Part shown: positions 1 to 64,000 of the stretch, in pieces
How the letters are laid out: every line of letters starts with the position of its first letter
Position numbering within the stretch: the first letter of the stretch is position 1
Notes under the pieces: generated by a model
The model's database searches: none
What the model saw: the letters and a program-made list of their open reading frames with translations, nothing else
What the model was told of the DNA's origin: nothing
Program-made: the position numbers and the translations under genes
DNA from: a virus
Virus record (IMG/VR): IMGVR_UViG_3300036939_000023
Location: 64,001 to 128,000 of that record
Length of the DNA stretch: 64,000 bases
Direction: 5' to 3' (one strand)

Positions 1-49
1 GGACTTCTACTAATAATAGTTATTTCATCTTCACTAACTCTTTTCATAA

Positions 50-856
50 TTAATAATTAGGTGGATTAAATTCAGTAATATTAGGATATTCGTTTGAATA
101 AATAATATTTAAATATCCTTCTATATTATTAAATACTAAGTATTCATTATAAGCAATTACAGCTTCAATTTCAGATATGTATCTGCCTACTACTACATTC
201 TTTTTATTCACTCTAATTTGTGCAATATATTTACCACTTCTAGTACATTTATGTATACCTGTATACTTAGATGTTTTAGGTTTTCGTTGTAATAACTGCT
301 CTCTTTTAATAAGAAATTCTTCATAATCATACTTACAAAATTCAAGATATATTTCTTGTGCTTTTTCTAAGGAAGAAAATCTACCTAAATGATATGTACG
401 ATTATTCCTACTTTGAGTAACTACATATTTTTGTCTTTCTTTATCCCATCTAACTCCTACAACACCACTAGTATTATGTTTCTTGACCTGATTTCTTTGT
501 GTTCTAGAAATTTTTAATTTAGATTCTTCTGATCTAATATTTAATGTAGGAGATTCTATGTTATAACCTCTTGATCTGTTTAATGCATCAAAATATTCTA
601 TCCAATTAGATTCTCTTTCTACTAAATATTGTTTTGTTAAAATATCTGTATCTTGAGATAAACAACATTCAATTATTTCAAATCTAAAATTGTTAATGCC
701 GTATTTAGTAATAGCCCGTTGCAATAATGTATTACTTGCTGTTCCTTTCTTATGCTCAAATTCTAATCTTCTATAACAATCTATAGAACTACCTATATAA
801 ACTTTATTGTTAACTAAATTAGTTATTTTGTATATTCCAATAATCTTCTTTTTCAT
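50..856 (-). CDS. GIY-YIG homing-type endonuclease with AP2-like DNA-binding repeats
   Basis: 268 aa. The N-terminus carries a GIY-YIG nuclease core: GIYKITN near residue 7, VYIGSS near 19, and an arginine after CYRR. The C-terminal half has two AP2-like repeats, SGVVGVRWDKERQKY near 130 and YTGIHKCTRSGKYIAQI near 198, each followed by a GRF/GRY turn and an aliphatic helix. Free-standing GIY-YIG enzymes of this layout are phage homing endonucleases that nick or cut a target site. It is last in the short operon after the adenosyltransferase and overlaps that gene by 38 nt. The family call is firm; the target site is unknown. Confidence 0.85.
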   Translation of the reverse strand: MKKKIIGIYKITNLVNNKVYIGSSIDCYRRLEFEHKKGTASNTLLQRAITKYGINNFRFEIIECCLSQDTDILTKQYLVERESNWIEYFDALNRSRGYNIESPTLNIRSEESKLKISRTQRNQVKKHNTSGVVGVRWDKERQKYVVTQSRNNRTYHLGRFSSLEKAQEIYLEFCKYDYEEFLIKREQLLQRKPKTSKYTGIHKCTRSGKYIAQIRVNKKNVVVGRYISEIEAVIAYNEYLVFNNIEGYLNIIYSNEYPNITEFNPPNY

Positions 857-1409
857 TTAACTTTTGTTGCACATATCTGCATAAATTAAAGAAGTAGTCA
901 CCTAACATATTATAAAAGCTTCCTGTATTAGTTAATTCTTCAGAGTGGTATTCTGATAAGTATCCATAATATTTATGGATAACATACCAAATATAATGTT
1001 CTATTTTTCTAAATTTAATATTAATTAAATACAACTCGCAACTAGGAATAGTACTAAATACTATAAAATCTCTAGCACTTTTAAAATTACTATTTATTTC
1101 TAATCTTCTGTTCTCATATTCTTTATATGTTTCATTACTAGGACAAAAATCTCTTAAAGTAATTTTGCTCCATAAACTAGCTCCTAAATTATTAAGCTCA
1201 GGATTTATTAGTTTTTTTAATAAATGTAAATCTTGATCTTCTAGTAGATTATATTTTAGGTTCCAAATAGTAGTTAAAACTATTGCTTCTTGTATTTCTG
1301 AATATATAAAACATAAATAATCTGATTTAGGTATCCTTTCTCCTTGAACTAATTCTGTAAATCCATTGTCTCCAGTTCTAGTTCTAGTACTACCTTTAAT
1401 CCTATCCAT
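819..1409 (-). CDS. PduO-type ATP:cob(I)alamin adenosyltransferase (divergent)
   Basis: 196 aa. The N-terminus TRTGDNGFTELVQGERIPK aligns by eye with the PduO/MMAB signature TKTGDKGxxxxxxGERxxKxD, which binds ATP. Around residue 130, FIVFSTIPSCELYLI then FRKIEH matches the F-I-L-P-G...CRRAER region; the R and E of the catalytic R-x-x-E pair are kept. The C-terminal NMLGDYFFNLCRY matches N-R-L-S-D-Y-L-F-x-L-A-R. The enzyme class transfers the 5'-deoxyadenosyl group of ATP to cob(I)alamin, making coenzyme B12. The gene immediately upstream on the transcript is a B12-dependent ribonucleotide reductase, which supports the call. The canonical TVDELN segment is poorly conserved, so activity is not certain. 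Confidence 0.75.
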   Translation of the reverse strand: MDRIKGSTRTRTGDNGFTELVQGERIPKSDYLCFIYSEIQEAIVLTTIWNLKYNLLEDQDLHLLKKLINPELNNLGASLWSKITLRDFCPSNETYKEYENRRLEINSNFKSARDFIVFSTIPSCELYLINIKFRKIEHYIWYVIHKYYGYLSEYHSEELTNTGSFYNMLGDYFFNLCRYVQQKLNEKEDYWNIQNN

Positions 1410-1524
1410 TATTTAATATCCTAATTACTAAATCTCTATCTAAACCTATTACTGATAAATAAAATAACTTCAGATTTTTACTATATAAATAACGAATATA
1501 TTTATAATATTCATTTATGTCCAT
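1402..1524 (-). CDS. small protein, 40 aa, unknown
   Basis: MDINEYYKYIRYLYSKNLK... is tyrosine- and leucine-rich. The stop TAG overlaps the start region of the adenosyltransferase (ATG at 1409), and its start overlaps the stop of the preceding 21-codon ORF, so it sits in a coupled chain. No family recognised. Confidence 0.5.
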   Translation of the reverse strand: MDINEYYKYIRYLYSKNLKLFYLSVIGLDRDLVIRILNNG

Positions 1525-1576
1525 AATTTTTATTACCTTTACGGATTCTAGGTTGTTTAATTTCTAATTCGTTCAT
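1511..1576 (-). CDS. possible leader peptide, 21 aa
   Basis: MNELEIKQPRIRKGNKNYGHK is basic and is the first ATG after the promoter box at 1592-1601. It overlaps the next small ORF. It could be a leader peptide or chance; no clear Shine-Dalgarno is visible. Confidence 0.3.
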   Translation of the reverse strand: MNELEIKQPRIRKGNKNYGHK

Positions 1577-1591
1577 TTAAGCAGAAGTAAA

Positions 1592-1601
1592 GATAATTAT
1601 A
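1592..1601 (-). promoter_or_regulatory. promoter -10 box TATAATTATC
   Basis: The minus strand reads TATAATTATCTTTACTTC, ending 15 nt before the first ATG of the adenosyltransferase operon. The same box precedes many other genes here. Confidence 0.6.
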
Positions 1602-1614
1602 TTAATTAGATGCT

Positions 1615-3825
1615 TTACCTTACAGGACAGCTACCAGTATCACAACTACTGTCTAACTTTTGTTCTTCATAATTAGATTCATAATTACTAACTAAGTTAA
1701 TTAACTCTTCTTCCTTTAATACTGGTAATTTACTTTTTAAGTTATTGTAATCATCTAATGTACAAGGTTCATAAGGCATATTAGGATACATAGCTTTACC
1801 TCCTTCTACTGGATCAAATTTAGGTAATAATGTTAATCCAATACAGTAATCCCAGTTATTATAAATCCATTTAGTTACTTCTTCCCATTCATTATCAGCC
1901 ACAGTAATAGTTACTGAACAGTTATGACCGTCTCTAACATAAGTAGTCATTGCTAACTTATAACGTTCTAGTTGATCAATAGAGGATTCATCAATAGCTC
2001 TAATTTCTGCATTTGTTTTAACTGGAAATGTAAACACCCAAGTATTACATTTTTCATCAAATAACTTATCACCTTGACTATTTTCAGGTACTACTGGAAT
2101 GTTTAAATCATATAAAGCTAATGCTAATGGATCTTGAGAACTAAATCTAATACGTCTGTAATAGCTCTCAGCGTAACTTCTATGAATACCACTAGATACA
2201 GTAGGTAGTTGACTTAAAGTACCTTCAGGTTTAAATAAACTAACTCTGGCACTACGTTCAATACCTAGTTCTTTATGATATTTATCAGCTTCTTGTCTTA
2301 CTATATCTGCACTAACTTTTAGAAAATCTTCTAACTGTTCTTTAGTCCATTTAAGTCTATCAACTGTATCCATAATTCCAGTCATAGATACACCTAACAA
2401 TCTTTGTGATTTTTGCACTTTATCCCATTCAGGATGCCACTGAGTAATAGTACTAATTCTACTTCCAGCTCTAGTAGCTAACTTTAGAGTATCAATCCAA
2501 CTATTCCAACAAAAACCATTATCTTCAGTAATGTGATAATAAGGATTTGTAGTAGTTAAATTACAAGTTTGTTTATTACGTAAACCCGTCTCGCCACAAG
2601 GATTTGTACCTTCAATTAAATCATCATATTTTCTAGCATTACCTATAATATAAAATCCAGGTTCACCATTATTTCTAATTCTATTTACTACTTGTTCTAA
2701 TTCTTCACAACTAGGTTTTTCATAAAACATCAAAGAATTATTAGACATTACTCTAATATCTTGATAAGGCTGCTTGTTTTCATCAGACCATAGATTATAC
2801 TTAGCTTCAATAAATTCCACATCTGTAGAGTCTCCTAGAGCTATCTCAGCAGTTCTTCTAACTCCACCAGATACTACACCTCTACCAATAATGTTAATAA
2901 TATCTAATGCTGCTAATGAATCAATTAACCCATTAGATCTAACTAAGATTTTATAAGTATCTTCTAGTACTTGCTGTAAGTTTTTATAACCACTACTTCT
3001 ACCACCAAATGTCTTAATTAGTTCGCCTTTAGGTCTAATGTTATCATAATTAAATTCAATTATCAACTCTTTATCAGATGTACATAAAGTAAGTAGTAAT
3101 CTTAATGCATTACACCATCCTTCTTTACTATCTCCAATTTTAATTATGTATCTATTAAAAATTTCTAAATCATTCTTTAGAGGATTGATATAATCACTAT
3201 CAGTTAGACAAATAGCATGTTTAAATAAGGTGCCAACTCCATTAGTTAAATTATTTAAATAGCCTTGAATAGTAGTATGTTCGTAATTACTATTGTTGTA
3301 ATTATAATCTTGATGTACTAATTGCTTATTTGCATAAAACTTAGGCAACTTGCTTATATGTTTTTGTTCTACTGAAAAACCAGTACCAGCACCAATCATT
3401 AACCAATAAAATATTTCACTAAAGCTACTGATAGTATCAATGTTGCAATAAGTACAATTCCAATTAGCACTACCATCTACTTCTGTTTGTTTACTTCCAC
3501 CAATCCATAATGTACGTCCTGCTGGAAATAGTCTTAAATTAAATACTGCATCAAATAACTCTTCAGCTTCTTTAATCTTATTTTCTTTAGTACTAACAGT
3601 ATCTAGTGATAATGAATACTCAACTACTCTAAGTACTGTTTCACACCATTTTTCTCTTCTATTTAACTCTTCAACAAATCTGCTATAAGTTCTTAGATAT
3701 ACTACTAAACCTAATTCACCAAAGTTAGGTTCTACATTAATATAATCTTTGTAAAAATTCCAACTAATGTATTGTGGCTTAACTAAATTAAAGTATTGCT
3801 GCTTACTTTCTAATGTAATTGACAT
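1615..3825 (-). CDS. nrdJ: adenosylcobalamin-dependent (class II) ribonucleoside-triphosphate reductase
   Basis: 736 aa, the size of the monomeric Lactobacillus-type RTPR (about 739 aa). It reduces ribonucleotides to deoxyribonucleotides using a 5'-deoxyadenosyl radical from coenzyme B12, so it needs no oxygen and no separate radical subunit. Visible landmarks: NWNCTYC near residue 125 (first redox Cys), NPCGE near 410 (thiyl-radical Cys), TCNL near 419 (second redox Cys), FKPEGTLSQLPTVSSGIH near 530, and the C-terminal SCDTGSCPVR, the swinging CxxxxC thiol pair. All key cysteines are present. It has its own TATAATTAT promoter 28 nt upstream, and the gene for a B12 adenosyltransferase follows. 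Confidence 0.95.
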   Translation of the reverse strand: MSITLESKQQYFNLVKPQYISWNFYKDYINVEPNFGELGLVVYLRTYSRFVEELNRREKWCETVLRVVEYSLSLDTVSTKENKIKEAEELFDAVFNLRLFPAGRTLWIGGSKQTEVDGSANWNCTYCNIDTISSFSEIFYWLMIGAGTGFSVEQKHISKLPKFYANKQLVHQDYNYNNSNYEHTTIQGYLNNLTNGVGTLFKHAICLTDSDYINPLKNDLEIFNRYIIKIGDSKEGWCNALRLLLTLCTSDKELIIEFNYDNIRPKGELIKTFGGRSSGYKNLQQVLEDTYKILVRSNGLIDSLAALDIINIIGRGVVSGGVRRTAEIALGDSTDVEFIEAKYNLWSDENKQPYQDIRVMSNNSLMFYEKPSCEELEQVVNRIRNNGEPGFYIIGNARKYDDLIEGTNPCGETGLRNKQTCNLTTTNPYYHITEDNGFCWNSWIDTLKLATRAGSRISTITQWHPEWDKVQKSQRLLGVSMTGIMDTVDRLKWTKEQLEDFLKVSADIVRQEADKYHKELGIERSARVSLFKPEGTLSQLPTVSSGIHRSYAESYYRRIRFSSQDPLALALYDLNIPVVPENSQGDKLFDEKCNTWVFTFPVKTNAEIRAIDESSIDQLERYKLAMTTYVRDGHNCSVTITVADNEWEEVTKWIYNNWDYCIGLTLLPKFDPVEGGKAMYPNMPYEPCTLDDYNNLKSKLPVLKEEELINLVSNYESNYEEQKLDSSCDTGSCPVR

Positions 3826-3850
3826 AAATATCTAGTAATAAATAATCAAA

Positions 3851-3860
3851 TAATTATATC
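3851..3860 (-). promoter_or_regulatory. promoter -10 box before nrdJ
   Basis: The minus strand reads GATATAATTATTTG, with TATAAT at 3853-3858, 28 nt upstream of the nrdJ ATG. Confidence 0.55.
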
Positions 3861-3869
3861 TAAAAGTAA

Positions 3870-4037
3870 TTATCTTAAATAATCTTGTATGTCCTTATGT
3901 GATAACTTGAACTTGTTTTTGAGTATTTGTTCAATAGTAACTAACACAGTAATACTTTTACTACCTTGTTTTAGTTTATTTAATAGTTCAATTTTAGATA
4001 AATTATTTAACTTTTCTTCAGGTGTTTTATATATCAT
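3870..4037 (-). CDS. small charged protein, 55 aa, unknown
   Basis: The start is set at MIYKTPEEKLNNLSK rather than six codons earlier, because the earlier codons lie inside the preceding membrane-protein ORF. It looks helical and lysine-rich (SKIELLNKLKQGSK). It overlaps the preceding 48-aa ORF by 11 nt. No family recognised. Confidence 0.55.
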   Translation of the reverse strand: MIYKTPEEKLNNLSKIELLNKLKQGSKSITVLVTIEQILKNKFKLSHKDIQDYLR

Positions 4038-4173
4038 AACTAATAAAAGCTCCAATTACTAATACAGTACCAACTATTAAGTTAACTAGATTAAGAACAG
4101 TTGTGTTAACTATAAATGTTAGTGTTAAATGCAATAAACCTAGGCACCAAATAAACTTATAAATATTCTTCAT
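4027..4173 (-). CDS. small membrane protein, 48 aa
   Basis: The sequence is mostly hydrophobic: one segment WCLGLLHLTLTFIV and a second LVNLIVGTVLVIGAFI, separated by a short polar link. That suggests two closely spaced membrane passes. It overlaps both neighbours by a few bases, as in a coupled operon. Function unknown. Confidence 0.5.
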   Translation of the reverse strand: MKNIYKFIWCLGLLHLTLTFIVNTTVLNLVNLIVGTVLVIGAFISYDI

Positions 4174-4543
4174 AATTAAAATTACATAAATCTATAAACT
4201 TAATAGTAATTTCTTTATTTAAATCTCTACTAAATTCAGTAGTACTAAATGCAAAATAACTATCTTCTCTATCATTTAAGTCATCTAAAATAACAGAAGT
4301 ATATAGTTCATCAATATCCTCATCATAATATGCTTGTTCATTTTCAATACTTTTTACTACACATTGTCTAATTTTGTTTCTGGCTGCTATAAATACTATA
4401 CTTTCTACTTTAAATTTTAAAGGTACTGATTGAGTATGATCTAGTACTTTTTTATTGTTTAATTTCTGTTCTGCTAATAATGCAGTTTCTTTATCTTCAA
4501 ACAAACTACCATTATCTAACTTATAACAAATCACTTCTTTCAT
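4157..4543 (-). CDS. hypothetical protein, 128 aa
   Basis: The start is placed at ATG 4543 (MKEVICYKLDNGSLF); the upstream option is a TTG. The opening CYKLDNGSLFEDKETALLAEQK resembles a recurrent phage family in which a short strand and D-G turn is followed by an acidic helix. Function unknown. Confidence 0.6.
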   Translation of the reverse strand: MKEVICYKLDNGSLFEDKETALLAEQKLNNKKVLDHTQSVPLKFKVESIVFIAARNKIRQCVVKSIENEQAYYDEDIDELYTSVILDDLNDREDSYFAFSTTEFSRDLNKEITIKFIDLCNFNYEEYL

Positions 4544-4763
4544 GATTAATTTCAATCAAATATTTGTTGTATTGTCTAATACTATAACTATCAACTATAC
4601 AAATTAAACCAATTACTACTAAATAAGCTAATACAGCAGTACCAAAATAGTAGCTTAAGTCTTTAGGTTCATCAAATTTTATCTCAGGTAATAGCTTCTT
4701 ACTTAATGCTGAGTATACTTTTTCATCAAAATCTATATCAGGTAACTTATCATTTTCATTCAT
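4521..4763 (-). CDS. single-pass membrane protein, 80 aa
   Basis: An acidic N-terminal half is followed by one hydrophobic span, YFGTAVLAYLVVIGLICIV, near residues 39-57 and a basic/polar tail. The end overlaps the next gene. Preceded by a hairpin that contains its GGGGAG ribosome-binding site. Confidence 0.6.
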   Translation of the reverse strand: MNENDKLPDIDFDEKVYSALSKKLLPEIKFDEPKDLSYYFGTAVLAYLVVIGLICIVDSYSIRQYNKYLIEINHERSDLL

Positions 4764-4773
4764 AATATTACTT

Positions 4774-4799
4774 ACTCCCCATCAACTAAGACAGGGAGT
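4774..4799 (-). promoter_or_regulatory. hairpin sequestering a Shine-Dalgarno
   Basis: On the minus strand ACTCCC pairs with GGGAGT, and the second arm contains GGGGAG, the only good ribosome-binding site before ATG 4763. There is no U-tract, so a translational control hairpin is more likely than a terminator. Confidence 0.35.
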
Positions 4800-4809
4800 T
4801 TACTTATAG

Positions 4810-5184
4810 TTACAGTAATTCTAACTGTTTATCAATTTCTTCTAACGTCATACCTTTCATTAGCTCTTTCTGTTTTTCTTTCTTAAGCTCTAATAACTCT
4901 TCTTTAGCTTTTCTACGTTCTGCTGCTAATTTTCTTTCTTTTTCTTCTGTTTGCTTAGTTTCAATAATAAATTTAACTACATCAAATTTAAGTTGTAAAA
5001 TTGCATCTACTTCCGTTACTTCATCTAAGAAGCTTAAATCAGTTGTTTTAAGTTCTTCATAATAACCTCTTGCAATTGTCTTTAAAGCAGGTACAGTTAA
5101 ATCCCATAAATCTTCAGTATTAATCTGACCTTTAACTCCAGGAAATCTTAATTTGTTACGTGTAGCTTGTGCAAATAAGTCCAT
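4810..5184 (-). CDS. conserved phage protein, 124 aa
   Basis: The N-terminus FAQATRNKLRFPGVKGQIN followed by TEDLWDLTVPALKTIAR resembles a small phage family that I recall as common but without a function. The second half is a highly charged coiled coil (TEEKERKLAAERRKAKEELLE). It has its own promoter box and is followed by the large DUF2135-like gene, with which it may act. Confidence 0.7.
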   Translation of the reverse strand: MDLFAQATRNKLRFPGVKGQINTEDLWDLTVPALKTIARGYYEELKTTDLSFLDEVTEVDAILQLKFDVVKFIIETKQTEEKERKLAAERRKAKEELLELKKEKQKELMKGMTLEEIDKQLELL

Positions 5185-5203
5185 TGTATTTACCTAATGT
5201 AGT

Positions 5204-5213
5204 TAATTATATT
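5204..5213 (-). promoter_or_regulatory. promoter -10 box TATAATTAAC
   Basis: TATAAT at 5206-5211 on the minus strand, 22 nt before ATG 5184. Confidence 0.5.
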
Positions 5214-5219
5214 TAAAAC

Positions 5220-7175
5220 TTAAACTGTTACTTTAACTAATTTACCGTCTACTTTAACAACAAAGCTGTTATTAATAGTAGTACTAAATCCTACTCCACT
5301 TAATTGATTATCACTAAATGATACTTGTAGTTTACCTCCTAAGGCTTCAAATACTTTCTTGTGTACTAATAGTTCGTCTTTTAAGTACTCATTAAAGATA
5401 CCTCTAACTGGTTCTGTATTCTTACAATCATCAAGAAAGAAAAATACATGTTTATTACCAATCTGTTGTTGCCAGTAATTAGGACTGTAAGTAATCATAT
5501 TAACTTTGTGGAAAGTATTAGTGTTTAAGTTCCATAGTTTTTTACTGTTAATCTTACTATCTTTAGCTAACTTAATACCCTCTTTAGTAATAGTAAAAGT
5601 AGCTATAACTACATCTTCATTATGTCTAGGACTAGTATTGTAATTAAATTCAAATATCTCTCCTTCATATTCAATCTCTACATTAAATCCTACATCAATA
5701 GATTCTCTACTACAGAACTGATTAACTCCTACACCATAGGCGCCTTCAGGTAGTTTGCAGTTATGTGGGTAAATAATATTTTCTACTGGAGTTCTAGTAG
5801 TTGCATGTCCTCCGTTGGCATCTACATCTAATTGTCCCCCATTAGTACTTCTTTTATTACGATAATAGATATGTTGCTTATCAGGTTGCATTAAATGTAG
5901 ATCTAAATCATCATAGTTATACCATTCTAATGAAATACGTAATTTACCATCTACTTTACCTCCAGCAGCTTTAACCTTCTCTTTTAAACTATCTGTTAAG
6001 TTGTTTCTGTAACACCAACTGTAATTGTTACTCCATTTAAATAAGTTGGTATCGTCATCACTAGTTAATAAACTTACTAAATTACTTTCATGTTTGTTTT
6101 CTAGTAACAACTCAATATTACTACTATTAGGTAGTACTTCAGTAATAAAGTTATCTAAACTAACTTCTTTTAAGTTACTTAGCTTTCTTACATTAACTAT
6201 TGCATCTTTCTTTAATTCATCAAATATATCTAGTTGAGATTTAGTACGATTAACAAACAATACATTATCTACTGTAATATCGTCCTGTACTGCAAATCGT
6301 CTCTGTAGTGCCTGTGAGAGTCCTAGAGCTTCAATAGTCTTCTGAGCATCTTCTACCATCTTTGCAGTTACAAGAGGTTTAGGACGCTTATAGTTAGTAG
6401 GAGCAACTACTTTCTCAAACTTACGAATAGCAGTTTCTAAATCTACATCGTTACTTAAATCAATTAATAAAGTACCAATACTACTATTTCTAATTCTTAA
6501 TAATGCATTAGTAGTTACGGCATAACTCCAGCAATAGTTATCTTTTTGTTTACTAGTTAATTGTTCATAAGTTACTTTATGATCATCAAAGTTATTTAAT
6601 AATGCTTTGAACTCTTGTCCACGATATAAGTTATTCTCAGCAATTAAATCTAATACAGTTCTTACAGCTACAAAACTAAGTTCTTCTAATGATCGTTTAA
6701 ATACTGATTTGTTATCTCTGTACTCACTTTTCTTAGTTTCAATTATATCTTTGTTAGTTTTAAAATTATTAGGTAGTTGATAGTATAAGTGATTCCATTT
6801 AACTTCTTTATTTACATCCCAATTACTATCAGTACCTAACACATTAGTTTCATTAACAAATACATCTTTAATAGGTTTACTAAGTGCTAAGTTCTTTAAT
6901 GCATCTATTACCTTTTGGTACTTGTTATCACCTGCTTCAAAGTCCCAGTAAGTAACGGTTTCATAATTTTTAATTGCAACTAAATTACCATAATTTTTAA
7001 TAAACTGTTTGCAACTATTACAATTAAACTCTTGTCTAACATCTTCAGGAAAGTTGTTTAAATATGTATTCCATAATTCATCTTTATCTACATTAGTTAG
7101 ATACAAGTGAGTTTGGTCTTTAACAAAAAGCTTAAAGTTGGATTGAAATGATTGCTTAAATTCTAAGAAATTCAT
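5220..7175 (-). CDS. large protein with DUF2135/YfaP-like beta domain
   Basis: 651 aa. Residues about 400-540 read RISLEWYNYDDLDLHLMQP, then NGGQLDVDANGG, PVENIIYP and EGAYGVGVNQF. These are the strand and turn motifs of the DUF2135 fold, in which the aspartates probably bind metal. The N-terminal half is helical, with an FNCNSCKQFIKNYGN segment near 49 that hints at a Cys pair. I recall similar phage proteins next to the 124-aa neighbour family. Neither has an established role known to me. No signal peptide, so probably cytoplasmic. Confidence 0.7.
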   Translation of the reverse strand: MNFLEFKQSFQSNFKLFVKDQTHLYLTNVDKDELWNTYLNNFPEDVRQEFNCNSCKQFIKNYGNLVAIKNYETVTYWDFEAGDNKYQKVIDALKNLALSKPIKDVFVNETNVLGTDSNWDVNKEVKWNHLYYQLPNNFKTNKDIIETKKSEYRDNKSVFKRSLEELSFVAVRTVLDLIAENNLYRGQEFKALLNNFDDHKVTYEQLTSKQKDNYCWSYAVTTNALLRIRNSSIGTLLIDLSNDVDLETAIRKFEKVVAPTNYKRPKPLVTAKMVEDAQKTIEALGLSQALQRRFAVQDDITVDNVLFVNRTKSQLDIFDELKKDAIVNVRKLSNLKEVSLDNFITEVLPNSSNIELLLENKHESNLVSLLTSDDDTNLFKWSNNYSWCYRNNLTDSLKEKVKAAGGKVDGKLRISLEWYNYDDLDLHLMQPDKQHIYYRNKRSTNGGQLDVDANGGHATTRTPVENIIYPHNCKLPEGAYGVGVNQFCSRESIDVGFNVEIEYEGEIFEFNYNTSPRHNEDVVIATFTITKEGIKLAKDSKINSKKLWNLNTNTFHKVNMITYSPNYWQQQIGNKHVFFFLDDCKNTEPVRGIFNEYLKDELLVHKKVFEALGGKLQVSFSDNQLSGVGFSTTINNSFVVKVDGKLVKVTV

Positions 7176-7198
7176 AATTACTCCAATATGTGTTGTTA

Positions 7199-7345
7199 CT
7201 AAAACGTGTGTGTTACGTCTACTAATCCAGTATCTGTTTGTTCATAAATCACTTTAATATTACTTCTGTTGTCTTTAACAAATTGTTCAGTAACATTAAA
7301 ATAATTAGCTCCGGTAGTTAACATTACAGTGTAATATTTATGCAT
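7199..7345 (-). CDS. small protein, 48 aa, unknown
   Basis: MHKYYTVMLTTGANYFNVTEQ... looks like a beta-hairpin/helix/strand miniprotein. It fills the 211-nt gap between polA and the DUF2135 gene. Confidence 0.5.
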   Translation of the reverse strand: MHKYYTVMLTTGANYFNVTEQFVKDNRSNIKVIYEQTDTGLVDVTHTF

Positions 7346-7387
7346 GTACTAAGTACCAGTCTTTTCAACTTATTTTAATTTATTAAA

Positions 7388-9250
7388 TTAATGACATTCT
7401 CCCCATCTTTTACCTATTCCAGCTTCGGCAGTTATTGGCACTACTTTTACATATTCACTACCAGCTTCTACTAAGCATTTATGTTTTAGATCTCTAATCT
7501 CTTCAGCAATATCTTCTCTAGCATATGTATCTAGTTGGTCATGCACTGTACAGCAAAATTGTACTGAATTGTCTAATATTGGCGAATACCCTTTCTCTTT
7601 TAGCTTCATGTAAAAATTATACATAGCTAGTTTAACAATACTAGCTGATGTAGCTTGATCAGGCCAATTAGTACTTTCTGTATAACCTGCTTCTCCAAAT
7701 TTCTTACGTCCATCTAAAGCTTCCATATAACCAGTACGTTTAGGAAATTCTCTAGCATATTCATGATAAGAAGCAATACCTGAATATAACTGAAAAAACT
7801 TTTCTCTAGATTCTTTAGCTTGTAATAATGTTAACAATACCCCATAAGCTTGTTTAGCGTACTTTTGCAACTTTCTCCACTGCATAGAATACTGCAATCC
7901 TAAGACGTATACTTTTCCTTTTTGTCTTAAATCCTTCTGTATTTTTTTATCTAATTTATAATAATCTTCAATTTCAATATTATTTATAAAACAAACAGTA
8001 GCTACATAAACATCTAATCCTTTATTGTAAAATTCAATTAACTTCTTGTCTTTGGATAATTCAGCCATGACCTTAACTTCTATAGCTGATAAATCCGCTG
8101 ATATCATCAACATTCCTTCAGGAGCTATGAAAGAATTTCTAAACTCACTATCTCTAGGTTGATTTTGTAAGTTAACATTTCTACTACTAAATCTACCTGT
8201 ACTAGTAGAATTAATAGATAAATTAGTATGTATTCTTTTAGTTACTGGATTTATATGATCTGGTAATGGAATGATATAAGTACTTAATCTTTTAGCTGAA
8301 TTTCTGTAATCTAGTAAGTCATCTACTACTGGAAACTCTAGTTCATCTAATAACTTGAGTTTATTTTTACCACAACTTTGTATTAATAATCCTTCTTCTT
8401 CAGGATCAGGTATGCCTAATTCTTGAAGTTTATATAGTAACTGTGTATTACTAGTAATTGAAAAGTTATATATTACTTCATCTATAAAACTATTTTGATA
8501 GTATACTTCATTAAATCTCTTATATAATTCAGTACCAGATTCTTTTAGTTTTAATTCATACTTAGGTAATAACGAATGTAAATAATCAACATCTAGACAC
8601 ATGCCATTATGTTCAATTGCAGCAGTTGGGACTATTGAATTTACATCGTTCTTAAATGATTTACCTAAAGCTTTCTCAACTAGTAATGCTTTTTGTACTT
8701 CTCTTAATCTGTGTAAAATTATTACATCTAATGCTGCATACTCTAATTGATCATCTGTTAATTCTATTTGTGACCAGTCGGATAACTGTTCTTCTTTAGA
8801 TAAATCAATATCTAAATATCTTTTAGTTATTGATTTTAATGTAAATTCTCCATCTTCATGTGTTTCTAATCCTTTTTCTATTGACTGTGCAGCTATCATA
8901 CAGTCAAATATAATACCACAGTCACTAGGATCTATATCTGCATAAAATAAAAATTTAGTATCAAACTTAAAATTAAATCCTATTAATATACTTATGCATT
9001 TAAAACATTTTCGTATTTTAATTTTTTCAGTTTCAGCTAGCAGTAGCCAATCAAAAATGTAACAGTTACTTTTAGTTGCAAGTTGCAGTAATCTTATTTG
9101 ACCTCTATGTGATTCTAAACCAAATTCCATTCCTCTACTTAAATCTTTAGAAGTAGTTTCACAGTCACATGCAACTATCTGAGAAGTACAAATATCTTCA
9201 ATAACTTCTACTGGTATTTCATTTCTTATGTATTTATAATTAATTTGCAT
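7388..9250 (-). CDS. family A DNA polymerase with 3'-5' exonuclease
   Basis: 620 aa, replicative polymerase of the phage. Exonuclease: CDCETTSKD near residue 29 (ExoI D,E), GFNFKFDTKF near 92 (ExoII), YAALDVIILH near 172 (ExoIII). Polymerase: motif A MISADLSAIEVKVMAEL near 385, motif B RQKGKVYVLGLQYSMQW near 443, motif C CTVHDQLDTY near 568. Motif C carries HDQ where the family normally has HDE; the metal-binding Asp is kept. No 5'-nuclease domain is present, as in other phage Pol A enzymes. It forms the core of the replication block with the ATPase, primase and SSB that lie upstream. Confidence 0.93.
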   Translation of the reverse strand: MQINYKYIRNEIPVEVIEDICTSQIVACDCETTSKDLSRGMEFGLESHRGQIRLLQLATKSNCYIFDWLLLAETEKIKIRKCFKCISILIGFNFKFDTKFLFYADIDPSDCGIIFDCMIAAQSIEKGLETHEDGEFTLKSITKRYLDIDLSKEEQLSDWSQIELTDDQLEYAALDVIILHRLREVQKALLVEKALGKSFKNDVNSIVPTAAIEHNGMCLDVDYLHSLLPKYELKLKESGTELYKRFNEVYYQNSFIDEVIYNFSITSNTQLLYKLQELGIPDPEEEGLLIQSCGKNKLKLLDELEFPVVDDLLDYRNSAKRLSTYIIPLPDHINPVTKRIHTNLSINSTSTGRFSSRNVNLQNQPRDSEFRNSFIAPEGMLMISADLSAIEVKVMAELSKDKKLIEFYNKGLDVYVATVCFINNIEIEDYYKLDKKIQKDLRQKGKVYVLGLQYSMQWRKLQKYAKQAYGVLLTLLQAKESREKFFQLYSGIASYHEYAREFPKRTGYMEALDGRKKFGEAGYTESTNWPDQATSASIVKLAMYNFYMKLKEKGYSPILDNSVQFCCTVHDQLDTYAREDIAEEIRDLKHKCLVEAGSEYVKVVPITAEAGIGKRWGECH

Positions 9251-9401
9251 TAACTATATAAACTCCAGTATTCTTAATCTGCTCTAATACTATTAGTCCT
9301 TGTTTTTCTAATTCTTTATAACTATTAAATCTACTATCATTTTCACTAATACTGTGTTTAGCTTTAGTTCTTATCTCTAACAATAATTGCTTCAGTTCCA
9401 T
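9240..9401 (-). CDS. small protein, 53 aa, unknown
   Basis: MELKQLLLEIRTKAKHSISEND... is a helical polar protein with a strong GTAGGAG ribosome-binding site 9 nt before its ATG. Its stop overlaps the polymerase start, so it may be translationally coupled to it. Confidence 0.65.
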   Translation of the reverse strand: MELKQLLLEIRTKAKHSISENDSRFNSYKELEKQGLIVLEQIKNTGVYIVNAN

Positions 9402-9428
9402 CTATAAGCTCCTACAAGCCACTATAAA

Positions 9429-9438
9429 TAATTATATG
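9429..9438 (-). promoter_or_regulatory. promoter -10 box before the 53-aa gene and polA
   Basis: The minus strand reads CCATATAATTATTTATAG, 30 nt before ATG 9401. Confidence 0.55.
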
Positions 9439-9449
9439 GCACATACTAC

Positions 9450-9764
9450 CTATCCTGCATTAAAGCTACTACAAATGATTCTAGTTGGATAATCATCTAA
9501 GTTACCTTTAAATTCACCAAGATATTTAACTATTACAGCTTCAGGATGTTTGCACCAACTACTATCAAAATAAGGAATAATATTTTCTTTTAAATATTTG
9601 TCATACCAAGAATCACGTACCCATCTACTTAAATCATCTCTATACTTGAAATTACTATTTGGATGTATTGTTCTAGCTTCTTCTTCAGTTTCAGCTAATA
9701 CTACACAACTATCATAAGTATCATAACCAACTAATTCTGTTTGACTTAACAAATAAATATTCAT
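9450..9764 (-). CDS. conserved phage protein, 104 aa
   Basis: YDSCVVLAETEEEARTIHP near residue 17, a tryptophan-rich centre, VIVKYLGEF near 78 and the C-terminal IICSSFNAG follow a pattern I recognise from many phage genomes: a YDSAVVxAxSEEEAR start and an SFNAG end. No function is known to me. Confidence 0.7.
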   Translation of the reverse strand: MNIYLLSQTELVGYDTYDSCVVLAETEEEARTIHPNSNFKYRDDLSRWVRDSWYDKYLKENIIPYFDSSWCKHPEAVIVKYLGEFKGNLDDYPTRIICSSFNAG

Positions 9765-9768
9765 AGTC

Positions 9769-10362
9769 TTAATACAAATCAGTAGCTAGTTCTAACATTC
9801 TCTGTAACTTCTCTAATTTATCTAATTGTTGTCTCATTAGATTATATTTAGTACTAGTGTCTAATTCAGTAATTAGTTCATTTAATTTCTTATCTTCTTT
9901 ATCTATTAACTTATTAATTAATTCTGTTAGTTCGTTAGTATTAGTTACATTAAAGTTGTGTACTAAATAAGGATTAGGAATATCTAACTTAGTTCTATAC
10001 TCATTAAGTATATTAATTGCACATCCAACTTTATTAATTTTAGTTTTATTATTACTTACACCATTAAGTAGTACTTTAGCTAAACTTCTTCTATTCTCAC
10101 CAACAACAGTATTAGTATTACAAATAAAGTCTTTTTCTATATAATGGTTACTAAGACATTCACTTAAATTTACTTGTACTTCTACAACTGCATTAGTAAT
10201 TGTGTTTACATGAATCCAATAAATACTAGGACTAGTAAACTTATTAAACCAAGTACGATACCAATATCTAATTAAATCTTCTACAACTTCTACTTCAACA
10301 AATTTAGTTAAAAATTCAATATAAAATTTACCAGTAACTTCTAATTTATTATAATCAAACAT
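9769..10362 (-). CDS. hypothetical protein, 197 aa
   Basis: The N-terminal half has a beta-rich, Trp/Tyr-rich stretch (YWYRTWFNKFTSPSIYWIHV). The C-terminal third is a coiled coil (LINKLIDKEDKKLNELITEL). It ends its own transcription unit's start just after the terminator at 10.4 kb. No family recognised. Confidence 0.6.
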   Translation of the reverse strand: MFDYNKLEVTGKFYIEFLTKFVEVEVVEDLIRYWYRTWFNKFTSPSIYWIHVNTITNAVVEVQVNLSECLSNHYIEKDFICNTNTVVGENRRSLAKVLLNGVSNNKTKINKVGCAINILNEYRTKLDIPNPYLVHNFNVTNTNELTELINKLIDKEDKKLNELITELDTSTKYNLMRQQLDKLEKLQRMLELATDLY

Positions 10363-10380
10363 GACTGTTCCTTAATGTAT

Positions 10381-10419
10381 TAAAAAGAAAGTACCTAAGA
10401 CATTACATCTTAAGTACTT
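10381..10419 (-). terminator. intrinsic terminator
   Basis: Minus-strand stem AAGTACTTAAG / CTTAGGTACTT (one G-U) with a 9-nt loop, followed by TCTTTTT. It separates the ATPase unit from the 197-aa gene. Confidence 0.75.
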
Positions 10420-10438
10420 AAGGTTAACTCATTTAGTA

Positions 10439-10999
10439 TTAATACAGTAATTCTATTTCTTTAATTACTATATTGTTACCACTTTGATAACAAGTAAATC
10501 TTACTGGTTTTCTATCATTTTTTGTACTAATTAAGTAAGGATGTCCTTGTTCAGTATACTCAAGATTAGGATTATCTAGCTTCTTATAACATAACTTAAT
10601 ACTTTCTTTATCTCCATCTTTAAATAAATTAACTAATAAAAAATTATATCGTTTATTGTATTTTTGTATTTGCGTATCTTGTATCTGAAAGCAATGACCA
10701 AATATATCAAAATATTTATACGGTTTTTTGTTGTTCTCTAGTGCAACTAACTTGATTACTTTTAGTACATCAATATTTTCATCATCTGGATGTTGAGATG
10801 TTGTATATTGACCTCTCCATGTGTACCATTGATCTAAATCTAAATCGATACGGTTGATGTACTTAAATAACTTATCTTCTAAATAAGTATAAACAACAGT
10901 ACCATCTTCTAGTTGTAGATTAAATATGTTGTCTTTTCTAATTAACTTTGCTTTAAATATTGCATTAAATTTGTTAGGTGACTGTAATCTTTTTCTCAT
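10439..10999 (-). CDS. hypothetical protein, 186 aa, replication block
   Basis: Start placed at ATG 10999; the preceding codon is a TTG. It is a beta-rich sequence (FKAKLIRKDNIFNLQLEDG, YLISTKNDRKPVRFTCYQ) with spacing that could be an OB-like fold. It overlaps the 3' end of the ATPase gene by 26 nt, suggesting a coupled replication accessory protein. This is inference from context only. Confidence 0.6.
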   Translation of the reverse strand: MRKRLQSPNKFNAIFKAKLIRKDNIFNLQLEDGTVVYTYLEDKLFKYINRIDLDLDQWYTWRGQYTTSQHPDDENIDVLKVIKLVALENNKKPYKYFDIFGHCFQIQDTQIQKYNKRYNFLLVNLFKDGDKESIKLCYKKLDNPNLEYTEQGHPYLISTKNDRKPVRFTCYQSGNNIVIKEIELLY

Positions 11000-12479
11000 C
11001 AATTAAATTTAGAACCTCAGTGTTATTTGATAATTTATACATAAAATTATAATCCTCTTTATTGTAATCCTGTACTTCAGCTAAGTAACTATTGTTATTA
11101 TAAATCACTTGTTGTTTATCGTACTTAGGTTTCTTTAGTACTAACAAAACTCTAAATTTATCATTATCTGGTAATAATCCCCAAATCTTACGTTTATAAT
11201 CTGCTGTCCATTCTTTAGTAAATAACTTTACTTCTTCATCAGTTTCTAGTTCAATTAGTTTATTAGATACTTCAACATCTTCTTCTAATGTTCTGTACTT
11301 CTCAATTTTCTTAAGAAGATACTTATTAGTATCTGGAATGTAATAATATACATCATCTTTCTTAGCTGTATATTGAATTAAACATACCTCTAATAAATTA
11401 CCAATAGTATCTACTAAATCAGGTTCATTAAATACTTCTTTTAGTTTAGTTAAAGATGTATGTCCTTTAGTGTTAAGGATGTATCTAAGAATCTTACCTT
11501 GTAACTCTTCTTGTTCTTGAGTTAAACCAAATTCTTTTTCTAATCTATAACCCATTTCTCCTTTTTCATTACGTACTCTTTTAACTAAATAAGTACGTTC
11601 ACTTAAATCTCTAGTGATAAATTGAAGTGTACTAGTACCTTTTTCTTTATCACTATCTAGCATTATGTAACCAGCACCTACACCTAATAAAGCACTAGTT
11701 CCTGAAGCTTCGTTTTTCTTATTAGTATGATGGCTAACTAAAACAGTGCAGTTAAACTTGATCGCTAATGCTTGTAACTTATAAAAAGGATTTGCCCATT
11801 CTGCTTGATTTTCAGAACAAGTAGCATTCATCATTACAGCACGAGCGGTATCAACAATAACTAATACTGGTTTGTATTCTTTAATCTCTCTTTCTAACTT
11901 AGCTACATCATTTACTAAATCTAAACTTCTTAATATTTTTACTGATTTATTAGTTGTAATTTCTTCTAATACATCTTCATTATCAAAACCATAAGTACTA
12001 GCTTTAATCTTTAAACTAATATTACTTTCTTCAGCAGCTACATAAAGTACTTTGCCCGTAATGCATGGATAACCTAGAAATTCTCCAGTATAAGTAACTG
12101 ACTTGATTAAGTAGTTAAATATTGAACTTTTACCAGCTTTCTTAGGAGCTACAAGATACATTAAATCACCTCTGACAATGTATCTTAGACATAACCAATA
12201 AACACTAAAATCTCTTTTTAGGAATTCATCTAAGTAAATAGAGTCATCTTCAGATACTTTAATATCTCCTTTCTCTAATCTATCTAAATGCTTGTTAATG
12301 TTCTTTTCTAAGCTTCTACCAAAGTACTGACAATACTCTGCTAATATATGTTCTCTTTCTGTTTCTGCAATAATATCTTTTTCTAGTGAGCTAATATTGG
12401 GATTACTTTTAATCTCTAATAACTTCTCAAGTCTCTCTGTGTACTGTTTTACAATATCTAAATCTATTTTCAGTGTCAT
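10974..12479 (-). CDS. RecA-fold/RepA-like replicative helicase ATPase
   Basis: 501 aa. Walker A APKKAGKSS near residue 115, a conserved glutamate in LYVAAEES near 148, Walker B VLVIVDTAR near 205, and a sensor stretch LVSHHTNKKNEASGTSAL near 247. These are the hallmarks of the RepA/DnaB-type hexameric helicase family (AAA_25-like). The C-terminal 150 residues contain a possible winged-helix (LTKLKEVFNEPDLVDTIGNLLEV). It probably unwinds DNA ahead of the family A polymerase. The leader is about 50 nt long from the TATAATTATC box at 12.53 kb. Confidence 0.82.
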   Translation of the reverse strand: MTLKIDLDIVKQYTERLEKLLEIKSNPNISSLEKDIIAETEREHILAEYCQYFGRSLEKNINKHLDRLEKGDIKVSEDDSIYLDEFLKRDFSVYWLCLRYIVRGDLMYLVAPKKAGKSSIFNYLIKSVTYTGEFLGYPCITGKVLYVAAEESNISLKIKASTYGFDNEDVLEEITTNKSVKILRSLDLVNDVAKLEREIKEYKPVLVIVDTARAVMMNATCSENQAEWANPFYKLQALAIKFNCTVLVSHHTNKKNEASGTSALLGVGAGYIMLDSDKEKGTSTLQFITRDLSERTYLVKRVRNEKGEMGYRLEKEFGLTQEQEELQGKILRYILNTKGHTSLTKLKEVFNEPDLVDTIGNLLEVCLIQYTAKKDDVYYYIPDTNKYLLKKIEKYRTLEEDVEVSNKLIELETDEEVKLFTKEWTADYKRKIWGLLPDNDKFRVLLVLKKPKYDKQQVIYNNNSYLAEVQDYNKEDYNFMYKLSNNTEVLNLIDEKKITVT

Positions 12480-12530
12480 AAATAATATACATAACGTTTA
12501 AACACAAGTAACTCATAATTCTAATCTAGA

Positions 12531-12540
12531 TAATTATAAT
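12531..12540 (-). promoter_or_regulatory. promoter -10 box upstream of the helicase gene
   Basis: The minus strand reads AATTATAATTATCTAG, with TATAAT at 12533-12538, giving a leader of about 50 nt before ATG 12479. Confidence 0.45.
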
Positions 12541-12546
12541 TAACAC

Positions 12547-13029
12547 TTAAACTAGTTGTGCTAGTTGATGATTATATTTAATCAACTTACCGGATTCTAG
12601 TAAATAATAAGGTTCCCATAGCCTAAATTCATATAACTCGTTAAGCTTAATTTCTTTAATTTCATCTTCAGTAAAATACCATTTTAACTGATACTCATCT
12701 AAATCCTTAGCTAGATAACAAGTAGATTCATACGTTTGATAAACTATTTCTTTAATACTATCTATACTGTAAAGGCTACTACCAGTTTCTACTAAAACTT
12801 GTTGCCCTACTTGATATTTAGGTTTTTGATAGATATCTTTAACAATACCTAATACTATTTTCTTTTCTACTAAATCATATAGACACTCAGTTAAGTTACT
12901 GTAATTAGTTCTGTAACTATCTTCAGTTGTATAACCATGACCATAATCTTCTTCATAACTATAATCTAATTTCCAATAAGGAGTATACTCATTATTTACT
13001 TTTAATGCATAACAAGGAATATATCTCAT
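12547..13029 (-). CDS. hypothetical protein, 160 aa
   Basis: Rich in Tyr, Glu and Trp (SYEEDYGHGYTTEDSYRTNY; YEFRLWEPYYLLESGKLIK). The central KYQVGQQVLVETGSSLYSIDSI looks like an SH3-like barrel strand pair, as seen in many small phage proteins. Function unknown. Confidence 0.6.
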   Translation of the reverse strand: MRYIPCYALKVNNEYTPYWKLDYSYEEDYGHGYTTEDSYRTNYSNLTECLYDLVEKKIVLGIVKDIYQKPKYQVGQQVLVETGSSLYSIDSIKEIVYQTYESTCYLAKDLDEYQLKWYFTEDEIKEIKLNELYEFRLWEPYYLLESGKLIKYNHQLAQLV

Positions 13030-13043
13030 TTCTAATTCCTAAT

Positions 13044-13195
13044 TTAGTACTTACTAACTACGTTACCTAAACTCTGATAATGTACAGCTTTGTAATCTTT
13101 GTACTGATTCAACTTATCTTTAATTACAGATTCTTTAAATAACAATGCATTATAAAACTACCGTCACGTATTCTCTGCAATACATACTGATTCAT
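13044..13195 (-). pseudogene. frameshifted small ORF, about 50 aa if restored
   Basis: ATG 13195 opens MNQYVLQRIRDGSF and then stops early. The minus-one frame continues YNALLFKESVIKDKLNQYKD to a stop at 13044. The total length is one base short of a multiple of three, and the break is at a TTTT run (about 13155). Either a missing T in the assembly, a recoding event or a decayed gene. Confidence 0.4.
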
Positions 13196-13240
13196 ATTGT
13201 TCTCTCAATAACGTCTAGAATTGGCTACAACAGCTTGTAA

Positions 13241-13405
13241 TTAAGTTTCTAATGGAAATGTTAAATCAGCTTCTAAAGCTTCCTGCATCTCAATCTGAAT
13301 ATCTAATAACTGTTGTAGTATCTTCTCTTTACTACAATTCTGTTTATTGCTTTCTAGTATTAAATAGTTAAGTTGTTGTTGGTTTAATTTAATTGTTAGT
13401 TCCAT
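13241..13405 (-). CDS. small glutamine-rich protein, 54 aa
   Basis: MELTIKLNQQQLNYLILESN... followed by a helical acidic C-terminus (IQIEMQEALEADLTF). Starts within two bases of the HNH gene stop. Unknown. Confidence 0.5.
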   Translation of the reverse strand: MELTIKLNQQQLNYLILESNKQNCSKEKILQQLLDIQIEMQEALEADLTFPLET

Positions 13406-13406
13406 A

Positions 13407-13907
13407 TTATTCATTTCTCATATACCTTACTATTGCTTCTAATTCTTCTACTGTTGCATTAGATTTTAATGCGTTAGCTCTAAAACTTATTATTCTTACA
13501 TTATCTGTTGTGTAACCTTTATTATTATCAAATCTATCTACGCTAGGTGAATTATACGAATTACCCCCAAAAGCTAGTTCTATACCTAAAACTGGACAAT
13601 GAGTAGGTAAATTAGTTAATAGCCAATCTCTAGTTAAATTGTGCTGCAATCCTTTTTCTTTAGCTCTAGTTTTACTTCTCCTTAAAGCTTCTCTGCTCCA
13701 ATCAGTTCTAGGGCTACATGGTATATCTACAATATTATTTTTATAAAACTGTACTTCTTTTTTGGATACATATCTAGTTTGTTTTCTACATTCTTTACAT
13801 CTATTGCTTAATCCAGAGCTGGTACTTTTATCTGTGTAAAACTTATTAGTATCTAAATATTCTTTACACCAACTACATTTCTTCTGTTCAATAATTGTAG
13901 CTAACAT
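13407..13907 (-). CDS. HNH endonuclease with zinc-binding N-terminus
   Basis: 166 aa. The N-terminal Cys pairs KCSWCKEYLDTNKFY and NRCKECRKQTRY form a zinc knuckle typical of phage HNH proteins. The catalytic part is HCPVLGIEL near 110, then PSVDRFDNNKGYTTDNVRIIS with the DR-D-N core, then FRANALKSNAT. This is the layout of free-standing homing-type HNH nucleases of phages. It lies between small genes of the replication block, as mobile nucleases often do. Confidence 0.85.
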   Translation of the reverse strand: MLATIIEQKKCSWCKEYLDTNKFYTDKSTSSGLSNRCKECRKQTRYVSKKEVQFYKNNIVDIPCSPRTDWSREALRRSKTRAKEKGLQHNLTRDWLLTNLPTHCPVLGIELAFGGNSYNSPSVDRFDNNKGYTTDNVRIISFRANALKSNATVEELEAIVRYMRNE

Positions 13908-13939
13908 ACTTAGATCTCCTTACCTGTTAAATCAATTAC

Positions 13940-14188
13940 TTAATAACCTACTCTCTTGTAAATCCAATTACCATTATCATCTTTTTCTAAGGCTACTTCT
14001 AAATAGTAATCACTACAACTAACTGCATCTACTGAATCTGTAAAATAATAACTTTCTTTATCTTTAGTGTAAATACAAGGATTGCCATTAGGAAATATCA
14101 TACCTACTACAGTCTTGTTATCATCTTTGTACTTAACTACTTGATTAGTTTCTTTATTTACTAATCTGTATCTAATCGGATAACTCAT
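13940..14188 (-). CDS. small protein, 82 aa, unknown
   Basis: Beta-rich (YRLVNKETNQVVKYKDDNK; CIYTKDKESYYFTDS) and ends in EKDDNGNWIYKRV. The start region is overlapped by the next upstream gene's stop. No family recognised. Confidence 0.6.
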   Translation of the reverse strand: MSYPIRYRLVNKETNQVVKYKDDNKTVVGMIFPNGNPCIYTKDKESYYFTDSVDAVSCSDYYLEVALEKDDNGNWIYKRVGY

Positions 14189-14315
14189 AATCTTCTACTT
14201 CAGATATTAAATCTCTAGCTCTTTCACTCATTTCTTCAGTATAAGGAATACACTTTAATGGATCATTCAACATCTCCTTAACTAAATGATCTAAAAACTG
14301 TTTAAGATTAATCAT
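14172..14315 (-). CDS. small acidic protein, 47 aa
   Basis: MINLKQFLDHLVKEMLNDPLK... then TEEMSERARDLISEVEDY. Helical; its last 17 bases overlap the start of the 82-aa gene. Unknown. Confidence 0.5.
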   Translation of the reverse strand: MINLKQFLDHLVKEMLNDPLKCIPYTEEMSERARDLISEVEDYELSD

Positions 14316-14320
14316 GGCTC

Positions 14321-14542
14321 TTAATCACATAATAAGTTAATTACATCAGCTTCAGTTAGTTCTTCTATAATTTCTTCAACATAAGATCTAGGTACATTAG
14401 CAAACTTACCATTACTAAATTTAACAAAATATGTAAAAGCTAACGAAACATCTAGTATCTCAGCTTCTTTATAATCTTCTTTGCTACCTTGATATAACTT
14501 TGCATAACGTTTAGCTTCTTCATCTTTTAGTTTAATTTTCAT
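14321..14542 (-). CDS. small protein, 73 aa, unknown
   Basis: MKIKLKDEEAKRYAKLYQGS... with a central beta stretch DVSLAFTYFVKFSNGKFANV that suggests an SH3-like barrel, and an acidic end. Unknown. Confidence 0.6.
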   Translation of the reverse strand: MKIKLKDEEAKRYAKLYQGSKEDYKEAEILDVSLAFTYFVKFSNGKFANVPRSYVEEIIEELTEADVINLLCD

Positions 14543-14554
14543 AGTATTTACAAT

Positions 14555-14899
14555 TTATGACTGAGTAATATTACCAAAACTAATACTTCCACCTACTTTA
14601 ATATTTGAACCAATTACTTGATTAGTAGTACTTACTGTCTCTATTTCTATATTCTTTAATATACTTAAATTTAAATTATTTAAGTAACTTGCATCTAAGA
14701 ACTTTAATTTAGTTACATTATCTACTCTTTTAACTATTACTATTGCTTCTCCATCTTTTCTAACTTCACCTAACACACAATTACTGTTATTATCCATAAG
14801 CTTACTAATCCAAATAATAGAATTAGATATTGTTAATCCTTCTGTATATTGATGTGAACTGTTATTGTCAAAGTAAGCAATTGCTAGTAAGGTATTCAT
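14555..14899 (-). CDS. hypothetical protein, 114 aa
   Basis: Beta-rich sequence (NCVLGEVRKDGEAIVIVKRV; KVGGSISFGNITQS at the C-terminus). Overlaps the end of the primase gene by 32 nt. Unknown. Confidence 0.55.
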   Translation of the reverse strand: MNTLLAIAYFDNNSSHQYTEGLTISNSIIWISKLMDNNSNCVLGEVRKDGEAIVIVKRVDNVTKLKFLDASYLNNLNLSILKNIEIETVSTTNQVIGSNIKVGGSISFGNITQS

Positions 14900-15744
14900 T
14901 AATTAACTCCTGTAAATTTATTTTAGGTCTGAGTTGTAGTAAATCATATATATCGGCACCTTTACTACAATCTTCTTCTATATCTGCTAACTTCCATAAC
15001 TCTTTAATATCAATAGTTAATGTACTAATATTTAACTTCCATGCAATATCTCTAATCTTGTTCTGTTTATTTAAACTAACTAAATCATTATCTAATAACA
15101 ACACTATTGCACTAGGTTGTATTAATTTCAATCCTTCAGTAATTTCTACCTCATTGTATTGTTGAAAGCTAAATGCACTATGACCTTGCTCTGTAATGAC
15201 TTTAAAGGCATTCTTAGCTCCTTCAGGTACTATATGTACTGAACCGTTAAATCGTTGACTACAGAAGGGTTTGAATGTTTCTGAGATACCATACACCCAT
15301 TCATAACTATCTTTGCTGTAATGTTGAGGAAAACACTTTTTCTTACTACTTTTATCTAAGTAATCTATTCTTTGTAATCTTTGAAAGTTACTGTGATAGT
15401 AATAAGTATATTTAGTATTACCAGTAATTACTTCTTCTACTTTAGGTTGCTTAATTACAGTAGCTAACTTTACTGGTTCTGTAATTAATTTAGGTACTAC
15501 ATATTCTTTAACTGTACTAGTGTAAGTAAACCTATTAACATTACTAAACCTATTTAAGCTACCTAAATACTGATAGAGCTTAATTTTGTTATCTTTACTT
15601 CTGTAACAGTTATTAGAATAACAAGCATAAGCTCCAGTATTTTTATTAACTTTGAAATTTATTACCTTTGCATATTGGACAGATGTAACTGTACTTATCT
15701 ACTGCTTCTAACTTATCTAAGTAATCCAGTATATTAAAGCTCAT
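14868..15744 (-). CDS. zinc-finger/TOPRIM DNA primase, split by a +1 frame change
   Basis: ATG 15744 opens MSFNILDYLDKLEAVDKYSY and the first zinc-finger half ICPICKGNKF, then meets TAA two codons later. Skipping one C at 15654 restores KVNKNTGAYACYSNNC, the second zinc half, and an open frame down to 14868, about 291 aa in all. The later part has HIVPEGAKNAF (TOPRIM glutamate), IVLLLDNDLV (D-x-D) and CSKGADIYDLLQL, as in DUF3854/CyRepA-type primases. It should make RNA primers for the phage polymerase. The shift site is AAA TTT CAA, where tRNA-Phe could re-pair from UUU to UUC. Recoding, an indel error and inactivation all remain possible. Confidence 0.75.
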
Positions 15745-16129
15745 TAAATTCTTCCTTAAGTTGTAAGTATAATTCTCTTTTTTGTTTCTTATAAGCTTCT
15801 AGTTTAATTTCATAATCAACTAGTTCATATTTATATCGTTCTTTTCGTTTATTAAATAAGTAATCATCTTCTTCTTCTAATGCTATTAAAACAAAATACT
15901 TATAATCATGATAATCACTAAGCTCTAACTTAAAGTCAATAATTTTAGCTGTTGTATACTCCTCAGTCTCTAATTTGTATTTAGACTTACTAGTTTCAAT
16001 AAGTTTAAGTTGTTCTTCTAACTTATTTAGTTTGTTAAACTCACTACTATAAAAAATCTCTACTTCTCTTTTAATAATTAACTTAGTAATAGGTTCTACT
16101 GGCTTTACAGGTTCTTTTAATTCAATCAT
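15734..16129 (-). CDS. coiled-coil protein, 131 aa
   Basis: Highly charged Lys/Glu-rich helices throughout (FNKLNKLEEQLKLIETSKSK; KLEAYKKQKRELYLQLKEEF). The stop overlaps the primase start by 11 nt, so coupling to primase is likely. Function unknown. Confidence 0.65.
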   Translation of the reverse strand: MIELKEPVKPVEPITKLIIKREVEIFYSSEFNKLNKLEEQLKLIETSKSKYKLETEEYTTAKIIDFKLELSDYHDYKYFVLIALEEEDDYLFNKRKERYKYELVDYEIKLEAYKKQKRELYLQLKEEFNEL

Positions 16130-16278
16130 TACTTTAACTTTTCTACTAATTTACTTTGTACCGACTTATAAACTTCACTACCATAAATATTAAATACATC
16201 AGTTAATGCTCTTAGTCTTGAAGCTTTATCTAGTACAGCAATATTGTTAACTAACAACTCTAAATCTACTTTATGCAT
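16129..16278 (-). CDS. small helical protein, 49 aa
   Basis: MHKVDLELLVNNIAVLDKAS... amphipathic helices. Its TAA overlaps the ATG of the coiled-coil gene (TAATG) and its start overlaps the zinc-ribbon gene. Unknown. Confidence 0.55.
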   Translation of the reverse strand: MHKVDLELLVNNIAVLDKASRLRALTDVFNIYGSEVYKSVQSKLVEKLK

Positions 16279-16393
16279 TACGTTCTAATTTAATTTTAGT
16301 GTAGTTAAGTTTAGTACAAATAAGACAAGTAGCTTTATCATTAATTACTGTATGTTTAGTAGAAGATTTACATTTCGGACAATATTTAAACAT
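16271..16393 (-). CDS. zinc-ribbon miniprotein, 40 aa
   Basis: MFKYCPKCKSSTKHTVINDK then ATCLICTKLNY: two CxxC knuckles 17 residues apart, a complete zinc ribbon and little else. Similar tiny zinc proteins occur in phage replication and transcription blocks. Partner unknown. Confidence 0.65.
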   Translation of the reverse strand: MFKYCPKCKSSTKHTVINDKATCLICTKLNYTKIKLERNA

Positions 16394-16650
16394 TAGTCTA
16401 GGTAGTCCTTAATTACAGTTGATAATCCTATAAAGTTAGTAACACTTAAGTTTTTAGTTGCTAGATACTTAAGTACATTAGATATCCATTCTTCTTTACT
16501 ATAAGAGTTATTGGTAAGTACTTTTACTTCATTAGCTTCACTCCAACCATTAGATTGAACAGTATGTATTAATCTAAACTTTGTTAGTTCTAATGTATCT
16601 ACTAACCAACAGTCATTACCAGTTCTTTCGTAACTGTATTTGTAGTTCAT
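16393..16650 (-). CDS. small protein, 85 aa, unknown
   Basis: Two Trp-containing strands (GNDCWLVDTLELTKFRLIH; SNGWSEANEVKVLTN) and a helical C-terminus. Its stop abuts the zinc-ribbon start. Unknown. Confidence 0.6.
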   Translation of the reverse strand: MNYKYSYERTGNDCWLVDTLELTKFRLIHTVQSNGWSEANEVKVLTNNSYSKEEWISNVLKYLATKNLSVTNFIGLSTVIKDYLD

Positions 16651-16652
16651 TG

Positions 16653-17036
16653 TTATTCAACCTTTATACTAATACCTTCAGTAAATTCAGTTGTAGTTGA
16701 TTCTATAACTTCTTTGGCTTTACTACACTTAATACATTTTAAGTACCAATTGAAACTTTGTTGATAAAGATTGTAGTAATAAATATAATCATCAGTATGT
16801 TTAGTAGCTAATTCTAATACTATATTTAATATAGATTTAGTAGTTTTAGTTAAATAACCTTGACTATACAATTTAATCTCAGTAATATTATCTTCTACAT
16901 AATCAAGTACTGCTATGTTATGTCCATGTAAATATACATAACATTTATCATTATGAAAACTAACTTGACTATTAGACTTAGACCAATTAGTTCTAGTTTT
17001 AATAGCTTCTAATAACTCTTGTTCAATCTTTCTCAT
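16653..17036 (-). CDS. hypothetical protein, 127 aa
   Basis: A helical start MRKIEQELLEAIKTRTNWSK is followed by strands SQVSFHNDKCYVYLHGHNIA and a Cys pair YLKCIKCSK near 103. Immediately downstream of the exonuclease gene. Unknown. Confidence 0.6.
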   Translation of the reverse strand: MRKIEQELLEAIKTRTNWSKSNSQVSFHNDKCYVYLHGHNIAVLDYVEDNITEIKLYSQGYLTKTTKSILNIVLELATKHTDDYIYYYNLYQQSFNWYLKCIKCSKAKEVIESTTTEFTEGISIKVE

Positions 17037-17873
17037 TTAAAAATCTAAAGGTTCTTTGCAATAAAGTCTAGTAGGAAACAAGTGGTTCTTTTCATAGTAA
17101 GGTCTATTGTAGTTCTCATGCCAGTAGTAACCCCATTCACGTTTCATAGCATCTAAATCAAATTTCTGTTTCTTCCAGAAGGCTTCTAGTATCCTTATAG
17201 CCCACTCCTGATATACCTTTAATTTGTTTTCATCAGCATAGTAAATACTAAGTATCTTAGGACTACTTATCACTACCATTATTTGATTAACTGGTTTTAG
17301 ATGTGGAAAAGTTTGTTTAATCATTAATGAATACAAACTAAGTTGCATTAAATAACCGGTTAAATAATGTACTTGACTAACTGCCTTGTTCTTGTTTTTG
17401 TAATCGATCAACGCATAATGATCTAAATCTGCTCTGTTTCTACATTCTTTATCATAATAAAAGTTGTTTATATTTAACTGACTTAGCGCATCAAATTTTC
17501 CTACTACTCCATGTTTCTTAATTGGATCAAAGTAAGCTACATCTTGTTCAGCTAATATAGGATTTTTATTTTTTAAAAAAGTACTATAATTATTTAGATA
17601 TTGCTTAGTAACAAGATCTAATTTACTAGCATAACTAATATATTCTTCTGGACTTTTATAAAAAAGTTCAATAGCTTTATGAACACTTGTACCAATATTA
17701 CAGGCTCGTTTAGTGATAGCTTTGGCTTCTTTATCTCCGACACGCTCTAACCATGCTTTACCAGCTTCAGAGTTTCTAAAATCTTCAATATAGCTAACTA
17801 CATGTGAACATCTTGGTAGTCTGTACTTCTTACCTTCATATATAAATTCTCTGTATCTCTTTTGTCTAGGCAT
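17037..17873 (-). CDS. PD-(D/E)XK exonuclease, RecB/Cas4-like
   Basis: 278 aa from ATG 17873; an upstream GTG frame runs through a promoter-like GTAATTATC and is not used here. Core motifs in order: IGTSVHKAIEL (motif I region with His), KKHGVVGKFDAL (motif II Asp), HYALIDYKNKNK (motif III D-x-K) and YLMQLSLYSLMI (QxxxY helix). These mark the RecB/Cas4/lambda-exonuclease-like nuclease family. No Cys cluster for an FeS centre is evident, unlike most Cas4. With the SSB and the Sak3-like annealing protein nearby it fits a phage recombination set. Confidence 0.8.
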   Translation of the reverse strand: MPRQKRYREFIYEGKKYRLPRCSHVVSYIEDFRNSEAGKAWLERVGDKEAKAITKRACNIGTSVHKAIELFYKSPEEYISYASKLDLVTKQYLNNYSTFLKNKNPILAEQDVAYFDPIKKHGVVGKFDALSQLNINNFYYDKECRNRADLDHYALIDYKNKNKAVSQVHYLTGYLMQLSLYSLMIKQTFPHLKPVNQIMVVISSPKILSIYYADENKLKVYQEWAIRILEAFWKKQKFDLDAMKREWGYYWHENYNRPYYEKNHLFPTRLYCKEPLDF

Positions 17874-17928
17874 AAATGCTTTTCTATAAATATAGTGATA
17901 ATTACAGCTTACCACTATATCTACTTAT

Positions 17929-18171
17929 CTAGAATCTCTTAGTCAACTTTTCTAATATTTCTAGCTCTCTAACTAATACAACATAAACAATATTATAGAT
18001 GTTGTAAATATGTCTTAGATTATCTACTGCTAATTTTGCATTAAAATATTCTTTACTATCAATAAACTGTCGTGCTTGAGCTAACTTATTTAGTAACTGT
18101 TCTTGTAAACTTATATCTTTAATCAAAAACTTAATAGTTAATATAAATATCAAACAATATAATTTAAACAT
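17929..18171 (-). CDS. small membrane-anchored protein, 80 aa
   Basis: The N-terminal hydrophobic stretch FKLYCLIFILTIKFLI is an uncleaved anchor or signal. A helical segment SLQEQLLNKLAQARQFIDSK and a further hydrophobic patch IYNIVYVVLVREL follow. Start abuts the next gene. Unknown. Confidence 0.55.
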   Translation of the reverse strand: MFKLYCLIFILTIKFLIKDISLQEQLLNKLAQARQFIDSKEYFNAKLAVDNLRHIYNIYNIVYVVLVRELEILEKLTKRF

Positions 18172-18359
18172 TATCTTAAATGCAATTCAATAGATACTAA
18201 TGCTTCATTAATATCTGCATACTCGTTACCAATATAGTTATTAAATTCACTCTGTAAATACCTACATTGACTATTACTTAATCCTAATTTCTTTTGTACT
18301 TGTGATAATGTAAGTTGTTGTAGTAAATATTGTTTAATTGTATTTTTATTGTAGTGCAT
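18171..18359 (-). CDS. small helix-turn-helix-like protein, 62 aa
   Basis: KQYLLQQLTLSQVQKKLGLS then NSQCRYLQSEFNNYI follows the spacing of a helix-turn-helix (helix, GLS turn, recognition helix). It could be a small DNA-binding regulator. Called from pattern only. Confidence 0.5.
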   Translation of the reverse strand: MHYNKNTIKQYLLQQLTLSQVQKKLGLSNSQCRYLQSEFNNYIGNEYADINEALVSIELHLR

Positions 18360-18411
18360 ATAGTTAATAATTAAATTAATTATATAAGCTCCTGTAAGCT
18401 TCAGTAACCAC

Positions 18412-18448
18412 TAAAATGACCTGTACTACCATTTACAGCAATACAGGT
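18412..18448 (-). terminator. hairpin, probable terminator after SSB gene
   Basis: Minus-strand ACCTGTA / TACAGGT around a 16-nt loop followed by CATTTT. The U-tract is short. Confidence 0.45.
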
Positions 18449-18470
18449 CTTGTAGCTCAATACAGTAGTC

Positions 18471-19082
18471 TTAGAAGTCGTTATCTAGTGGAGTCTTAGT
18501 CTTATTTGCTCCAAAGTCAAAATCAGTATCTTTACCTTTATCTGTAGCTGTATTATCACTATTCTTTTTCTCTAATATATTAAAAGAGTTAGTAAGAATA
18601 GTAGGAGTAAGTTTTCCATTATATTCTTCCATATCTAAATTACCTGTAGCTGTAATAATTTGATCAGGCTGTAATTTCTCAAATAATGGTACTTGAGCAT
18701 CTGACATTTTAGTAGAACAAGTATAGTAAACATAATTCTTACCTACTTTAGTTTCTACTTGATACTTAGCATAACTATTCTTACCAATAAATGAAGTTGT
18801 ATTTTTACCAAAGTACTTAATTTGTCCAGTAATAGTAGCTACTGCATAATCTGTTTTATCATCTGCTACCGAGCTAAATACTGTATTTACTTTAAGTTTA
18901 GGATTCATGAAATCCTTATTCTCAAAGTACATGTCACCTACTACAACATAAATACCATCATTAGTTACATTATCAATATGGTAAAAATAACTATCTAACT
19001 CTAGTACTCTACTTTTTACTGCTGTAGTTAAAGTGAAGTTCTTATCTTTGATATTTGAAACTTTGCCTTTTAAAATTAACAT
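18471..19082 (-). CDS. single-stranded DNA-binding protein (OB folds, acidic tail)
   Basis: 203 aa. Beta-rich N-terminal two thirds with OB-type strand spacing (LILKGKVSNIKDKNFTLTTA; YAVATITGQIKYFG; IITATGNLDMEEYNGKLTPT). A disordered polar linker follows, then an acidic C-terminus with a hydrophobic end (TPLDNDF), the partner-binding tip seen in SSB proteins. It should coat ssDNA during replication and recruit polymerase, primase or helicase. Own promoter box 28 nt upstream; downstream hairpin. No close family match claimed. Confidence 0.7.
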   Translation of the reverse strand: MLILKGKVSNIKDKNFTLTTAVKSRVLELDSYFYHIDNVTNDGIYVVVGDMYFENKDFMNPKLKVNTVFSSVADDKTDYAVATITGQIKYFGKNTTSFIGKNSYAKYQVETKVGKNYVYYTCSTKMSDAQVPLFEKLQPDQIITATGNLDMEEYNGKLTPTILTNSFNILEKKNSDNTATDKGKDTDFDFGANKTKTPLDNDF

Positions 19083-19107
19083 GTTGTAATCTTTGTAGTG
19101 TTTAAGA

Positions 19108-19117
19108 TAATTATAAA
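19108..19117 (-). promoter_or_regulatory. promoter -10 box before SSB gene
   Basis: The minus strand reads TATTTATAATTATCTTAAAC, 28 nt before ATG 19082: the clearest copy of the consensus. Confidence 0.65.
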
Positions 19118-19119
19118 TA

Positions 19120-19366
19120 CTGAACGAAGTGAAGATAATTGTACTAATAATTATAACAGCTAGTGCTTATTTAAAATCAGATATTGTTTTCTAGTAAATA
19201 ATTAGCTTCATATTGATTCATTTTTGTAGCCTGTGATACAATCGCCAAATTCGGCAAAAGGTCATTCTCTGTAACAACGGTAGAATCAGGGTTTCAGCCA
19301 TTTCACTTGGCGCTTATATAAGAATAACACTGACTAGTCTAGAGTTCAGTTTTGTTTTCATAGCAG
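19120..19366 (-). other. non-coding interval with a structured, GC-richer core
   Basis: No convincing ORF; the longest minus-strand ATG frame is 14 codons. The core 19,230-19,330 is less AT-rich than its surroundings. On the minus strand CGCCAA (near 19,310) pairs with TTGGCG (near 19,247), enclosing GGCTGAAA...TTTTGCC, so a folded RNA or leader is possible. It also carries CTTATATAAGCG and ATCACAGGCT, both of which recur at 31.85-31.91 kb. Confidence 0.4.
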
Positions 19367-19534
19367 CTACTTAATTTCTTCTACCTTACCTTCAATTAAC
19401 TTATTTGCAAAATACTGAGCTAAGTTTTTATTGTTGAATTCAGTAGCTTCTGTACTAAGTTTCTTAAATTCAATATCTGCATGGTCATTAAGTATTCTTA
19501 CGTAACCTTGTTTAGCTTTAATTATGTACTTCAT
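19367..19534 (-). CDS. small protein, 55 aa, unknown
   Basis: MKYIIKAKQGYVRILNDHAD then FKKLSTEATEFNNKNLAQYF: strand, strand and helix. Matches the type of short phage protein that modifies display or storage of an aspartate loop, but no family is recognised. Ends at the edge of the non-coding interval. Confidence 0.55.
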   Translation of the reverse strand: MKYIIKAKQGYVRILNDHADIEFKKLSTEATEFNNKNLAQYFANKLIEGKVEEIK

Positions 19535-19538
19535 TAAT

Positions 19539-19799
19539 TTAAATTGTAATATCAGCTAAAGTACTATTACCTAATCCTTTAAGTACATGTACGATTAATC
19601 TCATAAAGTTAGCTGCATCATACTTAGTAATATCGTCACAATCTAGTACAACATAATCACTAATATCTGTAACTTTAACCACATTGTTGTTAGTAATTGT
19701 TACAATATCAGTACCAGTATTAAATGCAATTTTATGATTACTTAGTTCTGTAATATCTACAATTGCATAATATCTTTTATCTTTGTATCTAAACTCCAT
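19539..19799 (-). CDS. small protein, 86 aa, unknown
   Basis: Beta-rich first half (EFRYKDKRYYAIVDITELS; VTITNNNVVKVTDIS) and a helical C-terminus. Start overlaps the next gene's stop by one base. Unknown. Confidence 0.6.
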   Translation of the reverse strand: MEFRYKDKRYYAIVDITELSNHKIAFNTGTDIVTITNNNVVKVTDISDYVVLDCDDITKYDAANFMRLIVHVLKGLGNSTLADITI

Positions 19800-20158
19800 T
19801 AATAATGTTCCTCAATTAAATCTGCTATTTCTTCAAATGTATAACCATCATCATTATATTTAGTTAAATATTGTTCATCTTCTAATTTTCCATATCGATC
19901 AGGCACTTTAGTAATATCTACTATCTCATCCATCAATACAGCAGATTCTACATTTCCAGTAGTTGTTAATTGATATTTGTTTACCTTTAATTCTTCAAAT
20001 TTATTCCACTTAAACTGCTCAGGGTATTCTTTAGCTACTAAATCACTAAGTACACCTAAACAACAATAACCTTTATCATCTCTTAAACACTCAGTAGTTT
20101 GTTTATATTCTCCACTTCTTAATGCAGTTAACCACTTATCTTTCCAATACTTATTCAT
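19799..20158 (-). CDS. conserved phage/plasmid protein of the CCLGVL type, 119 aa
   Basis: WLTALRSGEYKQTTECLRDD followed by YCCLGVLSDLVAKEYP, and near the end YNDDGYTFEEIADLIEEHY. This arrangement (W-x-x-ALRSG-x-Y-Q ... CCLGVL ... ND-x-G-x-F-x-x-IA) recurs in many phage and plasmid proteins. I know no proven function. A second relative is at 27.1-27.5 kb. Confidence 0.7.
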   Translation of the reverse strand: MNKYWKDKWLTALRSGEYKQTTECLRDDKGYCCLGVLSDLVAKEYPEQFKWNKFEELKVNKYQLTTTGNVESAVLMDEIVDITKVPDRYGKLEDEQYLTKYNDDGYTFEEIADLIEEHY

Positions 20159-20159
20159 G

Positions 20160-20378
20160 TTACTTATTTAATAAACTTCTACCGTAATCAGTGTATCTAA
20201 TTCCACTAGCTTTAGTAATACTAGCTACTAGTTTACCTTCACTAATTGCTTGAATTACATCTACTCCTTTTTCTGTAATCATTAACTTCATCTGTTGTTC
20301 TACTATTTCATCTAATTTGTTATAACTGTAATTAGTGTAATAACTAACTCCAGCTATTAACTTACATAGTACAATCAC
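20160..20378 (-). CDS. small protein, 72 aa, GTG start
   Basis: The frame opens at GTG 20378, which overlaps the stop of the upstream gene (GTGA). No in-frame ATG lies close by. Helical centre KLDEIVEQQMKLMITEKGVD. Unknown. Confidence 0.5.
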   Translation of the reverse strand: MIVLCKLIAGVSYYTNYSYNKLDEIVEQQMKLMITEKGVDVIQAISEGKLVASITKASGIRYTDYGRSLLNK

Positions 20379-20689
20379 TTCTTTAACTCCTTAGCTTTAT
20401 CTAGTAACTTATTATCCAAATTACTTCTAATACTAAATTCATTAAATAAATTAGTTAACTTTAATAACCATTTCTTTATATCTACTAAACAACTAAGACT
20501 ACAGTAATAAAGTAATTTGTTAGTTGCATTAAAGTAAGTATCTTCTTCTATAGCTAACTCTTCAAACTTAGTAAATAGTTCTTTATTATCTAATTCTTTA
20601 CTAACTACTAATTTAATATCATAATTGTAATTAGTATCTAATGTAAAACTAGGTACTACAAATACATCATAATCTTCACTACTATTCAT
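20375..20689 (-). CDS. small protein, 104 aa, unknown
   Basis: A beta-strand start (YDVFVVPSFTLDTNYNYDIK) is followed by helices with two Cys (YYCSLSCLVDIKKWLLKL). First gene after the promoter box at 20.71 kb. Unknown. Confidence 0.6.
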   Translation of the reverse strand: MNSSEDYDVFVVPSFTLDTNYNYDIKLVVSKELDNKELFTKFEELAIEEDTYFNATNKLLYYCSLSCLVDIKKWLLKLTNLFNEFSIRSNLDNKLLDKAKELKK

Positions 20690-20707
20690 TGACTAGTTTA
20701 GTTAAGA

Positions 20708-20717
20708 TAATTATATG
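20708..20717 (-). promoter_or_regulatory. promoter -10 box TATAATTATC
   Basis: The minus strand reads ACATATAATTATCTTAAC, 21 nt before ATG 20689. It lies just 3' of the annealing-protein gene. Confidence 0.65.
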
Positions 20718-20723
20718 TATTAG

Positions 20724-21455
20724 TTATTTAGCTAACTTAGTTACTTGTTCTTTAAGCTCTACTGCTAATTGTCTAAGTACGTTATAACTAGTACCAAAAT
20801 TAACAATGGACTTATCTACTGGTACACCTAATTCTTCACTAAAACCAACAATAGCTTTAATTACTTTAACATGAGGAGCTTCATCTAATACTTTACCTAT
20901 TAAGTGTCTTGTAAACAATCTATATCCATAGCCACAGAATCTAGCACCACACTTTACCTCTGCTCTAGCTAAATTATCTGTTACATCTCTACTATCTGGA
21001 TTAATTACACTATTCATGCTATTATCCATTAAGGGAAAATCTAAAGCAGTAGTTCTTAATCCAGTTTCTAAATCGATAACATAAGGTTTTACTACTACTC
21101 CTCTATAGCCATAGGTAATCTCATTATTAAGTTCTTGTATCCTAGTGTTTAACTTTTTCTTTTCTTTCCATGCGTCTTTACTATCAGGTACATTATTTAA
21201 AGCTTCAATAGCTTCTTGTTTTTGCTTAGTTAAAAACTCTTTATCACTAACTGTAGATTTAATATAAAATAAGTTGTTACCTTCATCTGTTAATTCATAC
21301 TGAATACTATAGTTAGGATAATGTTGTTTAAAGCCTACATAAAATGCATGTACATCTAAATAATCAAAATTATTTTGAGTTTTAGTATGAAAAATGAAAT
21401 CTGGATCATTATAAGCTGCAAAGTACTTATCTTCAGGTACAAAAAAGTATGTCAT
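20724..21455 (-). CDS. Sak3/DUF1071-like single-strand annealing protein
   Basis: 243 aa. The stretch DFPLMDNSMNSVINPDSRDV then TDNLARAEVKCGARFCGYGY matches by eye the DUF1071/Sak3 core (L-P-V-M-D-x-x-N-x-x-I-x-N-P-D, then M-R-C-L-V-K-A-x-A-x-x-G-L-G). A charged coiled segment lies near 80-115. Members of this family anneal complementary ssDNA and are found in phage recombination systems with an exonuclease and SSB, both present a few kb away. Own promoter and TATAATTATC box 22 nt upstream. Confidence 0.7.
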   Translation of the reverse strand: MTYFFVPEDKYFAAYNDPDFIFHTKTQNNFDYLDVHAFYVGFKQHYPNYSIQYELTDEGNNLFYIKSTVSDKEFLTKQKQEAIEALNNVPDSKDAWKEKKKLNTRIQELNNEITYGYRGVVVKPYVIDLETGLRTTALDFPLMDNSMNSVINPDSRDVTDNLARAEVKCGARFCGYGYRLFTRHLIGKVLDEAPHVKVIKAIVGFSEELGVPVDKSIVNFGTSYNVLRQLAVELKEQVTKLAK

Positions 21456-21474
21456 TTAATCATTTAGTAATAGA

Positions 21475-21484
21475 TAATTATATG
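21475..21484 (-). promoter_or_regulatory. promoter -10 box before annealing-protein gene
   Basis: The minus strand reads ACATATAATTATCTATTAC, 22 nt before ATG 21455, almost identical to the box at 20,710. Confidence 0.65.
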
Positions 21485-21490
21485 TACTAC

Positions 21491-21649
21491 TTAGTTACTT
21501 ATTAAACTATCTAAATAACTAATTTCAATACCACATTTGTTACAATACTTTACTGCTGCATCATACATCTGTTTAGTATGTACTTCATCATTGTTATTTC
21601 TGTAAATCTTAATTACTTGAATATACCAATTTAAGTTAGTTAATGACAT
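21491..21649 (-). CDS. small protein with CxxC, 52 aa
   Basis: MSLTNLNWYIQVIKIYRNNN ... VKYCNKCGIEISYLDS. A single CxxC pair and helical predictions; its start overlaps the 3' end of the RNA ligase gene by 14 nt. Unknown. Confidence 0.5.
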   Translation of the reverse strand: MSLTNLNWYIQVIKIYRNNNDEVHTKQMYDAAVKYCNKCGIEISYLDSLISN

Positions 21650-22604
21650 TTAACCACACACTTCTAATAGTGTTACTACATAACTTATTTAACTGCTTAT
21701 TTACATTCTTGCTAATCACTAACTGATTGTCTTTACTATAATCTTCAATAACATCTTTAATATATAATCCTAACACTTTACCAAAGTCATTACTAGTTAA
21801 CTCTCCTAACTTACTAGTTACTGAGTAAACTCTACTTTCTGTAATTAGTTCAGTTAGTTTAGTTAATACTATATTCTCTTCTTCTGTTAATGTAACTATT
21901 TTAGCTGGAGGTCTACCTTTGTTACTACTTTCTTTAAATTCTGGAGACTTGCATTTAATAATTACTCTATCTCCAGTTCTTAATGTTAAGTAGTTAACTG
22001 GTTTAATTACATAACCTTCTTCATTATTAACTTCTAATTTCTTATAATCATTATTTAGTAGATTAGGTATTAGTGAGTTAAAGGTTAAGTTGTTAGTGCA
22101 GTAAGTTAAAGAGTCTTGTAAATTACCTCTAAAATGTTCTGGCGCTAACTTTAGCTTAGTATAATAAGTTAGTACTTTTAAGACTTTATAGTTAATATAA
22201 TTAAGGTTAACTATATTATCTTCTATCCAAGTAACTAAGATATCAAAAACAATAAATTCTCTGCCACTACAGTATTTAACTCTATTGTTAATACCATCTC
22301 CAATTAACTCTCCATATACTTGAATTTGTTCTATCGGAGATTCATCATTAAATACTTTAAATAAATATCTAATATCTTGACTGTATTTATCTATTACAGG
22401 TTTACAATTAAAGAATGTACTATCAACTATTTGTGTTCTACTTGCTACTTGTACTTCATTACCATCACAAATAAAACTAAAGTTAGCTCCATCTAATTTA
22501 CTAGTTACTACAAATTCTTCATTACCATAACCATGTTCAATGATACTGTTAATGTACTTTTCTCTGTAACTGTTCTCAATACTGCTGTACTTAGTAAATT
22601 GCAT
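21636..22604 (-). CDS. RNA ligase, T4 Rnl2-like
   Basis: 322 aa. Nucleotidyltransferase motifs: SKLDGANFSF with the adenylated lysine near residue 35 (motif I), VASRTQ (Ia), VYGELIGDG (III), EFIVFDIL (IIIa), EGYVIKP (IV), RVIIKCKSPEFKES (V). This order and spacing is that of Rnl2-type ligases, which seal 3'-OH/5'-phosphate RNA nicks. It abuts the polynucleotide kinase gene (3-nt gap), with another ligase beyond, forming an RNA-repair cassette. The C-terminal third is helical as in Rnl2. Confidence 0.88.
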   Translation of the reverse strand: MQFTKYSSIENSYREKYINSIIEHGYGNEEFVVTSKLDGANFSFICDGNEVQVASRTQIVDSTFFNCKPVIDKYSQDIRYLFKVFNDESPIEQIQVYGELIGDGINNRVKYCSGREFIVFDILVTWIEDNIVNLNYINYKVLKVLTYYTKLKLAPEHFRGNLQDSLTYCTNNLTFNSLIPNLLNNDYKKLEVNNEEGYVIKPVNYLTLRTGDRVIIKCKSPEFKESSNKGRPPAKIVTLTEEENIVLTKLTELITESRVYSVTSKLGELTSNDFGKVLGLYIKDVIEDYSKDNQLVISKNVNKQLNKLCSNTIRSVWLNVIN

Positions 22605-22606
22605 AA

Positions 22607-23464
22607 TTAAAACTCGTATTCTCTACCTACTTTAAATACAAATAAACCTAACTTATTCCAACAGTTTCTAATTACACTAGGTCTGTCATCTAATACAAAT
22701 TTAACATTGTAGTAAGGTTCAATATGTTGATAATATAATTCTTCTTTAATTACATAATCTTTTCTACTATCTCCAGTAGCTCTCATTAGTAATAAACCAT
22801 TAGGAGCTTTATTGTTAATTAAGAATGTTCTAGTAGGTTCTTCATATTTCTGTTCTCTACCAGTTAAATAAATTATTGTGCAATCATTACTATATCTATT
22901 AAGTACATCTAATACTTCATTGCAAACATCATCTTTATCACAAGTAGAACAATCAAAGTAACTTCTACCATGATTGTTTAAAGCTAAAGTGCCATCTAAA
23001 TCTACTAAGATACAATTAGCTTTATTACTATCTATTTTTCTACTAACTGGTTTACAAACAAAGTCATAATACTGTTTTAAAATTACATCTTTACCTACAC
23101 TATTTAATCTCTGCAAATCTTGTTTAATACAAGTTTCTATAGATACATCTAAAAATGACTTAATCTCTACTGTTGCTTTATCTTTTACTAATTGTCTAAT
23201 ACGTTCTTCATGTTTAGGTGCTAAATTAGTGTCTGCAACTATAATATTTTTACTTTCTTCAATAGCTGCTAATATAATTGCATCTCTTATTTTAAGTACA
23301 AAATTTTCATTTCCTTTACTATATTTGCCATTATCTAACATTAGACGTAAATCATCTTTGCATACAATTTTAGTATTTGAATGTTGTTTAATGTATTCTT
23401 TAGCCCAATAACTTTTACCACTACCACTAAGTCCTATAGTTAAAATTACAGTTGGGTTGTCCAT
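22607..23464 (-). CDS. polynucleotide kinase/3'-phosphatase, T4 Pnk-like
   Basis: 285 aa. The N-terminal kinase P-loop IGLSGSGKS near residue 11 is followed by CKDDLRLML and an arginine-rich lid. The C-terminal phosphatase has the DxDGT motif ILVDLDGTLA near 148, TGREQKYE near 200 and VLDDRPSV near 260. It adds a phosphate to 5'-OH ends and removes 3'-phosphate or 2',3'-cyclic phosphate, the ends left by anticodon nucleases. It overlaps the second ligase gene by 19 nt, so the three genes are one unit. Confidence 0.93.
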   Translation of the reverse strand: MDNPTVILTIGLSGSGKSYWAKEYIKQHSNTKIVCKDDLRLMLDNGKYSKGNENFVLKIRDAIILAAIEESKNIIVADTNLAPKHEERIRQLVKDKATVEIKSFLDVSIETCIKQDLQRLNSVGKDVILKQYYDFVCKPVSRKIDSNKANCILVDLDGTLALNNHGRSYFDCSTCDKDDVCNEVLDVLNRYSNDCTIIYLTGREQKYEEPTRTFLINNKAPNGLLLMRATGDSRKDYVIKEELYYQHIEPYYNVKFVLDDRPSVIRNCWNKLGLFVFKVGREYEF

Positions 23465-24543
23465 TGATATAACTTCTTAATATCTAAATCTAATAAAAAC
23501 TGTTCTACTGTACTAACTCTATTTAAGTACAAATTAAATAAACAATTACTATAAAAATAGTCTTTAACACTTAATGCAAATTCTTTTCTATCTGTTATCT
23601 GTTTAGTTGTTATCCAAGTGTAGTTAATAGTTTCTACTAACTTGTTGTACTTATTATTTAAATTAACTATTTCTTCTTCTAGTTCATTAAAGTAAGTTAA
23701 TAGTTCTTCCGTTTCATTTCTTCTAATAACATCTAATAATGCATAAGGTGTATTAGTATTACTACGAATATGATGTAGAGCTACATATTCTTCACTCTTA
23801 ATCTTAATCCTGTTAAAGTTACTATCAACTACTACAAGTCCTTCTAACTGATTACCTTTAGTAGTACTTAAGTAATCTAGTATTTGTTGTATATTAGTTA
23901 ATTTATATTGTTTAACTATTTCATAATTAAGACAGCTAGCTAATCCAGCTAATGACATAACAGCAATTTCTACATAATCACTTAATCTTCTAGCACCTAA
24001 TAACACTAATTTAGGCTTTTTATATTCAACAACTACTTTATTGTAAATACTGCATAATTCAAATATAAAAGTATAATTATTATTACTTATAAAATGTGTA
24101 GGTAACTTATAATCTAACTGATTAAAGACTCTCCAAAACAATTGTTCAAAAGTAAAGTCATAACCATTAACTTCACCACCTGCATCTGCTTTACCACTAG
24201 TAGCTATAAGCCATTCTGAGCGGTAATAGAATAGTTGTACAAGACTTCCATCTAACTTCTCCTGAACAACTGCTGTAGACCAATCTATAACCTTCTCAGC
24301 TTCATTCTGTCCATAGTTATAAAATCGTTTAAATGGATAACTAATTACTTTCCAATCATCATCTTCATCTAAAATAATTCCTCTACATTCTTGTACTACT
24401 GGATGATAAGTAGGTGACTTAATTTGATCATATTTAAGTAATACTAAATTAGGATATTTGCTATGTCTATTATGTTTAATACCTAATTCAGTTTCTAACT
24501 GTTCTAGTGAATTATTACTTAAGTAGCTTTGTATTTCTAACAT
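23446..24543 (-). CDS. RNA ligase, T4 Rnl1-like
   Basis: 365 aa. QECRGIILDEDDDWKVI near 53 and YPFKRFYNYGQ near 72 are typical of the Rnl1 N-terminus. Motif I is VQEKLDGSLVQL near 95, motif III TFIFELCSIYNKVVV near 160, motif IV LEGLVVVD near 238, motif V RIKIKSEEYVALHH near 250. Rnl1-type enzymes re-join tRNA halves after Pnk has healed the ends. It is first in the repair cassette. Confidence 0.88.
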   Translation of the reverse strand: MLEIQSYLSNNSLEQLETELGIKHNRHSKYPNLVLLKYDQIKSPTYHPVVQECRGIILDEDDDWKVISYPFKRFYNYGQNEAEKVIDWSTAVVQEKLDGSLVQLFYYRSEWLIATSGKADAGGEVNGYDFTFEQLFWRVFNQLDYKLPTHFISNNNYTFIFELCSIYNKVVVEYKKPKLVLLGARRLSDYVEIAVMSLAGLASCLNYEIVKQYKLTNIQQILDYLSTTKGNQLEGLVVVDSNFNRIKIKSEEYVALHHIRSNTNTPYALLDVIRRNETEELLTYFNELEEEIVNLNNKYNKLVETINYTWITTKQITDRKEFALSVKDYFYSNCLFNLYLNRVSTVEQFLLDLDIKKLYQWTTQL

Positions 24544-24552
24544 ATTCTAATT

Positions 24553-24632
24553 CTTAGATGTATTAAGCTGTAAGGCATCTAAAACAGTCTTTGATATAAA
24601 ACTATCTTAAATGCCTCCTAAAAGCTTATAGG
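24553..24632 (-). other. long imperfect hairpin before the RNA ligase gene
   Basis: In the minus-strand transcript AAGCTTTTAGGAGGCATTT can pair with AGATGCCTTACAGCTT across a 25-30 nt apical region. There is no U-tract. It lies between the membrane-protein gene and the Rnl1-like ligase, so it may be an mRNA processing or stability element. Confidence 0.35.
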
Positions 24633-25139
24633 TCAATTTGGCAAAATACTAATAAAGAACCAAATAGCAATAAGAAACATCCAACCTAATAAATCAAACC
24701 ACCAACCTAACCAACTTAAATTTCTCCACCTCATATATAAGTTTAAGTTAGTAGGTTTTTTAACATATTCAACTCCTTCACTGCCTTTACCAATAAATCG
24801 TTCATTAAGTTTAAGACTTAAATTACTAATAGCTACTGGATCTGTAACGTTATCACTTTCATTAATTGAAGTAATAATTCTATTACTATAAAAATTACTT
24901 AACTCACAATAAGGATTAGTTTTAATAAAAATACAAGTATTCCCTTTAGTTAAATGATTGTTTTCCATCCAAGTCTTAACGTGATTAAATTGTTGGATAG
25001 CTTCTTTAGGTGTACTATCTACTGCATAACTAATAGGTGCTGAATAGTTATTATGAATACTAATATTTGTTACAACAATACTACCCCAATTAATAATAAA
25101 AGGAACTGTTGCAACTGCTAATGCTAGTAATTTTTTCAT
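24633..25139 (-). CDS. exported or membrane protein, 168 aa
   Basis: The N-terminus MKKLLALAVATVPFIINWGS looks like a signal sequence or anchor. A polar middle with two Cys (NTCIFIKTNPYCELSNF) may be periplasmic and disulphide-linked. The C-terminal LGWWFDLLGWMFLIAIWFFI is a clear membrane span near 145-165. This two-anchor arrangement with an outside loop would suit an envelope-located phage protein. No family recognised. Confidence 0.6.
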   Translation of the reverse strand: MKKLLALAVATVPFIINWGSIVVTNISIHNNYSAPISYAVDSTPKEAIQQFNHVKTWMENNHLTKGNTCIFIKTNPYCELSNFYSNRIITSINESDNVTDPVAISNLSLKLNERFIGKGSEGVEYVKKPTNLNLYMRWRNLSWLGWWFDLLGWMFLIAIWFFISILPN

Positions 25140-25163
25140 TGTTATATCCTTTAAGCTAACTGT

Positions 25164-25173
25164 TAATTATATA
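25164..25173 (-). promoter_or_regulatory. promoter -10 box before membrane-protein gene
   Basis: TATAAT at 25166-25171 on the minus strand, 27 nt before ATG 25139. Confidence 0.5.
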
Positions 25174-25246
25174 TTGAGCTACAAGACACCTAAACTATCA
25201 TCAAGTACAAATCTACCTTCAAGCAGCTTAAGTGTCTTTAAATCTA

Positions 25247-25468
25247 CTACAGCTTCATTTGACGAATACTAATTACTTCATCTTTGTGAAAGATAAAGAT
25301 ACCTAGATGTTCAGTAAATACTACTATGTAATCTACTAACTTAATGTAGAAGGCATACTGTAATTTAAGTACACTACCATCTTCATAAGTTAAAGTTACA
25401 CGACTATTAAAGTCTTTGTAAGTTAAGTAACTATCAATAACTTTAGCTGCTTTTTCAATCTTCTTCAT
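25247..25468 (-). CDS. small protein, 73 aa, unknown
   Basis: A basic helix MKKIEKAAKVIDSYLTYKDF precedes strands RVTLTYEDGSVLKLQYAFYI and VDYIVVFTEHLGIFIFHKDE. Unknown. Confidence 0.6.
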   Translation of the reverse strand: MKKIEKAAKVIDSYLTYKDFNSRVTLTYEDGSVLKLQYAFYIKLVDYIVVFTEHLGIFIFHKDEVISIRQMKL

Positions 25469-25477
25469 CGTTCAATC

Positions 25478-25774
25478 CTAATTACTACAACTACTCGTAA
25501 TCACTCGTTGATTAACAGTTACTACTTCTTTAGTAGATACCTTTACTAACTGTTCTTCATATTTAATCCAATTAGCTAAGTAAATAATTAAGTTATCTAC
25601 ACTTCTAATTTATTCATGGTAAGGTAATCTCTTATATTTACCGATAAACAATTCTTCAACTAAATACCAAGAAGCTAATCTAGATAAAGAAGCATCTAGA
25701 ATATTAGTAATTACTGCATATAAATTAGTTAATGTTAAATACAATAATCTTAGAGTATCTAGTACATATAACAT
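25478..25774 (-). pseudogene. 98-codon frame interrupted by an in-frame TAA
   Basis: ATG 25774 opens MLYVLDTLRLLYLTLTNLYA and runs 54 codons to TAA at 25610-25612. The same frame then continues IRSVDNLIIYLANWIKYEEQ... for 43 more codons to 25478. The first 54 codons alone may be a real small gene, or the whole may be one gene broken by a nonsense change. TAA ends many other genes here, so reassignment is unlikely. Confidence 0.45.
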
Positions 25775-25776
25775 AA

Positions 25777-26307
25777 TTAATTCCAATGTAAGTCTAATGA
25801 TTTAATAGCTGTGTATAACCAACACTCTTTAGTTGTTGTAGTACCTATTCTCTTACCTTCTTTAAATCTAACTAAGTCTTTAAGTATTCCTCTTACACTA
25901 TTACTGTTGTCTAAGTATTCATGATACTTAAATAAACCGCTAGGTAATAATCGTAACTTAGCATCTTTATACTCAATTAAGTCTTCTACTGACTGTCTTA
26001 GTAAATTACCATGTGGACTAGGAGCTAAATATAATGTACTAAACCCATTAACTTCCTTATCAAATGAATAAGTTACTTTATCTTTACTTAAGTCATACTC
26101 ACAATCATCAGCTAAATATTGTACATAATCCTCTAACTTAAATAAACAGAAATTAGGTTTAGCAAAGGTTAGTGTTTCTCTTAAAAAATGCCTATAGTAA
26201 TCATCTTGTTTATTTACACTGAATACTAACTTAACTCCAATATCATGCTTACGTTTATGTATTTTAAGTGCATGTATTTTAGTTATATTTAAATCTAATT
26301 TTTTCAT
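25777..26307 (-). CDS. hypothetical protein, 176 aa
   Basis: Start placed at ATG 26307 (MKKLDLNITKIHALKIHKRK), because the GTG at 26322 would leave no leader after the promoter at 26.33 kb. A DNA/RNA-contact-like basic start is followed by beta-rich middle (VKLVFSVNKQDDYYRHFLRE). The downstream YLAPSPHGNLLRQSVEDLIE has no match known to me. Confidence 0.6.
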   Translation of the reverse strand: MKKLDLNITKIHALKIHKRKHDIGVKLVFSVNKQDDYYRHFLRETLTFAKPNFCLFKLEDYVQYLADDCEYDLSKDKVTYSFDKEVNGFSTLYLAPSPHGNLLRQSVEDLIEYKDAKLRLLPSGLFKYHEYLDNSNSVRGILKDLVRFKEGKRIGTTTTKECWLYTAIKSLDLHWN

Positions 26308-26325
26308 TATCTCTAAACTCACTAA

Positions 26326-26335
26326 TAATTATATT
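26326..26335 (-). promoter_or_regulatory. promoter -10 box TATAATTATT
   Basis: The minus strand reads AAATATAATTATTAGTG, 21 nt before ATG 26307. Confidence 0.55.
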
Positions 26336-26341
26336 TATTAA

Positions 26342-26446
26342 TTATTCTTGTATTAACTGATTAACATACTTAACTGGAATACTAAACTTATACTTCTTAT
26401 ACTTAACAAATACTTTATTGCACTTAGGATAAAAAGTTAACTTCAT
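26342..26446 (-). CDS. basic miniprotein, 34 aa
   Basis: MKLTFYPKCNKVFVKYKKYK... is very lysine-rich with one Cys. It lies between the coiled-coil genes and the 176-aa gene. Could be a chance ORF. Confidence 0.35.
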   Translation of the reverse strand: MKLTFYPKCNKVFVKYKKYKFSIPVKYVNQLIQE

Positions 26447-26451
26447 AACAA

Positions 26452-26676
26452 CTAATCCTTATGTACTATTGCTTTAACTTGATTGATACTATGCTCTAGT
26501 TCTTTAGTGTAATTATTTAAGTTACTTAATTCTATCTCTTTATTAAATAATTTATTACTACATCTATCTAGTTCAGCTTCTACTGCTATTAGTAACTGCT
26601 CTTGATTATGTAACTTTAATTCTAGTTGCTTAATTGTGTTAACTAAACAGAACTTACTCTTAAGGTAATTAATCAT
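26452..26676 (-). CDS. coiled-coil protein, 74 aa
   Basis: Almost entirely heptad-like (VNTIKQLELKLHNQEQLLIA; KEIELSNLNNYTKELEHSIN). Overlaps the 123-aa coiled-coil gene by 8 nt; the two may pair. Confidence 0.6.
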   Translation of the reverse strand: MINYLKSKFCLVNTIKQLELKLHNQEQLLIAVEAELDRCSNKLFNKEIELSNLNNYTKELEHSINQVKAIVHKD

Positions 26677-27040
26677 AATTATGTAAATCTTTAGCTAATT
26701 GATTTATGTTATCTAACACAAAACATTTAAGGTTATCTAACTTTTGTTCTTTGAAATAAATATCTTCTTCTAATTGAGTAATTTTAATTAATAAGTTATC
26801 TACTTGTGATCTAGTTTCTTGTAATTCTTGTACTAAATCATTGTTACGTTCATCAGCTACTTCTAAGTTAGCTTTTAACCTATCTTGATTTAGAATTTGC
26901 TGTCTTAGTTGTATCACTTCAGATTCTAAATTTTGAAGTTCAATACTTTGCTGCTCAAGTATTTCATTATTATATTTTTGTATTCTCTTTAGTTCCTCAA
27001 TATAATCACTAACACCTAACAACTTAAGTAGTAGTTTCAT
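26669..27040 (-). CDS. coiled-coil protein, 123 aa
   Basis: Long uninterrupted heptad repeats (EQQSIELQNLESEVIQLRQQ; VDNLLIKITQLEEDIYFKEQ) after a short N-terminal hydrophobic MKLLLKLLGVSDYI. Similar in type to its downstream partner. Function unknown. Confidence 0.65.
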   Translation of the reverse strand: MKLLLKLLGVSDYIEELKRIQKYNNEILEQQSIELQNLESEVIQLRQQILNQDRLKANLEVADERNNDLVQELQETRSQVDNLLIKITQLEEDIYFKEQKLDNLKCFVLDNINQLAKDLHNYD

Positions 27041-27090
27041 TTCTTATCCTTGCATAATTAGTAGTAATAAAGATAAATGTATTAATTAAG

Positions 27091-27468
27091 TTAACTACAA
27101 TAATCTAATTTTATTAGTTCTACTCTTCTTTTACCTGCATTTGTTAATCCATTACTATCCCAGCAATTATCTGTATCATGTAGAACTTGTAATTCACTTA
27201 AAAATAATCTACCTAATTCTTTAATTTCATCTGGCACTAATTCATATACAACATCTGCATCTACTGATCTGTTATGTATACTTAAGCTAGTTTGATAATC
27301 AATATTTAATACTCTACCTATTGCACATCTTCTGCCATCTTTAGTACAGTACTCACAATAGTTATGTCCATCTTTATCTGTTGTTAATGCACGTCTACTA
27401 GTATCTTCAGAATAGTAGTTAACTGTCTCATTAAGAAACTCTAATCTTCTTTGTTGAATAGTTTTCAT
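27091..27468 (-). CDS. conserved phage/plasmid protein with CxxC and CAIGR, 125 aa
   Basis: HNYCEYCTKDGRRCAIGRVL near 35 is followed by LVPDEIKELGRLFLSELQVL then HDTDNCWDSNGLTNAGKRRV. It resembles the CCLGVL-type protein at 19.8 kb and related widespread small proteins with a C-x-I-G-R core and a late ND/D-x-W patch. Function unknown. Confidence 0.65.
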   Translation of the reverse strand: MKTIQQRRLEFLNETVNYYSEDTSRRALTTDKDGHNYCEYCTKDGRRCAIGRVLNIDYQTSLSIHNRSVDADVVYELVPDEIKELGRLFLSELQVLHDTDNCWDSNGLTNAGKRRVELIKLDYCS

Positions 27469-27681
27469 TTACTTATTCCTAAGTTGTTTTCTAACTTCTA
27501 GTCCCTTCTTTAATTTCAACTCACATACTGTTGAACATATAACTGCAATTAACTCTGATTCTATTTCTAATACATCATAACCATCTAAGTACTTATTCTT
27601 AATAAATAACTCAATACTAGTAGATAGTCTTTTAGTTTCTTCATCTACTACTACATAATCTTCTGAGTAAATACTGTTCAT
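27469..27681 (-). CDS. small protein, 70 aa, unknown
   Basis: Acidic start, then helices (LSTSIELFIKNKYLDGYDVL) and VCELKLKKGLEVRKQLRNK at the end. Abuts the 125-aa gene and overlaps the next by four bases. Unknown. Confidence 0.6.
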   Translation of the reverse strand: MNSIYSEDYVVVDEETKRLSTSIELFIKNKYLDGYDVLEIESELIAVICSTVCELKLKKGLEVRKQLRNK

Positions 27682-27959
27682 AATTGAATAAACTTTATTG
27701 AATCTGGTACTAAATCTAAATCATTAAAACATAATTCAAACTTATTTTTTACTTCATCTTCTGTTACCTCATAAGCTTGAAGTATCTTATACCCCACTTT
27801 CTTTTGGAATCTAAGAACATCAGTAGTACTTAATTTATTTAAACTACTACCTGCATTTTCAGGATAATAATAACTATCATCGATTCTTACTAGATAATTA
27901 TCAAATTCTAGTGGAATTGTAAATACAAAGTACTTTTTATGACAATGTTCAAATATCAT
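27678..27959 (-). CDS. small protein, 93 aa, unknown
   Basis: Beta-rich start (HCHKKYFVFTIPLEFDNYLV) with YYPENAGSSLNKLSTTDVLR and a helical end. Overlaps the 49-aa gene upstream by ATGA. Unknown. Confidence 0.6.
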   Translation of the reverse strand: MIFEHCHKKYFVFTIPLEFDNYLVRIDDSYYYPENAGSSLNKLSTTDVLRFQKKVGYKILQAYEVTEDEVKNKFELCFNDLDLVPDSIKFIQL

Positions 27960-28105
27960 CTAAATACTCCAATGTATCTATCAATAAAAAATCTTCTATA
28001 GTAACAGTAGTAATGTCTTTCAATTAACTGTTTACTACTAATACCATAATAAGCAGCTATTAGTTGTTTAGTAAATACAGCTAATGCTCTGTACTTATAT
28101 ATCAT
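27956..28105 (-). CDS. basic small protein, 49 aa
   Basis: MIYKYRALAVFTKQLIAAYY then ERHYYCYYRRFFIDRYIGVF. Rich in Tyr and Arg. Both ends overlap neighbours by a few bases, as expected in a coupled string. Unknown. Confidence 0.55.
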   Translation of the reverse strand: MIYKYRALAVFTKQLIAAYYGISSKQLIERHYYCYYRRFFIDRYIGVFR

Positions 28106-28392
28106 CGTATCTGTACTTTGTCTACTAAACTCTTAAACTTACTATAATTACTACAACTACCTTTAATCCAGTCTTTTACTGTATCACTACAATTGCTGAA
28201 TATATTGTCAACTGTATCAAATCCATTCTTATAGCTATGTAATTGTGATAATGATAACTCTGTGTCTACATAATCACTGTAATTGTAGTTACTTGTTAGT
28301 CTTACTTTATTTAACTGTAAGTAATCATTAGGTAAGTAAAAGTTGTCATAGATGTTACGTTGAGGATTATACCAAGTTACTGTAAAATTCAT
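28102..28392 (-). CDS. small protein, 96 aa, unknown
   Basis: Start at ATG 28392 (MNFTVTWYNPQRNIYDNFYL); two codons earlier is only a TTG. C-terminal half SNCSDTVKDWIKGSCSNYSK has two Cys. Followed downstream by its partner at 28.0 kb. Unknown. Confidence 0.6.
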   Translation of the reverse strand: MNFTVTWYNPQRNIYDNFYLPNDYLQLNKVRLTSNYNYSDYVDTELSLSQLHSYKNGFDTVDNIFSNCSDTVKDWIKGSCSNYSKFKSLVDKVQIR

Positions 28393-28397
28393 AATCA

Positions 28398-28439
28398 ATA
28401 AAATACTACTGAGCTAGTACCAATTAAGATAACTAGCTC
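28398..28439 (-). terminator. hairpin with weak U-tract
   Basis: Minus-strand GAGCTAGT / ACTAGCTC with a 13-nt loop followed by AGTAGTATTTTATT. Confidence 0.45.
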
Positions 28440-28453
28440 ATTTACAGTTAGTA

Positions 28454-28897
28454 TTATAGCTTCATTGTTGAAATAGCTTTAGTAATACTATTGTGTTCTA
28501 GTGGAGTTAAAGATTCAATATTACTAATTGCTACTCTAATACCTAAGTTCTTATCAAACTTATCTTTATCACTACACTTAGATAATCCTTTACCTAAGCA
28601 AGTTAAGTAACCTAATTTAGTTCTTAATTTAATTTTCTTTGGATTTGAAAAATCATTTACTTCTACATCTAACAAAGGTAAATTATTAATGGAATATAAA
28701 TATACTTCACAACTATTAGGATGCTTCTCTAATCTATTAGTAACTACTGGGTATTGTATTAACTCAATTTCTTCAGTATATTCATTTAGTACTTTTTTGT
28801 ACTCGTAATAAGTATGTTTTCTACTAACTACACTTTTAAGTACTTGATATCTAATTAAGTACTTATCACTACCAACTTCAACAATTAAACTGTTCAT
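28454..28897 (-). CDS. hypothetical protein, 147 aa
   Basis: Beta-rich throughout (NSLIVEVGSDKYLIRYQVLK; IKLRTKLGYLTCLGKGLSKC). Ends with a helix. Own terminator after it. No family recognised. Confidence 0.6.
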   Translation of the reverse strand: MNSLIVEVGSDKYLIRYQVLKSVVSRKHTYYEYKKVLNEYTEEIELIQYPVVTNRLEKHPNSCEVYLYSINNLPLLDVEVNDFSNPKKIKLRTKLGYLTCLGKGLSKCSDKDKFDKNLGIRVAISNIESLTPLEHNSITKAISTMKL

Positions 28898-28900
28898 AAT

Positions 28901-29065
28901 CTAATCCTTATTTAGTACCGTTAGTTCTCTATACTTGTAACCACTACTTGTACTGTTTAATTGTTCTACTAATTCTTTAACATAATTCAAATCATCATAA
29001 ATGTAAAAGTTATCTATTAACTTACTGTTAAATCTTTCTTGATAAATAATGTAGTACTGAGGCAT
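28901..29065 (-). CDS. small protein, 54 aa, unknown
   Basis: MPQYYIIYQERFNSKLIDNF then DDLNYVKELVEQLNSTSSGY. The ATG follows GTAGGAGATTCTAG, a strong ribosome-binding site, which supports expression. Pattern resembles small DUFs with an N-terminal strand pair and one helix. Confidence 0.65.
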   Translation of the reverse strand: MPQYYIIYQERFNSKLIDNFYIYDDLNYVKELVEQLNSTSSGYKYRELTVLNKD

Positions 29066-29131
29066 CTAGAATCTCCTACAACTGCTCTAAACTACAACAA
29101 TGACTATTTGTATTCAGTAGCTTCAGGAGCC

Positions 29132-29332
29132 TTACAGTAATCTTCTAACTGCTACTAAATCTGCATCTGTTACTGGTTTCTTACACTGTATTAATGTAAA
29201 AATATCTCCATTAACATTATTATTACTAACTACATAACCTACAGCAGTTAATCTGTCGTACTGTGGTTTATTTACCTGGTAATTTTGTACTCTGATATGT
29301 TGTTTGTTTTGAGGACACCTGATAATCTTCAT
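29132..29332 (-). CDS. small protein, 66 aa, unknown
   Basis: MKIIRCPQNKQHIRVQNYQV, a small strand region DRLTAVGYVVSNNNVNGDIF and a basic helix end. The start overlaps the next gene's stop by four bases. Unknown. Confidence 0.55.
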   Translation of the reverse strand: MKIIRCPQNKQHIRVQNYQVNKPQYDRLTAVGYVVSNNNVNGDIFTLIQCKKPVTDADLVAVRRLL

Positions 29333-29607
29333 ATACTTAATAACAGTGAAGGAACATCTAAAATAACTTTATCATCACTCTGAGGAATTAACTTTAAGTA
29401 TTGATGTGAACTAATCTTAGTAGTACAGTTAGCTACATTATCTACAATTTCATAATACTTACTGAACCTAAGATAAGCTGCATAATCTAGTTGTTGTTCC
29501 TTACAATCTTCAGGTATATCTTTAAATGTAACTGTTAACTTAGTGTTCATAAAGTTACGTTCAGCAATATAGATTTCACCTGTTTCAGTAATTATTTGAT
29601 AGTACAT
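29329..29607 (-). CDS. small protein, 92 aa, unknown
   Basis: Beta-rich (MYYQIITETGEIYIAERNFM; KISSHQYLKLIPQSDDKVIL). Promoter box 20 nt upstream. Unknown. Confidence 0.6.
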   Translation of the reverse strand: MYYQIITETGEIYIAERNFMNTKLTVTFKDIPEDCKEQQLDYAAYLRFSKYYEIVDNVANCTTKISSHQYLKLIPQSDDKVILDVPSLLLSI

Positions 29608-29624
29608 AATTTTAACCCTATTAA

Positions 29625-29634
29625 TAATTATATT
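29625..29634 (-). promoter_or_regulatory. promoter -10 box TATAATTATT
   Basis: The minus strand reads ACAAATATAATTATTAAT, 20 nt before ATG 29607. Confidence 0.6.
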
Positions 29635-29642
29635 TGTTATTA

Positions 29643-30062
29643 CTACAGTGGTGTATTTACTTCTTTTTGCTCAACTACTTCAGTATTAATAGTTTCAGTA
29701 TTCTTCTTACTTTTACGTAACTTAAAATCATCTGTTTTAACTAATTCTTTAGTCTGCATTTTAATTAACTTCTCTAAATCTTCTATTTCCGGTTCTTCAC
29801 TAAGTTCACCTAACAATGAATGGATAGGTAACTCTACTTTGTTGTAAATTGTACTTAGTAGGAAATGTAACCACTGTAAATTATCTGTACTATTATTGCT
29901 GTAGTTATTAAATATATCTTTAAGCTCATTTAGTAACTTATCTGTTTTGTTAGTTCTTTTAGCTTTTACTTGTTGTTCTAGTTGTTGTTTTTCTTGTTGT
30001 ACTTTAATAAATGCAGCTTCAAGTTCTTCTCTAGTTAAATTTGACCAATCAAAAGTAGACAT
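29643..30062 (-). CDS. coiled-coil protein, 139 aa
   Basis: MSTFDWSNLTREELEAAFIK then heptads with KVQQEKQQLEQQVKAKRTNK. The middle contains an amphipathic LLSTIYNKVELPIHSLLGEL and the C-terminus is Lys/Glu-rich. Function unknown; possibly a scaffold or oligomeric binding protein. Confidence 0.6.
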   Translation of the reverse strand: MSTFDWSNLTREELEAAFIKVQQEKQQLEQQVKAKRTNKTDKLLNELKDIFNNYSNNSTDNLQWLHFLLSTIYNKVELPIHSLLGELSEEPEIEDLEKLIKMQTKELVKTDDFKLRKSKKNTETINTEVVEQKEVNTPL

Positions 30063-30100
30063 AGTTTAATTAAATAATAAATAAATATACTAAGTATTCG

Positions 30101-30367
30101 TTAATATTTAACTCTTAAGTTATGTGACTGTAACATATTTACAATTACTGCTTTTACTTTATTACCAGTAAATGTATCAGGATAATTTAGATTATAGGAA
30201 TTACTTTGTGAACTTTCACTTAATCTAAATCCAGGTTTATTTTGTATTAACATTAAGTCATTCAATACAGTAATATCAGGTGTTCTACTAAATGTGATAA
30301 TAATAAATGCACTAGTTGTTATTACTGCTACATCATAATCAGCTACTAAGCTATCTGTCCAATTCAT
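30101..30367 (-). CDS. small protein, 88 aa, unknown
   Basis: Start at ATG 30367 (MNWTDSLVADYDVAVITTSA) rather than the TTG that overlaps the next gene. Contains IIITFSRTPDITVLNDLMLI and a Ser-rich loop, then NKVKAVIVNMLQSHNLRVKY. Unknown. Confidence 0.6.
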   Translation of the reverse strand: MNWTDSLVADYDVAVITTSAFIIITFSRTPDITVLNDLMLIQNKPGFRLSESSQSNSYNLNYPDTFTGNKVKAVIVNMLQSHNLRVKY

Positions 30368-30369
30368 AA

Positions 30370-31026
30370 TTACCAACTTAATTGCTTATTTTCAATATTC
30401 CAGTAGTAGTCTTTGTTTCTGTACTTAAACTGTATTGTGTTGTCATTAAAACTATAAGTTGTACCTCTAGGTATACTAATGAAGTCTTTAATACAATTCC
30501 AAGTATCTGGAGGTAATGTTGTACTTGTATCTAATACAATATCTCCTAATAAACTACAACTGCTAAATACAAATTCTTCAGTAAAATAACTATCTTCAGT
30601 ATTGTATTTTTTTCCACTTTTAAAGTACTCTACTACTAATTTTGCATTAATAGTAAAAGTACTAATGTTACTGTCAAATACATCTATTTCTCTAATGATG
30701 TTTAAGTGGAGTTCTTGTACTGATTTAATACTAAAGTAAAAGTGATACTTACGTACTAAGTGAAGTTTAATTTTTTCAATTAATCTACTAATAAAATATC
30801 TTTTACAACTAATTTCAGCTAACCTAGTATTAGGTTTAAAAGTTACAACAATAGGTACTTTATCTTCTACTGTTAGTAATTCATTGTTTTTATAGTTGTA
30901 TTGCTTACTAATTAACTTAACTGTATGATATTCGTTAGTTTCAGGCAGTAAAAATTCAATGTCTTGTATTCTTGCACTATCAATAAATAGTACTTGAGGT
31001 AATGGCTTTAAAATCTGAGTCTGCAT
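30370..31026 (-). CDS. hypothetical protein, 218 aa
   Basis: Almost entirely beta-strand-like (VLFIDSARIQDIEFLLPETN; AKLVVEYFKSGKKYNTEDSY; TIQFKYRNKDYYWNIENKQL). No signal sequence. Close spacing to the 88-aa gene. Unknown. Confidence 0.6.
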   Translation of the reverse strand: MQTQILKPLPQVLFIDSARIQDIEFLLPETNEYHTVKLISKQYNYKNNELLTVEDKVPIVVTFKPNTRLAEISCKRYFISRLIEKIKLHLVRKYHFYFSIKSVQELHLNIIREIDVFDSNISTFTINAKLVVEYFKSGKKYNTEDSYFTEEFVFSSCSLLGDIVLDTSTTLPPDTWNCIKDFISIPRGTTYSFNDNTIQFKYRNKDYYWNIENKQLSW

Positions 31027-31062
31027 TTGAATAAAAATATAAGAATAAGTATAGTATTTATT

Positions 31063-31773
31063 TTAAATAGTTAGATTTAATGTAGATACTAAAGCTTGTT
31101 CCAAATAACAATATTGACTTGGTTCATACACAACCCTATTACCTATTTTAGTAGGTTCTACATTCTTACCAATTCTAAGAAATGAACTAGCTCTTTTTCT
31201 AAATGTATTAAGTTGTGTAGTATCTAAATTAATTCCTTTAGCTCTTAACCATTCATCAGCAGTTACATATCCAGCAGATTCATAGTTATCTTCCATCCCT
31301 GCTACAACCACTGAATAGCATCCTGGATTTGTTTCTCCACTCTTGAATAGCTTTTTTTGCTCACTAGCTAAGGCATCTAACTGTTTTTGTTGATTTACTA
31401 ACAATGTAGTAATAGTTTCTTGTAATTTGTCTAATTGGGATAAAGAACTATTAGGTGAAATGTATCCTCCTTCTTTTCTAATGCTAGGTAATACTTCTTT
31501 AGTAATCCATCTCTTAAAGTCTTTTGCTGATTCTAGTTTTGATCTCAAAATTAAAGAATATAAACCAGATTCGTTAATGAATACTAGATTTCTACTTGAT
31601 GCGGCAAAATACCGGGTGAGCTTATCTTCTTCTTCTACATGTGTTCTCACAGCATCAGAAGTATCTGAATAGCCTAAAATAGTTGCTACATCAGCTCCAG
31701 AAAACCATAATTCACTTTCAATCTCTAATGTTCTAACTTCTTTATCGTTATACTTAAATACTGCTAAATCCAT
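31063..31773 (-). CDS. Bro-N domain antirepressor-like protein
   Basis: 236 aa from ATG 31773; the earlier start is hydrophobic and improbable. The N-terminus LAVFKYNDKEVRTLEIESEL then WFSGADVATILGYSDTSDAV, HVEEEDKL, VFINESGLYSLILRSKLESA and FKRWITKEVLPSIRKEGGYI is a complete Bro-N/ANT DNA-binding domain. The C-terminal half has a coiled coil (LSQLDKLQETITTLLVNQQK) and a second domain with TADEWLRAKGINLDTTQLNT that resembles an ANT/KilA-C-like helical module. In phages these act as antirepressors or regulators. A 16-bp perfect palindrome lies 50 bp upstream of the start. Confidence 0.88.
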   Translation of the reverse strand: MDLAVFKYNDKEVRTLEIESELWFSGADVATILGYSDTSDAVRTHVEEEDKLTRYFAASSRNLVFINESGLYSLILRSKLESAKDFKRWITKEVLPSIRKEGGYISPNSSLSQLDKLQETITTLLVNQQKQLDALASEQKKLFKSGETNPGCYSVVVAGMEDNYESAGYVTADEWLRAKGINLDTTQLNTFRKRASSFLRIGKNVEPTKIGNRVVYEPSQYCYLEQALVSTLNLTI

Positions 31774-31822
31774 TGTTAGTAAAAATAAAAGATAAATATA
31801 CTGCATAAGTAAATATACCTAA

Positions 31823-31838
31823 ATGCAAAATTTTGCAT
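31823..31838. promoter_or_regulatory. 16-bp palindrome, possible operator
   Basis: ATGCAAAATTTTGCAT is a perfect inverted repeat, 50 bp upstream of the Bro-N start. A dimeric regulator site, possibly autoregulatory. Confidence 0.5.
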
Positions 31839-31839
31839 T

Positions 31840-31904
31840 GACTAAAACGCTGAAACTCTTATCTTGTAGTAGATGCAGCCTGTGATTTAGACGCTTATAT
31901 AAGC
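31840..31904. other. short non-coding segment sharing motifs with 19.2 kb
   Basis: GCCTGTGAT and CGCTTATATAAG occur here as at 19,233 and 19,313, and GCTGAAACTC is the inverse of GGGTTTCAGC at 19.29 kb. No ORF. Confidence 0.35.
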
Positions 31905-32105
31905 TTACTTAACCTCAAAGTAGTTTTTAGTTACTAATCCACTAGGTAACTTATTTGTACCTATTGTTCCACCTAACATTTGTTCTACTGTACCGGAAAC
32001 TTCAGTAATTCTTATAATTAAATCAATATTATTAATCTTTACAACTATACCTGTACAGTCGTAGCCTTGTTCTTTAAATGTTACTTTAGATCCAATATCT
32101 GTCAT
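31905..32105 (-). CDS. small beta-barrel-like protein, 66 aa
   Basis: MTDIGSKVTFKEQGYDCTGI then VVKINNIDLIIRITEVSGTV: short SH3-like strands with a KVTF start and a late glycine-rich loop (LGGTIGTNKLPSG). Function unknown. Confidence 0.6.
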   Translation of the reverse strand: MTDIGSKVTFKEQGYDCTGIVVKINNIDLIIRITEVSGTVEQMLGGTIGTNKLPSGLVTKNYFEVK

Positions 32106-32109
32106 TGTT

Positions 32110-32517
32110 TTAACCTAAATTACTTATAAATCTTCTACTCTTAAACTCTACAAACTTATCTACTTTAATTGAGGTAATTTTATATTCATCAACAACTCCT
32201 ATTTGTAATAACTTCTCTAACTTGTAATTACTAATACCAAAATACTTAGCAGCTTCTTTTCTAGTTCTAAATTCTTTAACTAAATTACCTTCTGTATCAT
32301 ACAAATATACTTTCTTACCCCCTTTAGTATTACTGTACTTAAATAATCTAATGTATTTGGTAGTAGTAAATCTATAACCATTACACTGTTTGTGGTGATT
32401 ATTTAGTGCAATAGATATGTTAGGTTGTTTAGCATTAGTAAATTCAGTAGCTTCAGTAATACTACTAAATTCTCTAATATAGTTACCTTCTAAGTCATAA
32501 CAGTAAACGGTTTTCAT
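32110..32517 (-). CDS. free-standing NUMOD1 DNA-binding protein
   Basis: 135 aa consisting of two NUMOD1-like units: VYCYDLEGNYIREFSSITEA with ISIALNNHHKQCNGYRF, and VYLYDTEGNLVKEFRTRKEA with YFGISNYKLEKLLQ. NUMOD1 repeats normally lie at the C-terminus of homing nucleases, where they contact DNA; no nuclease motif is present here. It may be a remnant of a homing enzyme or an independent DNA-binding protein. Confidence 0.75.
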   Translation of the reverse strand: MKTVYCYDLEGNYIREFSSITEATEFTNAKQPNISIALNNHHKQCNGYRFTTTKYIRLFKYSNTKGGKKVYLYDTEGNLVKEFRTRKEAAKYFGISNYKLEKLLQIGVVDEYKITSIKVDKFVEFKSRRFISNLG

Positions 32518-32559
32518 TGTTCTAATAAATGTAGTGTTGACAGTAGATGCACCTAATTA

Positions 32560-32982
32560 TCAGTAACCTAGTTTTTCATTTGAAGTGCTTTTAATATTAT
32601 TGTCTTTCATCAATTTTTTAATATGTTCTGGTAGATCTTCCTCATCTACAACTTCCATTTGAGATACAAATTCTTCAACTTCTTCATCTGAAATATCTGG
32701 AGTTGCAATATGTTCTTCACTATACTCAAAACCAGTTAATTTGTTTTTAAGTTCAATGTTACAAGCAGCTCTTAATGTTTCTGTTCTCCAGGTAGGTTTA
32801 CTATTGCTTTCTTTAGTAGCTTCTGATAATACAGCTTCAATCTTTTCTTTAATGATATAGCTTAAAGGGGTTTTCATATCATCATCAGCACCTTTAACTA
32901 ATGCAACAATATCACTAAATTCTAAAAAATAGCTTAATACTAAAGCTTCTTCGTATGTTAGTTTGATAGTTACTTTCTTCAT
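32560..32982 (-). CDS. hypothetical acidic protein, 140 aa
   Basis: MKKVTIKLTYEEALVLSYFL then VALVKGADDDMKTPLSYIIK and a strongly acidic C-terminus (PDISDEEVEEFVSQMEVVDE). Own Shine-Dalgarno (AGGAGATTAAAAATG). No family recognised. Confidence 0.6.
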   Translation of the reverse strand: MKKVTIKLTYEEALVLSYFLEFSDIVALVKGADDDMKTPLSYIIKEKIEAVLSEATKESNSKPTWRTETLRAACNIELKNKLTGFEYSEEHIATPDISDEEVEEFVSQMEVVDEEDLPEHIKKLMKDNNIKSTSNEKLGY

Positions 32983-32993
32983 TTTTAATCTCC

Positions 32994-33191
32994 TTATTTA
33001 ATGTCTCTATCTGTAATCCACAAACAACTTAAATCAGGTAGTTGTATTAAATATGGATGTATGTTATTTTTGTCAACTTTAATTATTTCAACTAAAGTAT
33101 CTTCAGTCCATCCATGTTGAATTAAGCTACTATAACTTAATCTACTTCTACTAGTAACTAATATAACTTTGTCACCTACTTGTTTCATCAT
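32994..33191 (-). CDS. small protein, 65 aa, unknown
   Basis: KQVGDKVILVTSRSRLSYSS then TLVEIIKVDKNNIHPYLIQL, SH3-like barrel strands. Either of two adjacent ATGs could start it. Its 5' end overlaps the next gene by 20 nt. Unknown. Confidence 0.6.
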   Translation of the reverse strand: MMKQVGDKVILVTSRSRLSYSSLIQHGWTEDTLVEIIKVDKNNIHPYLIQLPDLSCLWITDRDIK

Positions 33192-33399
33192 CAGGTAATT
33201 GCAGTACTACATATTCATTGTTATACCAATAACTAATTGTATTCTTATCAAAATTCATATCTACATCTAATGCAAATAAATTATCGTTAGTTAATACATC
33301 ATCTGTTAAATCACTAATATCTAATACATCTGCAACTAACTGAATATTATGTTTCTTACAGATGTAGTGGTAATCAATTAAAAACTGTTTAATGTTCAT
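33172..33399 (-). CDS. small protein, 75 aa, unknown
   Basis: MNIKQFLIDYHYICKKHNIQ then LFALDVDMNFDKNTISYWYN: a helical start and a beta-hairpin acidic end. Overlaps both neighbours. Unknown. Confidence 0.6.
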   Translation of the reverse strand: MNIKQFLIDYHYICKKHNIQLVADVLDISDLTDDVLTNDNLFALDVDMNFDKNTISYWYNNEYVVLQLPDDETSR

Positions 33400-33800
33400 T
33401 AGTATTTAATATGTTTATCCAATTGCTCTTTAACTGTTGCTAGTATCTCTTTTTTAGTTTCAGTAACACTACAGAAATCTCTAAAGTCATTATTGTAAAT
33501 AAGCATTAGTAGTGATAACGATGTTTTATTAATTAGTATTCTTCTAGTACTACTAAGTGCTAATTCATGTTCATCTAAAATACAACCTAACTTGGTAAAT
33601 AACTGTTTGTATTGTTTAGTTACTGAGTAAATTTTAGGTGAATTAGATTTAGGTATTGATTCATTTAAGAACACAAAGTAACTAGCATAAGGAACAGTGT
33701 AATATAACCGTTCAGTAGGTACACAAGGAAATTCATCTAACTTAAGCTCTAACTTAGCACTAATAGAATTGATGTCACCTTTAATAATGGCTTGTAGCAT
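33399..33800 (-). CDS. hypothetical protein, 133 aa
   Basis: A beta-rich N-terminal half (LKLDEFPCVPTERLYYTVPY) then helices (LLMLIYNNDFRDFCSVTETK). One base shared with the next gene's stop. Unknown. Confidence 0.6.
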   Translation of the reverse strand: MLQAIIKGDINSISAKLELKLDEFPCVPTERLYYTVPYASYFVFLNESIPKSNSPKIYSVTKQYKQLFTKLGCILDEHELALSSTRRILINKTSLSLLMLIYNNDFRDFCSVTETKKEILATVKEQLDKHIKY

Positions 33801-33868
33801 GTGTTTCTAACCTTTTGATGTGTTTGTATGTTAGTTGTAATTAAAGCTGTTGTAGAGCCTTCTAGTAG

Positions 33869-34111
33869 TCAATCAGCAAGTATTAGTGATACTTTATCTA
33901 TTGGATTTTCAACTAAATATTCAATCAGCCATTTAAGTGCAAGTTTAGCACTCACCGGGTTATCACTAAAATCATACATCGTATCTTCCATGTAATTATT
34001 ATTGGATTGTAAGTACCAATAATCCATACTCAGCACTAATTTGTCAGTAGTTTCTAAAATATTTATTACTTCTTTAATATCGTAAAGTTCAGTTGTTCCT
34101 TGTAATATCAT
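33869..34111 (-). CDS. small protein, 80 aa, unknown
   Basis: MILQGTTELYDIKEVINILE, a Trp/Tyr-rich centre and acidic C-terminus AKLALKWLIEYLVENPIDKV. The start overlaps the end of the next gene by 23 nt. Unknown. Confidence 0.6.
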   Translation of the reverse strand: MILQGTTELYDIKEVINILETTDKLVLSMDYWYLQSNNNYMEDTMYDFSDNPVSAKLALKWLIEYLVENPIDKVSLILAD

Positions 34112-34334
34112 ATTTAGCTAATTCTTTATTGACTAAATCTAATTGTTCTTGTAACTCAGATTGCTTATCTAATAATAGTTTTAATGTATTTCCTCTAATT
34201 TCTCCTTTAGCTTCAGTTAGAAAATGAATCAATCTATTTACTTCTACTTCATCTAAATAAACTACATTATTATCAAACTCTATTAGAACTTTAGTTAATT
34301 CTACAGATACTTTTATACCTCCAATAACTTCCAT
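34089..34334 (-). CDS. small coiled-coil protein, 81 aa
   Basis: Start ATG 34334 follows TAGGAGCTTGGAG; the earlier in-frame codon is a TTG. A beta start (EVIGGIKVSVELTKVLIEFD) is followed by a helical LLLDKQSELQEQLDLVNKEL. Unknown. Confidence 0.65.
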   Translation of the reverse strand: MEVIGGIKVSVELTKVLIEFDNNVVYLDEVEVNRLIHFLTEAKGEIRGNTLKLLLDKQSELQEQLDLVNKELAKYDITRNN

Positions 34335-34363
34335 CTCCAAGCTCCTATAGCTACTGTTTGTAC

Positions 34364-34401
34364 TGAAAATAAACTCTAGTACCTTTTATTAGATACTAGA
34401 G
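34364..34401 (-). terminator. intrinsic terminator
   Basis: Minus-strand CTCTAGTATC / GGTACTAGAG with an 8-nt loop, then TTTATTTT. Confidence 0.75.
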
Positions 34402-34425
34402 CTTACAAGTCATTTAAATGCAGCC

Positions 34426-34986
34426 TTAGCCTACTTTTCTCATTGGTCTTTGAATCAATTGATTACCTATTTTAACTAAATTGTCTTCACTTTGTTCAGT
34501 AGCTTTGCTTCTAACCTGTTTAGGTACAGCAGTAGTAGGTATTTTAAAGAAATCACTTGGCTGTTCATACTTAAAGTTAGTAAAATAGCCTCTTTTAATT
34601 ATTAGTGAAGTATCTTTGTATTCAGTTTTACTTAAATACAAGTAATCAGTTTTTAAGAACTTCTCTGCAATTTCAGTATTTAACATAAAAACTTGTAACA
34701 ACTTGCCTTCACACATACTAGGTTTCTGTTCAAAACTTCCATACTTAGTCCTTAATTCACTACTAAGAAACAAAAACTTATTACGCTCTAACCATTCTTT
34801 ATTGTTGGTTTGTATGTTATTAGGTTTCATCAGAAATAGTCCCCACTGAGTATCAAACTGTTTAATCTGAACATAAGTTCTTGCAGTTATATGTGTATTG
34901 TGATAACCTAACTTACTTGGACTTACAAATTTAGTACCATCAGAAAAGAAGTAGCCTTTATCTGTGACATAAAGTAATTGAGACAT
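34426..34986 (-). CDS. hypothetical protein, 186 aa
   Basis: YVTDKGYFFSDGTKFVSPSK and VYIKQFDTQWGLF-like strands, with a helical, basic C-terminus (TTAVPKQVRSKATEQSEDNL). Own terminator downstream. Unknown. Confidence 0.6.
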   Translation of the reverse strand: MSQLLYVTDKGYFFSDGTKFVSPSKLGYHNTHITARTYVQIKQFDTQWGLFLMKPNNIQTNNKEWLERNKFLFLSSELRTKYGSFEQKPSMCEGKLLQVFMLNTEIAEKFLKTDYLYLSKTEYKDTSLIIKRGYFTNFKYEQPSDFFKIPTTAVPKQVRSKATEQSEDNLVKIGNQLIQRPMRKVG

Positions 34987-35057
34987 GAGTAAAATCCAAT
35001 TATTAACTAAACAGCTTTATAATCTTTAACGTCTTAAGCTGCTAACAAGACAAGTCC

Positions 35058-35258
35058 TTATTTACCTGAACTAATTGGAATATTTCTAAATAACAAAAAA
35101 CTTAAGGTATTCAGCCAACAAGATTGATGAAACGTTAATTCTTGTAGTTGTAAATACTGAGCTACTGAGTTATTCCAACTAATTTGTATTAACCAACTAA
35201 GCACGAAAAATACAACAACAATTACTGGTATTGCAATTAGTAACCATGCTGACTTCAT
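35058..35258 (-). CDS. single-pass membrane protein, 66 aa
   Basis: MKSAWLLIAIPVIVVVFFVL is a clear N-terminal membrane span, followed by an amphipathic SWNNSVAQYLQLQELTFHQS and a second hydrophobic stretch LNTLSFLLFR. Small phage proteins of this W-N-N ... F-x-Q ... L-L-F layout are common but of unknown role; a holin cannot be excluded. Confidence 0.6.
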   Translation of the reverse strand: MKSAWLLIAIPVIVVVFFVLSWLIQISWNNSVAQYLQLQELTFHQSCWLNTLSFLLFRNIPISSGK

Positions 35259-35488
35259 ATAATCTCCTTCAAATTACTTCTATCTAACACAATACAGTTA
35301 TTACCAAAACCTAATCTACGGGCTTCTGTTTGTCCTAATCTAGTACTAGTTAATACTCTAACTACTACATCTTTATCATTTAAAAACTGTAATACTATTG
35401 CTGTTTTATTTTGAGTTAGTGCATTAACAACTAAACTGTTATGTTCTTTATCACTAGCTACTATTAATACTAAATCACCTATTTTCAT
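35255..35488 (-). CDS. small beta-rich protein, 77 aa
   Basis: Start placed at ATG 35488 (MKIGDLVLIVASDKEHNSLV), which clears the upstream gene. IVLQFLNDKDVVVRVLTSTR and a Ser/Asn-rich end. SH3-like strands. Unknown. Confidence 0.6.
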   Translation of the reverse strand: MKIGDLVLIVASDKEHNSLVVNALTQNKTAIVLQFLNDKDVVVRVLTSTRLGQTEARRLGFGNNCIVLDRSNLKEII

Positions 35489-35490
35489 AA

Positions 35491-35733
35491 CTAAAATGGT
35501 AGTTGTTGCCAAAAACTTTTATCTTCAGGTTTTAGTAAACCTACAATTGCATTTTTACCAATATAAGTATATTCTTTAGTACTATTTTTAAACTGTACTT
35601 TAATACCTACTTTCTTACCATCAGTAAATAATTTACAACTAACGATATTGTCATAAGTATTTAACTTACTAACAAGTTGTTTCCAAAGTATTAATGGATC
35701 AGTATTTTCTTTATTCACTAAATTAAATTGCAT
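35491..35733 (-). CDS. small protein, 80 aa, unknown
   Basis: MQFNLVNKENTDPLILWKQL then VSCKLFTDGKKVGIKVQFKN. It diverges from the plus-strand cyclase gene; 39 bp separate the two starts and must hold both promoters. Unknown. Confidence 0.6.
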   Translation of the reverse strand: MQFNLVNKENTDPLILWKQLVSKLNTYDNIVSCKLFTDGKKVGIKVQFKNSTKEYTYIGKNAIVGLLKPEDKSFWQQLPF

Positions 35734-35772
35734 AGTTATACTGTAACTGTTTAACTAAATGTACTACTGAAT

Positions 35773-36333
35773 ATGTTGATTTACAAATACTTAAGTGACA
35801 ATTTAATTGATATCTTTCATAGTTCAAATAACCCCCTAATATCTTCTACTAAATGTACTAAAACAATTATGTTTGTTGATAAACGTAATTTCACTAAAGA
35901 CACTCAATCACTATCATTAGAAAACTTACTAATACAACTCAACGAACATATTGAGAAAGTTAGTATAATTATCAAACCTTATGGAGGTAAGATTGATAAA
36001 TTTTTAGGTGATGGCATACTTATATTATTTGATAGTAGTAAGTTTGCAGTAGAAGCAGCCATTAAATTAGTACAACAAATACCTAATATTGGAGTAGGTA
36101 TTGATTGTGGTGAAGTACTCTATGGAACTATTGGTAATCCTAATAGTGAAAGATTGGATTGGAGTGTAATTGGAGTACCAGTAAATAGAGCTTTTAGAAT
36201 AGAAGGATTAACCTCTAAACTAAAAACTCCTATTCTTTATACTGAAACAGTTAGTCATAATTATCCTAGTAGCTATTTAGGATTATATGAACTAAAAGGT
36301 TTCAGTTTAACTAAGCTGTTCTATCCTCAATAA
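35773..36333 (+). CDS. class III adenylate/guanylate-type nucleotidyl cyclase
   Basis: 186 aa, a compact single CHD domain. KTIMFVDKRNFTK near residue 32 holds the first metal aspartate (family FADIRGFT). IIKPYGGKIDKFLGDGILIL near 68 holds the substrate lysine and second metal Asp. VGIDCGEVLYGTIG near 111 and DWSVIGVPVNRAFRIEGL near 136 hold the transition-state N and R. The base-selecting second residue is Ser (W-S-V-I-G), where class IIIb cyclases have Thr, so purine or pyrimidine preference is uncertain. It has no receptor, HAMP or membrane part. It is the only plus-strand gene in 57 kb, convergent with YopX. Confidence 0.85.
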   Translation: MLIYKYLSDNLIDIFHSSNNPLISSTKCTKTIMFVDKRNFTKDTQSLSLENLLIQLNEHIEKVSIIIKPYGGKIDKFLGDGILILFDSSKFAVEAAIKLVQQIPNIGVGIDCGEVLYGTIGNPNSERLDWSVIGVPVNRAFRIEGLTSKLKTPILYTETVSHNYPSSYLGLYELKGFSLTKLFYPQ

Positions 36334-36835
36334 GTTTAATTAGTTCTTCAGGTATAGTTAGCTTAGATACTTCATTAGATAATGAAATAAAATACTCATC
36401 AGCAATACTACCTACTATTTCTAGTTCTTTCCAATTAAATTCTTCAGTACCTTCATGAGGACAATAAAAATTAAGTTTCCATTCTACTGTGTAGTTATAC
36501 ATACCTAGTTCAGGTAGATAATCGTTTTCATCTTTGTACTTACCTTGTTGTATTTGTTTAATTCTAAAAGCACAATAATTAGAGCAATAAATAATTTCTC
36601 CTATTGCAGGAATTAAATTAGTTACTACACCAATTTCAGGGTCATTATATTCTTGAGCTGTAAATTTAACTACATCTCCTTCGTAAATTAATCTATTATT
36701 CTTATCAGTAACACCAAGACATTGTTGAACTATGTAATCTTGAAAAATTATAGGTGAGCTTAATACATAAGCTAAATCAGTATTGGTATATTCTTTTCCT
36801 ACATTATTCCAAATTCTAAATTGAAATCTGTTCAT
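36311..36835 (-). CDS. YopX family protein
   Basis: 174 aa. FQFRIWNNVGKEYTN near the start, QQCLGVTDKNNRLIYEGDVV near 38-57 and the late EIVGSIADEYFI are the YopX signature (K-F-R-x-W ... T-G-L-x-D-K-N-G-x-x-I-Y-E-G-D ... E-V-I-G-N). Found in many phages and prophages; function not established. Its 3' end overlaps the cyclase end (convergent) by 23 nt. Confidence 0.85.
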   Translation of the reverse strand: MNRFQFRIWNNVGKEYTNTDLAYVLSSPIIFQDYIVQQCLGVTDKNNRLIYEGDVVKFTAQEYNDPEIGVVTNLIPAIGEIIYCSNYCAFRIKQIQQGKYKDENDYLPELGMYNYTVEWKLNFYCPHEGTEEFNWKELEIVGSIADEYFISLSNEVSKLTIPEELIKLIEDRTA

Positions 36836-37005
36836 TTTCTTACTCTCCTTTTCTTAATTCTGTAACAGTATTCAGGAGCATTATTTCTGTACTCTCTTAA
36901 TCTTTGTCTAGCTTCTTTGTAACTAGATTCACAGGTAGTTACTTCCCAACAGTTGTAGTAGTAACCTTCAATGTTATATTCATCAACTGTTTTTCTGATG
37001 TACAT
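36832..37005 (-). CDS. small basic protein, 57 aa
   Basis: MYIRKTVDEYNIEGYYYNCW then ARQRLREYRNNAPEYCYRIK. Resembles short phage proteins with a beta-hairpin, one helix and R-rich end. The stop overlaps the YopX start as ATGA, so the two are coupled. Confidence 0.65.
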   Translation of the reverse strand: MYIRKTVDEYNIEGYYYNCWEVTTCESSYKEARQRLREYRNNAPEYCYRIKKRRVRK

Positions 37006-37706
37006 TAGTAAATACCTTCAGTTACATCAAAACTAAGCTCTGATAAATCAATGTTAGTTTTTACATGAATACTAGTAAGGATTCTAGCTACTTCTTTCAT
37101 ATCGCAAGCATCTTTAGCTTTCTTATATCTTTTTCTTAATAACTTGTTTTCTTCATGTACTTTGTCAATAAACTCCAGTAAATCTTCTTCACTATTAGTA
37201 TTCCAAACAATACTAAGATACTGACTACCTTTACCTACAGTCTCATTAGCCACATGTTTGAACATATGACATCTTCTCTTAAGCTTCATTAGCTTATCTT
37301 GAATGTACTTAGTAGTTTTTACATTTGGATTATCTATGTAATGTATTGCATCTATTACTATTAAATTGTTGTTATAAATAAATACAAAATCACCTAATAA
37401 ATGATCTTGTAACTCTTGGTAGTTAACATTATTAATGTCTAGTACTAATCTACGTACTTGTTTGTTATTTACTGATACTAATACTTCTGTACCATAAGAA
37501 GCTATTAGTGTATCTAGTACATTTTTGTGATTAGTTACTAACTTAACATTATTTTTGTTATGAATATCTTTTTTGTTATTTAGGTAAATCTGATATAGTT
37601 TTTTACTACCTAAATTAACTATTTGTAACTCATTGTTTTTATGAGCATAATTAATGTAATCTTGTAACTGATTCTCTCCAACGTAACTGTTTGTTGAAAT
37701 GTACAT
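37005..37706 (-). CDS. hypothetical protein, 233 aa
   Basis: An N-terminal helical part (YVGENQLQDYINYAHKNNEL), then long beta-rich middle (VRRLVLDINNVNYQELQDHL; GDFVFIYNNNLIVIDAIHYI) and a basic, helical C-terminus (NKLLRKRYKKAKDACDMKEV). Behind its own promoter and structured leader. No family recognised. Confidence 0.6.
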   Translation of the reverse strand: MYISTNSYVGENQLQDYINYAHKNNELQIVNLGSKKLYQIYLNNKKDIHNKNNVKLVTNHKNVLDTLIASYGTEVLVSVNNKQVRRLVLDINNVNYQELQDHLLGDFVFIYNNNLIVIDAIHYIDNPNVKTTKYIQDKLMKLKRRCHMFKHVANETVGKGSQYLSIVWNTNSEEDLLEFIDKVHEENKLLRKRYKKAKDACDMKEVARILTSIHVKTNIDLSELSFDVTEGIY

Positions 37707-37728
37707 TGATCTAACCTCTTGTAATCAA

Positions 37729-37780
37729 AAGAAAATAATAGTTACTACTTGCTTAAGGTAATAACTATTACTAAATTATA
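37729..37780 (-). promoter_or_regulatory. promoter box and 5'-leader hairpin before the 233-aa gene
   Basis: Minus-strand TTTTTTGCATATAATTTAG places a -10 (TATAAT) at 37775-37780. The transcript would start with AATAGTTATTAC / GTAGTAACTATT, a perfect-type hairpin followed by TTTTCTTTT and then the RBS AAGAGGTTAG. The hairpin looks like an intrinsic terminator inside a leader, so it may attenuate. Confidence 0.45.
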
Positions 37781-37782
37781 TG

Positions 37783-37837
37783 CAAAAAACTATTTCTAGC
37801 TAATGTCTTATATCTGAAATAGTAAGTAATATAAGAC
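37783..37837 (-). terminator. two interleaved stems with U6: pseudoknot or switch terminator
   Basis: Order in the RNA: stem 1a GTCTTATAT, stem 2a ACTATTTC, stem 1b ATATAAGAC, stem 2b GAAATAGT, then TTTTTTG. Stem 2 plus the U-tract is an intrinsic terminator; stem 1 encloses stem 2a. The geometry is that of an H-type pseudoknot or two competing hairpins. Confidence 0.55.
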
Positions 37838-37848
37838 AATTACTATAA

Positions 37849-38133
37849 TTAATCACACTCAAACAACATATCTAGTTTGATTTTGTTCAGAGTAGTTTTA
37901 ACTGAGCTTATATCTTCTTTGCTTCTACTTTTAACATATTTATCAAATAATTCTCCATTAGTATCTATTGCATGATCAAACACATCTACTAAGTTATCTG
38001 CATATTCATCGTTATTTAAAAAACAAATCGCAAATTCTTTAATCTTTACTTCTTTACTATTAGAAGGAGTTAATGTAGCTAGGAAAAGTAAGTAATCAGT
38101 AAAATTGTTGAAATCAGTTTCATTCTCAAACAT
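37849..38133 (-). CDS. small acidic protein, 94 aa
   Basis: Helical: MFENETDFNNFTDYLLFLAT, then VDVFDHAIDTNGELFDKYVK and KIKLDMLFECD at the end. A strong AGGAGATTAGATATG ribosome-binding site. Unknown. Confidence 0.65.
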   Translation of the reverse strand: MFENETDFNNFTDYLLFLATLTPSNSKEVKIKEFAICFLNNDEYADNLVDVFDHAIDTNGELFDKYVKSRSKEDISSVKTTLNKIKLDMLFECD

Positions 38134-38144
38134 ATCTAATCTCC

Positions 38145-38181
38145 TAAAAAACTACTGGTAGCTAACTTAATAACTACCAGT
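38145..38181 (-). terminator. intrinsic terminator
   Basis: Minus-strand ACTGGTAG / CTACCAGT with a 12-nt loop, then AGTTTTTT. Confidence 0.75.
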
Positions 38182-38275
38182 ACAAAACAAATGGTGAAAA
38201 GTGCTACTTATTTGTTTATTCCGCTACGCTACATTTACTACGTATCAGTGACGTTAAGTAACAACCGTCAAGTAG

Positions 38276-38485
38276 TTAATATTCAGTAGAACTATAATCT
38301 ATCTCAGTAACTAAATCAGGATAAATATTGTAATTATTATCCTTAAGAAAATCTAGTGCTGATAGATAGTTGTTAGGTGTGATTGAAGCTATGAAATCAA
38401 TAAGTTCATGTTCATCATTCTCTATTGATGCAAGAATAGTATCTGAAGCAAAGTCAACTACTAACTGGTATGATTGCTGAGACAT
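38276..38485 (-). CDS. small acidic protein, 69 aa
   Basis: SYQLVVDFASDTILASIEND then IASITPNNYLSALDFLKDNN. About 100 nt of non-coding sequence follow to the terminator at 38.15 kb. Unknown. Confidence 0.55.
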   Translation of the reverse strand: MSQQSYQLVVDFASDTILASIENDEHELIDFIASITPNNYLSALDFLKDNNYNIYPDLVTEIDYSSTEY

Positions 38486-38500
38486 AGTTATAAGCTCTTA

Positions 38501-38713
38501 TTAATCTATTACTTCAATCAACTTAATTTCTAGTCTATAAAATCCAGATTTAATACCCTGTCTAGTTACATAATCTGCTACATCTTCTAAACTTAGGTAG
38601 TTATTACAATAATCCGTTTCTTCTTCAACTAATCTAAATTTACTATCTCCATCCCAATCTGTTTCTAGCAATACTACTTCTTCTACAGTAATCAATTCTT
38701 TTCTAATCTTCAT
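38501..38713 (-). CDS. small acidic protein, 70 aa
   Basis: Start ATG 38713 (MKIRKELITVEEVVLLETDW) follows TAGGAGCTTAGAG, a strong RBS; an upstream in-frame start runs into the terminator. The pattern is strand, loop with two Asp, helix; similar 'TVEEVVLLETDWDGDSKFRL' proteins are unknown to me. Confidence 0.65.
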   Translation of the reverse strand: MKIRKELITVEEVVLLETDWDGDSKFRLVEEETDYCNNYLSLEDVADYVTRQGIKSGFYRLEIKLIEVID

Positions 38714-38743
38714 CTCTAAGCTCCTACAAGACTTCAAATGTAT

Positions 38744-38783
38744 CAAAACAACAAAAGGTACCTGAAGCTGTTACAAGTACCTT
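38744..38783 (-). terminator. intrinsic terminator
   Basis: Minus-strand AAGGTACTTG / CAGGTACCTT with a 9-nt loop, then TTTGTTGTTTTG. Confidence 0.75.
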
Positions 38784-38792
38784 AAAGCTCAA

Positions 38793-39017
38793 TTAAACTT
38801 CTACTGTGTAACCTGGATTAGCTTTAAACACTTCTGTTAATTCTTCATAATCTGCTATCAAAATTGCAAGTAGTTCTAACATGTCTCCTTGATCTTGTGT
38901 TAACTGTTCTTCAGGTATCTCCATTAACTTATCTACTTCAGCTAATAACCTAATTTTCTCCTCAATAGATTTGATAGGTTTAGGAACTATTTGAGTGAAT
39001 AATTCAATGTAGTTCAT
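38793..39017 (-). CDS. small acidic helical protein, 74 aa
   Basis: MNYIELFTQIVPKPIKSIEE then KLMEIPEEQLTQDQGDMLEL. Ends at the terminator. Helical throughout, net negative. Unknown. Confidence 0.6.
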   Translation of the reverse strand: MNYIELFTQIVPKPIKSIEEKIRLLAEVDKLMEIPEEQLTQDQGDMLELLAILIADYEELTEVFKANPGYTVEV

Positions 39018-39093
39018 ATTCTAATCCTCAAAATTGTACTAGAGCAAACTGTGTAGTCTAATAAGTATTTCTACCTACTAAACTACAAACAAC

Positions 39094-39180
39094 TTATGTA
39101 TCTAGTAATTCAGCTAGTACATAACCTATTGCAAAACCAACACATCCATGTATCATTGTTAGTATAATTAGTTCAAACAT
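39094..39180 (-). CDS. membrane miniprotein, 28 aa
   Basis: MFELIILTMIHGCVGFAIGYVLA... is one hydrophobic span. The ATG is preceded by GGAGAACTAA, a good ribosome-binding site. Similar in design to the 31-aa protein at 41.1 kb. Confidence 0.5.
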   Translation of the reverse strand: MFELIILTMIHGCVGFAIGYVLAELLDT

Positions 39181-39378
39181 TTAGTTCTCCTTATTTAATC
39201 CAAACCACTCAATCCAGTAATCTACATCTTTGCTGCCAAATTGTTTTAAGAAATCAATAATTTCAGCTTTAGTACAATTAGAATGTAGCTTCTCATAAGC
39301 TGCTATTACTCCTTCAACAAAACCTTCATCTTTAGCGTTAAGAACTGCAATTGCTTGATATTGCATTGGACTTGACAT
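39181..39378 (-). CDS. small protein, 65 aa, unknown
   Basis: Start ATG 39378 (MSSPMQYQAIAVLNAKDEGF). Helical with an acidic end (QFGSKDVDYWIEWFGLNKEN). Immediately upstream of the 28-aa membrane gene. Unknown. Confidence 0.6.
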   Translation of the reverse strand: MSSPMQYQAIAVLNAKDEGFVEGVIAAYEKLHSNCTKAEIIDFLKQFGSKDVDYWIEWFGLNKEN

Positions 39379-39380
39379 AA

Positions 39381-39710
39381 TTATCCCCAATAACGTCCTT
39401 CAAAAATATAACCTTCAGTAACAGATATTATTTTATAAGACAATCTATTACGTGTTATATAATTTTGTAATTCTTGTTTACTAAAAGCAAACGCTCTAGT
39501 ATAATTATTACCTTCAGTATCTACTAATTTAGCTAAAATGCCATACTTAGGATACAATCCAACATCATTACATTCATGGTATAGATTACCTAACTTAGCT
39601 TGTGATACAAATCCACCTAATTCAGTAAACATTGAATTAGTGTTTAATTGAATACTTACAGATGTACCTAATTGCTTAAGTTGCTTTTTCAATTCTTTCC
39701 AATCCGACAT
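39381..39710 (-). CDS. small protein, 109 aa, unknown
   Basis: MSDWKELKKQLKQLGTSVSI then LVDTEGNNYTRAFAFSKQEL and SVTEGYIFEGRYWG. A helical start and beta-rich centre. GGAGAACTAAATG ribosome-binding site. Unknown. Confidence 0.65.
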   Translation of the reverse strand: MSDWKELKKQLKQLGTSVSIQLNTNSMFTELGGFVSQAKLGNLYHECNDVGLYPKYGILAKLVDTEGNNYTRAFAFSKQELQNYITRNRLSYKIISVTEGYIFEGRYWG

Positions 39711-39785
39711 TTAGTTCTCCTTTACTTAAATACTAACCAAAATACAATGAAATTAAAAATCAATTAATACAAATAATTGTAGTAA

Positions 39786-40058
39786 TCATTCTTTAATTCC
39801 ACTATTATGCTTTTCAAAATAAACAAGAACTCTTTTACTATCATTATCCTGAATACAACATTCTCTACCATCTAAGTGACCATTAAACATATTCCATCCA
39901 CCTCTTCTAACAAATTTACTTGTTACTTTTAACGTAGCAGTAGGAAACGTTGAATAAACAGGTAAACTGTCTCCATCAACTGTATCTATTATTACTTTGA
40001 AAGTTCCTAAAGTAATTGGAACATCAGCAGATACTACACAGGAATATTTAGGTTTCAT
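39786..40058 (-). CDS. small beta-rich protein, 90 aa
   Basis: YSCVVSADVPITLGTFKVII and RRGGWNMFNGHLDGRECCIQ with a Cys-Cys pair. AGGAGTAATTAAAATG leader. Unknown. Confidence 0.65.
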   Translation of the reverse strand: MKPKYSCVVSADVPITLGTFKVIIDTVDGDSLPVYSTFPTATLKVTSKFVRRGGWNMFNGHLDGRECCIQDNDSKRVLVYFEKHNSGIKE

Positions 40059-40146
40059 TTTAATTACTCCTTAAAAGTTCAGTACCATAATCCAACAAAT
40101 CTCATCTAATCAATACTCTTGTTTATAACTAATAGGTAGACATAAT

Positions 40147-40341
40147 TTACTGGTTCCTAATCTCTAATTTGTAAACACCTTGATCTAGATTTCTTAAAAT
40201 CCTAAGTAAATCCTGTTCAGTAAGTTCATTAGACCATTCATCGAATACTCTATTAGTAGCAGTAATAGTAAGATCACAAACATCACATTGTACATCATCT
40301 ATTACCTTAGATAATCTTATCTCTATCCAATCTTTTTTCAT
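40147..40341 (-). CDS. small protein with Cys motif, 64 aa
   Basis: MKKDWIEIRLSKVIDDVQCD then VCDLTITATNRVFDEWSNEL; helical end LLRILRNLDQGVYKLEI. AGGAGTTAATAATG leader. The C-terminal half resembles the acidic 70-aa protein at 38.6 kb (both end in Y/G-V-Y-K-L-E-I or F-Y-R-L-E-I), so these are probable paralogues. Confidence 0.65.
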   Translation of the reverse strand: MKKDWIEIRLSKVIDDVQCDVCDLTITATNRVFDEWSNELTEQDLLRILRNLDQGVYKLEIRNQ

Positions 40342-40343
40342 TA

Positions 40344-40532
40344 TTAACTCCTATTACCTAGTAAAACTTCGGTGCCTAATAACCAATACTTTTCTTGTAA
40401 GTCAAATTCTTTTCCATATTCAACAGGTAAACTTAATGGAATATCTAACATTAAATTACCTATTGTTACTGTCATGTACTTGAACTTCAACTTACTGCTT
40501 AATTTCTTGTATTTCTCATGAAATTTAATCAT
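40344..40532 (-). CDS. small protein, 62 aa, unknown
   Basis: A basic helix start (MIKFHEKYKKLSSKLKFKYM) then VTIGNLMLDIPLSLPVEYGK. Abuts its neighbours. Unknown. Confidence 0.6.
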   Translation of the reverse strand: MIKFHEKYKKLSSKLKFKYMTVTIGNLMLDIPLSLPVEYGKEFDLQEKYWLLGTEVLLGNRS

Positions 40533-40741
40533 TAGTCAGTTACTAGATAAAGATCAATCCAACCTATTGCATCTAATGGTTTATCTATTTCTTTTAGTTT
40601 TACTGATACTCCACTAGCACAAAAATCTCCAATAATAACTTGTTCTACAGTTACCCAATAAGGTTTATTATTTTTATTAGGATAGGTAGTATGTACTTTC
40701 TGGCCTGGTTTAAGTAGTTTAATTCTGTCTAACTTATTCAT
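40532..40741 (-). CDS. small beta-barrel-like protein, 69 aa
   Basis: LDRIKLLKPGQKVHTTYPNK then YWVTVEQVIIGDFCASGVSV: SH3-like strands. Overlaps the next gene's end by 8 nt. Unknown. Confidence 0.6.
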   Translation of the reverse strand: MNKLDRIKLLKPGQKVHTTYPNKNNKPYWVTVEQVIIGDFCASGVSVKLKEIDKPLDAIGWIDLYLVTD

Positions 40742-40904
40742 CTAATTTAACTCCATTAGCTTCAAGTAAATCAACTATTTTAAATGCAATACTAGTACAC
40801 CAAGCTCTAGTAGCATATCTAGTACACCATTGAAAGTTAGTCTGAATAATATCTCTAATTTCTAGAACTAACTTATCTTTCTTAGTAGTTGCTTTAGTTT
40901 CCAT
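40734..40904 (-). CDS. small helical protein, 56 aa
   Basis: Start ATG 40904 (METKATTKKDKLVLEIRDII); the upstream option is a TTG. QWCTRYATRAWCTSIAFKIV has two Cys-Thr pairs. Unknown. Confidence 0.6.
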   Translation of the reverse strand: METKATTKKDKLVLEIRDIIQTNFQWCTRYATRAWCTSIAFKIVDLLEANGVKLDE

Positions 40905-41107
40905 TATTGTTCTAACCAATATACATCTGAGTTGATTTGTTTACCAGTAATTAAATCAAATTTAAATGTTCTAGATACATCTAGAAACAACTTAAGTTCA
41001 ATTATATTCGTTACTTTGTCTACTACGGCTTTATGAGTTAACTTAGTATTTTTACTACTAAGTGTACAAACTGTAACCGTATCTCCTACTTTTAAATTAG
41101 TAAACAT
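40904..41107 (-). CDS. small beta-barrel-like protein, 67 aa
   Basis: MFTNLKVGDTVTVCTLSSKN then HKAVVDKVTNIIELKLFLDV. KVGDTV is a typical SH3-like start. One-base overlap with the next. Unknown. Confidence 0.6.
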   Translation of the reverse strand: MFTNLKVGDTVTVCTLSSKNTKLTHKAVVDKVTNIIELKLFLDVSRTFKFDLITGKQINSDVYWLEQ

Positions 41108-41110
41108 TGC

Positions 41111-41206
41111 CTAATTCCAATACTTAGCTACTAGTAATCCAATTACACAACCTAATGCAACAGCTATGCTTTCAACTACTCCAGGTTTACTAAGTGTTTC
41201 TAACAT
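41111..41206 (-). CDS. membrane miniprotein, 31 aa
   Basis: MLETLSKPGVVESIAVALGC then VIGLLVAKYWN: one membrane span. Resembles the 28-aa protein at 39.1 kb, especially the G-C-V-x-G core. Confidence 0.5.
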   Translation of the reverse strand: MLETLSKPGVVESIAVALGCVIGLLVAKYWN

Positions 41207-41386
41207 TTATACCTCAACTAATTTATCTTTTCTAACACTACGGTAAATATTGTTAGCATCTTTAGTAATGCAAATGCTGTCTTTTTCAGCTTCAATAGTT
41301 ACTAAATACTCACCTTCTGTAGTAACTAATTTGTACTGTTTCATCACAAATAAAATAAAGTGCTTAATTCTTCTAACTTTGAACAT
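41207..41386 (-). CDS. small protein, 59 aa
   Basis: The frame runs from ATG 41386 (MFKVRRIKHFILFV) or from ATG 41344 (MKQYKLVTTEGEYLVTIEAE), the latter giving 45 aa. Its TAATG overlap with the 99-aa gene favours the longer form. KQYKLVTTEGEYL...RSVRKDKLVEV is a small beta fold. Unknown. Confidence 0.55.
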   Translation of the reverse strand: MFKVRRIKHFILFVMKQYKLVTTEGEYLVTIEAEKDSICITKDANNIYRSVRKDKLVEV

Positions 41387-41685
41387 TATTCTAAGTCCGC
41401 TAACTGTTTTTGTAGTTCTGATATTTGAGCTTTAATTTTATTCTTAGTACCAATTACACCATTACCCCCATGATGATGTTTTTTTAATCTCTTTTTTAAA
41501 TGTAGTAACTTATCTAGTAAATTACAGTATTCTTGATAAGTAAGTGTAAAGCTATATTCAGCTAATATAGTTACTTTACTAGTATTAGGATCTACTGTAA
41601 TTTTTAAGTTTTTATGTTCAAATACGGTTTCTGTTTGAAATCTGTTAGGTAAATTATAATGTTGTTTGAATGGTTCTAAGTTCAT
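41386..41685 (-). CDS. hypothetical protein, 99 aa
   Basis: Start ATG 41685 (MNLEPFKQHYNLPNRFQTET) with GGGTAAGGGT before it. Strands NLKITVDPNTSKVTILAEYS and a C-terminal basic helix (LKKRLKKHHHGGNGVIGTKN) with a His cluster that could bind metal. Unknown. Confidence 0.6.
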   Translation of the reverse strand: MNLEPFKQHYNLPNRFQTETVFEHKNLKITVDPNTSKVTILAEYSFTLTYQEYCNLLDKLLHLKKRLKKHHHGGNGVIGTKNKIKAQISELQKQLADLE

Positions 41686-41810
41686 ACCCTTACCCAATTT
41701 AAAGTAAATACTTGTTCTTGATTTAATTGTGATAGTTCTTGTAACAGTTCATCTAAACTATAAAGAACTTTGTCACTTAAGCTACCATTGATGATTAGTT
41801 TGTATTTCAT
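41682..41810 (-). CDS. small protein, 42 aa
   Basis: MKYKLIINGSLSDKVLYSLD then LQELSQLNQEQVFTLNWVRV. Stop overlaps the next ATG by ATGA, so it is translationally coupled. Unknown. Confidence 0.55.
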   Translation of the reverse strand: MKYKLIINGSLSDKVLYSLDELLQELSQLNQEQVFTLNWVRV

Positions 41811-41811
41811 G

Positions 41812-41849
41812 ATAAAAGAAAGGTACCACCTGATTTACAAATGGTACCT
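41812..41849 (-). terminator. intrinsic terminator
   Basis: Minus-strand AGGTACCA / TGGTACCT with a 13-nt loop followed by TTCTTTTATC. The U-tract lies right before the 42-aa ORF, so it ends transcription from the 130-aa gene. Confidence 0.7.
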
Positions 41850-41859
41850 AATGAGTTTG

Positions 41860-42252
41860 TTAGTTAAAATCTTTGCTGTACTCTTTCTTGAAATCAAAGT
41901 AGTTGACTACTGTAGAATGATTATCTTTCGGTAGTAACTTCTTTAATAGCTTATGACGCATTTGTTGCGATGATGTAAGAAGTAGTAAATCCCCTACTGA
42001 CAATTCAGTTACAGCTCTGTATTGATAAGCAGTAGGATTAGCTGACAACTCAATAGGAAATAAAGAAATCCTCCATGTATCATCATTGCTTCTAATTAAA
42101 TATAAAAACAGTTTGTCGTTTTTACATTTCTGCCAATATGTTTCATTAGTAGATAATTTAGCTAAAGCTTCCTTAAGTAAAAAATCTACTAAAAGTAAAT
42201 GTTCTTTACTTTGATTATTTAAATCATCCAAATTGATTGATATATCGTACAT
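41860..42252 (-). CDS. hypothetical protein, 130 aa
   Basis: MYDISINLDDLNNQSKEHLL, helices with Cys/Lys (KCKNDKLFLYLIRSNDDTWR) and a beta part. AAGGAGCTTATCATG ribosome-binding site. Followed by the terminator. Unknown. Confidence 0.65.
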   Translation of the reverse strand: MYDISINLDDLNNQSKEHLLLVDFLLKEALAKLSTNETYWQKCKNDKLFLYLIRSNDDTWRISLFPIELSANPTAYQYRAVTELSVGDLLLLTSSQQMRHKLLKKLLPKDNHSTVVNYFDFKKEYSKDFN

Positions 42253-42287
42253 GATAAGCTCCTTACAAACTGCTGATTAGGTTTGAG

Positions 42288-42440
42288 TTAATTGAGTGTG
42301 TTCTTTTGGTAAATGCCCAATTGAACTTCATACCAATGCTTAGTTACAGGATCAGCTTTGGTATATCTATCACTAGCCAAGAATTGCTTAAGACGTTCTG
42401 GACTAGCTTTAATTATGTCTACTGGAATATGCACATCCAT
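42288..42440 (-). CDS. small protein, 50 aa, unknown
   Basis: MDVHIPVDIIKASPERLKQF then FLASDRYTKADPVTKHWYEV. Ribosome-binding site AAGGAGAACAACAATG is strong, so expression is likely. Unknown. Confidence 0.7.
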   Translation of the reverse strand: MDVHIPVDIIKASPERLKQFLASDRYTKADPVTKHWYEVQLGIYQKNTLN

Positions 42441-42518
42441 TGTTGTTCTCCTTAATTATTTGTACTGTATTTAACCCTATTTTAATTAGGTAACTCAACA
42501 GTACAGTAGTTAAAGAAA

Positions 42519-42722
42519 CTATCTTCTATATTCTCCTTCACTAGCTATACGTATTTCTATGCACATTGGACATTCACTTAGTCCAGTTAGTTCGTTAACT
42601 ATTAAATCTTCTAATCTACTTATTGGACTACAACAGTAGGGACAATCTAAATTAGTAAATAACTTACTTGTTCTTGTTTCAGCTTCAGTTGGTGAATAGC
42701 TTTGATTGGTTTGAATTTCCAT
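42519..42722 (-). CDS. zinc-ribbon protein, 67 aa
   Basis: Start ATG 42722 (MEIQTNQSYSPTEAETRTSK). LDCPYCCSPISRL and LSECPMCIEIRIASEGEYRR give two CxxC knuckles, a zinc ribbon. GGAGATTTGATC leader. Possibly a small regulator or cofactor for a larger protein. Confidence 0.7.
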   Translation of the reverse strand: MEIQTNQSYSPTEAETRTSKLFTNLDCPYCCSPISRLEDLIVNELTGLSECPMCIEIRIASEGEYRR

Positions 42723-42758
42723 GATGATCAAATCTCCTGAGTATAAAGAACTTGCTTA

Positions 42759-43058
42759 TTAGATAGTTTCTACACTATCTTCAATAGCTTCAATAACTAA
42801 GTAATCATTAATTAGATCCTTAGTACTTAAATATAATTGTTGTTGAGTTAATTTATCTTTAGTAACCCAACACTTACTAATAACTACTTCTACTAATTGC
42901 TCTATATCTAGTTCTTTGTTTCTACTAATAAAGTTCTGTATTTTATCTAAATTTTCATCTAACTTATTCTCCTCTCTTACTAATTGTTTTAGTAATTTAG
43001 CTTCTAGATCTTTATACTTGCTAATATCTTTTCTGTAGTCTGTTGCATACTTGATCAT
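42759..43058 (-). CDS. coiled-coil protein, 99 aa
   Basis: Helical and strongly charged (LEAKLLKQLVREENKLDENL; TKDLINDYLVIEAIEDSVET). Starts just after the terminator at 43.1 kb. Unknown. Confidence 0.65.
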   Translation of the reverse strand: MIKYATDYRKDISKYKDLEAKLLKQLVREENKLDENLDKIQNFISRNKELDIEQLVEVVISKCWVTKDKLTQQQLYLSTKDLINDYLVIEAIEDSVETI

Positions 43059-43111
43059 AACAATTACCCATAATATTTACTTCCATACTAAGGTTCTAAG
43101 CTCACACAGTC

Positions 43112-43150
43112 AACAAAAAACTACTGAACAACACTTAGGTCATTCAGTAG
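43112..43150 (-). terminator. intrinsic terminator
   Basis: Minus-strand CTACTGAA / TTCAGTAG with a 14-nt loop, then TTTTTTG. Confidence 0.75.
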
Positions 43151-43172
43151 CTATTGTCTCTTTAAATCGATT

Positions 43173-43478
43173 CTAGGTACCAGTAGCTTCTGTATCGTAT
43201 TCTGGATTTATATTTAATGAAATTGTTTCTTCTTTAATTAACTTTTCTCCATCTTTTATTGATACTTTAATCGTATGCTTATCATAAGTAGCCACTACTT
43301 CATAAGTCTTACTAGTTAACTCAAATGGGTTATCTTCAGTAGCTACATTAACAGTTAATGAATAACTAACTACTAATGAAGTTTGTTGTAACTTAGCTTC
43401 CTTAGGTAATTGCTTCTTAACTAAATACTCTACTTGCTCTAATAATGTTAGGTTACTGAAATTCTTATTACGTGGCAT
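43173..43478 (-). CDS. small beta-rich protein, 101 aa
   Basis: A basic helix start (FSNLTLLEQVEYLVKKQLPK) then strands SLVVSYSLTVNVATEDNPFE and KTYEVVATYDKHTIKVSIKD. AAGGAGATTTAATATG ribosome-binding site. Unknown. Confidence 0.65.
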   Translation of the reverse strand: MPRNKNFSNLTLLEQVEYLVKKQLPKEAKLQQTSLVVSYSLTVNVATEDNPFELTSKTYEVVATYDKHTIKVSIKDGEKLIKEETISLNINPEYDTEATGT

Positions 43479-43493
43479 ATTAAATCTCCTTAA

Positions 43494-43721
43494 TTAAACA
43501 GTTGTTAGGTACTTTTCAATTTGATTCTTACATTCTTCTACTTTCTGCCAATGACCTAAGTCTAGGACTATTGAACTTGCATTCTTATCAGATACAGAAT
43601 CTATTAAGACTTCTCTAATGTAGTCACATTTAGTTCTCAATGATTGTTTTTGATTTAATGTAAGCTTAGGAGTAACAAAAATAACTCCATACTCAGTAGT
43701 TTTTAAAATGTAGTTACGCAT
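43494..43721 (-). CDS. small protein, 75 aa, unknown
   Basis: MRNYILKTTEYGVIFVTPKL then LRTKCDYIREVLIDSVSDKN: strand and helix. TTAGGAGATTTAAATG leader. Unknown. Confidence 0.65.
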   Translation of the reverse strand: MRNYILKTTEYGVIFVTPKLTLNQKQSLRTKCDYIREVLIDSVSDKNASSIVLDLGHWQKVEECKNQIEKYLTTV

Positions 43722-43848
43722 TTAAATCTCCTAATTTAACTACAACATACTGCTGCTTACTAACACAATAAACAACAGTATGCACGATCTTAGTTTTTAC
43801 ACTAATATTTTTAGCAACTACTAATGCATCTTTGAAAGTTGAGTACAA
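43714..43848 (-). CDS. possible 44-aa protein, TTG start, in frame after UvdE
   Basis: Immediately after the uvdE TAA the same frame reads TTG then YSTFKDALVVAKNISVKTKI and ends at a TAA that overlaps the next ATG. There is no ribosome-binding site of its own. It could be translated by reinitiation, by stop readthrough, or not at all. Confidence 0.35.
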   Translation of the reverse strand: MYSTFKDALVVAKNISVKTKIVHTVVYCVSKQQYVVVKLGDLNA

Positions 43849-44724
43849 TTACATTAATCCTTGTAACTGCTTAAGAGCTAAGTTTTTACTACGAGCTTCT
43901 ACTTCAACATAAGGTACTTCATTTAAGAAATCAGGGAATAAATTAATGTAATCACTGTGTCTTCTGTCATGCAACCCCGTAGTTCCATTACTAATATGTG
44001 TTGTAACTAAACTACTATCTTCCCAAGTATTTACAGCTTTCTCATAAGCAACTTCCATATAACCATTGCTATAATTGCTTAATTTGTTCATGCATAAGTG
44101 ATGGTGAAAATCAAATAATACAGGAACTCCAGTAGCTTCATATACTTGAATCAAATGTTCTACTGAGTAACTATTTTCATCATTCTCAAATGTAAGTCTG
44201 TTCTTAATGTTAGTTGGTAAGTTGTTAACTACTTTAATAAGTTGTTGTATTCTATTACCTTTGCCGCCATGAATGTTTATCAAGTTATATCGTGTTTGAG
44301 ATAACTTCATGTAATCAAAAGTTAATGCATGATAATGTAAATTCTGAATACTATTATTAACAGTTTCTACAGTGTCACTACTAAGTACATTAAATTGGTC
44401 GGGATGAACTGTAATTCTTACTTTATATTTCTTAGCTAACTTACCTACAGTTTCTAACTCATCTTTAAATTCATGAAATAAACTAACACCTATTTCATCT
44501 ACTCCTAACATTGGAAACAAATTACTAGTTACTCGATACATTCCAATACTACTATTTTTGCAGTATTGTATTGCAGCTTTAAATGTTTCTATGTTGTTAC
44601 TGTAAATCCTCTCTAATGACTTTTCTTTATCATTGTAACTAAGACTGTCGTAACGTTTTTTAGTGATTGTGTTGTACTTGATAGTGCCTTCTGCATCTAA
44701 ACAACAAAGACCTAAAGTTACCAT
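43849..44724 (-). CDS. uvdE: UV damage endonuclease UvdE
   Basis: 291 aa, the usual length. A TIM-barrel nuclease that nicks DNA 5' of pyrimidine dimers and other lesions. LGLCCLDAEGTIKYNTITKK starts it; MYRVTSNLFPMLG near 61; metal-binding ITVHPDQFNVLS near 105; INIHGGKGNR near 150; LTFENDENSYSVEHL near 175; VLFDFHHHLC near 198; HISNGTTGLHDRRHSDYI near 245; VEVEARSKNLAL near 275. Phage-encoded DNA repair suits a host exposed to sunlight. Good ribosome-binding site AGGAGTAGTTATG. Confidence 0.93.
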   Translation of the reverse strand: MVTLGLCCLDAEGTIKYNTITKKRYDSLSYNDKEKSLERIYSNNIETFKAAIQYCKNSSIGMYRVTSNLFPMLGVDEIGVSLFHEFKDELETVGKLAKKYKVRITVHPDQFNVLSSDTVETVNNSIQNLHYHALTFDYMKLSQTRYNLINIHGGKGNRIQQLIKVVNNLPTNIKNRLTFENDENSYSVEHLIQVYEATGVPVLFDFHHHLCMNKLSNYSNGYMEVAYEKAVNTWEDSSLVTTHISNGTTGLHDRRHSDYINLFPDFLNEVPYVEVEARSKNLALKQLQGLM

Positions 44725-44744
44725 AACTACTCCTAATTTAGAAA

Positions 44745-44817
44745 TAGCTCGTATTGGAATTGAACCAATATCTTCTTAGTTATGAGCTAAGTGCATTAAC
44801 CATTATGCTAACGAGCT
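44745..44817 (-). tRNA. tRNA with CAU anticodon (Met or lysidine-Ile)
   Basis: Cloverleaf read on the minus strand: acceptor AGCTCGT / ACGAGCT, D-arm GCAT...ATGC, anticodon stem CTTAG / CTAAG with loop CTCATAA (anticodon CAT), T-arm ATTGG TTCAATT CCAAT, discriminator A. No CCA is encoded. It could be tRNA-Met or the tRNA-Ile that is modified to read AUA, which would suit the AT-rich codon use; I cannot decide between them. Confidence 0.9.
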
Positions 44818-44829
44818 GTTGAACTAATA

Positions 44830-44856
44830 ATTATAGCTCAGTATTTTTCTTGACAA
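44830..44856 (-). promoter_or_regulatory. sigma-70-like promoter of the tRNA
   Basis: The minus strand has -35 TTGTCA (44851-44856) and -10 TATAAT (44830-44835, followed by TAT), 15 nt apart, ending 13 nt before the tRNA. It is the best-defined promoter in the window. Confidence 0.6.
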
Positions 44857-44914
44857 ACTTAATACTAAGTTCTACCTTATACCCTAGTGCATCTAGGCTT
44901 TATCTTTAGTCATT

Positions 44915-45103
44915 TTAAATCTCCTGTAATATTGCATTAACAAACAATTTACTACTGTAGCTATTACTTTTCTTGTAGTTTAAGTATTGTTCTGCATCTT
45001 CTTTACTTAATTTTATCTTAGTAGCTTGTTTAACTGACTTCGTAACTTTACTGTCATTGTTATCACAGTAATATTTACCTTCAGCTAATTTAATAATATA
45101 CAT
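44915..45103 (-). CDS. small basic protein, 62 aa
   Basis: MYIIKLAEGKYYCDNNDSKV then QATKIKLSKEDAEQYLNYKK. Strand and helix. Ends about 100 nt before the tRNA. Unknown. Confidence 0.6.
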   Translation of the reverse strand: MYIIKLAEGKYYCDNNDSKVTKSVKQATKIKLSKEDAEQYLNYKKSNSYSSKLFVNAILQEI

Positions 45104-45276
45104 TATTTTTTAATCCAAACTAGTACTGTATTCAAAGGATTATAAGTATAACTAGCTGCTATGTGATAATTACTATTTGGTGGAAAATCATCTTCAGTTG
45201 TCATGTCTTGAATATAATAATTAGAGTATTTAATTTTAATGTATTCTAGTAACTTTGCTTTAGTTTCAAAATGCAT
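45103..45276 (-). CDS. small protein, 57 aa
   Basis: Start ATG 45276 (MHFETKAKLLEYIKIKYSNY), in a TAATG overlap with the 113-aa gene. YNPLNTVLVWIKK end. Unknown. Confidence 0.55.
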   Translation of the reverse strand: MHFETKAKLLEYIKIKYSNYYIQDMTTEDDFPPNSNYHIAASYTYNPLNTVLVWIKK

Positions 45277-45617
45277 TAGTGCCAAAATCCAATTAATGTT
45301 TTAATTAATCTGTAAATTCTACATTCAATATCAAACATACTTTTAGGTTTAATATTGTTCTGTAGTTCTTTAATATCTTCAATTACACCTAAAACAGTAT
45401 TGCAATTTTCTAAATAACCAAAGTATAAGTATTTAACTGTATTTTCTGTGTGATCAATTATACTTAAATGTTGATTTATTACATCGTCAGTTAATGAATT
45501 AAAACAGCTTATGTAATCATTATGTTTGTTTACTTCAAAAATAAATGCTAGTTCAATATAAGTTTCAGTAGATTGTGAAGGAACTACTTTGTAATCTAAC
45601 TTAAGTACTGATGTCAT
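45276..45617 (-). CDS. hypothetical protein, 113 aa
   Basis: A beta-rich start (LKLDYKVVPSQSTETYIELA) and helical end (KSMFDIECRIYRLIKTLIGF). Its start is overlapped by a possible 11-aa leader peptide. Unknown. Confidence 0.6.
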   Translation of the reverse strand: MTSVLKLDYKVVPSQSTETYIELAFIFEVNKHNDYISCFNSLTDDVINQHLSIIDHTENTVKYLYFGYLENCNTVLGVIEDIKELQNNIKPKSMFDIECRIYRLIKTLIGFWH

Positions 45618-45649
45618 GTCTGTGGTACCTGTATGAGCTTTGAAGACAC
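45614..45649 (-). CDS. possible 11-aa leader peptide (GTG start)
   Basis: AAGGAGGTTACT then GTG and MSSKLIQVPQT ending TGA that overlaps ATG 45617. The Shine-Dalgarno is perfect but sits in a hairpin arm (GTAACCTC 45683-45690 / GAGGTTAC 45651-45658), suggesting translational coupling with structural control. Confidence 0.35.
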   Translation of the reverse strand: MSSKLIQVPQT

Positions 45650-45680
45650 AGTAACCTCCTTAATGATGAAATGTACACTA

Positions 45681-45715
45681 AAGAGGTTACGTAGGTTGTA
45701 GAGGATTCTAGAACT
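45681..45715. repeat. direct repeat, copy 1
   Basis: AAGAGGTTACGTAGGTTGTA then GAGGATTCTAGAACT; copy 2 is at 46,013-46,046 with a few changes. Both lie directly 3' of a minus-strand stop codon. Confidence 0.55.
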
Positions 45716-45965
45716 AATTGAAGGTATAAGGTAATCTGGTTATCTGTTGGTAACTGTTATTTAAATTACCTTTAAATTCAATGCCTGTTTGTTTTCCCCA
45801 TCTGTCATCATTGTAAACTTTCACACTAATTTCACTATCCTTAAGATTAGGAAAGTCCTGTTTAGCTATTTGTTTTAACTTGTTAATGTATTCAATTGAA
45901 TGGCAGTAAGTATTTGACTTAATAATGCAATAACCCTCTGGTGTTTGATACTTTTTAATATCCAT
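45714..45965 (-). CDS. small protein, 83 aa, unknown
   Basis: MDIKKYQTPEGYCIIKSNTY then KQDFPNLKDSEISVKVYNDD. Helix and strands. AGGAGCATACATG leader. Unknown. Confidence 0.65.
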   Translation of the reverse strand: MDIKKYQTPEGYCIIKSNTYCHSIEYINKLKQIAKQDFPNLKDSEISVKVYNDDRWGKQTGIEFKGNLNNSYQQITRLPYTFN

Positions 45966-46012
45966 GTATGCTCCTATTAAATAAGCTCAAGCTCACATTC
46001 AATTTTAATCAA

Positions 46013-46046
46013 AAGAGGTTACGTAGATTGTAGACGATTTTAGAGC
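46013..46046. repeat. direct repeat, copy 2
   Basis: AAAGAGGTTACGTAGATTGT then AGACGATTTTAGAG; see copy 1 at 45,681. Its end overlaps the stop of the 88-aa gene. Confidence 0.55.
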
Positions 46047-46306
46047 TGTTCTAGTTCAGTTAATTCTTGTTTAAGTTTATTTAACTCAGCTTCCTTAATA
46101 AGTAATTCTTGCTTAAGCTGTTTAATTCTGTTGTACTTCTTTTTAGATTCAGCTACTTTAGCTAATTCAATTGTTTGCTGAAATTTTTTTAAATACCTTT
46201 CGGCAACTTCAATTGAAATATAAATTTGATAATCATCATCTTCATCTTCTATTGCAATCCATCTGTTCTGGTATAGATTTTGTTCATCTACTACTGAAAA
46301 TTGCAT
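46040..46306 (-). CDS. coiled-coil protein, 88 aa
   Basis: A short beta start MQFSVVDEQNLYQNRWIAIE and then heptads (KKYNRIKQLKQELLIKEAEL). AGGAGATTAAACTCATG leader. Unknown. Confidence 0.65.
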   Translation of the reverse strand: MQFSVVDEQNLYQNRWIAIEDEDDDYQIYISIEVAERYLKKFQQTIELAKVAESKKKYNRIKQLKQELLIKEAELNKLKQELTELEQL

Positions 46307-46386
46307 GAGTTTAATCTCCTATGTTAATAACGAGCTACAAAATAAGCTCAATAGGTAGTTGCACTTAATACAACTAACCTTTCAAC

Positions 46387-46650
46387 TTATAAATGAGTAC
46401 GACTGAACATAATCATTCTAGTTAATTCCCAGTAATCTTCTTTACTTGAAATATCCAAATACTCACTTAATAGTTGGTGTAAATTTTCATCAAATAAATC
46501 TACCACCATATCCCAACTAGATAACTTACACCGTTCTTTAATCAAATACTGAACATAAACACTAGTAGGTGTGAATAAAATAGTATAATCATTTACTTTC
46601 ATTATCTGAGTCAAGTATCTACCAGCTTTATTTATTCTTGGATATTGCAT
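46387..46650 (-). CDS. small protein, 87 aa, unknown
   Basis: MQYPRINKAGRYLTQIMKVN then VQYLIKERCKLSSWDMVVDL. AAGGAGATTTACTAATG leader. Unknown. Confidence 0.65.
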   Translation of the reverse strand: MQYPRINKAGRYLTQIMKVNDYTILFTPTSVYVQYLIKERCKLSSWDMVVDLFDENLHQLLSEYLDISSKEDYWELTRMIMFSRTHL

Positions 46651-46768
46651 TAGTAAATCTCCTTAAACGAAGTAGTGAGTTTACGAATATAAGCTCAAGC
46701 TAGTTCAATAAGCTTTAACTTAAAGAACTAGTTTCAGATTATTTAATTGTTAACTTGCTAGTACACTT

Positions 46769-47137
46769 CTAGCTGTATTTACTAATTAAGTCTCTGATTT
46801 TAGCAGTCTCATTGTACTCAGCATAAGACTGTTTAAGCTCACATTCAATTTTACTCAAGTGGTTAATGTCATCTTCAATTTGTTCTGCTGTGTAATGGTT
46901 ATTTAGCCATAAATATCCTAAACTATCTGGGGATAAAATAGTTTGTTCAAACCACCTCGGAAACTTCACTCGAATACCATACTTAACACCACTTAATTCA
47001 CGTAAATGCACTAACTCATGTTTTAGTAAAGGTAACTGTAAATACACAGTAAAAATATTTGAGTATTTATTAGCTATTACTTCAGCTAATTGCTTAATCA
47101 GTTGTTCTCTTTCATTCTTCAGTGTTTTAGCAGACAT
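46769..47137 (-). CDS. hypothetical protein, 122 aa
   Basis: MSAKTLKNEREQLIKQLAEV and HYTAEQIEDDINHLSKIECE with a central VYLQLPLLKHELVHLRELSG; helical. Contains a 20-nt stretch that recurs in the non-coding gap at 45.99 kb. Unknown. Confidence 0.65.
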   Translation of the reverse strand: MSAKTLKNEREQLIKQLAEVIANKYSNIFTVYLQLPLLKHELVHLRELSGVKYGIRVKFPRWFEQTILSPDSLGYLWLNNHYTAEQIEDDINHLSKIECELKQSYAEYNETAKIRDLISKYS

Positions 47138-47217
47138 TGAATTATCCTCAAATAAACAACAGAGTATTTATTACTCTAGCTAGCTAATCAGTTGTTACTA
47201 AATAGCTAGTACAGTAA

Positions 47218-47397
47218 TTATTTATATTTTAATAAACGATGTAACCATAAAGGTTTAGTCCACTTACATATTTGAAAATCAATCCCTAATATTTGTTCTA
47301 GTTTGTATGTGATTAGTTGATAATTTTTGACTGTATTATTTTTCCATAACCAACAATCTAATTTACTAATCCAGTTATATCTTTTATTCTGTTTCAT
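47218..47397 (-). CDS. small basic protein, 59 aa
   Basis: MKQNKRYNWISKLDCWLWKN then GIDFQICKWTKPLWLHRLLK: tryptophan- and lysine-rich with two Cys. Downstream is a hairpin (CTAGCTA / TAGCTAG, 47,193-47,216). Unknown. Confidence 0.6.
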   Translation of the reverse strand: MKQNKRYNWISKLDCWLWKNNTVKNYQLITYKLEQILGIDFQICKWTKPLWLHRLLKYK

Positions 47398-47403
47398 ATC
47401 TGA

Positions 47404-47595
47404 TCACCTAAATAAAATCTCAGTTACTTCTCCAGACTTATGTAATACTAAAATTTTACTTCCATCCTTTCTTTTACTGTAGATATCTGCTTCAGTAGCA
47501 ATAGCTTTTCTTATTGCTTCTTCAATACTAATGTTTTGTGCAATAGCTAATCCTTCAAGTACAGATAATGCATCATCAGATAATTTGATTTTCAT
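47404..47595 (-). CDS. ribbon-helix-helix-like protein, 63 aa
   Basis: Start ATG 47595 (MKIKLSDDALSVLEGLAIAQ), then NISIEEAIRKAIATEADIYS. A strand, helix, turn and helix in the RHH/CopG pattern, then a beta end. Could be a small transcriptional repressor or an antitoxin-like protein. Confidence 0.65.
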   Translation of the reverse strand: MKIKLSDDALSVLEGLAIAQNISIEEAIRKAIATEADIYSKRKDGSKILVLHKSGEVTEILFR

Positions 47596-47613
47596 AGTTA
47601 ATCTCAAAAAAAA

Positions 47614-47949
47614 TTACACATCAAACATTGATAAGTCTAAACCAGCTTCTACTAACATTTCTAATTCTTCTTTAGTTACTGGTCTTGGTTCAGTATTTCG
47701 TGAATAATTAATTTCACCATTAGCATCTCTAGTTCTGTTAACAATACGAGAAAAGTAATCGTCAGTAGTTTCTATATCAATAGTTACTCTGTTAGCATTA
47801 ATTAGAGATTCGTATAATTTATGTAATTTAATACCTCTTTCTTTAGTATTAGTATTTAGATGATGCAAATTTATTGTTAATCCTTCTCTTACACTTAAGT
47901 AATTAACAAAGTTTTTCATTGTTCTTTCAGCTCTTTCTAAGTTATCCAT
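47614..47949 (-). CDS. hypothetical protein, 111 aa
   Basis: MDNLERAERTMKNFVNYLSV, basic centre (KLYESLINANRVTIDIETTD) and acidic end (VTKEELEMLVEAGLDLSMFD). Unknown. Confidence 0.6.
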   Translation of the reverse strand: MDNLERAERTMKNFVNYLSVREGLTINLHHLNTNTKERGIKLHKLYESLINANRVTIDIETTDDYFSRIVNRTRDANGEINYSRNTEPRPVTKEELEMLVEAGLDLSMFDV

Positions 47950-47986
47950 AAAACTACTCTGAGTGAAAATTAGAACTACCTACCAC

Positions 47987-48022
47987 AAAATACTACAAAC
48001 TGTAATATAACTACAGCTTATA
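47987..48022 (-). repeat. hairpin repeat, copy 1
   Basis: Minus-strand ATATTACA GTT TGTAGTAT then TTTTG: an 8-bp stem with a 3-nt loop. The sequence recurs at 51,512-51,545. It may act as a weak terminator. Confidence 0.5.
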
Positions 48023-48051
48023 GTTAATTGTTATTGTATAAGGTTATCTTA

Positions 48052-48303
48052 CTAATCAATAGGCACATAAAAACTAATTAATGTAGCTCTTTTATTCATT
48101 GTTGGAAAAATCTCATATTTGTTATTAATAGATAAATATGCTTCAAAACCTAATCCATTATTGTTGTTGTAAAAAATTCTTAGCGGATAACCATTTTTAT
48201 CAAATCTTCCATTATTGCTAAATGTGCCTTTAACTTTTTTGTATTCTTTGTAGTGTTTTAATCTACTAAATACTTGAGTAGCTATCTTCTTATTGATATT
48301 CAT
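48052..48303 (-). CDS. small protein, 83 aa, unknown
   Basis: MNINKKIATQVFSRLKHYKE, a Gly/Asn-rich centre GTFSNNGRFDKNGYPLRIFY and a beta end. Basic. Unknown. Confidence 0.6.
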   Translation of the reverse strand: MNINKKIATQVFSRLKHYKEYKKVKGTFSNNGRFDKNGYPLRIFYNNNNGLGFEAYLSINNKYEIFPTMNKRATLISFYVPID

Positions 48304-48348
48304 GGCTATAATGCTCTACAAGACTAAATGACCTATCTATCATGAAGC

Positions 48349-48381
48349 AAAAGAAAACCCTCCAGAACAGCTTCCAGAGGG
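48349..48381 (-). terminator. intrinsic terminator
   Basis: Minus-strand CCCTCTGGAA / TTCTGGAGGG (two G-U) with a 4-nt loop, then TTTTCTTTT. Directly upstream on the RNA is the box AATCTAACCTCTAC. Confidence 0.75.
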
Positions 48382-48408
48382 CGTAGAGGTTAGATTTGAT
48401 TATCTTAA

Positions 48409-48617
48409 CTATTCTCCAAACTTATTAGTACCGTCTATTAGGTGGCAAGTAGCATAATTGTAAATACTATTGAACACCCTTTCAGCTTTATCTTTAACTT
48501 CAATAATTTCTCCTGTCCTTAGAGTAATAACTAAGCATTTAGTTTTCTCACCTACTAAAGTGAACTTAATAATAGATGAATAAAAAACAAAAGAACTATC
48601 ATCTATTTGAATAACAT
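48409..48617 (-). pseudogene. frameshifted small gene, about 68 aa if restored
   Basis: AGGAGATTGAAGGCATG opens M-L-F-K then hits TAG. The minus-one frame reads IDDSSFVFYSSIIKFTLVGE, KTKCLVITLRTGEIIEVKDK and so on to TAG at 48409. One extra A in the AAA run would rejoin them. The restored protein (I-D-x-S-S-F ... then strand, T-G-E) resembles small KTSC-like proteins. Assembly error, recoding or decay. Confidence 0.45.
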
Positions 48618-48650
48618 GCCTTCAATCTCCTAAATTGTTTACTGTAGTTT

Positions 48651-49184
48651 TTAAAGGTTAGCTGTACTACCAAACCATCGGTAACTTTTCTGCCAATAAC
48701 TCTTTCTACTTAAATATTCCTTATAAGCTATCTCTGCATCACTAAAACTATTTGCAACATAAAAAGTACCATTACTACTACCATATTTTTCTTTTAAATC
48801 TTCATTACCTTTAGTAAATGCTAAATGTGGTAATGTTAATTCTTCATACTTAAACTTTAATTCATAAAACAAGTACTTACAAATAACTAATAACTGTCTA
48901 CTATTACTGTAGTTATTAGGCTGTTCATACTTAATATCATAAATATCAAGTAAAGCTTCAAGATGTAATAATCCCCACTTAAAATTACTTTTACTTAAGT
49001 TAATCCATAAACTACTTTGATGTTTAGGATTGAATTGCTGTATTGGACTATAATGATTCTGTTCTAGTAGACTTACAGCTAACATCTGACTAGTTTCAAT
49101 TATCATCTTTCCTTGTAATTTAGGATAATTTAAATTCTTAGCACTACTTACAGGATTTTTATCAGTAAAGAATGTATTAACCAT
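48651..49184 (-). CDS. phage protein of the 'D-x-D-P ... K-M-x-x-E-x-x-Q-M-L' family
   Basis: 177 aa. MVNTFFTDKNPVSSAKNLNY then QGKMIIETSQMLAVSLLEQN and HQSSLWINLSKSNFKWGLLH, then HLAFTKGNEDLKEKYG. The layout matches a widespread phage family (usual start NTF-x-L-D-x-D-P-x-x-A-A-x-x-L-x-D-x-H-V-x-K-M-x-L-E-x-x-Q-M-L-S) that is sometimes likened to pyrimidine-dimer glycosylases. I know of no proven activity. The usual C-D-K-H near residue 22 is N-Y-P-K-L-Q here, so a key histidine is missing. Confidence 0.65.
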   Translation of the reverse strand: MVNTFFTDKNPVSSAKNLNYPKLQGKMIIETSQMLAVSLLEQNHYSPIQQFNPKHQSSLWINLSKSNFKWGLLHLEALLDIYDIKYEQPNNYSNSRQLLVICKYLFYELKFKYEELTLPHLAFTKGNEDLKEKYGSSNGTFYVANSFSDAEIAYKEYLSRKSYWQKSYRWFGSTANL

Positions 49185-49534
49185 TACTTTTCTATCTTTC
49201 TTATCTCTGTAATAGTAACTAATGAATTAAAGTACCTAAAATACTTGTTAAATTGATACTTTTTAACTAAATTTTCACTATCATCTAACCAAATATCTGT
49301 TAAAAACTCATAAAAACTGTCATCAAAGCTATAAATTAGCTCATAATCACTAAAAATTGTACTTTTGTGTTGATTTAAATAACTACCTTTACTATCAGAT
49401 GATAAAAATTTAGTAAAATTAGTCTTTGTAATGTTGTTGTAACAGTATAAGTTAGTTTTTAATACTAAATATAACTGTTTTTTGTTGTGAATAGCTAAAT
49501 TTACAAACTCAGAATCTAACAAATATAGAATCAT
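49184..49534 (-). CDS. hypothetical protein, 116 aa
   Basis: MILYLLDSEFVNLAIHNKKQ, beta-rich (YLVLKTNLYCYNNITKTNFT), Tyr/Ser-rich. One base shared with the next gene. Unknown. Confidence 0.6.
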   Translation of the reverse strand: MILYLLDSEFVNLAIHNKKQLYLVLKTNLYCYNNITKTNFTKFLSSDSKGSYLNQHKSTIFSDYELIYSFDDSFYEFLTDIWLDDSENLVKKYQFNKYFRYFNSLVTITEIRKIEK

Positions 49535-49614
49535 AATACCTACTACTAGATTTGCACTAGTATCTCCTAAAATATGAAATTAGTTGCATTACTTATGCTA
49601 AGTAGGCTAGTTAA

Positions 49615-50253
49615 TTAAAGGTAATTATAACCCTTAATCTCTTGTAGCTCATTTATATTTACTTTTATTCTGTTATCTCTTTTATCTCTTACCTCAACTA
49701 CTACAGGAGTTATTATCTCAACCGTAGTCACTTGCATCTTTAATCCTCTTCTAACTAAAAAATAAGGCGCATTAATTTTTATCTCACTAACTGCTGTCTG
49801 ATATTCAAACTGCTGTACATTGTTTCTTAATTCCTTCTCTTGTTTATCTCTAAGTACTATTGGATAAGTCTTGTAAATGTAAGGCTTCATACGTTTATTA
49901 GGTCTTACATCAAACTTTTGTCCTATCACTTCTTTAACTTCTGGTATTTGTTTAATTACCCTTAAGAAGTCGTTAAAATCATTAACATCACATTGCTTTA
50001 TTTTCAGAAATATGTAATCAGAGTAAGGAAGTTGTAGTAACTGTTTATCTTCATTAAAGTTTCTTGGTAATCCTAATCCTTCAATAAAATATCTTAAGCT
50101 GAAATCTGCATTGATTTTATTGTTGCTTAGTAGATAGTTTTTGTTGGGATAATTATCTTTCTCTAAATACATTTTTATTAGATTCAGTATCTTTTCCTCT
50201 TGTTTGTACAGCACAGAAAAACAATACCAACCAGCCTTGATTGTATCAGACAT
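49615..50253 (-). CDS. NusG/RfaH-like transcription elongation factor (divergent)
   Basis: 212 aa from ATG 50253 (RBS TTGGAGTTAATT). GWYCFSVLYKQEEKILNLIK near residue 7 and YSDYIFLKIKQCDVNDFNDF then LRVIKQIPEVKEVIG resemble an NGN domain (W-Y-V ... G-Y-V-F-V-K ... G-V-x-x-F-V-G). The C-terminal RRGLKMQVTTVEIITPVVVE resembles a KOW motif with its hydrophobic strands. Phage NusG homologues act on RNA polymerase to suppress pausing or termination, plausible here given the many terminators. The match is by eye and needs a profile search. Confidence 0.5.
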   Translation of the reverse strand: MSDTIKAGWYCFSVLYKQEEKILNLIKMYLEKDNYPNKNYLLSNNKINADFSLRYFIEGLGLPRNFNEDKQLLQLPYSDYIFLKIKQCDVNDFNDFLRVIKQIPEVKEVIGQKFDVRPNKRMKPYIYKTYPIVLRDKQEKELRNNVQQFEYQTAVSEIKINAPYFLVRRGLKMQVTTVEIITPVVVEVRDKRDNRIKVNINELQEIKGYNYL

Positions 50254-50255
50254 AA

Positions 50256-51041
50256 TTAACTCCAAAGATCAATGTATTCAATATGAGCGTATTGAAAATT
50301 AACAAAATCTACTTTTCTGGCACAACCTAGTACTGAATTATAAGCTTCTAGTAAATTACAGTACTTATCTTCCTCAGTTGTTAGTAAATATTTATCTCCT
50401 TTAATATCTAAAATTACATTAATAGTTAAGTAATTGTTACTACATAAGTTAACTATTTGTTTAGGTTGATAGTAACAATTATGTAATTTGATAATCTTTA
50501 AGGACTTAACACTATCAATGTTAGATAGATAAGATTTATTAGTTATTGCAGTTAGTAAGATATCTCCTAACTGTAAATTAACTATCTCAGTGTTCTCTAA
50601 CTCATCTTCAATTGTTAATACATTAGTTGAATTAGTTGTTAACTGTTTAGTAATAACTAACTTACCTTTATTACTTAAGACACTTAAATCAACTACAAAT
50701 TTATCGGTAAATAAAATATCGGCAAACACATTACTTTTGTCTTTGTTATTATCTCTAGTTAACTTCCAAAAATAATGACTATAATTTCTTTTAAAACAAT
50801 CTAAGTCAAATGCAATATTTACAGTAATTGGATCAGTGAAATCCGCAAATTCAACTACCCATGATTTTTCTGATAACTGATCTACTACATTTCCGTTAGC
50901 TTCAAATTTAGCTAACTTATCAGCTACTAATTCTAATGCTTGTTGAAGGTATAATCTTTGCTCTTGTTTAACTGGCTGTGGATGGCAACTAGGATTATAG
51001 TAACTGGCAGTATGAATGTAATAGAGAGGATAATTGTACAT
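50256..51041 (-). CDS. hypothetical protein, 261 aa
   Basis: MYNYPLYYIHTASYYNPSCH then a helical QRLYLQQALELVADKLAKFE and long beta-rich remainder (DILFTDKFVVDLSVLSNKGK; LTINVILDIKGDKYLLTTEE). Ends three bases before the NusG-like start. No family recognised. Confidence 0.6.
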   Translation of the reverse strand: MYNYPLYYIHTASYYNPSCHPQPVKQEQRLYLQQALELVADKLAKFEANGNVVDQLSEKSWVVEFADFTDPITVNIAFDLDCFKRNYSHYFWKLTRDNNKDKSNVFADILFTDKFVVDLSVLSNKGKLVITKQLTTNSTNVLTIEDELENTEIVNLQLGDILLTAITNKSYLSNIDSVKSLKIIKLHNCYYQPKQIVNLCSNNYLTINVILDIKGDKYLLTTEEDKYCNLLEAYNSVLGCARKVDFVNFQYAHIEYIDLWS

Positions 51042-51071
51042 CTGAGTGACACCTAGAATGAGCTACAACAA

Positions 51072-51147
51072 ACAAAAACTACTTCAATGGTAAATAGGCC
51101 ATTAAAGCAAAAACTACCCTGAGAGGTCAAGGTAGCTTTAAGTAGTA
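51072..51147 (-). terminator. tandem nested terminators
   Basis: Inner stem CTACCTTGA / TCAGGGTAG then TTTTTG; outer stem ACTACTT / AAGTAGT then TTTTTGTTTG. Two chances to terminate. Confidence 0.7.
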
Positions 51148-51163
51148 TTTAGCTGTTAGGAAT

Positions 51164-51400
51164 TTATAGGCTGTTTAAGTCCGGACAGTAATAGTTGAGC
51201 ATGGAATCATACCATTCATTTATTAGATAAATAGAATCGTTAGGGATATCTATTCTAACTTTATTGTCCTCAAACACTATTTGTTCTATTACAGATTGTT
51301 TAATTATCTGTAAGCTAACTACTTGCTTAGTATCTGCATCTATACAAAGTAGTTTAATAGACTCAGAATCGATGAACATCTTGCTTGTTAATTGCTTCAT
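51164..51400 (-). CDS. small protein, 78 aa, unknown
   Basis: MKQLTSKMFIDSESIKLLCI then VVSLQIIKQSVIEQIVFEDN and a Tyr/Cys end. The ACTCAGGAGATTAG leader resembles those of neighbouring genes. Followed by the tandem terminators. Unknown. Confidence 0.65.
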   Translation of the reverse strand: MKQLTSKMFIDSESIKLLCIDADTKQVVSLQIIKQSVIEQIVFEDNKVRIDIPNDSIYLINEWYDSMLNYYCPDLNSL

Positions 51401-51511
51401 TTTCTAATCTCCTGAGTATTAGTTAAGCTATAAGGTTAAGTTGCTTAACTTGTTCTTTAACCTCAAAAAAATTACAGCACCTATTAAAAAACAAGCATTA
51501 GTTATACTACA

Positions 51512-51545
51512 ACATACTACAAACTGTAGTATAAGTACTGCTTAT
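51512..51545 (-). repeat. hairpin repeat, copy 2
   Basis: Minus-strand ATACTACA GTT TGTAGTAT, a perfect 8-bp stem with a 3-nt loop. Copy 1 at 47,987. This non-coding gap (51,401-51,713) holds no convincing ORF. Confidence 0.5.
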
Positions 51546-51629
51546 CTATAATATAAGTTTTAGTTATTAGCTTCTATATTGTCATGTAAGCTCTGAAGTT
51601 AGGTAAATGATGGATTGTACTTATACATA

Positions 51630-51663
51630 AGAAAAGACCCCTACAACTGAATGCAGAGGTCTT
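51630..51663 (-). terminator. intrinsic terminator
   Basis: Minus-strand AAGACCTCTGC / GTAGGGGTCTT (G-U pairs) with a 7-nt loop, then TTCTTATG. Preceded by the box AATCTAACCTCTAC. Confidence 0.7.
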
Positions 51664-51713
51664 AATAAACGAGTAGAGGTTAGATTCTGTTTTATTTACC
51701 AGTAACTAATCGT

Positions 51714-53777
51714 TTAATTAGTTTTAGAAATTGACGGCGATTCATGTTTGCTTCTTTTAACTACTATTGGATTATTCTTGAGTAGTGGTATCTCTAGTTC
51801 TAGTGTAGTGAAGATTCTAGTCCAGTCCAGTTGCCTTGGTTCTATTCTGCATCCACTAGTTAATATAATACCTAACTCATGTAAAGCTAATACAATCTCA
51901 TGAGGTAAGCCTAGATCATAAGCAGCTATTTGTTGCTCGTATTTTACTTTCTCATCAATTAAACCTCTGAGTTCTTTAGCTATATCTTCTTCCTTAACCA
52001 CAGTTACAGCCAAACCATTATCATCTGTAATTACTCTTTCATTAAGTAAATGAAACTGTTGTGTTTTATTGTCTTCTCTTTGTTTTCTCAGTTCTTTAAT
52101 TTTGCTTGATAGCTTCTCAATATGACGTTTGAAGCTTAACATTTTACGCTCTAAGTCATCAGTCATGAAGCCACTATTTAATTTAGTAACTCTAGGACTG
52201 TAAAAAGTTAATATATCTACATTTGATCTTGCAGATTTTATCCATATCTGTCCTACTTCAGTAGCTATTGAAGTTTGCCTCTCAACATAAACAATATTAG
52301 CTAGCACGTCTTTAAAGCTAGAATGTGGCTTAGCTTTATTGTTGCTCTCTAAATAAAATAGCCTCAGTTCGTAGTTATTGGTTTCAGCTAGCTTTATGTA
52401 GTTTGCCCCCTTACCTCCTTTATTTGTATTTTTAACACTTTTAGGTCTACCACTAGAGCCAAGCATATTAGAGTGCTTGACTTCCACTCTCTCAATAACC
52501 TTAATCTTGTTAGCTTCCATATACTGGGAAGGTTTTTTACCGCTAGAATCGTTGGCTACCTTAAAAGTGGTATCATTGGTCATTCTTATTTTGTTATTTA
52601 ATCTTCTGCTATCAATCTCCTCAACCAATACATAGCTACCGAAGTTATCAGCATTAAGTCTTAGTCCACCTGCAACTATTCTCATCCAGTCATTAGAGAT
52701 GTTAAAACTGGTACGTTTGAGAATATGTGAAATAACTACTAATTTCCAGTAACCACAAAAAGCAGCGTATCTGGTATAGCCACTCATATCTACTTCAATG
52801 TCTAGTAATTTAAATAACTCTCCTAACTTAATCTGAACATAAACATCAGTTACGGGAATTACTCTCTCATCAACTCTAGTTAATACAACGGCTTTTTTGT
52901 TATGGCTTCTACCTTTTATATCAACGTGTGGATCGTCAAATAGTTTAATTTTTCTTTCAAACTTACCAGTAACCTTATCAGACTTACTAAAAGCTTCTCT
53001 AACTGACTCAATAACCTGTCTGCTGTAATTACGTCTTAAGCCTGTCAGGAAGTCTTCTAGATGTCTCTCAGGAAACTCTAAATAAATGACCCTAACCCAA
53101 TCTTTAAATGTTTTGATACTCTTACTGGAATAATTGCCAGTATTTTGTTGTTTAAAGTTAGCAATACCTAGAATCAATTGGTTGGCTTTATTAGTTTCTC
53201 TCGGTAGTTGTATTGACTTATAAGCTACCTTACCTGTCTCTAACTGCTTGTCAGTAAGTACTTGTTGTTCTTTAAGTGAGAAGAAGTAGTTAGCTAAGTT
53301 AACCCAATCAAAAGTAAACAATTCTCGGACATCCTCCATTACTTGATTAACTGATTTAAAAGCAACTTCATAATTAGATGTCTTTGTGATAATAAAAACA
53401 TCCTGCAACAATTCAGAATATAGTAGTGCTTTATTGTTAGCTGGAAACTTTATATCCGTTACTTGGTAAGTTCTGTAAAACCAAAGTTTATTGGACAGAA
53501 TGAAATCAATAAATGAATCAGCCGTGTAGTTAGGCTCTAAAAGGATTGTAGGTGCCTTAGATACCTCAGTGATACATTCATCTTTAACAACAGCTTCATC
53601 GGTTACAGAAGCTTCTAGAGCAGACTTAATGTTATTTAGTAGTTGCTGCCATGTTTCAGTTTTACTCCAATTACCGGAGATAGTAGCCGCCTGGGGTAGT
53701 ACCTTAGCTTCACTAGCAGAAATAGAAGATAAATTGAGTAGTTGACAGATTTCAGCTTTGATTGAGTTAATAGACAT
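51714..53777 (-). CDS. large unknown protein, 687 aa, with SAP-like start and coiled coil
   Basis: Start ATG 53777 (MSINSIKAEICQLLNLSSIS); the earlier frame opens with TTG inside the leader. The first 50 residues, SIKAEICQLLNLS ... GNWSKTETWQQLLNNIKSAL, recall SAP-type or cyanobacterial plasmid DNA-binding N-termini. The middle is basic with FLTGLRRNYSRQVIESVREA and SFNISNDWMRIVAGGLRLNA. A long coiled coil lies near 545-590 (KRHIEKLSSKIKELRKQRED). I see no nuclease, ATPase or recombinase motif that is convincing. It is the largest gene of a six-gene, GC-richer block and might be a DNA-binding or structural protein. Confidence 0.7.
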   Translation of the reverse strand: MSINSIKAEICQLLNLSSISASEAKVLPQAATISGNWSKTETWQQLLNNIKSALEASVTDEAVVKDECITEVSKAPTILLEPNYTADSFIDFILSNKLWFYRTYQVTDIKFPANNKALLYSELLQDVFIITKTSNYEVAFKSVNQVMEDVRELFTFDWVNLANYFFSLKEQQVLTDKQLETGKVAYKSIQLPRETNKANQLILGIANFKQQNTGNYSSKSIKTFKDWVRVIYLEFPERHLEDFLTGLRRNYSRQVIESVREAFSKSDKVTGKFERKIKLFDDPHVDIKGRSHNKKAVVLTRVDERVIPVTDVYVQIKLGELFKLLDIEVDMSGYTRYAAFCGYWKLVVISHILKRTSFNISNDWMRIVAGGLRLNADNFGSYVLVEEIDSRRLNNKIRMTNDTTFKVANDSSGKKPSQYMEANKIKVIERVEVKHSNMLGSSGRPKSVKNTNKGGKGANYIKLAETNNYELRLFYLESNNKAKPHSSFKDVLANIVYVERQTSIATEVGQIWIKSARSNVDILTFYSPRVTKLNSGFMTDDLERKMLSFKRHIEKLSSKIKELRKQREDNKTQQFHLLNERVITDDNGLAVTVVKEEDIAKELRGLIDEKVKYEQQIAAYDLGLPHEIVLALHELGIILTSGCRIEPRQLDWTRIFTTLELEIPLLKNNPIVVKRSKHESPSISKTN

Positions 53778-53858
53778 TGATTTAAACCTGAGTAGTGTTA
53801 GTTGAGTATAATTACTCAATATCCCTTACAGTCACTAACTAAAAGGGATAGTCAATAA

Positions 53859-54335
53859 TTAAATCTCAGTAGTTACTTCTACATTATTAAAGTAATTATC
53901 AACTTGATCAATGATTGAGTCTACTAGTTGCTGATACGTTACATTGCTCTGATAAATACTATTACCCCATTTACTCATGGGTCTTGAGAAACATTTACCT
54001 CCTGGATTAGTAATAATATGGCTGAGGCTAGTTACTTCATGACCTGAAAACTCAGAAGACTTTTCAACTAACAGCTTATTCAACTTCATCTTTAACAAAC
54101 TAAGAATCCTTTGTGCATCAAAGTAATACTTACTATGACAATCGCAGTAAGCTTGATGTAATTTTTCCTCTAACTGATAACTTAGACTCTCCTTAATTTT
54201 TATTTGAGAAACATAATCACACAATTCATTGTAAGGGGACTCGATGATTTCCAATCCTAGACTAATCAAGTATTGCTTATCGATAGGTTTTAATTGAGTT
54301 AAAGCATACTGTCTGGAAATATTAACTGTAATCAT
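53859..54335 (-). CDS. hypothetical protein, 158 aa
   Basis: Helical N-terminus (SRQYALTQLKPIDKQYLISL) with a central Cys/His patch (AYCDCHSKYYFDAQRILSLL) and a GHEVTSLSHIITNPGGKCFS segment that could bind metal. The ATG follows TTTGAGGTTAGATC, the leader typical of this block. Unknown. Confidence 0.6.
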   Translation of the reverse strand: MITVNISRQYALTQLKPIDKQYLISLGLEIIESPYNELCDYVSQIKIKESLSYQLEEKLHQAYCDCHSKYYFDAQRILSLLKMKLNKLLVEKSSEFSGHEVTSLSHIITNPGGKCFSRPMSKWGNSIYQSNVTYQQLVDSIIDQVDNYFNNVEVTTEI

Positions 54336-54416
54336 GATCTAACCTCAAATAGTTGTATTAGAGTAATTAACTCTATCTAGCTAACAGTCTTTAAACTAAT
54401 AGCTAGAGACAATTAA

Positions 54417-55367
54417 TTAAGCTTGCGGCTGTTCTGTTGTCTCTGTTGTTTCTGTTTTTGGTTCAGTAATTACCCAATCTTTCTTTCTGAGATAAGCAAG
54501 TATCTGTGGCTTAGCTTTCAGGTTTTTAGAAGCATGTTCCCAAACAGTTACAGACTTCTCTTTGATTACAGACAGTAGAGAATCATAGTTTAAGTCTTTA
54601 AGTTCCTGTTCAGTAATCCAAGGTTCAGTAGGGATATCGTTGTTAATCTCAGTAGCTACGGCTTCTATTGTTGTAACTTCTGGATCAGTTGGCGGTACAT
54701 AAACAGTTGAGCTAATTTGTTGAAGTTCTCGTTTAACTGCTTTCTCAAGTGCTGGAATATTGACACCTAACATTTTTAATTCAACGTCAACAACCTCTCG
54801 TAATTTGTTCTCGAAATTAGAGATAATTTGATCCCTTACATCAGCTTCAAAGAAACCCCAACTGATATCCTTGATAACTTCAGTAACTAACTTGATCCAC
54901 TGATCTCCTGTGATAATTCTCAACTCTGGTGCTGAAATCAAGTTAACTGTTGATGCTTCACCTTTAGTCAAACTCATTGCTCTCATGCCTAAGCACAAAA
55001 TAAATAGTTGATTGTTGCCAAGCTTAGTTAACTGATTAATGAGTGAACGATAAAGGACTTTACTATCATCCATGAAAAACACTTTCAACAACTTCTCGAA
55101 TTTGGCATCCCCTGTTATAGCAAGCCCGGTTTCATTGCTCAATTGAATGTCAGAGATTTTTTTACCATCCTTTACTACCTGGTAAGTAAAGCCAGTATCC
55201 GTCTCAATGCTGAACGGGTATTTCTCAGCTAGTGCCATATCAGGAGTTGTTTTAATGTTCTTTGCACTCAAGTTGAAGGGGAAGATAGTACGTTTTTCTT
55301 GTAGTGCTAAAACATCCGTTGCGGCTAGTTCATCAATTTGAGGAAGGAGAAATTTGATATTAGACAT
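54417..55367 (-). CDS. hypothetical protein, 316 aa
   Basis: The N-terminal half is mixed, with TDTGFTYQVVKDGKKISDIQ and helices (VLYRSLINQLTKLGNNQLFI). The C-terminal 50 residues, LKDLNYDSLLSVIKEKSVTV then WEHASKNLKAKPQILAYLRK, look like a SAP/Rho-N-type three-helix fold. The leader ACTCATTAAGGATTC is shared with neighbours. Function unknown. Confidence 0.65.
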   Translation of the reverse strand: MSNIKFLLPQIDELAATDVLALQEKRTIFPFNLSAKNIKTTPDMALAEKYPFSIETDTGFTYQVVKDGKKISDIQLSNETGLAITGDAKFEKLLKVFFMDDSKVLYRSLINQLTKLGNNQLFILCLGMRAMSLTKGEASTVNLISAPELRIITGDQWIKLVTEVIKDISWGFFEADVRDQIISNFENKLREVVDVELKMLGVNIPALEKAVKRELQQISSTVYVPPTDPEVTTIEAVATEINNDIPTEPWITEQELKDLNYDSLLSVIKEKSVTVWEHASKNLKAKPQILAYLRKKDWVITEPKTETTETTEQPQA

Positions 55368-55453
55368 TTGACTTGAATCCTTAATGAGTAATGGTTGATT
55401 GTTCGTAACTATTTTAGGTTTTAGCTTTTGCCTAGTTACCCACCTTAGCTAAG

Positions 55454-55729
55454 TTAGATGTCGTAGTCTTCTAGAATCTGTTGATATTCTTCCTTGGAAA
55501 TGACTATCCAGTTAACTTCACCTAATGGCCTAGTTTCACCCGTGATCAAGTTGGTTGCTATTGTTTCTTTGTCCCCCTGACCATACTTATTGTTTAATAA
55601 CCTTTGCTGATTATCCCAAGTCCACTCAGGGGATATGTACCTATAAAAATGAAAACAATCAAAGTAGTGATGGTATTTAACTAAGTTCCCTTTCGGCGCA
55701 TTAATGTGTTTGTGTCCTAGTAGCTTCAT
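55454..55729 (-). CDS. hypothetical protein, 91 aa
   Basis: Start ATG 55729 (MKLLGHKHINAPKGNLVKYH) after ACTCATTAAGGATTGAATCA, the block's shared leader; the upstream frame begins with TTG. Contains KYHHYFDCFHFYRYISPEWT, rich in His and aromatic residues. Unknown. Confidence 0.6.
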   Translation of the reverse strand: MKLLGHKHINAPKGNLVKYHHYFDCFHFYRYISPEWTWDNQQRLLNNKYGQGDKETIATNLITGETRPLGEVNWIVISKEEYQQILEDYDI

Positions 55730-55797
55730 TGATTCAATCCTTAATGAGTGTTTGAGGTAATCCAGATTTTTAAGGTTCAACTGCCAACCTAATTTAA

Positions 55798-56472
55798 TTA
55801 ACGACTCTCTAGTTCAGTTCTTATGGCTTGCAGTTGATTAATTAAGTAAGTGATGTCATTGAGATTCATTTGGTCTAAGGGAAGTTCTATTTTTTGCCTA
55901 CCGCCTAATCGTTTATCTTCACCGTTAATCCTTAAGACTTCTCTATCTAGTGGATCTTTATCTAGCTTGGCGGTTAGTATTGACTCTGGCATTTCTTTAA
56001 CTACTGTCTCTTCTGGTGGATAAGGATTGCCTAAGAAGCAAATCTCCTCTAATTCCTTGAGCTTGACGTATTTCTGACTACGAATAATCTTAACGGTGTT
56101 AACCTTGCCGCTATTAGTTCGGATTGGCTCTACTAAATAATAACCACCTTCAAGTTTTAGGTAGACTTCACAATCTTCTTTAGGATAAGTATCTTGACCC
56201 CAGACAAATTTAGTACCAAGGGGGAGATATTCTTTAGTATCCTCATCTACTTGAGCTAGGCTTGGTTCCTCTATCTGCTGTTCTTGAATAAATGCTTCTA
56301 CCATTGCGAGTGACTTACGGAAAGCAAATAACCTGCCTTTAGTTTCTGCTATCTCTCGACTACAGTTAGTAGTATATTTATCAGCTTCTAACTTGTTAAG
56401 CTTATTCTCTTCTTTGAGAATTGTAGCCTTAAGCTCTTTAACTAACTCGTCAGTTGATGGGATGAAGTACAT
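55798..56472 (-). CDS. hypothetical protein, 224 aa
   Basis: An N-terminal coiled coil (LKATILKEENKLNKLEADKY) is followed by a beta domain (EVYLKLEGGYYLVEPIRTNS) and a helical C-terminus. Leader ACTCATTAGGTTAAATC. No family recognised. Confidence 0.6.
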   Translation of the reverse strand: MYFIPSTDELVKELKATILKEENKLNKLEADKYTTNCSREIAETKGRLFAFRKSLAMVEAFIQEQQIEEPSLAQVDEDTKEYLPLGTKFVWGQDTYPKEDCEVYLKLEGGYYLVEPIRTNSGKVNTVKIIRSQKYVKLKELEEICFLGNPYPPEETVVKEMPESILTAKLDKDPLDREVLRINGEDKRLGGRQKIELPLDQMNLNDITYLINQLQAIRTELESR

Positions 56473-56549
56473 TTGATTTAACCTAATGAGTGTTGGCGAG
56501 TAGCTGCTTTAACCTTTACTTGCAGCTAGTAGTTTTATAGGTCAAACAC

Positions 56550-57911
56550 TTAAGCTAACTGCAATCGGTTCTCATGGTTAAGCCTCAATAGCTTAATGTA
56601 GTCATTGATACTAGGTAATGGCTGATTGATGTAACTGCTAGTCATGAAGTAGATAATAGTGAACCAAGCGGAATGTACTAAACTTCTTACCTCACTGACA
56701 TTTTCGTTTAACCCCAGTAGGTATAGATAACACTCCATTAAGTAAGTCCACTCAGTTAGTGATGTAAACAGTTGAAGCTTAGGTGTTAGCTGAAACGTAA
56801 GGACATTACTAAAATCAATGTGTTCTATTTCTTCCTTTGTAAATAAGGGTTGCTCAACTTCAAAGTTCCCAGTTCCTTGATTAAAACTAATGGCTTCTTC
56901 CTTGGGTAAGTAACAATTAAGCTGACTGACTAACACTCGACTAGCAAAGTAATCTTTAAGTAGTTGCCTGAATTCTGATTTATTGTGATAATCAAATTCA
57001 ATTTTAATTACCTTGCCGTTAAGGGAGTAAATTTCATTCTGTGCTATTGCTCCAACTTCAAAGTCAAAACTTCCGCTAAGTAATTCATAGTCACTACAAT
57101 CAACTAACCGCTTAGGATTCCAGTTTAAATCGTAAGTGAATAGCTCATCAGCTTGAGAATGTACTATCACATAACGAACTGTACTAAGCATTAATGAATG
57201 TTCGGGTGTTGCGTAATCTTCAGACTCGGTTAAGTTGTAGTGCTGCATTAGTTGCTGCTTAATGTTTACTGGGTTAACTTCAAGTACTCGATAGAAGCTT
57301 CCTGGGAACATTAATTCAGCCGTAAGCTTATCGGTGTAAAGACTATTGATTAATTCCTCTTCAGTTACCTCTTGTAAGTCTAAGAAAGTGTAATCATCCT
57401 TAATTACAACTTGAGGATGTTCAGTAACTACTACTAAGTAACTAACCTCTACTGAAGAATTTTTAGTTACCTCTGTAACCCCACCACACTGACTCCCTAA
57501 ATTCTCATTTACCCCCTCCGCCTCAATATCTAAAATAACTTCCAAGTCTTCCTTAACATATTGCTCAGTAGCTTCAATCGTTAACTGATTATCTAGTGTC
57601 AACTTAATAACACCGATAACCGAGTAACCTTCATAAAGTTCGATGTAAGTATGACCTAACTGTATCTTGCTGTAATCATCTTTGATTAGGTCAAAAGCTT
57701 GATTAAGTAACAAGTAGTCGGGAACTAACTTAACTAGTAAAGTGTTCCAACTATAGGTCTCTGTGTAGTTAAGAAATGACCATGCTTCCATTACTTCAGC
57801 TAATTTTGAATTTCTTTTGGCAACTGTTTTTAAATCCGCTAAGGACTTAATTGGATAATCTAACAAGTAAGTCAGATTCTTTTTAACTTCTGCGATTGTG
57901 TAATTAATCAT
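56550..57911 (-). CDS. large unknown protein, 453 aa
   Basis: Mostly helices and short strands (TLVKLVPDYLLLNQAFDLIK; SGSFDFEVGAIAQNEIYSLN; LYLLGLNENVSEVRSLVHSA). The leader contains AGAGGTTAGAACG. It is the first gene of the GC-richer block and starts next to the longest non-coding region. No family or active-site motif recognised. Confidence 0.65.
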   Translation of the reverse strand: MINYTIAEVKKNLTYLLDYPIKSLADLKTVAKRNSKLAEVMEAWSFLNYTETYSWNTLLVKLVPDYLLLNQAFDLIKDDYSKIQLGHTYIELYEGYSVIGVIKLTLDNQLTIEATEQYVKEDLEVILDIEAEGVNENLGSQCGGVTEVTKNSSVEVSYLVVVTEHPQVVIKDDYTFLDLQEVTEEELINSLYTDKLTAELMFPGSFYRVLEVNPVNIKQQLMQHYNLTESEDYATPEHSLMLSTVRYVIVHSQADELFTYDLNWNPKRLVDCSDYELLSGSFDFEVGAIAQNEIYSLNGKVIKIEFDYHNKSEFRQLLKDYFASRVLVSQLNCYLPKEEAISFNQGTGNFEVEQPLFTKEEIEHIDFSNVLTFQLTPKLQLFTSLTEWTYLMECYLYLLGLNENVSEVRSLVHSAWFTIIYFMTSSYINQPLPSINDYIKLLRLNHENRLQLA

Positions 57912-58685
57912 CGTTCTAACCTCTGTAACTTGGTGAGTAAGCTTAACTAATACAACTTATTTTAGTAAGCTCTAGTTAGTTGGCTTCGTATCGTTCGTAA
58001 CCTCTCTAGAGTAGTTAACTGTAAAACCTTAATCTCTTAAGTAAGACTTAGTTAACTGAAGTAGTCTTAATCATTTAACTTAACTGCCTAAACTGTTTTA
58101 GCTTAATGCAGTAAAAATCTTGAATTAGTGCTTAGTTGTTTAAGCGTCCACCTAAATGGGCTTTAACTTTAGGCTATGGCAGATAACTCCTTAATCGTGC
58201 GAGAACTAGGTTCAGCTCTTTAGTTGTTTCTCTGTTTTCTCTGACTCTTTAACTATTACATTTATTCCAGCTATCGACAACCTTAATTACTGTTTCCTTT
58301 ATGCAACAACTTATACGACAACTAATGTTACATAACTGATTATGATTTGACAGTTTGGTGTTTATGCTGTAACCTCTTCCTTTTATTTATGTTTGAGCTT
58401 TAACGTTGATTGGCTGTAATAGATACTTTGTTCTAAAGTCTTCTCAGTAATGGCTATAAGGTTGTTTAAGCTTAGCTGTACTAACTACATAGGCAATCTA
58501 GCGTTAAGAACATTGTAAGGGTTATGGAAGGTTTTAGGTATATGCAATTTAGTGATTATGCAATTAGTTGCATAGGGTAGGTGTAATTTAGGCTGCTTAA
58601 TACCTTAAACAATAGCTAAAGCAAATTTAACTAAAACAACTAGAATACTAAAATAGAATCATGTGTAGTAACTAAAATAGCAAGT
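57912..58685. other. longest non-coding interval (774 bp), divergent gene starts
   Basis: The leftward gene block and the rightward terminase-like gene start from its two ends. I found no ORF above a few codons on the minus strand. It has more G and C than the flanks and the paired motif ATGCAA-TTAG-TTGCAT (next entry). It must contain divergent promoters and could be an origin or packaging region; neither is proven. Confidence 0.6.
58541..58574. repeat. iteron-like pair with inverted repeat
   Basis: TATGCAATTTAG (58,541-58,552) and TTATGCAATTAGTTGCATA (58,556-58,574). The second contains ATGCAA-TTAG-TTGCAT, a perfect inverted repeat. Typical of an operator or replication-protein site. Confidence 0.5.
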
Positions 58686-59372
58686 ATGGTAAACACTGAA
58701 AAAGAACAGCCTAAAGAATACTTTAAACGAAAAATACAAGAAGAAGACATTAAAGCTATTAAACATAGTTTTATCAATGGAGAAATGATTGATGGAAAAA
58801 AGGTTTATCCAACTTTAACTGAATTAGTAAATAGATACAATAACGATCATAAAGATAATCCAATTAGTTATAAATGGATAGCTACATATTCATCTAATGA
58901 AAAATGGGGTAAACAAAAAACATTATTACTAAATAGAACTAAAGAACAAAAAAGTGAGCAAGAACTACGTGAACTACTTAGTGTTAGTAGCACATTAGAA
59001 GCAACAGTATTAGATAACGTTAATAAAACACATAAACTAATTAGCTTGTATTTAGAGCAATACAGAGACTACTTTGGTGATGATTATGACAGTGAATACA
59101 AAAACTTAGACATTGAAGATCTAGCAGATATTAACATTAAAGATGTAATAGGTATTGCTGGAGCTACTGAAAAACTGTTAGGTATTCAACGTAAAGTATT
59201 AGGTGAAGAAGACTTTGCAACTAGTATTTATCAAGAAATTAAAGCATTAGAAAAAGATAGTGTTAGTAACAAAGATGAAGATGTACTTAAAGAACTTAAA
59301 CAACAAATTAGTGAATTAGAAAGAGAACGTAAAAAAGTAGAAGCTTTAAATAAAAATAAACAAAACAGTTAG
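58686..59372 (+). CDS. possible terminase small subunit
   Basis: 228 aa. KAIKHSFINGEMIDGKKVYP then TLTELVNRYNNDHKDNPISY and KWIATYSSNEKWGKQK is a helix-turn-helix followed by the W-A/Y-x-x-W-x-x-Q-R-like tail seen in many small terminases, then a coiled coil at the C-terminus (LKQQISELERERKKVEALNK). It would bind DNA for packaging. No large terminase lies in the window, so the call is tentative. Confidence 0.45.
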   Translation: MVNTEKEQPKEYFKRKIQEEDIKAIKHSFINGEMIDGKKVYPTLTELVNRYNNDHKDNPISYKWIATYSSNEKWGKQKTLLLNRTKEQKSEQELRELLSVSSTLEATVLDNVNKTHKLISLYLEQYRDYFGDDYDSEYKNLDIEDLADINIKDVIGIAGATEKLLGIQRKVLGEEDFATSIYQEIKALEKDSVSNKDEDVLKELKQQISELERERKKVEALNKNKQNS

Positions 59373-59426
59373 TTATAACAATGTAATATAATAACAGATT
59401 AGAGTTATTGAATTAAGGACAAATTT

Positions 59427-59555
59427 ATGAGTAAAATGAGTAGTTGGAGATTTAAAGAAACTAGTAAAGATAAGAACAAACCTAAACTAAAGCAAATGAA
59501 GCAGAAAAGAAAACAATTTAATACATTAAGGAAAAAACTAAAAACGGCACTTTAA
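59427..59555 (+). CDS. very basic miniprotein, 42 aa
   Basis: MSKMSSWRFKETSKDKNKPK then LKQMKQKRKQFNTLRKKLKT: about one third lysine or arginine. AAGGACAAATTTATG ribosome-binding site. Probably nucleic-acid binding, otherwise unknown. Confidence 0.6.
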   Translation: MSKMSSWRFKETSKDKNKPKLKQMKQKRKQFNTLRKKLKTAL

Positions 59556-59600
59556 ATTTGTTATAACAATATACTTATTACTACAACTTAAATCTAAACT

Positions 59601-59629
59601 AACTACTTAAATTAATAAGTAGTTTTTTA
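59601..59629 (+). terminator. intrinsic terminator, plus strand
   Basis: AACTACTT / AAGTAGTT with an 8-nt loop, then TTTTAT. Ends the plus-strand unit and meets the minus-strand genes convergently. Confidence 0.7.
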
Positions 59630-59881
59630 TGTGCTAATAACTTGTTTATCAATTTGTAATTCAATATTATCTTTACTAACTATACTACTACTACTAATTG
59701 TTATTTCCTTATCTACTGCTAATTCCATTAACTTATTAACAGTTACTTTTAATGCATCTTCACTGTTTAACTTAAGAATTACTGGTTCTTCAATAACTTC
59801 TACTACATTAACAGTAATACCATTATCTTCTAACTTACTAATTAATTCTTCCATTGCATTAACTACTTTCTTCTTATTCAT
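59627..59881 (-). CDS. small protein, 84 aa
   Basis: A helical start MNKKKVVNAMEELISKLEDN then strands VNVVEVIEEPVILKLNSEDA and ITISSSSIVSKDNIELQIDK. A gap of one base to the tail-like gene. Could be a cofactor or chaperone of that protein; unknown. Confidence 0.6.
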   Translation of the reverse strand: MNKKKVVNAMEELISKLEDNGITVNVVEVIEEPVILKLNSEDALKVTVNKLMELAVDKEITISSSSIVSKDNIELQIDKQVIST

Positions 59882-59882
59882 T

Positions 59883-60953
59883 TTATTTTAAATAAACCTT
59901 ACTAACTATTCTAGTACCTACACTTAAATTACTAACATTTAATCTAATAAACTTACTACTACAATTACTATTAATAACTACTACACCATTAGCTGTAACT
60001 GTTACTACATTATCTCTTGTACTACCTACTAAATTAGTATAAGTAATTGGTAATAAGTACCAAGTAGTTTCATCTAAACTTCCCATTAAACTTAAATTAA
60101 CAGTACCACTTAAATTAGTAACGTTAGCTACATAACTAATAGTATTGTAAGTAATAGTATCTAATGTACTAGTATTAGTATTAGTTGTTATTACATTTTC
60201 AGTAACTACTTTAGGTACAACTCTATTTACATCATTAACATTAAGTATAATAGTGTTAAGGTCATTTAAGTTACCTACGTTAAAACTAGTATTCTTAATT
60301 GTTAATGCATTAAATAAACTACTTAAGTTATTAACATCTATAGCGTTAGTAACTTTAACATTAATTGGTATAGTACTATCTAACTTAGTATTAAGTGTGC
60401 TACTAGTTATTTCACTAAGGTTGTTAATTTTAGTACTGTTATTTAAATTAGTAACTTCTACTTTATTATCAGCTAATTTAACAGTAAGTATACTATTTAC
60501 TAAATCTAATAGGTTATTAACTTTAAATTCTTTATTAGTAATAGTTGGTGTTAATAGTTTATTTACTGTTACATCATCTAATTTAGTAGTTAATAATATA
60601 TCTCTTAATGTACTTAAGTTATCTACTAATATCTTATTGTCTTTTAAGTTAACGTTAATATCATTAGTAACTTTAGTGTTAAGTGTATTAGTAATTAATT
60701 CATTAAGATTACTAATATTGACAGTATTACTTAATGTATTTAATTTAGTTGCAATAGTAGTTAATACAGTAGTGTAATCTGGTAACTCAGTAATATTTGT
60801 ATTAGTATAATTAGTTAGTGTAATTAAGTACCACAGTGTAACTATTACTTTAGCTTCTTGATTTAATGTAAAGAAAGTATCTTCATCTATATTTGTTAGA
60901 TCAAATGTGTTTAAGTAATGTTGTAATAACTTAGTAGTATCTATATTGTTCAT
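59883..60953 (-). CDS. tail/decoration-like protein with repeated NL-rich units
   Basis: 356 aa. The N-terminal 40 residues are mixed. Residues about 60-260 are low-complexity, built from loose repeats of the form V-x-N-L-x-x-L-x-x-x-x-L-x-x-K (examples NLNELITNTLNTKV, NLSTLRDILLTTKL, NNLLDLVNSILTVK, NNLSEITSSTLNTK, NLNDLNTIILN). The C-terminal 90 residues (VANVTNLSGTVNLSLMGSLD, TWYLLPITY, VVVINSNCSSKFIRLNVSNL) form a compact beta-sandwich like the end domains of phage adhesins. Probably a virion fibre or decoration protein. No signal peptide. Confidence 0.6.
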   Translation of the reverse strand: MNNIDTTKLLQHYLNTFDLTNIDEDTFFTLNQEAKVIVTLWYLITLTNYTNTNITELPDYTTVLTTIATKLNTLSNTVNISNLNELITNTLNTKVTNDINVNLKDNKILVDNLSTLRDILLTTKLDDVTVNKLLTPTITNKEFKVNNLLDLVNSILTVKLADNKVEVTNLNNSTKINNLSEITSSTLNTKLDSTIPINVKVTNAIDVNNLSSLFNALTIKNTSFNVGNLNDLNTIILNVNDVNRVVPKVVTENVITTNTNTSTLDTITYNTISYVANVTNLSGTVNLSLMGSLDETTWYLLPITYTNLVGSTRDNVVTVTANGVVVINSNCSSKFIRLNVSNLSVGTRIVSKVYLK

Positions 60954-61011
60954 AGTTATTTGTAATTAATTGCTTAAATTATAATATTACTTAACTAATA
61001 CAATTATAATT

Positions 61012-61683
61012 ATGTACTTATTACAACCTGTTACTGCTGAATTTAGAAGTGGACTAAATAAATTACTATTACCAATTAAAAAGACTAAATTAGGTAAAGT
61101 AGTTAGAAATATAGTAGCTGGCGTTAAACGTAAATTTAAAGTTAAATATTATCTAAGAAGAACTAAAAGTGGTAAGACTATTACTGTTAATGTAGATAAA
61201 ACTAATGTACCTAATACAGTAACTAAAGTAGCTACTAATTTAGAAACTAAACCTAAATTCTTAACATTAAGTATACCAGCAGATAAGTATAAAGGTGAGT
61301 ATTTAATGAAAGGTAAAAGTTATAAGGCAGATGAATTATTTGATATAAATAGTTATAGATACGTTGGAGATAAACCATTACTTACGGGTAAGAATGCAAA
61401 ATCTAAATACAAAACTACTAAAACTAATAAAAGTGAATATGATACTAGATTATTAAATATAGATATTAGTAAAGCACCTAAAGAGTTAGTAGCTAAATTA
61501 GGTAAAGGAGCTAGTAGTATTGATAAATTAGATGCTTATAGAGAATTAGAAAGATTAGGTTTATTAAATAAGAAAAATGTTAAAGCTACTAGAAGATATA
61601 AATTAGGTGCTGATGAAGATATTATCTCTCAAGGTTTTTATAAATCTAGTAGTAAATTAAGTAAATTTAGTAAAATGTCATAA
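61012..61683 (+). CDS. basic protein, 223 aa, unknown
   Basis: Strongly basic (GKVVRNIVAGVKRKFKVKYY near 29; YKTTKTNKSEYDTRLLNIDI), with an N-terminal hydrophobic start and a Lys/Ser-rich tail. No ribosome-binding site is obvious but AATTATAATTATG places a promoter box on the start. Could be a virion or DNA-condensing protein. Confidence 0.6.
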   Translation: MYLLQPVTAEFRSGLNKLLLPIKKTKLGKVVRNIVAGVKRKFKVKYYLRRTKSGKTITVNVDKTNVPNTVTKVATNLETKPKFLTLSIPADKYKGEYLMKGKSYKADELFDINSYRYVGDKPLLTGKNAKSKYKTTKTNKSEYDTRLLNIDISKAPKELVAKLGKGASSIDKLDAYRELERLGLLNKKNVKATRRYKLGADEDIISQGFYKSSSKLSKFSKMS

Positions 61684-61697
61684 CAATATAACAGCTA

Positions 61698-61934
61698 CTA
61701 ATTATCTTTTATTTCCATTAATTTAAAAGCAAACTTAGCCGCTTCTTCATTACTATCTAATATTAAGTAGCATCTAACATATCTATTACTAGCATCAGTA
61801 GCATCATAATCAGTAAAATTAAGTTCTACTTGAAATGCAGTTTTAGTTGAGTACAGTAGTTCTAGTACTTCAAATAATTGTTGTTTATTATTTAGTTCTA
61901 ATTTGATATTGTTATGTTCAATGCTAAACTTCAT
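61698..61934 (-). CDS. small beta-rich protein, 78 aa
   Basis: MKFSIEHNNIKLELNNKQQL then FQVELNFTDYDATDASNRYV and a helical end. Ends close to the 223-aa gene's end (convergent). Unknown. Confidence 0.6.
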   Translation of the reverse strand: MKFSIEHNNIKLELNNKQQLFEVLELLYSTKTAFQVELNFTDYDATDASNRYVRCYLILDSNEEAAKFAFKLMEIKDN

Positions 61935-61936
61935 AC

Positions 61937-62398
61937 TTAAACTTTGTTGTCTATAAAATTAATGAAATAAATTATATCTGCATCTGATGTAAATTCAGTA
62001 TAAATAGCTTTACATTCAGTTTTACTTATCTCTTCATAACCAGTACATAATCTTACTGTATCTAACCAAGCACTATAAATACTTGTACCGTAATCTAACC
62101 ATTCACTAATAAACTGATAAATCAAACAATAAGTAAAACCTAATGTATCGGTAGTACTGTAGTCATAAGTAGATACTAAGTTTTGTCTGTATCTAGTACA
62201 ATACTTAAGTACATCTAATATCTTTGATCCTAATAAAACACTATATTCTTCACAATAAGTAGTTAGATCTAATACATGATCTACTAAAAATGCTAATCTC
62301 TTATCTGATTCAGTAGTTTTATCTTGTTCATTTAATCTCCATGATCTAACTTCTAAGTATTCTTTGTACTGTTGTTCTAGTAGCTGTTGAATCTGCAT
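61937..62398 (-). CDS. hypothetical protein, 153 aa
   Basis: Start ATG 62398 (MQIQQLLEQQYKEYLEVRSW), because the earlier in-frame ATG lies inside the 57-aa gene. Helical, with LAFLVDHVLDLTTYCEEYSV and SEWLDYGTSIYSAWLDTVRL. Unknown. Confidence 0.55.
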   Translation of the reverse strand: MQIQQLLEQQYKEYLEVRSWRLNEQDKTTESDKRLAFLVDHVLDLTTYCEEYSVLLGSKILDVLKYCTRYRQNLVSTYDYSTTDTLGFTYCLIYQFISEWLDYGTSIYSAWLDTVRLCTGYEEISKTECKAIYTEFTSDADIIYFINFIDNKV

Positions 62399-62405
62399 AT
62401 TTGTA

Positions 62406-62579
62406 TTAATTAAAAATAGTATCTCTGTACTGATAAGCAATAGATGTCTTAAATAGTTCTACTTCTTCTTCAGTCATATTGTTTATGTTAAATGTGTAAT
62501 CTAAATCATAGAAATATATGTATTCAATATCTTTATTACCTTTAGTGTAATTGTTGATTACTTCTTGTATCTCATTCAT
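62406..62579 (-). CDS. small protein, 57 aa
   Basis: MNEIQEVINNYTKGNKDIEY then IYFYDLDYTFNINNMTEEEV: an acidic helix, strand and loop. The promoter box lies 25 nt upstream. Unknown. Confidence 0.65.
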   Translation of the reverse strand: MNEIQEVINNYTKGNKDIEYIYFYDLDYTFNINNMTEEEVELFKTSIAYQYRDTIFN

Positions 62580-62601
62580 AATCTTGTCTTAGTAACTAAT
62601 G

Positions 62602-62611
62602 TAATTATATT
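62602..62611 (-). promoter_or_regulatory. promoter -10 box
   Basis: The minus strand reads AATATAATTACATTAG with TATAAT at 62604-62609, 25 nt before ATG 62579. Confidence 0.5.
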
Positions 62612-62825
62612 ATTTAATTATCCAATAAGCTTTATTACTAACGTTGTAATGTCTACCTGTATTTAGCTCAGGTTTTAATATAAATAATACAGGATACTCA
62701 AATTCATTAAATTTAACTTTATAACAAGGTAATCTAGTATATTTATCTATTACTGGATATTCAATAATCTGTCCAGTAGCTACTGTTCTATCGTAAGTAT
62801 ATAATGTAACTAATTTACCTAGCAT
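62610..62825 (-). CDS. small beta-barrel-like protein, 71 aa
   Basis: Start at ATG 62825 or 62828 (MLGKLVTLYTYDRTVATGQI) after GCAGG; an earlier ATG (62846) overlaps the next gene by 32 nt. KVKFNEFEYPVLFILKPELN: SH3-like strands. Unknown. Confidence 0.6.
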   Translation of the reverse strand: MLGKLVTLYTYDRTVATGQIIEYPVIDKYTRLPCYKVKFNEFEYPVLFILKPELNTGRHYNVSNKAYWIIK

Positions 62826-63159
62826 CATAACCTGCCATAATTGCATTACTAAACCAACTAATCATAAGTTCTTCATCTAACTGAATACCACTATTTATTA
62901 CTTTCATAAATTCTTTAGCCCAAATAGTTGCATCAACACTATGCGGTAGCTCATCTTTTAAGTAAACGAAATAGTGATTACTAAGTACTAAGTAACCGTA
63001 ACTATAACCTAAGTCTTGTGCAGCTTGTTGTACTAAACCTTTAGCTAATTGTTTATCTAATATTTTAACTACTATTGTATTTTCATCTAATACCTTAATT
63101 AGTTCTGCTAATTCGTTATTACACCAACCAGAAAAGTTTTTAATTTTAACTAATATCAT
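62815..63159 (-). CDS. hypothetical protein, 114 aa
   Basis: MILVKIKNFSGWCNNELAEL, then beta-rich VVKILDKQLAKGLVQQAAQD and a helical C-terminus. Promoter box 24 nt upstream. Divergent from the helicase-like gene. Unknown. Confidence 0.6.
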   Translation of the reverse strand: MILVKIKNFSGWCNNELAELIKVLDENTIVVKILDKQLAKGLVQQAAQDLGYSYGYLVLSNHYFVYLKDELPHSVDATIWAKEFMKVINSGIQLDEELMISWFSNAIMAGYDAR

Positions 63160-63180
63160 AATTTGTATTAATCACTAATA

Positions 63181-63190
63181 TAATTATAAC
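63181..63190 (-). promoter_or_regulatory. promoter -10 box for the 114-aa gene
   Basis: The minus strand reads TTATAATTATATTAG, with TATAAT at 63183-63188, 24 nt before ATG 63159. Confidence 0.55.
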
Positions 63191-63435
63191 AAAGTTCTCC
63201 AGATAGCTTTCGTCACATACACAAGTGGAGAACTAAGTGGAGCACATTAAAACCTATATGTAGTAAGACTTTCAGTAGTTTTTCGTCACTTCTCCAGATA
63301 GTTTTGTAGTTATTAGTAATATTTTCACTATTTTTATCTAACGTGTTTAGCAATAAGTTCAGTATTTTTATTACTTAGTAATATTTTATCTGTACTTGTG
63401 CTATAATAAATACAGTAGTTAAATAACAGATAAAG
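63191..63435. promoter_or_regulatory. divergent control region with repeats and promoter
   Basis: Contains two copies of TTCTCCAGATAGYTTT (63,196 and 63,292), two copies of TTTCGTCAC, and an inverse GGAGAACT that pairs with the first AGTTCTCC. A plus-strand TATAAT lies about 25 bp before ATG 63436. No ORF. Probably operators for the helicase-like gene. Confidence 0.45.
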
Positions 63436-64000
63436 ATGACAACTTTAATTCAAGCTCCAGTAGATGCAGTATACTTAGCAGATTTCTTAACTGAACTACC
63501 AGTAGGAATAGTAAATAAAAAAGGTTGTGGAGTAGGTGGTAGCTATATTGCAATAACTTCAGAACAGAACTACATTATTGCAGTACCTACTATTGAACTA
63601 ATTAAAAACAAACAGTACCAACATTCTAATATTATTGGTGTTTATGGTAACTATAAGTTCAGTACATTTAAAACAGAACTATCAGATAAGTTACAACTAA
63701 ATGCTGTAATTAAGATAATGGTTACTTATGATAGTTTACCTAAAGTATTAAATTGGCTTATACAACTAAATCAAGATCCTTATAACAATTACAGATTACT
63801 AGTTGATGAGTATCACAAAATACTTAGTGATTATGCATTTAGAGATATTGCAATAGATAATTTACTAAAAGAATCATTAAAGTTTAGTTATTGTACATAC
63901 TTAAGTGCTACTCCAATAGAACCAAGATTTACTCCTAAACTATTACAGCAACTTCCTTATACTGAAATAGTTTGGACAGCTACTAGAAAAGTTACATTAG
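63436..64000 (+). CDS. SF2 helicase-like protein, truncated by the window end
   Basis: First 188 codons seen. LTELPVGIVNKKGCGVGGSY near residue 17 is a degenerate P-loop, ASP-like GxGxGxS without the usual GKT. RLLVDEYHKILSDYAFRDIA near 125 carries a DEAH-like DEYH box (motif II), and TYLSATPIEPRFTPKLLQQL near 157 is motif III (SAT). So it looks like an SF2 helicase or translocase N-lobe; the C-lobe lies outside the window. It runs away from the control region at 63.2-63.4 kb. Confidence 0.7.
   Translation, partial: MTTLIQAPVDAVYLADFLTELPVGIVNKKGCGVGGSYIAITSEQNYIIAVPTIELIKNKQYQHSNIIGVYGNYKFSTFKTELSDKLQLNAVIKIMVTYDSLPKVLNWLIQLNQDPYNNYRLLVDEYHKILSDYAFRDIAIDNLLKESLKFSYCTYLSATPIEPRFTPKLLQQLPYTEIVWTATRKVTL

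What the first reader, a model, noticed from the sequence alone, without database searches (positions are those of the whole stretch)
14868..15744. Primase needs a +1 frame change at a UUU-C slip site
The zinc finger is cut exactly between its two Cys pairs: frame 0 reads C-P-I-C-K-G-N-K-F then stops, and the +1 frame reads K-V-N-K-N-T-G-A-Y-A-C-Y-S-N-N-C. The junction AAA-UUU-CAA has UUU followed by C, where tRNA-Phe can re-pair +1 on UUC, the geometry used in influenza PA-X. A primase is normally essential, so recoding is plausible. An extra base in the assembly is the main alternative. A stop two codons later would give a 32-aa product.
Basis: partly seen in the sequence, partly recalled or inferred. 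Interest (0 to 1): 0.75.

Follow-up and report, generated by a model that had tools for sequence, protein, structure and literature searches.

The report
Frame break in a phage primase
A virus that probably infects cyanobacteria carries its only recognisable DNA primase gene with the reading frame broken by one base; this is most likely a sequencing slip or an ordinary mutation, although an unusually stable RNA hairpin just downstream keeps deliberate ribosome frameshifting possible.

Summary
The frame break is real in this contig. Minus-strand ORF 15744-15646 (32 aa...CPIC) continues in the +1 frame to 14868 (276-aa open frame). A profile built from eight unshifted homologs, window excluded, matches both pieces at abutting positions (1-33, then 34-280). 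All eight homologs, including Pseudanabaena phages PA-SR01 and Pam2, read through this place in one frame. No second primase was found in the 148.6-kb record.

The recoding claim is not shown. For it: UUU-C permits cognate re-pairing, and an RNA hairpin begins 9 nt after the A-site codon (7 of 7118 coding positions score as well). Against it: the A-site codon CAA is common; UUU CAA AG recurs in frame inside the same gene; two unshifted homologs fold better than most synonymous shuffles at the same place; no close relative or reads could be checked; a duplication-type indel creates such a site automatically.

Best reading: a single-base indel, either contig error or natural mutation (0.83), with an evolved +1 frameshift as the minority reading (about 0.13). 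The record's real programmed frameshift appears to be an ordinary -1 site in the gene before the tape measure.

The parts
15646..15744 (-). Frame-0 ORF, 32 aa: N-terminus and first Cys pair (CPIC) of the primase zinc ribbon; start codon with AAGGAAG upstream
   Evidence: matches positions 1-33 of a 306-position profile of 8 homologs, E=6e-4
14868..15698 (-). +1-frame open stretch (276 aa without stop, no ATG/GTG/TTG before 15296): second Cys pair, middle region and TOPRIM-like domain
   Evidence: profile positions 34-280, E=5.1e-21; AlphaFold2 model mean pLDDT 69.8 with weak DnaG/Twinkle/TOPRIM matches
15652..15660 (-). Candidate shift place AAA UUU CAA; UUU-C allows tRNA-Phe to re-pair in the +1 frame
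   Evidence: UUU-C occurs in 2.3% and any same-amino-acid +1 re-pairing in 36% of 7-codon stretches of 79 window ORFs
15565..15642 (-). Predicted RNA hairpin, 15 bp with one 3-nt bulge, inner 8-bp stem; begins 9 nt after the A-site codon
   Evidence: 93 nt MFE -22.2 kcal/mol, z -3.4
15379..15386 (-). Internal control: the same 8 letters UUU CAA AG, in frame, where a shift would wreck the protein
   Evidence: 96-nt downstream fold only -11.0 kcal/mol

Best explanation
The gene is a zinc-ribbon plus TOPRIM-like DNA primase of a cyanophage-like genome whose reading frame is interrupted in this contig by a one-base indel between the two Cys pairs. Shown: the frame break, the homology of both halves, single-frame homologs, and no other primase found in the record. 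Inferred: the indel is either an error in the metagenome contig or a natural loss-of-frame mutation in this genome; the data cannot separate the two (I put error slightly ahead, about 0.5 against 0.33). If translated normally, the product is a useless 32-aa peptide. Low-level slippage at UUU-C might still give traces of full protein without being an evolved signal.
For: 8 of 8 distinct homologs read the region in one frame. The A-site codon CAA is common, 276 of 10,990 codons. UUU CAA occurs in frame 5 times in 79 other ORFs and twice more in this gene's own +1 frame, once as the identical UUU CAA AG, so the short motif alone cannot be strongly shifty. The frame-0 stop lies two codons downstream rather than in the A site. 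The only SD-like AAAGG ends 7 nt before the UUU, not at the short prfB-type spacing (spacing rule recalled). A one-base duplication makes a re-pairing site by itself, and 36% of 7-codon stretches hold one anyway. Three other weak start-less coding runs lie on the coding strand of the window, 4 in 64 kb with the primase, against 5 distinct places (both strands) in about 312 kb of 12 control loci. The TOPRIM DNDxxG glycine, present in 8 of 8 homologs, is Ser here, a hint of relaxed constraint.
Against: The downstream hairpin sits at a plausible spacing and is in the top 0.1-0.6% of coding positions. None of the 7 other in-frame UUU CAA sites has a comparable fold (-9.9 to -14.9 against -23.1 kcal/mol). 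The +1 frame is otherwise intact for 276 codons in a 28.6% GC genome. 40 kb of structural-gene region of the same record shows no unexplained break, so the contig is not generally error-ridden, and the three weak runs score no higher than those in control loci. No second primase was found, so a true loss should be costly.
Confidence: 0.83

Rival explanations
1. Programmed +1 ribosomal frameshifting: tRNA-Phe in the P site moves from UUU to UUC, stimulated by the hairpin 9 nt beyond the A site, so that full-length primase is made at a set low level.
For: Cognate re-pairing site, present by chance in 2.3% of 7-codon stretches; hairpin as good by composition-adjusted z in 7 of 7118 coding positions and by 90-nt MFE in 26 of 7118, 6 of 939 against synonymous-codon shuffles; only primase found in the record; both frames open across the junction.
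Against: All 8 homologs unshifted; common A-site codon, no A-site stop, no close SD; the same UUU CAA AG is read in frame later in the gene; the 32-aa product has no evident use; PA-SR01 and L013, both unshifted, also fold better than all but 2 of 300 synonymous shuffles (96 nt) at the homologous place, so local structure is not specific to the shift; with a 60-nt window the fold is ordinary.
Confidence: 0.13
2. The gene is really two separate products: the 32-aa peptide and an independently started TOPRIM protein (first usual start GTG at 15296, 142 aa).
For: An in-frame GTG exists and the ORF from it spans the TOPRIM-like part.
Against: About 380 nt upstream of that GTG are themselves strongly coding (39.6 log-odds) and homologous to the family, including the second Cys pair. 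No clear SD was seen there by eye.
Confidence: 0.04

Closest known systems
Primases of Pseudanabaena phages PA-SR01 (QIW88552.1, 'hypothetical protein') and Pam2 (UQS95006.1, 'DNA primase')
   Same: CxxC...CxxxxC zinc ribbon, TOPRIM-like EGxK...DND, placed near an exonuclease and an AAA ATPase, upstream of DNA polymerase A and ribonucleotide reductase
   Different: Single reading frame; about 29-31% identity; a TOPRIM glycine present in them is lost in the window
Influenza A PA-X +1 frameshift (UCC_UUU_CGU; PMC3498833, passages read)
   Same: UUU-C P-site re-pairing of tRNA-Phe
   Different: PA-X has the rare CGU in the A site and a conserved UCC before it; here AAA UUU CAA with a common A-site codon and no conservation evidence; bacterial-type ribosome
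Listeria phage PSA capsid/tail +1 frameshifts (PMC5009743, passages read)
   Same: +1 shift in a phage, in one case with a 3' stimulatory pseudoknot
   Different: PSA shifts on a proline codon in structural genes
Tail-assembly-chaperone-type -1 frameshift (present in this same record, L060 about 1258-1993)
   Same: tRNA-Phe slippage on a U run in the same genome (inferred)
   Different: -1 direction, T8C run, gene upstream of the tape-measure-like ORF; ordinary

Membership tests
Zinc-ribbon/TOPRIM phage primase (PA-SR01/Pam2 type) | Both halves match the family profile in order | tested here: met
   profile 1-33 (E=6e-4) and 34-280 (E=5.1e-21), window left out of the profile
Zinc-ribbon/TOPRIM phage primase (PA-SR01/Pam2 type) | Four-Cys zinc ribbon read in one frame | tested here: not met
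   split between Cys pairs by the frame change
Zinc-ribbon/TOPRIM phage primase (PA-SR01/Pam2 type) | TOPRIM motifs (E of EGxK, DND, following G; motif meaning recalled) | tested here: inconclusive
   EGAK and DND kept, the G of DNDxxG (8 of 8 homologs) replaced; Foldseek gives weak DnaG/Twinkle/TOPRIM matches among others
Programmed +1 ribosomal frameshift | P-site tRNA can re-pair in the +1 frame | tested here: met
   UUU-C
Programmed +1 ribosomal frameshift | Slow A site (stop or rare codon) or SD at short spacing | tested here: not met
   CAA, 25 per 1000 codons; stop two codons later; SD-like AAAGG 7 nt away
Programmed +1 ribosomal frameshift | 3' stimulatory structure | tested here: inconclusive
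   hairpin 9 nt beyond the A site, top 0.1-0.6%, but structure also in 2 of 8 unshifted homologs
Programmed +1 ribosomal frameshift | Shift conserved in relatives | tested here: not met
   0 of 8 homologs, all distant; no close relative found
Programmed +1 ribosomal frameshift | Trans-frame protein made | not testable with these tools
   needs mass spectrometry or a reporter

The most novel reading that the evidence does not exclude
The phage makes its only primase through an evolved +1 frameshift at UUU-C stimulated by a downstream hairpin, which caps a replication enzyme at a small fraction of initiated ribosomes. As far as the searches here show, no phage primase expressed this way is described.
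Probability: 0.12. Interest if true: 0.75.

Novelty: not a real feature. Interest (0 to 1): 0.25.

Why it matters
If the recoding were real, it would be a +1 frameshift in an essential replication gene of a phage of bacteria, outside the capsid and tail genes where such shifts are known, and a PA-X-like UUU-C site on bacterial-type ribosomes. As it stands, the case mainly shows how a one-base indel in a metagenome contig can look like a slip site, and which extra evidence (a downstream structure measured against background) is worth a reporter test.

Tried and rejected
Close relatives: no DNA match in the phage collection and no protein match to the window's own piece there. Six exact-word peptide patterns from the window's piece matched 9 viral contigs stretches, none encoding a relative. 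DNA patterns of the hairpin arm and of the CPICKGNKF codons gave 0 hits in viral contigs. Two genome-contig scans gave no relative.

-2 or -1 slippage to reach the same frame was considered by eye: no cognate re-pairing at CAA or AGU; rejected. Transcriptional slippage was rejected because there is no homopolymer longer than 3 at the junction. Translational bypass of the hairpin was rejected because the hairpin encodes the conserved ACYSNNC. A prfB-type SD was rejected on spacing.

Avoidance of UUU CAA in ORFs: 5 seen against 13.4 expected over 79 ORFs, but UUC CAA is also low (1 against 2.1) and UUU CUA too (3 against 9.3); not counted as evidence. Sequence search of solved structures gave nothing useful. 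An RNA fold that begins upstream of the slip site (101 nt) is not unusual (z 0.37), so the hairpin signal depends on the stretch chosen: that stretch and the 60- and 75-nt stretches cut the stem.

Record IMGVR_UViG_2909739949_000002 (52% ribonucleotide reductase identity) has no match to the primase alignment.

Full report
What is there. The window is bases 64,001-128,000 of a 148,569-base virus record, 28.6% GC. On the minus strand a 32-aa ORF (15744-15646) ends CPICKGNKFQS-stop. The next frame continues KVNKNTGAYACYSNNC... without a stop to 14868. The downstream frame has no usual start codon before 15296.

What the gene is. A read-through protein was aligned with PA-SR01, Pam2 and L004 (27-31% identity). 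PA-SR01's protein finds only PA-SR01, Pam2 and, weakly, two Wolbachia phage WO records in the phage collection; Pam2's copy is annotated DNA primase. An alignment search of viral contigs added L007-L013 (L007 and L008 are identical in the 1.1 kb compared; L013 is the same gene as L004), and L016 came in beside a related DNA polymerase. Eight are distinct: PA-SR01, Pam2, L007, L010, L011, L012, L013, L016. All eight are one frame through zinc ribbon and TOPRIM-like part. L009, a near copy of L007, stops 41 codons early close to its contig end; it is not among the eight.

A profile of the eight, without the window, matched the two window pieces best of all window frames: +1-frame piece E=5.1e-21, profile 34-280; frame-0 piece E=6e-4, profile 1-33 of 306. 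Synteny agrees: exonuclease, primase, AAA ATPase and DNA polymerase in the same order as in Pam2, with a ribonucleotide reductase beyond. The window's DNA polymerase is nearest to those of the two Pseudanabaena phages among phage records (35.7% and 34.4%), hence 'cyanophage-like'; the host itself is inferred. A structure model of the +1-frame part (mean pLDDT 69.8, pTM 0.67) has DnaG, Twinkle and TOPRIM proteins among its weak matches, though the top PDB rows by E-value are an unrelated enzyme at TM 0.22-0.23. Viral-library matches with E of 1e-3 or less include several named primase/TOPRIM proteins. Pfam and PHROGs give no match to the +1-frame part at 1e-3; at relaxed limits Toprim_2 is matched by 2 of 4 alignment members and PHROG primases by 2-3 of 4.

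Is there a spare primase? Toprim_2, DnaG zinc-ribbon, Prim-Pol and the family alignment find nothing else in the record. The record may be incomplete, and Toprim_2 and the DnaG model also miss this gene, so this is limited evidence.

Evidence for recoding. (1) UUU followed by C lets tRNA-Phe re-pair; UUU-C occurs in 325 of 14,165 seven-codon stretches (2.3%), any same-amino-acid +1 re-pairing in 5,050 of 14,165 (36%). (2) RNA starting just after the shift place folds unusually well: 93 nt, -22.2 kcal/mol, 1 of 200 dinucleotide shuffles as good. Against synonymous-codon shuffles 0 or 1 of 1000 were as good at 90-108 nt and 4 of 1000 at 120 nt, but 539 and 646 of 1000 at 60 and 75 nt, which cut the stem. 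Against 939 coding positions in 43 window ORFs, 6 reach the same z and 6 the same MFE. Over 7,118 positions, 7 reach the composition-adjusted minimum z; by raw MFE 26 (90 nt) and 42 (108 nt) do. The stem begins 9 nt after the A-site codon. (3) The seven other in-frame UUU CAA sites fold at -9.9 to -14.9 over the same length, against -23.1.

Evidence against. The A-site codon CAA is common (276 of 10,990); the stop is two codons off; no SD at short spacing. PA-X-like sites pair UUU-C with rare CGN codons (PMC3498833, passages read). UUU CAA AG recurs in frame in the same gene. Homologous stretches of PA-SR01 and L013, which need no shift, also beat all but 2 of 300 synonymous shuffles at 96 nt, while the other six do not; at 108 nt these two are 16 and 10 of 300. 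Structure here is therefore not tied to a frame change, and a strong hairpin may itself promote indels or sequencing errors (inference). A duplication-type indel makes its own re-pairing site.

Contig quality. A scan for coding runs before any start codon flags, outside long ORFs, 7 places in the window: 4 on the coding strand (primase 39.6; 25609-25505, 15.4; 48615-48481, 14.8; 25259-25188, 11.0) and 3 on the other strand (11.5 to 12.6). Twelve control loci (about 312 kb distinct) flag 6 rows, 5 distinct places, highest 16.6. The three weak window cases each look like a frame displaced from a nearby ATG or ORF, but they are no stronger than control cases and were not compared with homologs. 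In two further 20-kb stretches of the record, 18 runs are flagged: 16 antisense inside long ORFs, one at a stretch edge, and one a tail-chaperone-type gene before a 2,794-aa tape-measure-like ORF, with a T8C run and a -1 continuation. That last one is read as an ordinary programmed frameshift and serves as a positive control for the scan; T7C/T7G runs in tail genes are reported in PMC3931495 (passages). So the contig is mostly clean, with the primase the one strong break.

Literature. Searches showed listings only, except for papers whose passages I read: PMC5009743, PMC10885494, PMC3498833, PMC5658483, PMC9965538, PMC9915841, PMC3931495. None of the passages describes a frameshifted phage primase. 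PMC9915841 (passages) reports phage genes split relative to relatives, with reads supporting the split and no slip signal, so natural breaks of this sort occur.

Judgement. The break is real in the contig and the gene identity is sound. A rare class of event (evolved +1 shift in a replication gene) competes with a common one (single-base indel). The hairpin raises the rare class but does not outweigh the missing slow A site, the unshifted family and the lack of any second sample. I put evolved recoding at about 0.13 and an indel, error or natural, at 0.83.

Noticed in passing
L060 about 1258-1993 (record bases about 21,258-21,993, outside the window): Tail-chaperone-type gene with a T8C run and a -1 continuation just before a 2,794-aa tape-measure-like ORF: an ordinary programmed frameshift, useful as positive control.
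   Followed up: partly
window 48409-48621, minus strand: 70-aa coding run without a usual start codon early in its frame; an AGGAG and ATG at 48617 lie in another frame that stops after four codons.
   Followed up: partly
window 25179-25801, minus strand: Cluster of short ORFs with two start-less coding runs (25609-25505 and 25259-25188) that look frame-displaced from neighbouring ORFs.
   Followed up: partly
window 15075-15092, minus strand: The TOPRIM-like DND motif is followed by LVS instead of the xxG found in 8 of 8 homologs; divergence or relaxed constraint.
   Followed up: no
window 5220-7175, minus strand: 651-aa protein of PHROG 1735 (unknown function, E=5e-232), 42-44% identical in the listed hits to proteins of many large phages; 60% in contig IMGVR_UViG_3300018984_000002.
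   Followed up: no
L060 about 947-1207: Short ORF resembling a GIY-YIG endonuclease (by eye) directly upstream of the tail-chaperone gene.
   Followed up: no
L009 2944-3807: Near-identical copy of the L007 primase that stops 41 codons early close to its contig end; possibly an assembly error.
   Followed up: no

Follow-up and report, generated by a model that had tools for sequence, protein, structure and literature searches.

A phage-borne class III nucleotidyl cyclase without a sensor domain: a candidate source of cAMP in the infected cell

What a phage could do with a solitary nucleotidyl cyclase is the question raised by a small gene of an IMG/VR virus record. The window analyzed here is a stretch of 64,000 nucleotides (bases 64001-128000 of the 148,569-base, 148.6-kb record), and a sequence-only reading of it had singled out one open reading frame as a minimal class III cyclase domain of phage origin. 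The coordinates and strand assigned to this frame, which starts with an ATG at 35773, ends with a stop at 36333 and codes for a product of 186 aa (P0001), proved to be exact (Table 1). The frame showed no break. Its G+C content by codon position (0.385/0.321/0.155) matches the mean of the phage (0.385/0.307/0.158), and no other frame of the locus scored as coding; the ORF is therefore not due to chance. Judged from this composition, the gene would have been resident long enough to adapt to that of the phage, and since the adaptation is complete it can be argued that the gene has been kept.

Table 1. Features of the cyclase gene and its surroundings (positions in the window).
Feature	Position	Strand	Basis
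Stand-alone class III nucleotidyl cyclase gene (P0001)	35773..36333	+	ORF, Pfam, PDB search, AlphaFold model, composition
Codons 9-16, helix (H9-16) at the position of the cyclase transducer element	35797..35820	+	DSSP of model
Codon 36, Asp, first metal ligand; codon 37 is Lys	35878..35880 (codon 36)	+	Alignment
Codon 76, Lys, adenine-contacting, Cya2 E488 position	35998..36000	+	Alignment
Codon 80, Asp, second metal ligand	36010..36012	+	Alignment
Codons 86-107, shortened alpha3 segment	36028..36093	+	Alignment; model helix 89-102
Codon 131, Ser, second base-contact position	36163..36165	+	Alignment
Codons 138-142, N-R-A-F-R: transition-state Asn138 and Arg142, aromatic Phe141 beside Arg	36184..36198	+	Alignment
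Divergent intergenic gap, 39 nt, with TATACT at 35737-35742	35734..35772	+	Candidate -10 element
Divergent neighbor, 80 aa, function not assigned	35491..35733	-	ORF, Pfam search
Convergent neighbor, YopX-like, 174 aa; 3' end overlaps cyclase gene by 23 nt	36311..36835	-	ORF, similarity to YopX

The assignment of P0001 to the class III cyclases was borne out by Pfam, by a PDB sequence search and by the predicted structure, all of which agreed. The match to PF00211 (Guanylate_cyc) lies just above the cut-off (22.8 bits against 21.9; E 7.9e-5), and the top match in the PDB sequence search was Cya2 of Synechocystis (2w01; E 3.1e-15). An AlphaFold2 model was obtained with a mean pLDDT of 92.9 and a pTM of 0.88; its input alignment consisted of ordinary cyclases, and it supports the fold and proves no activity. 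The listed top 50 PDB structure matches of this model were all class III cyclases, with OaPAC and bPAC first (best E value 1e-15; highest TM, over the query, 0.88). Structure prediction had been suggested as a check, and in the model D36, the D80 hairpin and the helix carrying N138 and R142 lie in their canonical elements. The catalytic residues named from the sequence are all present, namely D36 and D80 for the metals, K76 for the base, and N138 and R142 for the transition state. In alignments of 73-76 relatives K76, D80, N138, and R142 were invariant and D36 nearly so; P0001 thus combines the catalytic fold of class III with the two metal aspartates and the transition-state Asn/Arg pair in invariant or nearly invariant columns. 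A search of the same phage record for a second cyclase found none.

The term minimal, used in the sequence-only reading, merely hinted at the real peculiarity of this protein, which is the absence of a sensor domain: P0001 consists of the catalytic domain alone, with neither a sensor nor a transmembrane part. Phage cyclases are not new, and P0001 is a sensorless variant of them. An IMG/VR scan confirmed at least 532 viral contigs with a cyclase, some of the short ones being possibly bacterial. Among the best-scoring matches listed, the 108 viral relatives with complete frames have 415-721 aa and the 101 cellular ones all have at least 326 aa, and shorter cyclases may exist elsewhere; BFVD contains a 287-aa phage protein with a class III cyclase fold. 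The helix formed by codons 9-16 of P0001 would occupy the place of the transducer element, which in relatives joins the sensor and the catalytic domain.

Among known cyclases, Cya2 has the same fold as P0001, and its E488K variant, which makes cAMP, has the same Lys, whereas wild type Cya2 has Glu at this position, makes cGMP and carries a CHASE2 sensor (PMC5995499). OaPAC and bPAC, the best structural matches to the catalytic domain, differ by their light-sensing domain and, in OaPAC, by Thr at the second base position. The cyclases of pelagiphages (HTVC008M and its IMG/VR relatives) share with P0001 the catalytic D, D, K, S, N, R set at about 30% identity. That of HTVC008M (AGE60353) is annotated as an adenylate/guanylyl cyclase of about 611 aa and adjoins curli genes, and the cyclase in the curli cluster of pelagiphages has been reported among their auxiliary genes (PMC9599517). 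Most of these proteins are long, with about 540-640 aa and an extensive N-terminal part, and in pelagiphages their genes adjoin those for curli (T8SS), in contrast to P0001, which has 186 aa and no such cluster, its neighbors being YopX-like or of no assigned function. A search of the open-licence literature yielded no paper dealing with what a phage adenylyl cyclase does.

P0001 also diverges within the catalytic domain. The stretch from F86 to G107 (alpha3) comprises 21 residues, compared with 34-43 in nearly all viral relatives, and its helix 89-102 was modeled with high confidence. Lys37, next to the metal ligand Asp36, stands at a position that is hydrophobic (Ile, Leu or Val) in all 190 relatives aligned, and Val135 stands where Asp is common. 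With Lys37 and the shortened alpha3, full activity of the enzyme is not certain. In a tree meant to identify the donor, the branch leading to P0001 is 17 times the median (2.06 vs. 0.12) and was placed beside an alphaproteobacterial group with a support of 0.907, a position that a long-branch artefact may explain; raw identities to cyanobacterial cyclases reach 43%, over shorter stretches. A protein-pattern search of IMG/VR found no close relatives of P0001, of the terminase and the DNA polymerase of the phage, or of the two neighbors of the cyclase gene. The features described above, together with the lost sensor, would suit a dead or nearly dead domain, either retained for a binding role (it might, for instance, pair with host cyclases as a dominant negative) or departing as a relic. 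A dead domain would, however, be expected to lose some of its catalytic positions, and in P0001 all six of them (D36, K76, D80, S131, N138, and R142) are intact or conservatively changed; the unbroken frame, a coding bias normal for the phage and the confident fold also argue against this explanation, which we regard as unlikely. P0001 rather appears to be a fast-evolving, trimmed cyclase in which the catalytic residues have been kept.

It had been claimed that the nucleotide used by this cyclase cannot be read from the sequence. This was only partly upheld: the residue at the first base position favors ATP, while some use of GTP is possible via Phe141. A single change, E488K, converts Cya2 into an adenylyl cyclase (PMC5995499), and Lys at this position marks ATP enzymes in general (PMC4215837). 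Since Lys76 of P0001 sits at the E488 position and this replacement alone is sufficient in Cya2, ATP would be a likelier substrate than GTP, with GTP as a side possibility. The first base position of P0001 thus has the residue of adenylyl specificity, and the surrounding motif, KFLGDG, is of the ordinary adenylyl cyclase type. At the second base position adenylyl cyclases are expected to have Asp or Thr, and P0001 has Ser131, as is usual in its viral relatives, the substrates of which are unmeasured. The presence of Ser where Thr was expected had been pointed out before, and Ser131 was confirmed. Among phage cyclases it is no oddity, however, as 123 of the 151 viral relatives have Ser (loci L013-L092 and L217-L286, IMG/VR), a count in which many members come from related marine groups and are not independent events, and for which the search patterns required Lys. 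Cellular relatives, on the contrary, have Thr in 79 of 80 cases, as do 38 of 39 relatives in a cyanobacterial set, and this difference possibly means that substrate or activity is tuned in a way specific to phages.

Phe141 bears on the alternative of an active cyclase that is relaxed or leans toward GTP, producing cGMP besides cAMP. It lies beside the transition-state Arg, where Cya2 has a Tyr that raised guanylyl, not adenylyl, cyclase activity (PMC4215837), and this position is aromatic in just 3 of 190 relatives; in addition, the second base position can be Ser or Thr in guanylyl cyclases too (PMC4215837). Against this, the main purine-choosing position is occupied by Lys76 and not by Glu, and we consider such an enzyme quite unlikely. 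Lys by itself is compatible with pyrimidine use too, since the UTP-using AnPycC seems to carry Lys (K104) at the position equivalent to K76 (PMC11224242).

This shared Lys is also one of the points in favor of an interference with Pycsar-like defence, as had been proposed from the sequence, in which the cyclic nucleotide made by P0001 would act as a competitor or decoy and occupy the CNBD effectors. The Apyc1 nucleases of phages attack such signals (PMC9117128), the PycC models of PADLOC match P0001, and PycC has in common with it the class III fold and the metal aspartates. The model scores were, however, weak and unspecific: P0001 reached 35 bits, whereas six other class III cyclase domains scored 73-101 bits on the same models. 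Unlike PycC, P0001 has an ordinary KxxGD motif and no adjacent CNBD effector; no PF00027 protein (the PycTM/PycTIR type of effector) occurs in the record, and no anti-defence gene was recognized among the neighbors. P0001 was thus rejected as a Pycsar PycC, no specific support for the Pycsar link was obtained, and the decoy explanation is very unlikely.

The surroundings of the gene were found as previously described, with a divergent gene upstream and a convergent one downstream (Table 1). The 80-aa upstream neighbor was tried as a cytochrome b6f subunit (Tsr0524-like) and rejected, its Pfam score of 19 bits being below the cut-off of 25. The description of the cyclase gene as the only plus-strand gene in 57 kb is true for positions 1-58685 of the window. 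Farther left, however, before the window begins, this minus-strand arm is interrupted by four or more further solitary genes on the plus strand (49505-49993, 54557-55015, 55576-56199, and 59662-60279 of the record). The lone genes of the arm include one for a GIY-YIG-like T5orf172 protein and one for an Ig-like protein. Isolated plus-strand genes are therefore a habit of this phage. The further claim that the cyclase gene has its own control found some encouragement in the TATACT of the divergent gap, which on the other hand lacks the TATAATTA motif. This motif is enriched upstream of the phage genes (25 of 116, compared with 3.4 expected) and is likely to be a -10 element of the phage. Sigma-70-like sites near the cyclase gene were fewer than in shuffled sequences. 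A promoter of its own is a possibility for this gene.

The gene content of the record, with a terminase large subunit, a major head protein, a portal, a tail fibre, a DNA polymerase, a ribonucleotide reductase and RNA ligases, identifies the virus as a tailed phage. An assembly or binning artefact, in which a bacterial gene would lie on a contig mislabeled as viral, has a precedent in one of the records matched here: L003 (CAKLQF020000009.1), labeled as Acinetobacter phage MD-2021a, holds mfd, iscS, iscU, and hscA and thus resembles bacterial chromosome; the cyclase encoded on it therefore cannot serve as evidence for a phage gene. For P0001 this explanation can be practically discounted, as the terminase, major head protein, portal, DNA polymerase and tail genes are in the same record and the cyclase gene is embedded among phage genes of identical composition. 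A megablast search against known phages gave no match. The sole near relative found in the protein-pattern search was a 6.1-kb contig (L216, IMGVR_UViG_3300022832_000056) with a major head protein 81% identical. A distant relationship to Pseudanabaena phage Pam2, at 26-37% identity, was seen for the terminase, head protein, DNA polymerase and portal and for one protein resembling an annotated sigma factor; this relatedness indicates, without proving it, that the host is probably cyanobacterial.

These data are best accommodated if P0001 is a constitutive adenylyl cyclase whose product acts on cAMP receptors of the host, a reading to which we assign a probability of roughly 0.6. P0001 would pair with itself, and the active sites at the dimer interface would be formed by Asp36/Asp80, Lys76/Ser131, and Asn138/Arg142. 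The homodimer would convert ATP into 3',5'-cAMP inside the infected cell, and its output would be set by the level of expression alone, with no sensor input. Since a search of the 148.6-kb record for a cyclic-nucleotide-binding protein (PF00027) found none, the receptor would have to be that of the host. Pilus formation and motility of Synechocystis are regulated by cAMP together with Sycrp1 and Sycrp2, its CRP proteins (PMC7690835); if the host is cyanobacterial, Sycrp-type control would be the natural target, and the cAMP made by the phage might act on CRP-type receptors such as Sycrp1. Host transcription would then shift during infection, for example that of pili, surface or motility genes, presumably to the benefit of the phage. 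More tentatively, and with somewhat less than even odds, the phage may have acquired from a cellular cyclase its catalytic core alone and, by generating the signal without regulation, take control of cAMP signaling in the host during infection; the literature searched contained no experiment on such a strategy. If this is true, a phage that makes a cyclic nucleotide would be the mirror image of those that destroy host cyclic-nucleotide signals by means of Acb1 or Apyc1 (PMC9117128). The long N-terminal parts of other phage cyclases complicate testing, and the 186-aa form offers a simple one-gene case in which an increase of host cAMP by phage cyclases, and any gain to the phage from it, could be looked for.

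Several other genes of the window, all on the minus strand, deserve mention. The product of 31063-31806 belongs to the anti-repressor Ant family (phrog_130, E 2e-45), which hints at a lysis-lysogeny type of regulation in a large phage. The ribonucleotide reductase (1615-3825) has its nearest phage relatives, at about 38% identity, in Thermus phages P23-45 and P74-26. Two genes at a short distance from each other code for RNA ligases (21636-22604 and 23446-24543), one of the T4 Rnl2 type and one of the RNA ligase/tail-fibre attachment family (phrog_562). Finally, a 651-aa protein of no assigned function (5220-7175, phrog_1735) has counterparts, 42-44% identical, in Cronobacter, Clostridioides and other phages, which is a broad distribution for an uncharacterized protein.

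Follow-up and report, generated by a model that had tools for sequence, protein, structure and literature searches.

A leader built from two adjoining hairpins precedes start codons in the genome of a cyanophage-like virus, and the same form occurs across related phages. Its two hairpins are borne out by covariation. Copies were found ahead of two genes (A and B) in a block of six and ahead of a further gene at 47.1 kb. The reading favored here, held with evenly balanced confidence, is that the block is probably an early operon and that the three leaders are a conserved RNA element exerting post-transcriptional control in cis. The window analyzed is a stretch of 64,000 nucleotides, bases 64001-128000 of a 148,569-base IMG/VR virus record.

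The two ends of this record overlap, and the genome is therefore probably complete. Its DNA polymerase, TerL, capsid and portal proteins are 26-36% identical to those of the Pseudanabaena phages Pam2 and PA-SR01, of which the virus is a distant relative. The layout is also that of Pam2 and PA-SR01, with a leftward arm carrying replication genes and a rightward arm joined at a non-coding divergent junction (1.4 kb in Pam2 and about 1.8 kb in PA-SR01). The first gene on the opposite arm encodes a candidate small terminase, weakly similar to a protein of Pam2 and PA-SR01 that is encoded beside their TerL gene. Over 57% of its genome, PA-SR01 is 94.7% identical to Pam2 (PMC9382816). As close relatives they are counted as one lineage, which gives about three independent lineages in the comparisons below.

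The six genes of the block, A to F, head the leftward arm with F first (Table 1). With a terminator behind gene A and the junction on the other side, they look like one transcription unit, a terminator-bounded operon that would be read leftward from the junction to that terminator. Judging from gene order, the operon is presumably early. Gene starts were re-called at ATG 53777 for A and ATG 55729 for D; in both, an upstream TTG, the start of the longest open reading frame, was replaced by the downstream ATG. The initial annotation had proposed a functional module of large proteins. The anatomy of such a module holds (six co-directional genes from terminator to junction, with distinctive codon use), but "large" describes A, C and F and not B, D and E.

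Table 1. Features of the block and its surroundings in window coordinates. R1 is a covariance model built from the A and B leaders only, and its E-values are rough.
Feature	Position	Strand	Description
Possible fourth leader copy	37707..37778	-	Only hairpin 1 present, with GAGGTTAGATCA-ATG; precedes gene 37005-37706; R1 E=0.15; z -3.1
Third two-hairpin leader	47138..47217	-	Element 47160-47209; ends at ATG of gene 46769-47137; R1 E=3.5e-4
Intrinsic terminator	51634..51663	-	Directly after gene A stop; 30-nt hairpin, 12 pairs (5 G-C), then T-rich tail
Gene A	51714..53777	-	687 aa, basic (pI 9.2), orphan; start re-called at ATG
Leader of A	53778..53858	-	Hairpin 1 and hairpin 2, then Shine-Dalgarno, ATG
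Gene B	53859..54335	-	158 aa, orphan
Leader of B	54336..54416	-	Hairpin 1 and hairpin 2, then GAGGTTAGATC-ATG
Gene C	54417..55367	-	316 aa, acidic (pI 5.0), orphan, without SAP match
Leader of C	55368..55453	-	ACTCATTAAGGATT box common to C and D; structure weak, z -0.07
Gene D	55454..55729	-	91 aa counted from ATG, orphan
Gene E	55798..56472	-	224 aa, acidic (pI 5.0), orphan
Leader of E	56473..56549	-	One hairpin of 7 bp (56501-56528), followed by AACACTCATTAGGTTAAATCAA-ATG; z -1.7
Gene F	56550..57911	-	453 aa, strongly acidic (pI 4.6), orphan; first gene from the junction
Divergent junction	57912..58685	.	774 nt, non-coding; presumed control region; Pam2 and PA-SR01 have counterparts
First gene of opposite arm	58686..59372	+	Weak similarity to Pam2/PA-SR01 protein, E 0.001-0.004; candidate small terminase

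Leaders A and B are more stably folded than shuffled sequences (z -2.4 and -3.0, respectively). Hairpin 1 of leader A spans 53820-53850 (8 bp, a 1x1 U.U mismatch, 5 bp and a loop of 3) and is followed by hairpin 2 at 53802-53819 (7 bp). The corresponding hairpins of leader B lie at 54376-54407 (8 bp, 1x1 U.U, 5 bp, loop of 4) and 54359-54375 (6 bp). When the two leaders are aligned end to end, five pair changes are compensatory and none is one-sided between standard pairs; leader B lacks one terminal pair of hairpin 2. The two-hairpin form is the predicted minimum-energy fold of leader A and leaves the ribosome-binding site uncovered. The predicted minimum-energy fold of leader B keeps hairpin 1 and exchanges hairpin 2 for a stem over the ribosome-binding site, so that hairpin 2 and the Shine-Dalgarno-covering stem are alternatives in B.

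The third copy, matched by model R1, sits about 4.5 kb beyond the block. Compensatory differences in the stems extend to this copy, and across the three, hairpin 1 has 7-8 bp, a mismatch and 5 bp, and hairpin 2 has 6-7 bp. A descriptor of shape alone was run over the whole genome and placed the A, B and 47.1-kb leaders as its top three, while chance matches numbered 1-6 per local shuffle and all scored lower. In this genome, structured leaders are distributed along the arm, and z values close to the junction are no different from those far from it (p=0.14). The Rfam search between 48 and 60 kb of the window returned nothing but a tRNA, even at E<=0.5.

In Pam2 and PA-SR01, the leaders near the junction were found to be unusually structured (p=0.0008 and p=0.04, respectively). 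They include clear instances of the two-hairpin form. At PA-SR01 136401-136534, hairpin 1 reads TAGCAGCA-T-AGTAT-TAA-ATACT-T-TGTTGCTA and is followed by AGAGC-AATCAC-GCTCT; a leader of Pam2 lies at 134033-134122. A 146-kb IMG/VR relative, G001, carries the two-hairpin form ahead of an early-arm gene and has further candidate copies. Seven elements taken from four phages were aligned by hand so as to fit the structure; in this alignment 133 of 141 cells are paired (94%), against 58% with partners permuted. A second descriptor gave six matches over 1.27 Mb of loci, all before a start codon in these phages. A degenerate pattern searched through all of IMG/VR was found in three contigs, with two copies in G001 and the others in two fragments of Pam2-like phages, every time just upstream of a gene. 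A DNA pattern drawn from leaders A and B was also run over IMG/VR and was set aside; all that it matched was coding sequence of an unrelated phage, present in two contigs.

Covariance models, whose E-values are rough, were used in both directions. Model R3 was built from Pam2, PA-SR01 and G001 only, with no sequence of the present genome. In this blind test over the whole genome, leader A was the best match (E=0.0016), and the next match stood at 1.2. The B leader and the 47.1-kb copy were not picked up by R3 at E<=10, so the case for homology across phages rests on leader A together with the shared architecture. In the reverse search with model R2, the known G001 element was ranked first at E=0.1, which is suggestive only. 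Opposite-strand matches of R2 and R3 were discounted as echoes of the near-palindromic hairpin 1. Rfam gave no match in Pam2 and PA-SR01 from 100 kb on, and a full-text word search of Pseudanabaena phage papers, with terms that were not uniform between papers, returned nothing on promoters or stem-loops there. The two-hairpin RNA leader is apparently undescribed. The genes downstream of it differ from phage to phage; across phages the leader is conserved and the downstream genes are not.

The element has a hairpin 1 of about 12-13 bp, frequently interrupted by a 1x1 mismatch, and an adjoining hairpin 2 of 5-7 bp whose 5' arm carries GAG[U/C]. It stands just before the ribosome-binding site. 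G.U pairs make up about one in eight pairs and occur on the coding strand only, which points to a sense-strand RNA. The palindromic arms, lying in a part of the genome presumed to be rich in control sites, could also be DNA-level features such as operators or replication signals. This is very improbable, because the arm sequences vary while their pairing is kept, and the G.U pairs of the coding strand would correspond to A.C on its complement.

The initial annotation had described a repeated leader for the block, and part of that description stands. ACTCA is enriched upstream of starts: it occurs within 45 nt upstream of the start in 6 of 7 cases here (the block and the 51164 gene), compared with 11 of the 233 other starts. 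On the minus strand of the whole block it occurs 13 times (binomial 2.6e-6 for a motif chosen from these very leaders). The repeats are not confined to the block, however, and are of two kinds. The leaders of C and D are without the two-hairpin form, E has a single hairpin and F a long leader; they differ from those of A and B, and the name "shared leader" therefore covers two things. Since the 3' arm of hairpin 2 is ACTCAA in leader A and ACTCTA in leader B, the ACTCA box in part reflects RNA structure. The boxes originally noticed as repeated were ACTCATTA and GAGGTTAGA.

The second of these boxes bears on whether the leader is an operator for a trans-acting phage protein, which would repress or activate the downstream gene and coordinate a regulon. 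GAGGTTAGA occurs three times on the minus strand, always immediately before an ATG, the leader lies directly before the ribosome-binding site, and copies of it precede unrelated genes, all as an operator would. Even so, an operator appears unlikely, since neither loop nor stem sequences are conserved as they are in typical sequence-read operators, and a candidate binding protein is lacking. The shape is retained while the sequences of its stems and loops change, a pattern suggesting that shape rather than sequence is recognized.

As a conserved RNA, the element would act in cis within the mRNA, exerting post-transcriptional control over the gene behind it. The most likely mode is one in which access of the ribosome would be set together with decay or processing of the mRNA. 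For leader B, the 47.1-kb copy, Pam2 and PA-SR01, folding predictions place the ribosome-binding site within or next to an additional or competing stem, and its exposure could thus change when the two hairpins form.

The most interesting rival is a cis antitermination RNA like put of phage HK022, in which the nascent RNA would bind the host polymerase so that terminators of the early arm are read through. In HK022, early promoters are followed by put RNAs, which are about 70 nt long and composed of two stem-loops (PMC9378689). Here too there are two hairpins, 0-1 nt apart, in several copies, in a presumed early arm and in related phages. On the other hand, the copies are internal to operons and at most tens of bases away from start codons, rather than one per promoter, and the unit formed by the block ends at an apparently intact terminator. 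A put-like role is accordingly judged quite improbable. A broader proposal takes in either mechanism: the leader would be a hitherto undescribed RNA that regulates in cis within one lineage of cyanophages and is read by its shape, whether as an antiterminator binding the polymerase or as a switch of ribosome access and processing. Attached to early genes that change fast, it would mark a takeover regulon that includes the six orphans. This proposal is tentative and rather unlikely.

The block also stands out in composition. As the initial annotation had judged by eye, it is GC-richer, with 35.4% GC over its 6.2 kb against a mean of 27.8% (sd 1.3%) in the other 6.2-kb segments of the 148.6-kb record, the highest of which reaches 31.7%. 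The six genes have a GC of 0.32-0.38 and a GC3 of 0.28-0.43, compared with a GC3 of mostly 0.08-0.25 elsewhere. Their codon use is likewise distinct, and they take ranks 1-6 among all ORFs of at least 100 aa by leave-one-out codon log-odds. The dinucleotide signature of the block is unusual; the tape-measure region is the most extreme stretch by this measure. Outside the block, GC3 climbs from about 0.16 to 0.21 across some 40 kb of the leftward flank, and it is correlated with distance from the junction when the block is excluded (Spearman rho -0.40, p=3.6e-5, 98 genes). The break is sharp only at the junction, where GC3 is 0.34 for F and 0.14 for the gene that follows. The rise in GC is not a clean island but the steepest part of a gradient that climbs as the junction is approached.

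The six genes had been suggested to come from a plasmid or the host. A cassette from a plasmid, the host or a higher-GC phage that is not yet ameliorated would account for the sharp break at the junction and for all six genes being the top codon outliers, and an old acquisition is conceivable. Import is nevertheless improbable. Searches with A, C, E and F among plasmids and with A, C and F among viral records found no donor, GC rises gradually on the other side of the block, and the leader stands before a gene beyond the block as well and is present in related phages. Given the gradient toward the presumed early promoter, the lack of a donor in these searches and the resident leader, codon selection on the first-expressed genes, or position, explains the composition better than recent import. 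In half of the phages analyzed in one study, early and late genes were under selection for codon compositions that differ (PMC5683454).

The proteins themselves lack recognizable families, in agreement with the initial annotation. All six were without a match above noise in Pfam, PHROGs, NCBIfam and PADLOC; weak matches to AbiEii (E 0.015) and PDC-S21 (E 0.005) were judged to be chance. The SAP/Rho-N-like regions that had been proposed were not confirmed: neither the C-terminal part of C nor the N-terminus of A or of F matched a SAP or Rho-N family of Pfam, even at E<=10. No relative of A or C was found among 50,697 phage records, and none of A, C or F in IMG/VR or in seven related viral records. 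Searches of A, C, E and F against plasmids and of A, C and E against PDB sequences gave nothing credible. The six proteins have no convincing paralogues within their own genome and were not found in Pam2, PA-SR01 or G001. AlphaFold models made without an alignment were uninformative (pLDDT 32 for A and 37 for C).

Early regions of phages hold many fast-changing orphan genes, and their control in freshwater cyanophages is little known. A conserved leader marks the genes of one regulon even where the proteins are without relatives, and it helps to place gene starts. This leader can be studied in the cultured phages Pam2 and PA-SR01.

Among known systems, putL and putR of HK022, as described, have two adjacent stem-loops in early phage transcripts, an architecture that the leader would resemble given its presumed early transcription. 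They differ from it in that several copies here stand right before start codons inside operons. In the early mRNA of phage T7, hairpins processed by RNase III lie between genes. They too are intergenic, stand ahead of early genes and keep their shape more than their sequence, but each is one long hairpin, whereas the present element has two short hairpins side by side. Further counterparts are in Pam2 (ON014754) and PA-SR01 (MT234670). Their GC is 40%, compared with 28% here, and they carry none of the six block proteins, yet they share distantly homologous DNA polymerase, TerL, capsid and portal proteins, an arrangement in two arms with a non-coding divergent junction, and the same two-hairpin leader.

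The leader at 24544-24632, which precedes the gene at 23446-24543, is the most structured of the leaders found. It contains a hairpin with some 20 pairs, reaches a z of -7.5 relative to shuffled sequences, and has the stretch AAGACTGT in common with the leader of block gene B.

At least nine proteins of the rightward arm begin with MYLL, and in most of them a lysine-rich stretch follows. This start may be a targeting or cleavage signal common to virion proteins.

Coordinates of tRNA genes, MYLL-starting genes and leaders of the second type
Feature	Sequence	Position	Strand
tRNA-Met(CAT)	window	44745-44817	minus
tRNA-Met(CAT)	window	49537-49607	minus
MYLL-starting gene	window	61012-61683	
MYLL-starting genes	L002, outside the window	7006, 7752, 9553, 10257, 10586, 16999, 17572	plus
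MYLL-starting gene	L006, outside the window	16337	plus
Second leader type	PA-SR01	132339-132485; 135966-136061	
Second leader type	Pam2	131993-132139; 133583-133687	

The closest relatives seen of the studied phage are two IMG/VR fragments (L014 and L015; 4.3 and 6.4 kb), whose portal is 77% identical to its own. The ORFs at 50-856, L003:947-1207 and L006:7952-8764 all resemble one set of small ORFs in the Pseudanabaena phages Pam2 and PA-SR01 and the 146-kb IMG/VR relative G001, and are probably GIY-YIG-type homing endonucleases. In Pam2 and PA-SR01, a second leader type (approximately TTTCC-YACGRTA...TATCGTG-WGGAGTGATG) repeatedly lies upstream of early-arm genes.
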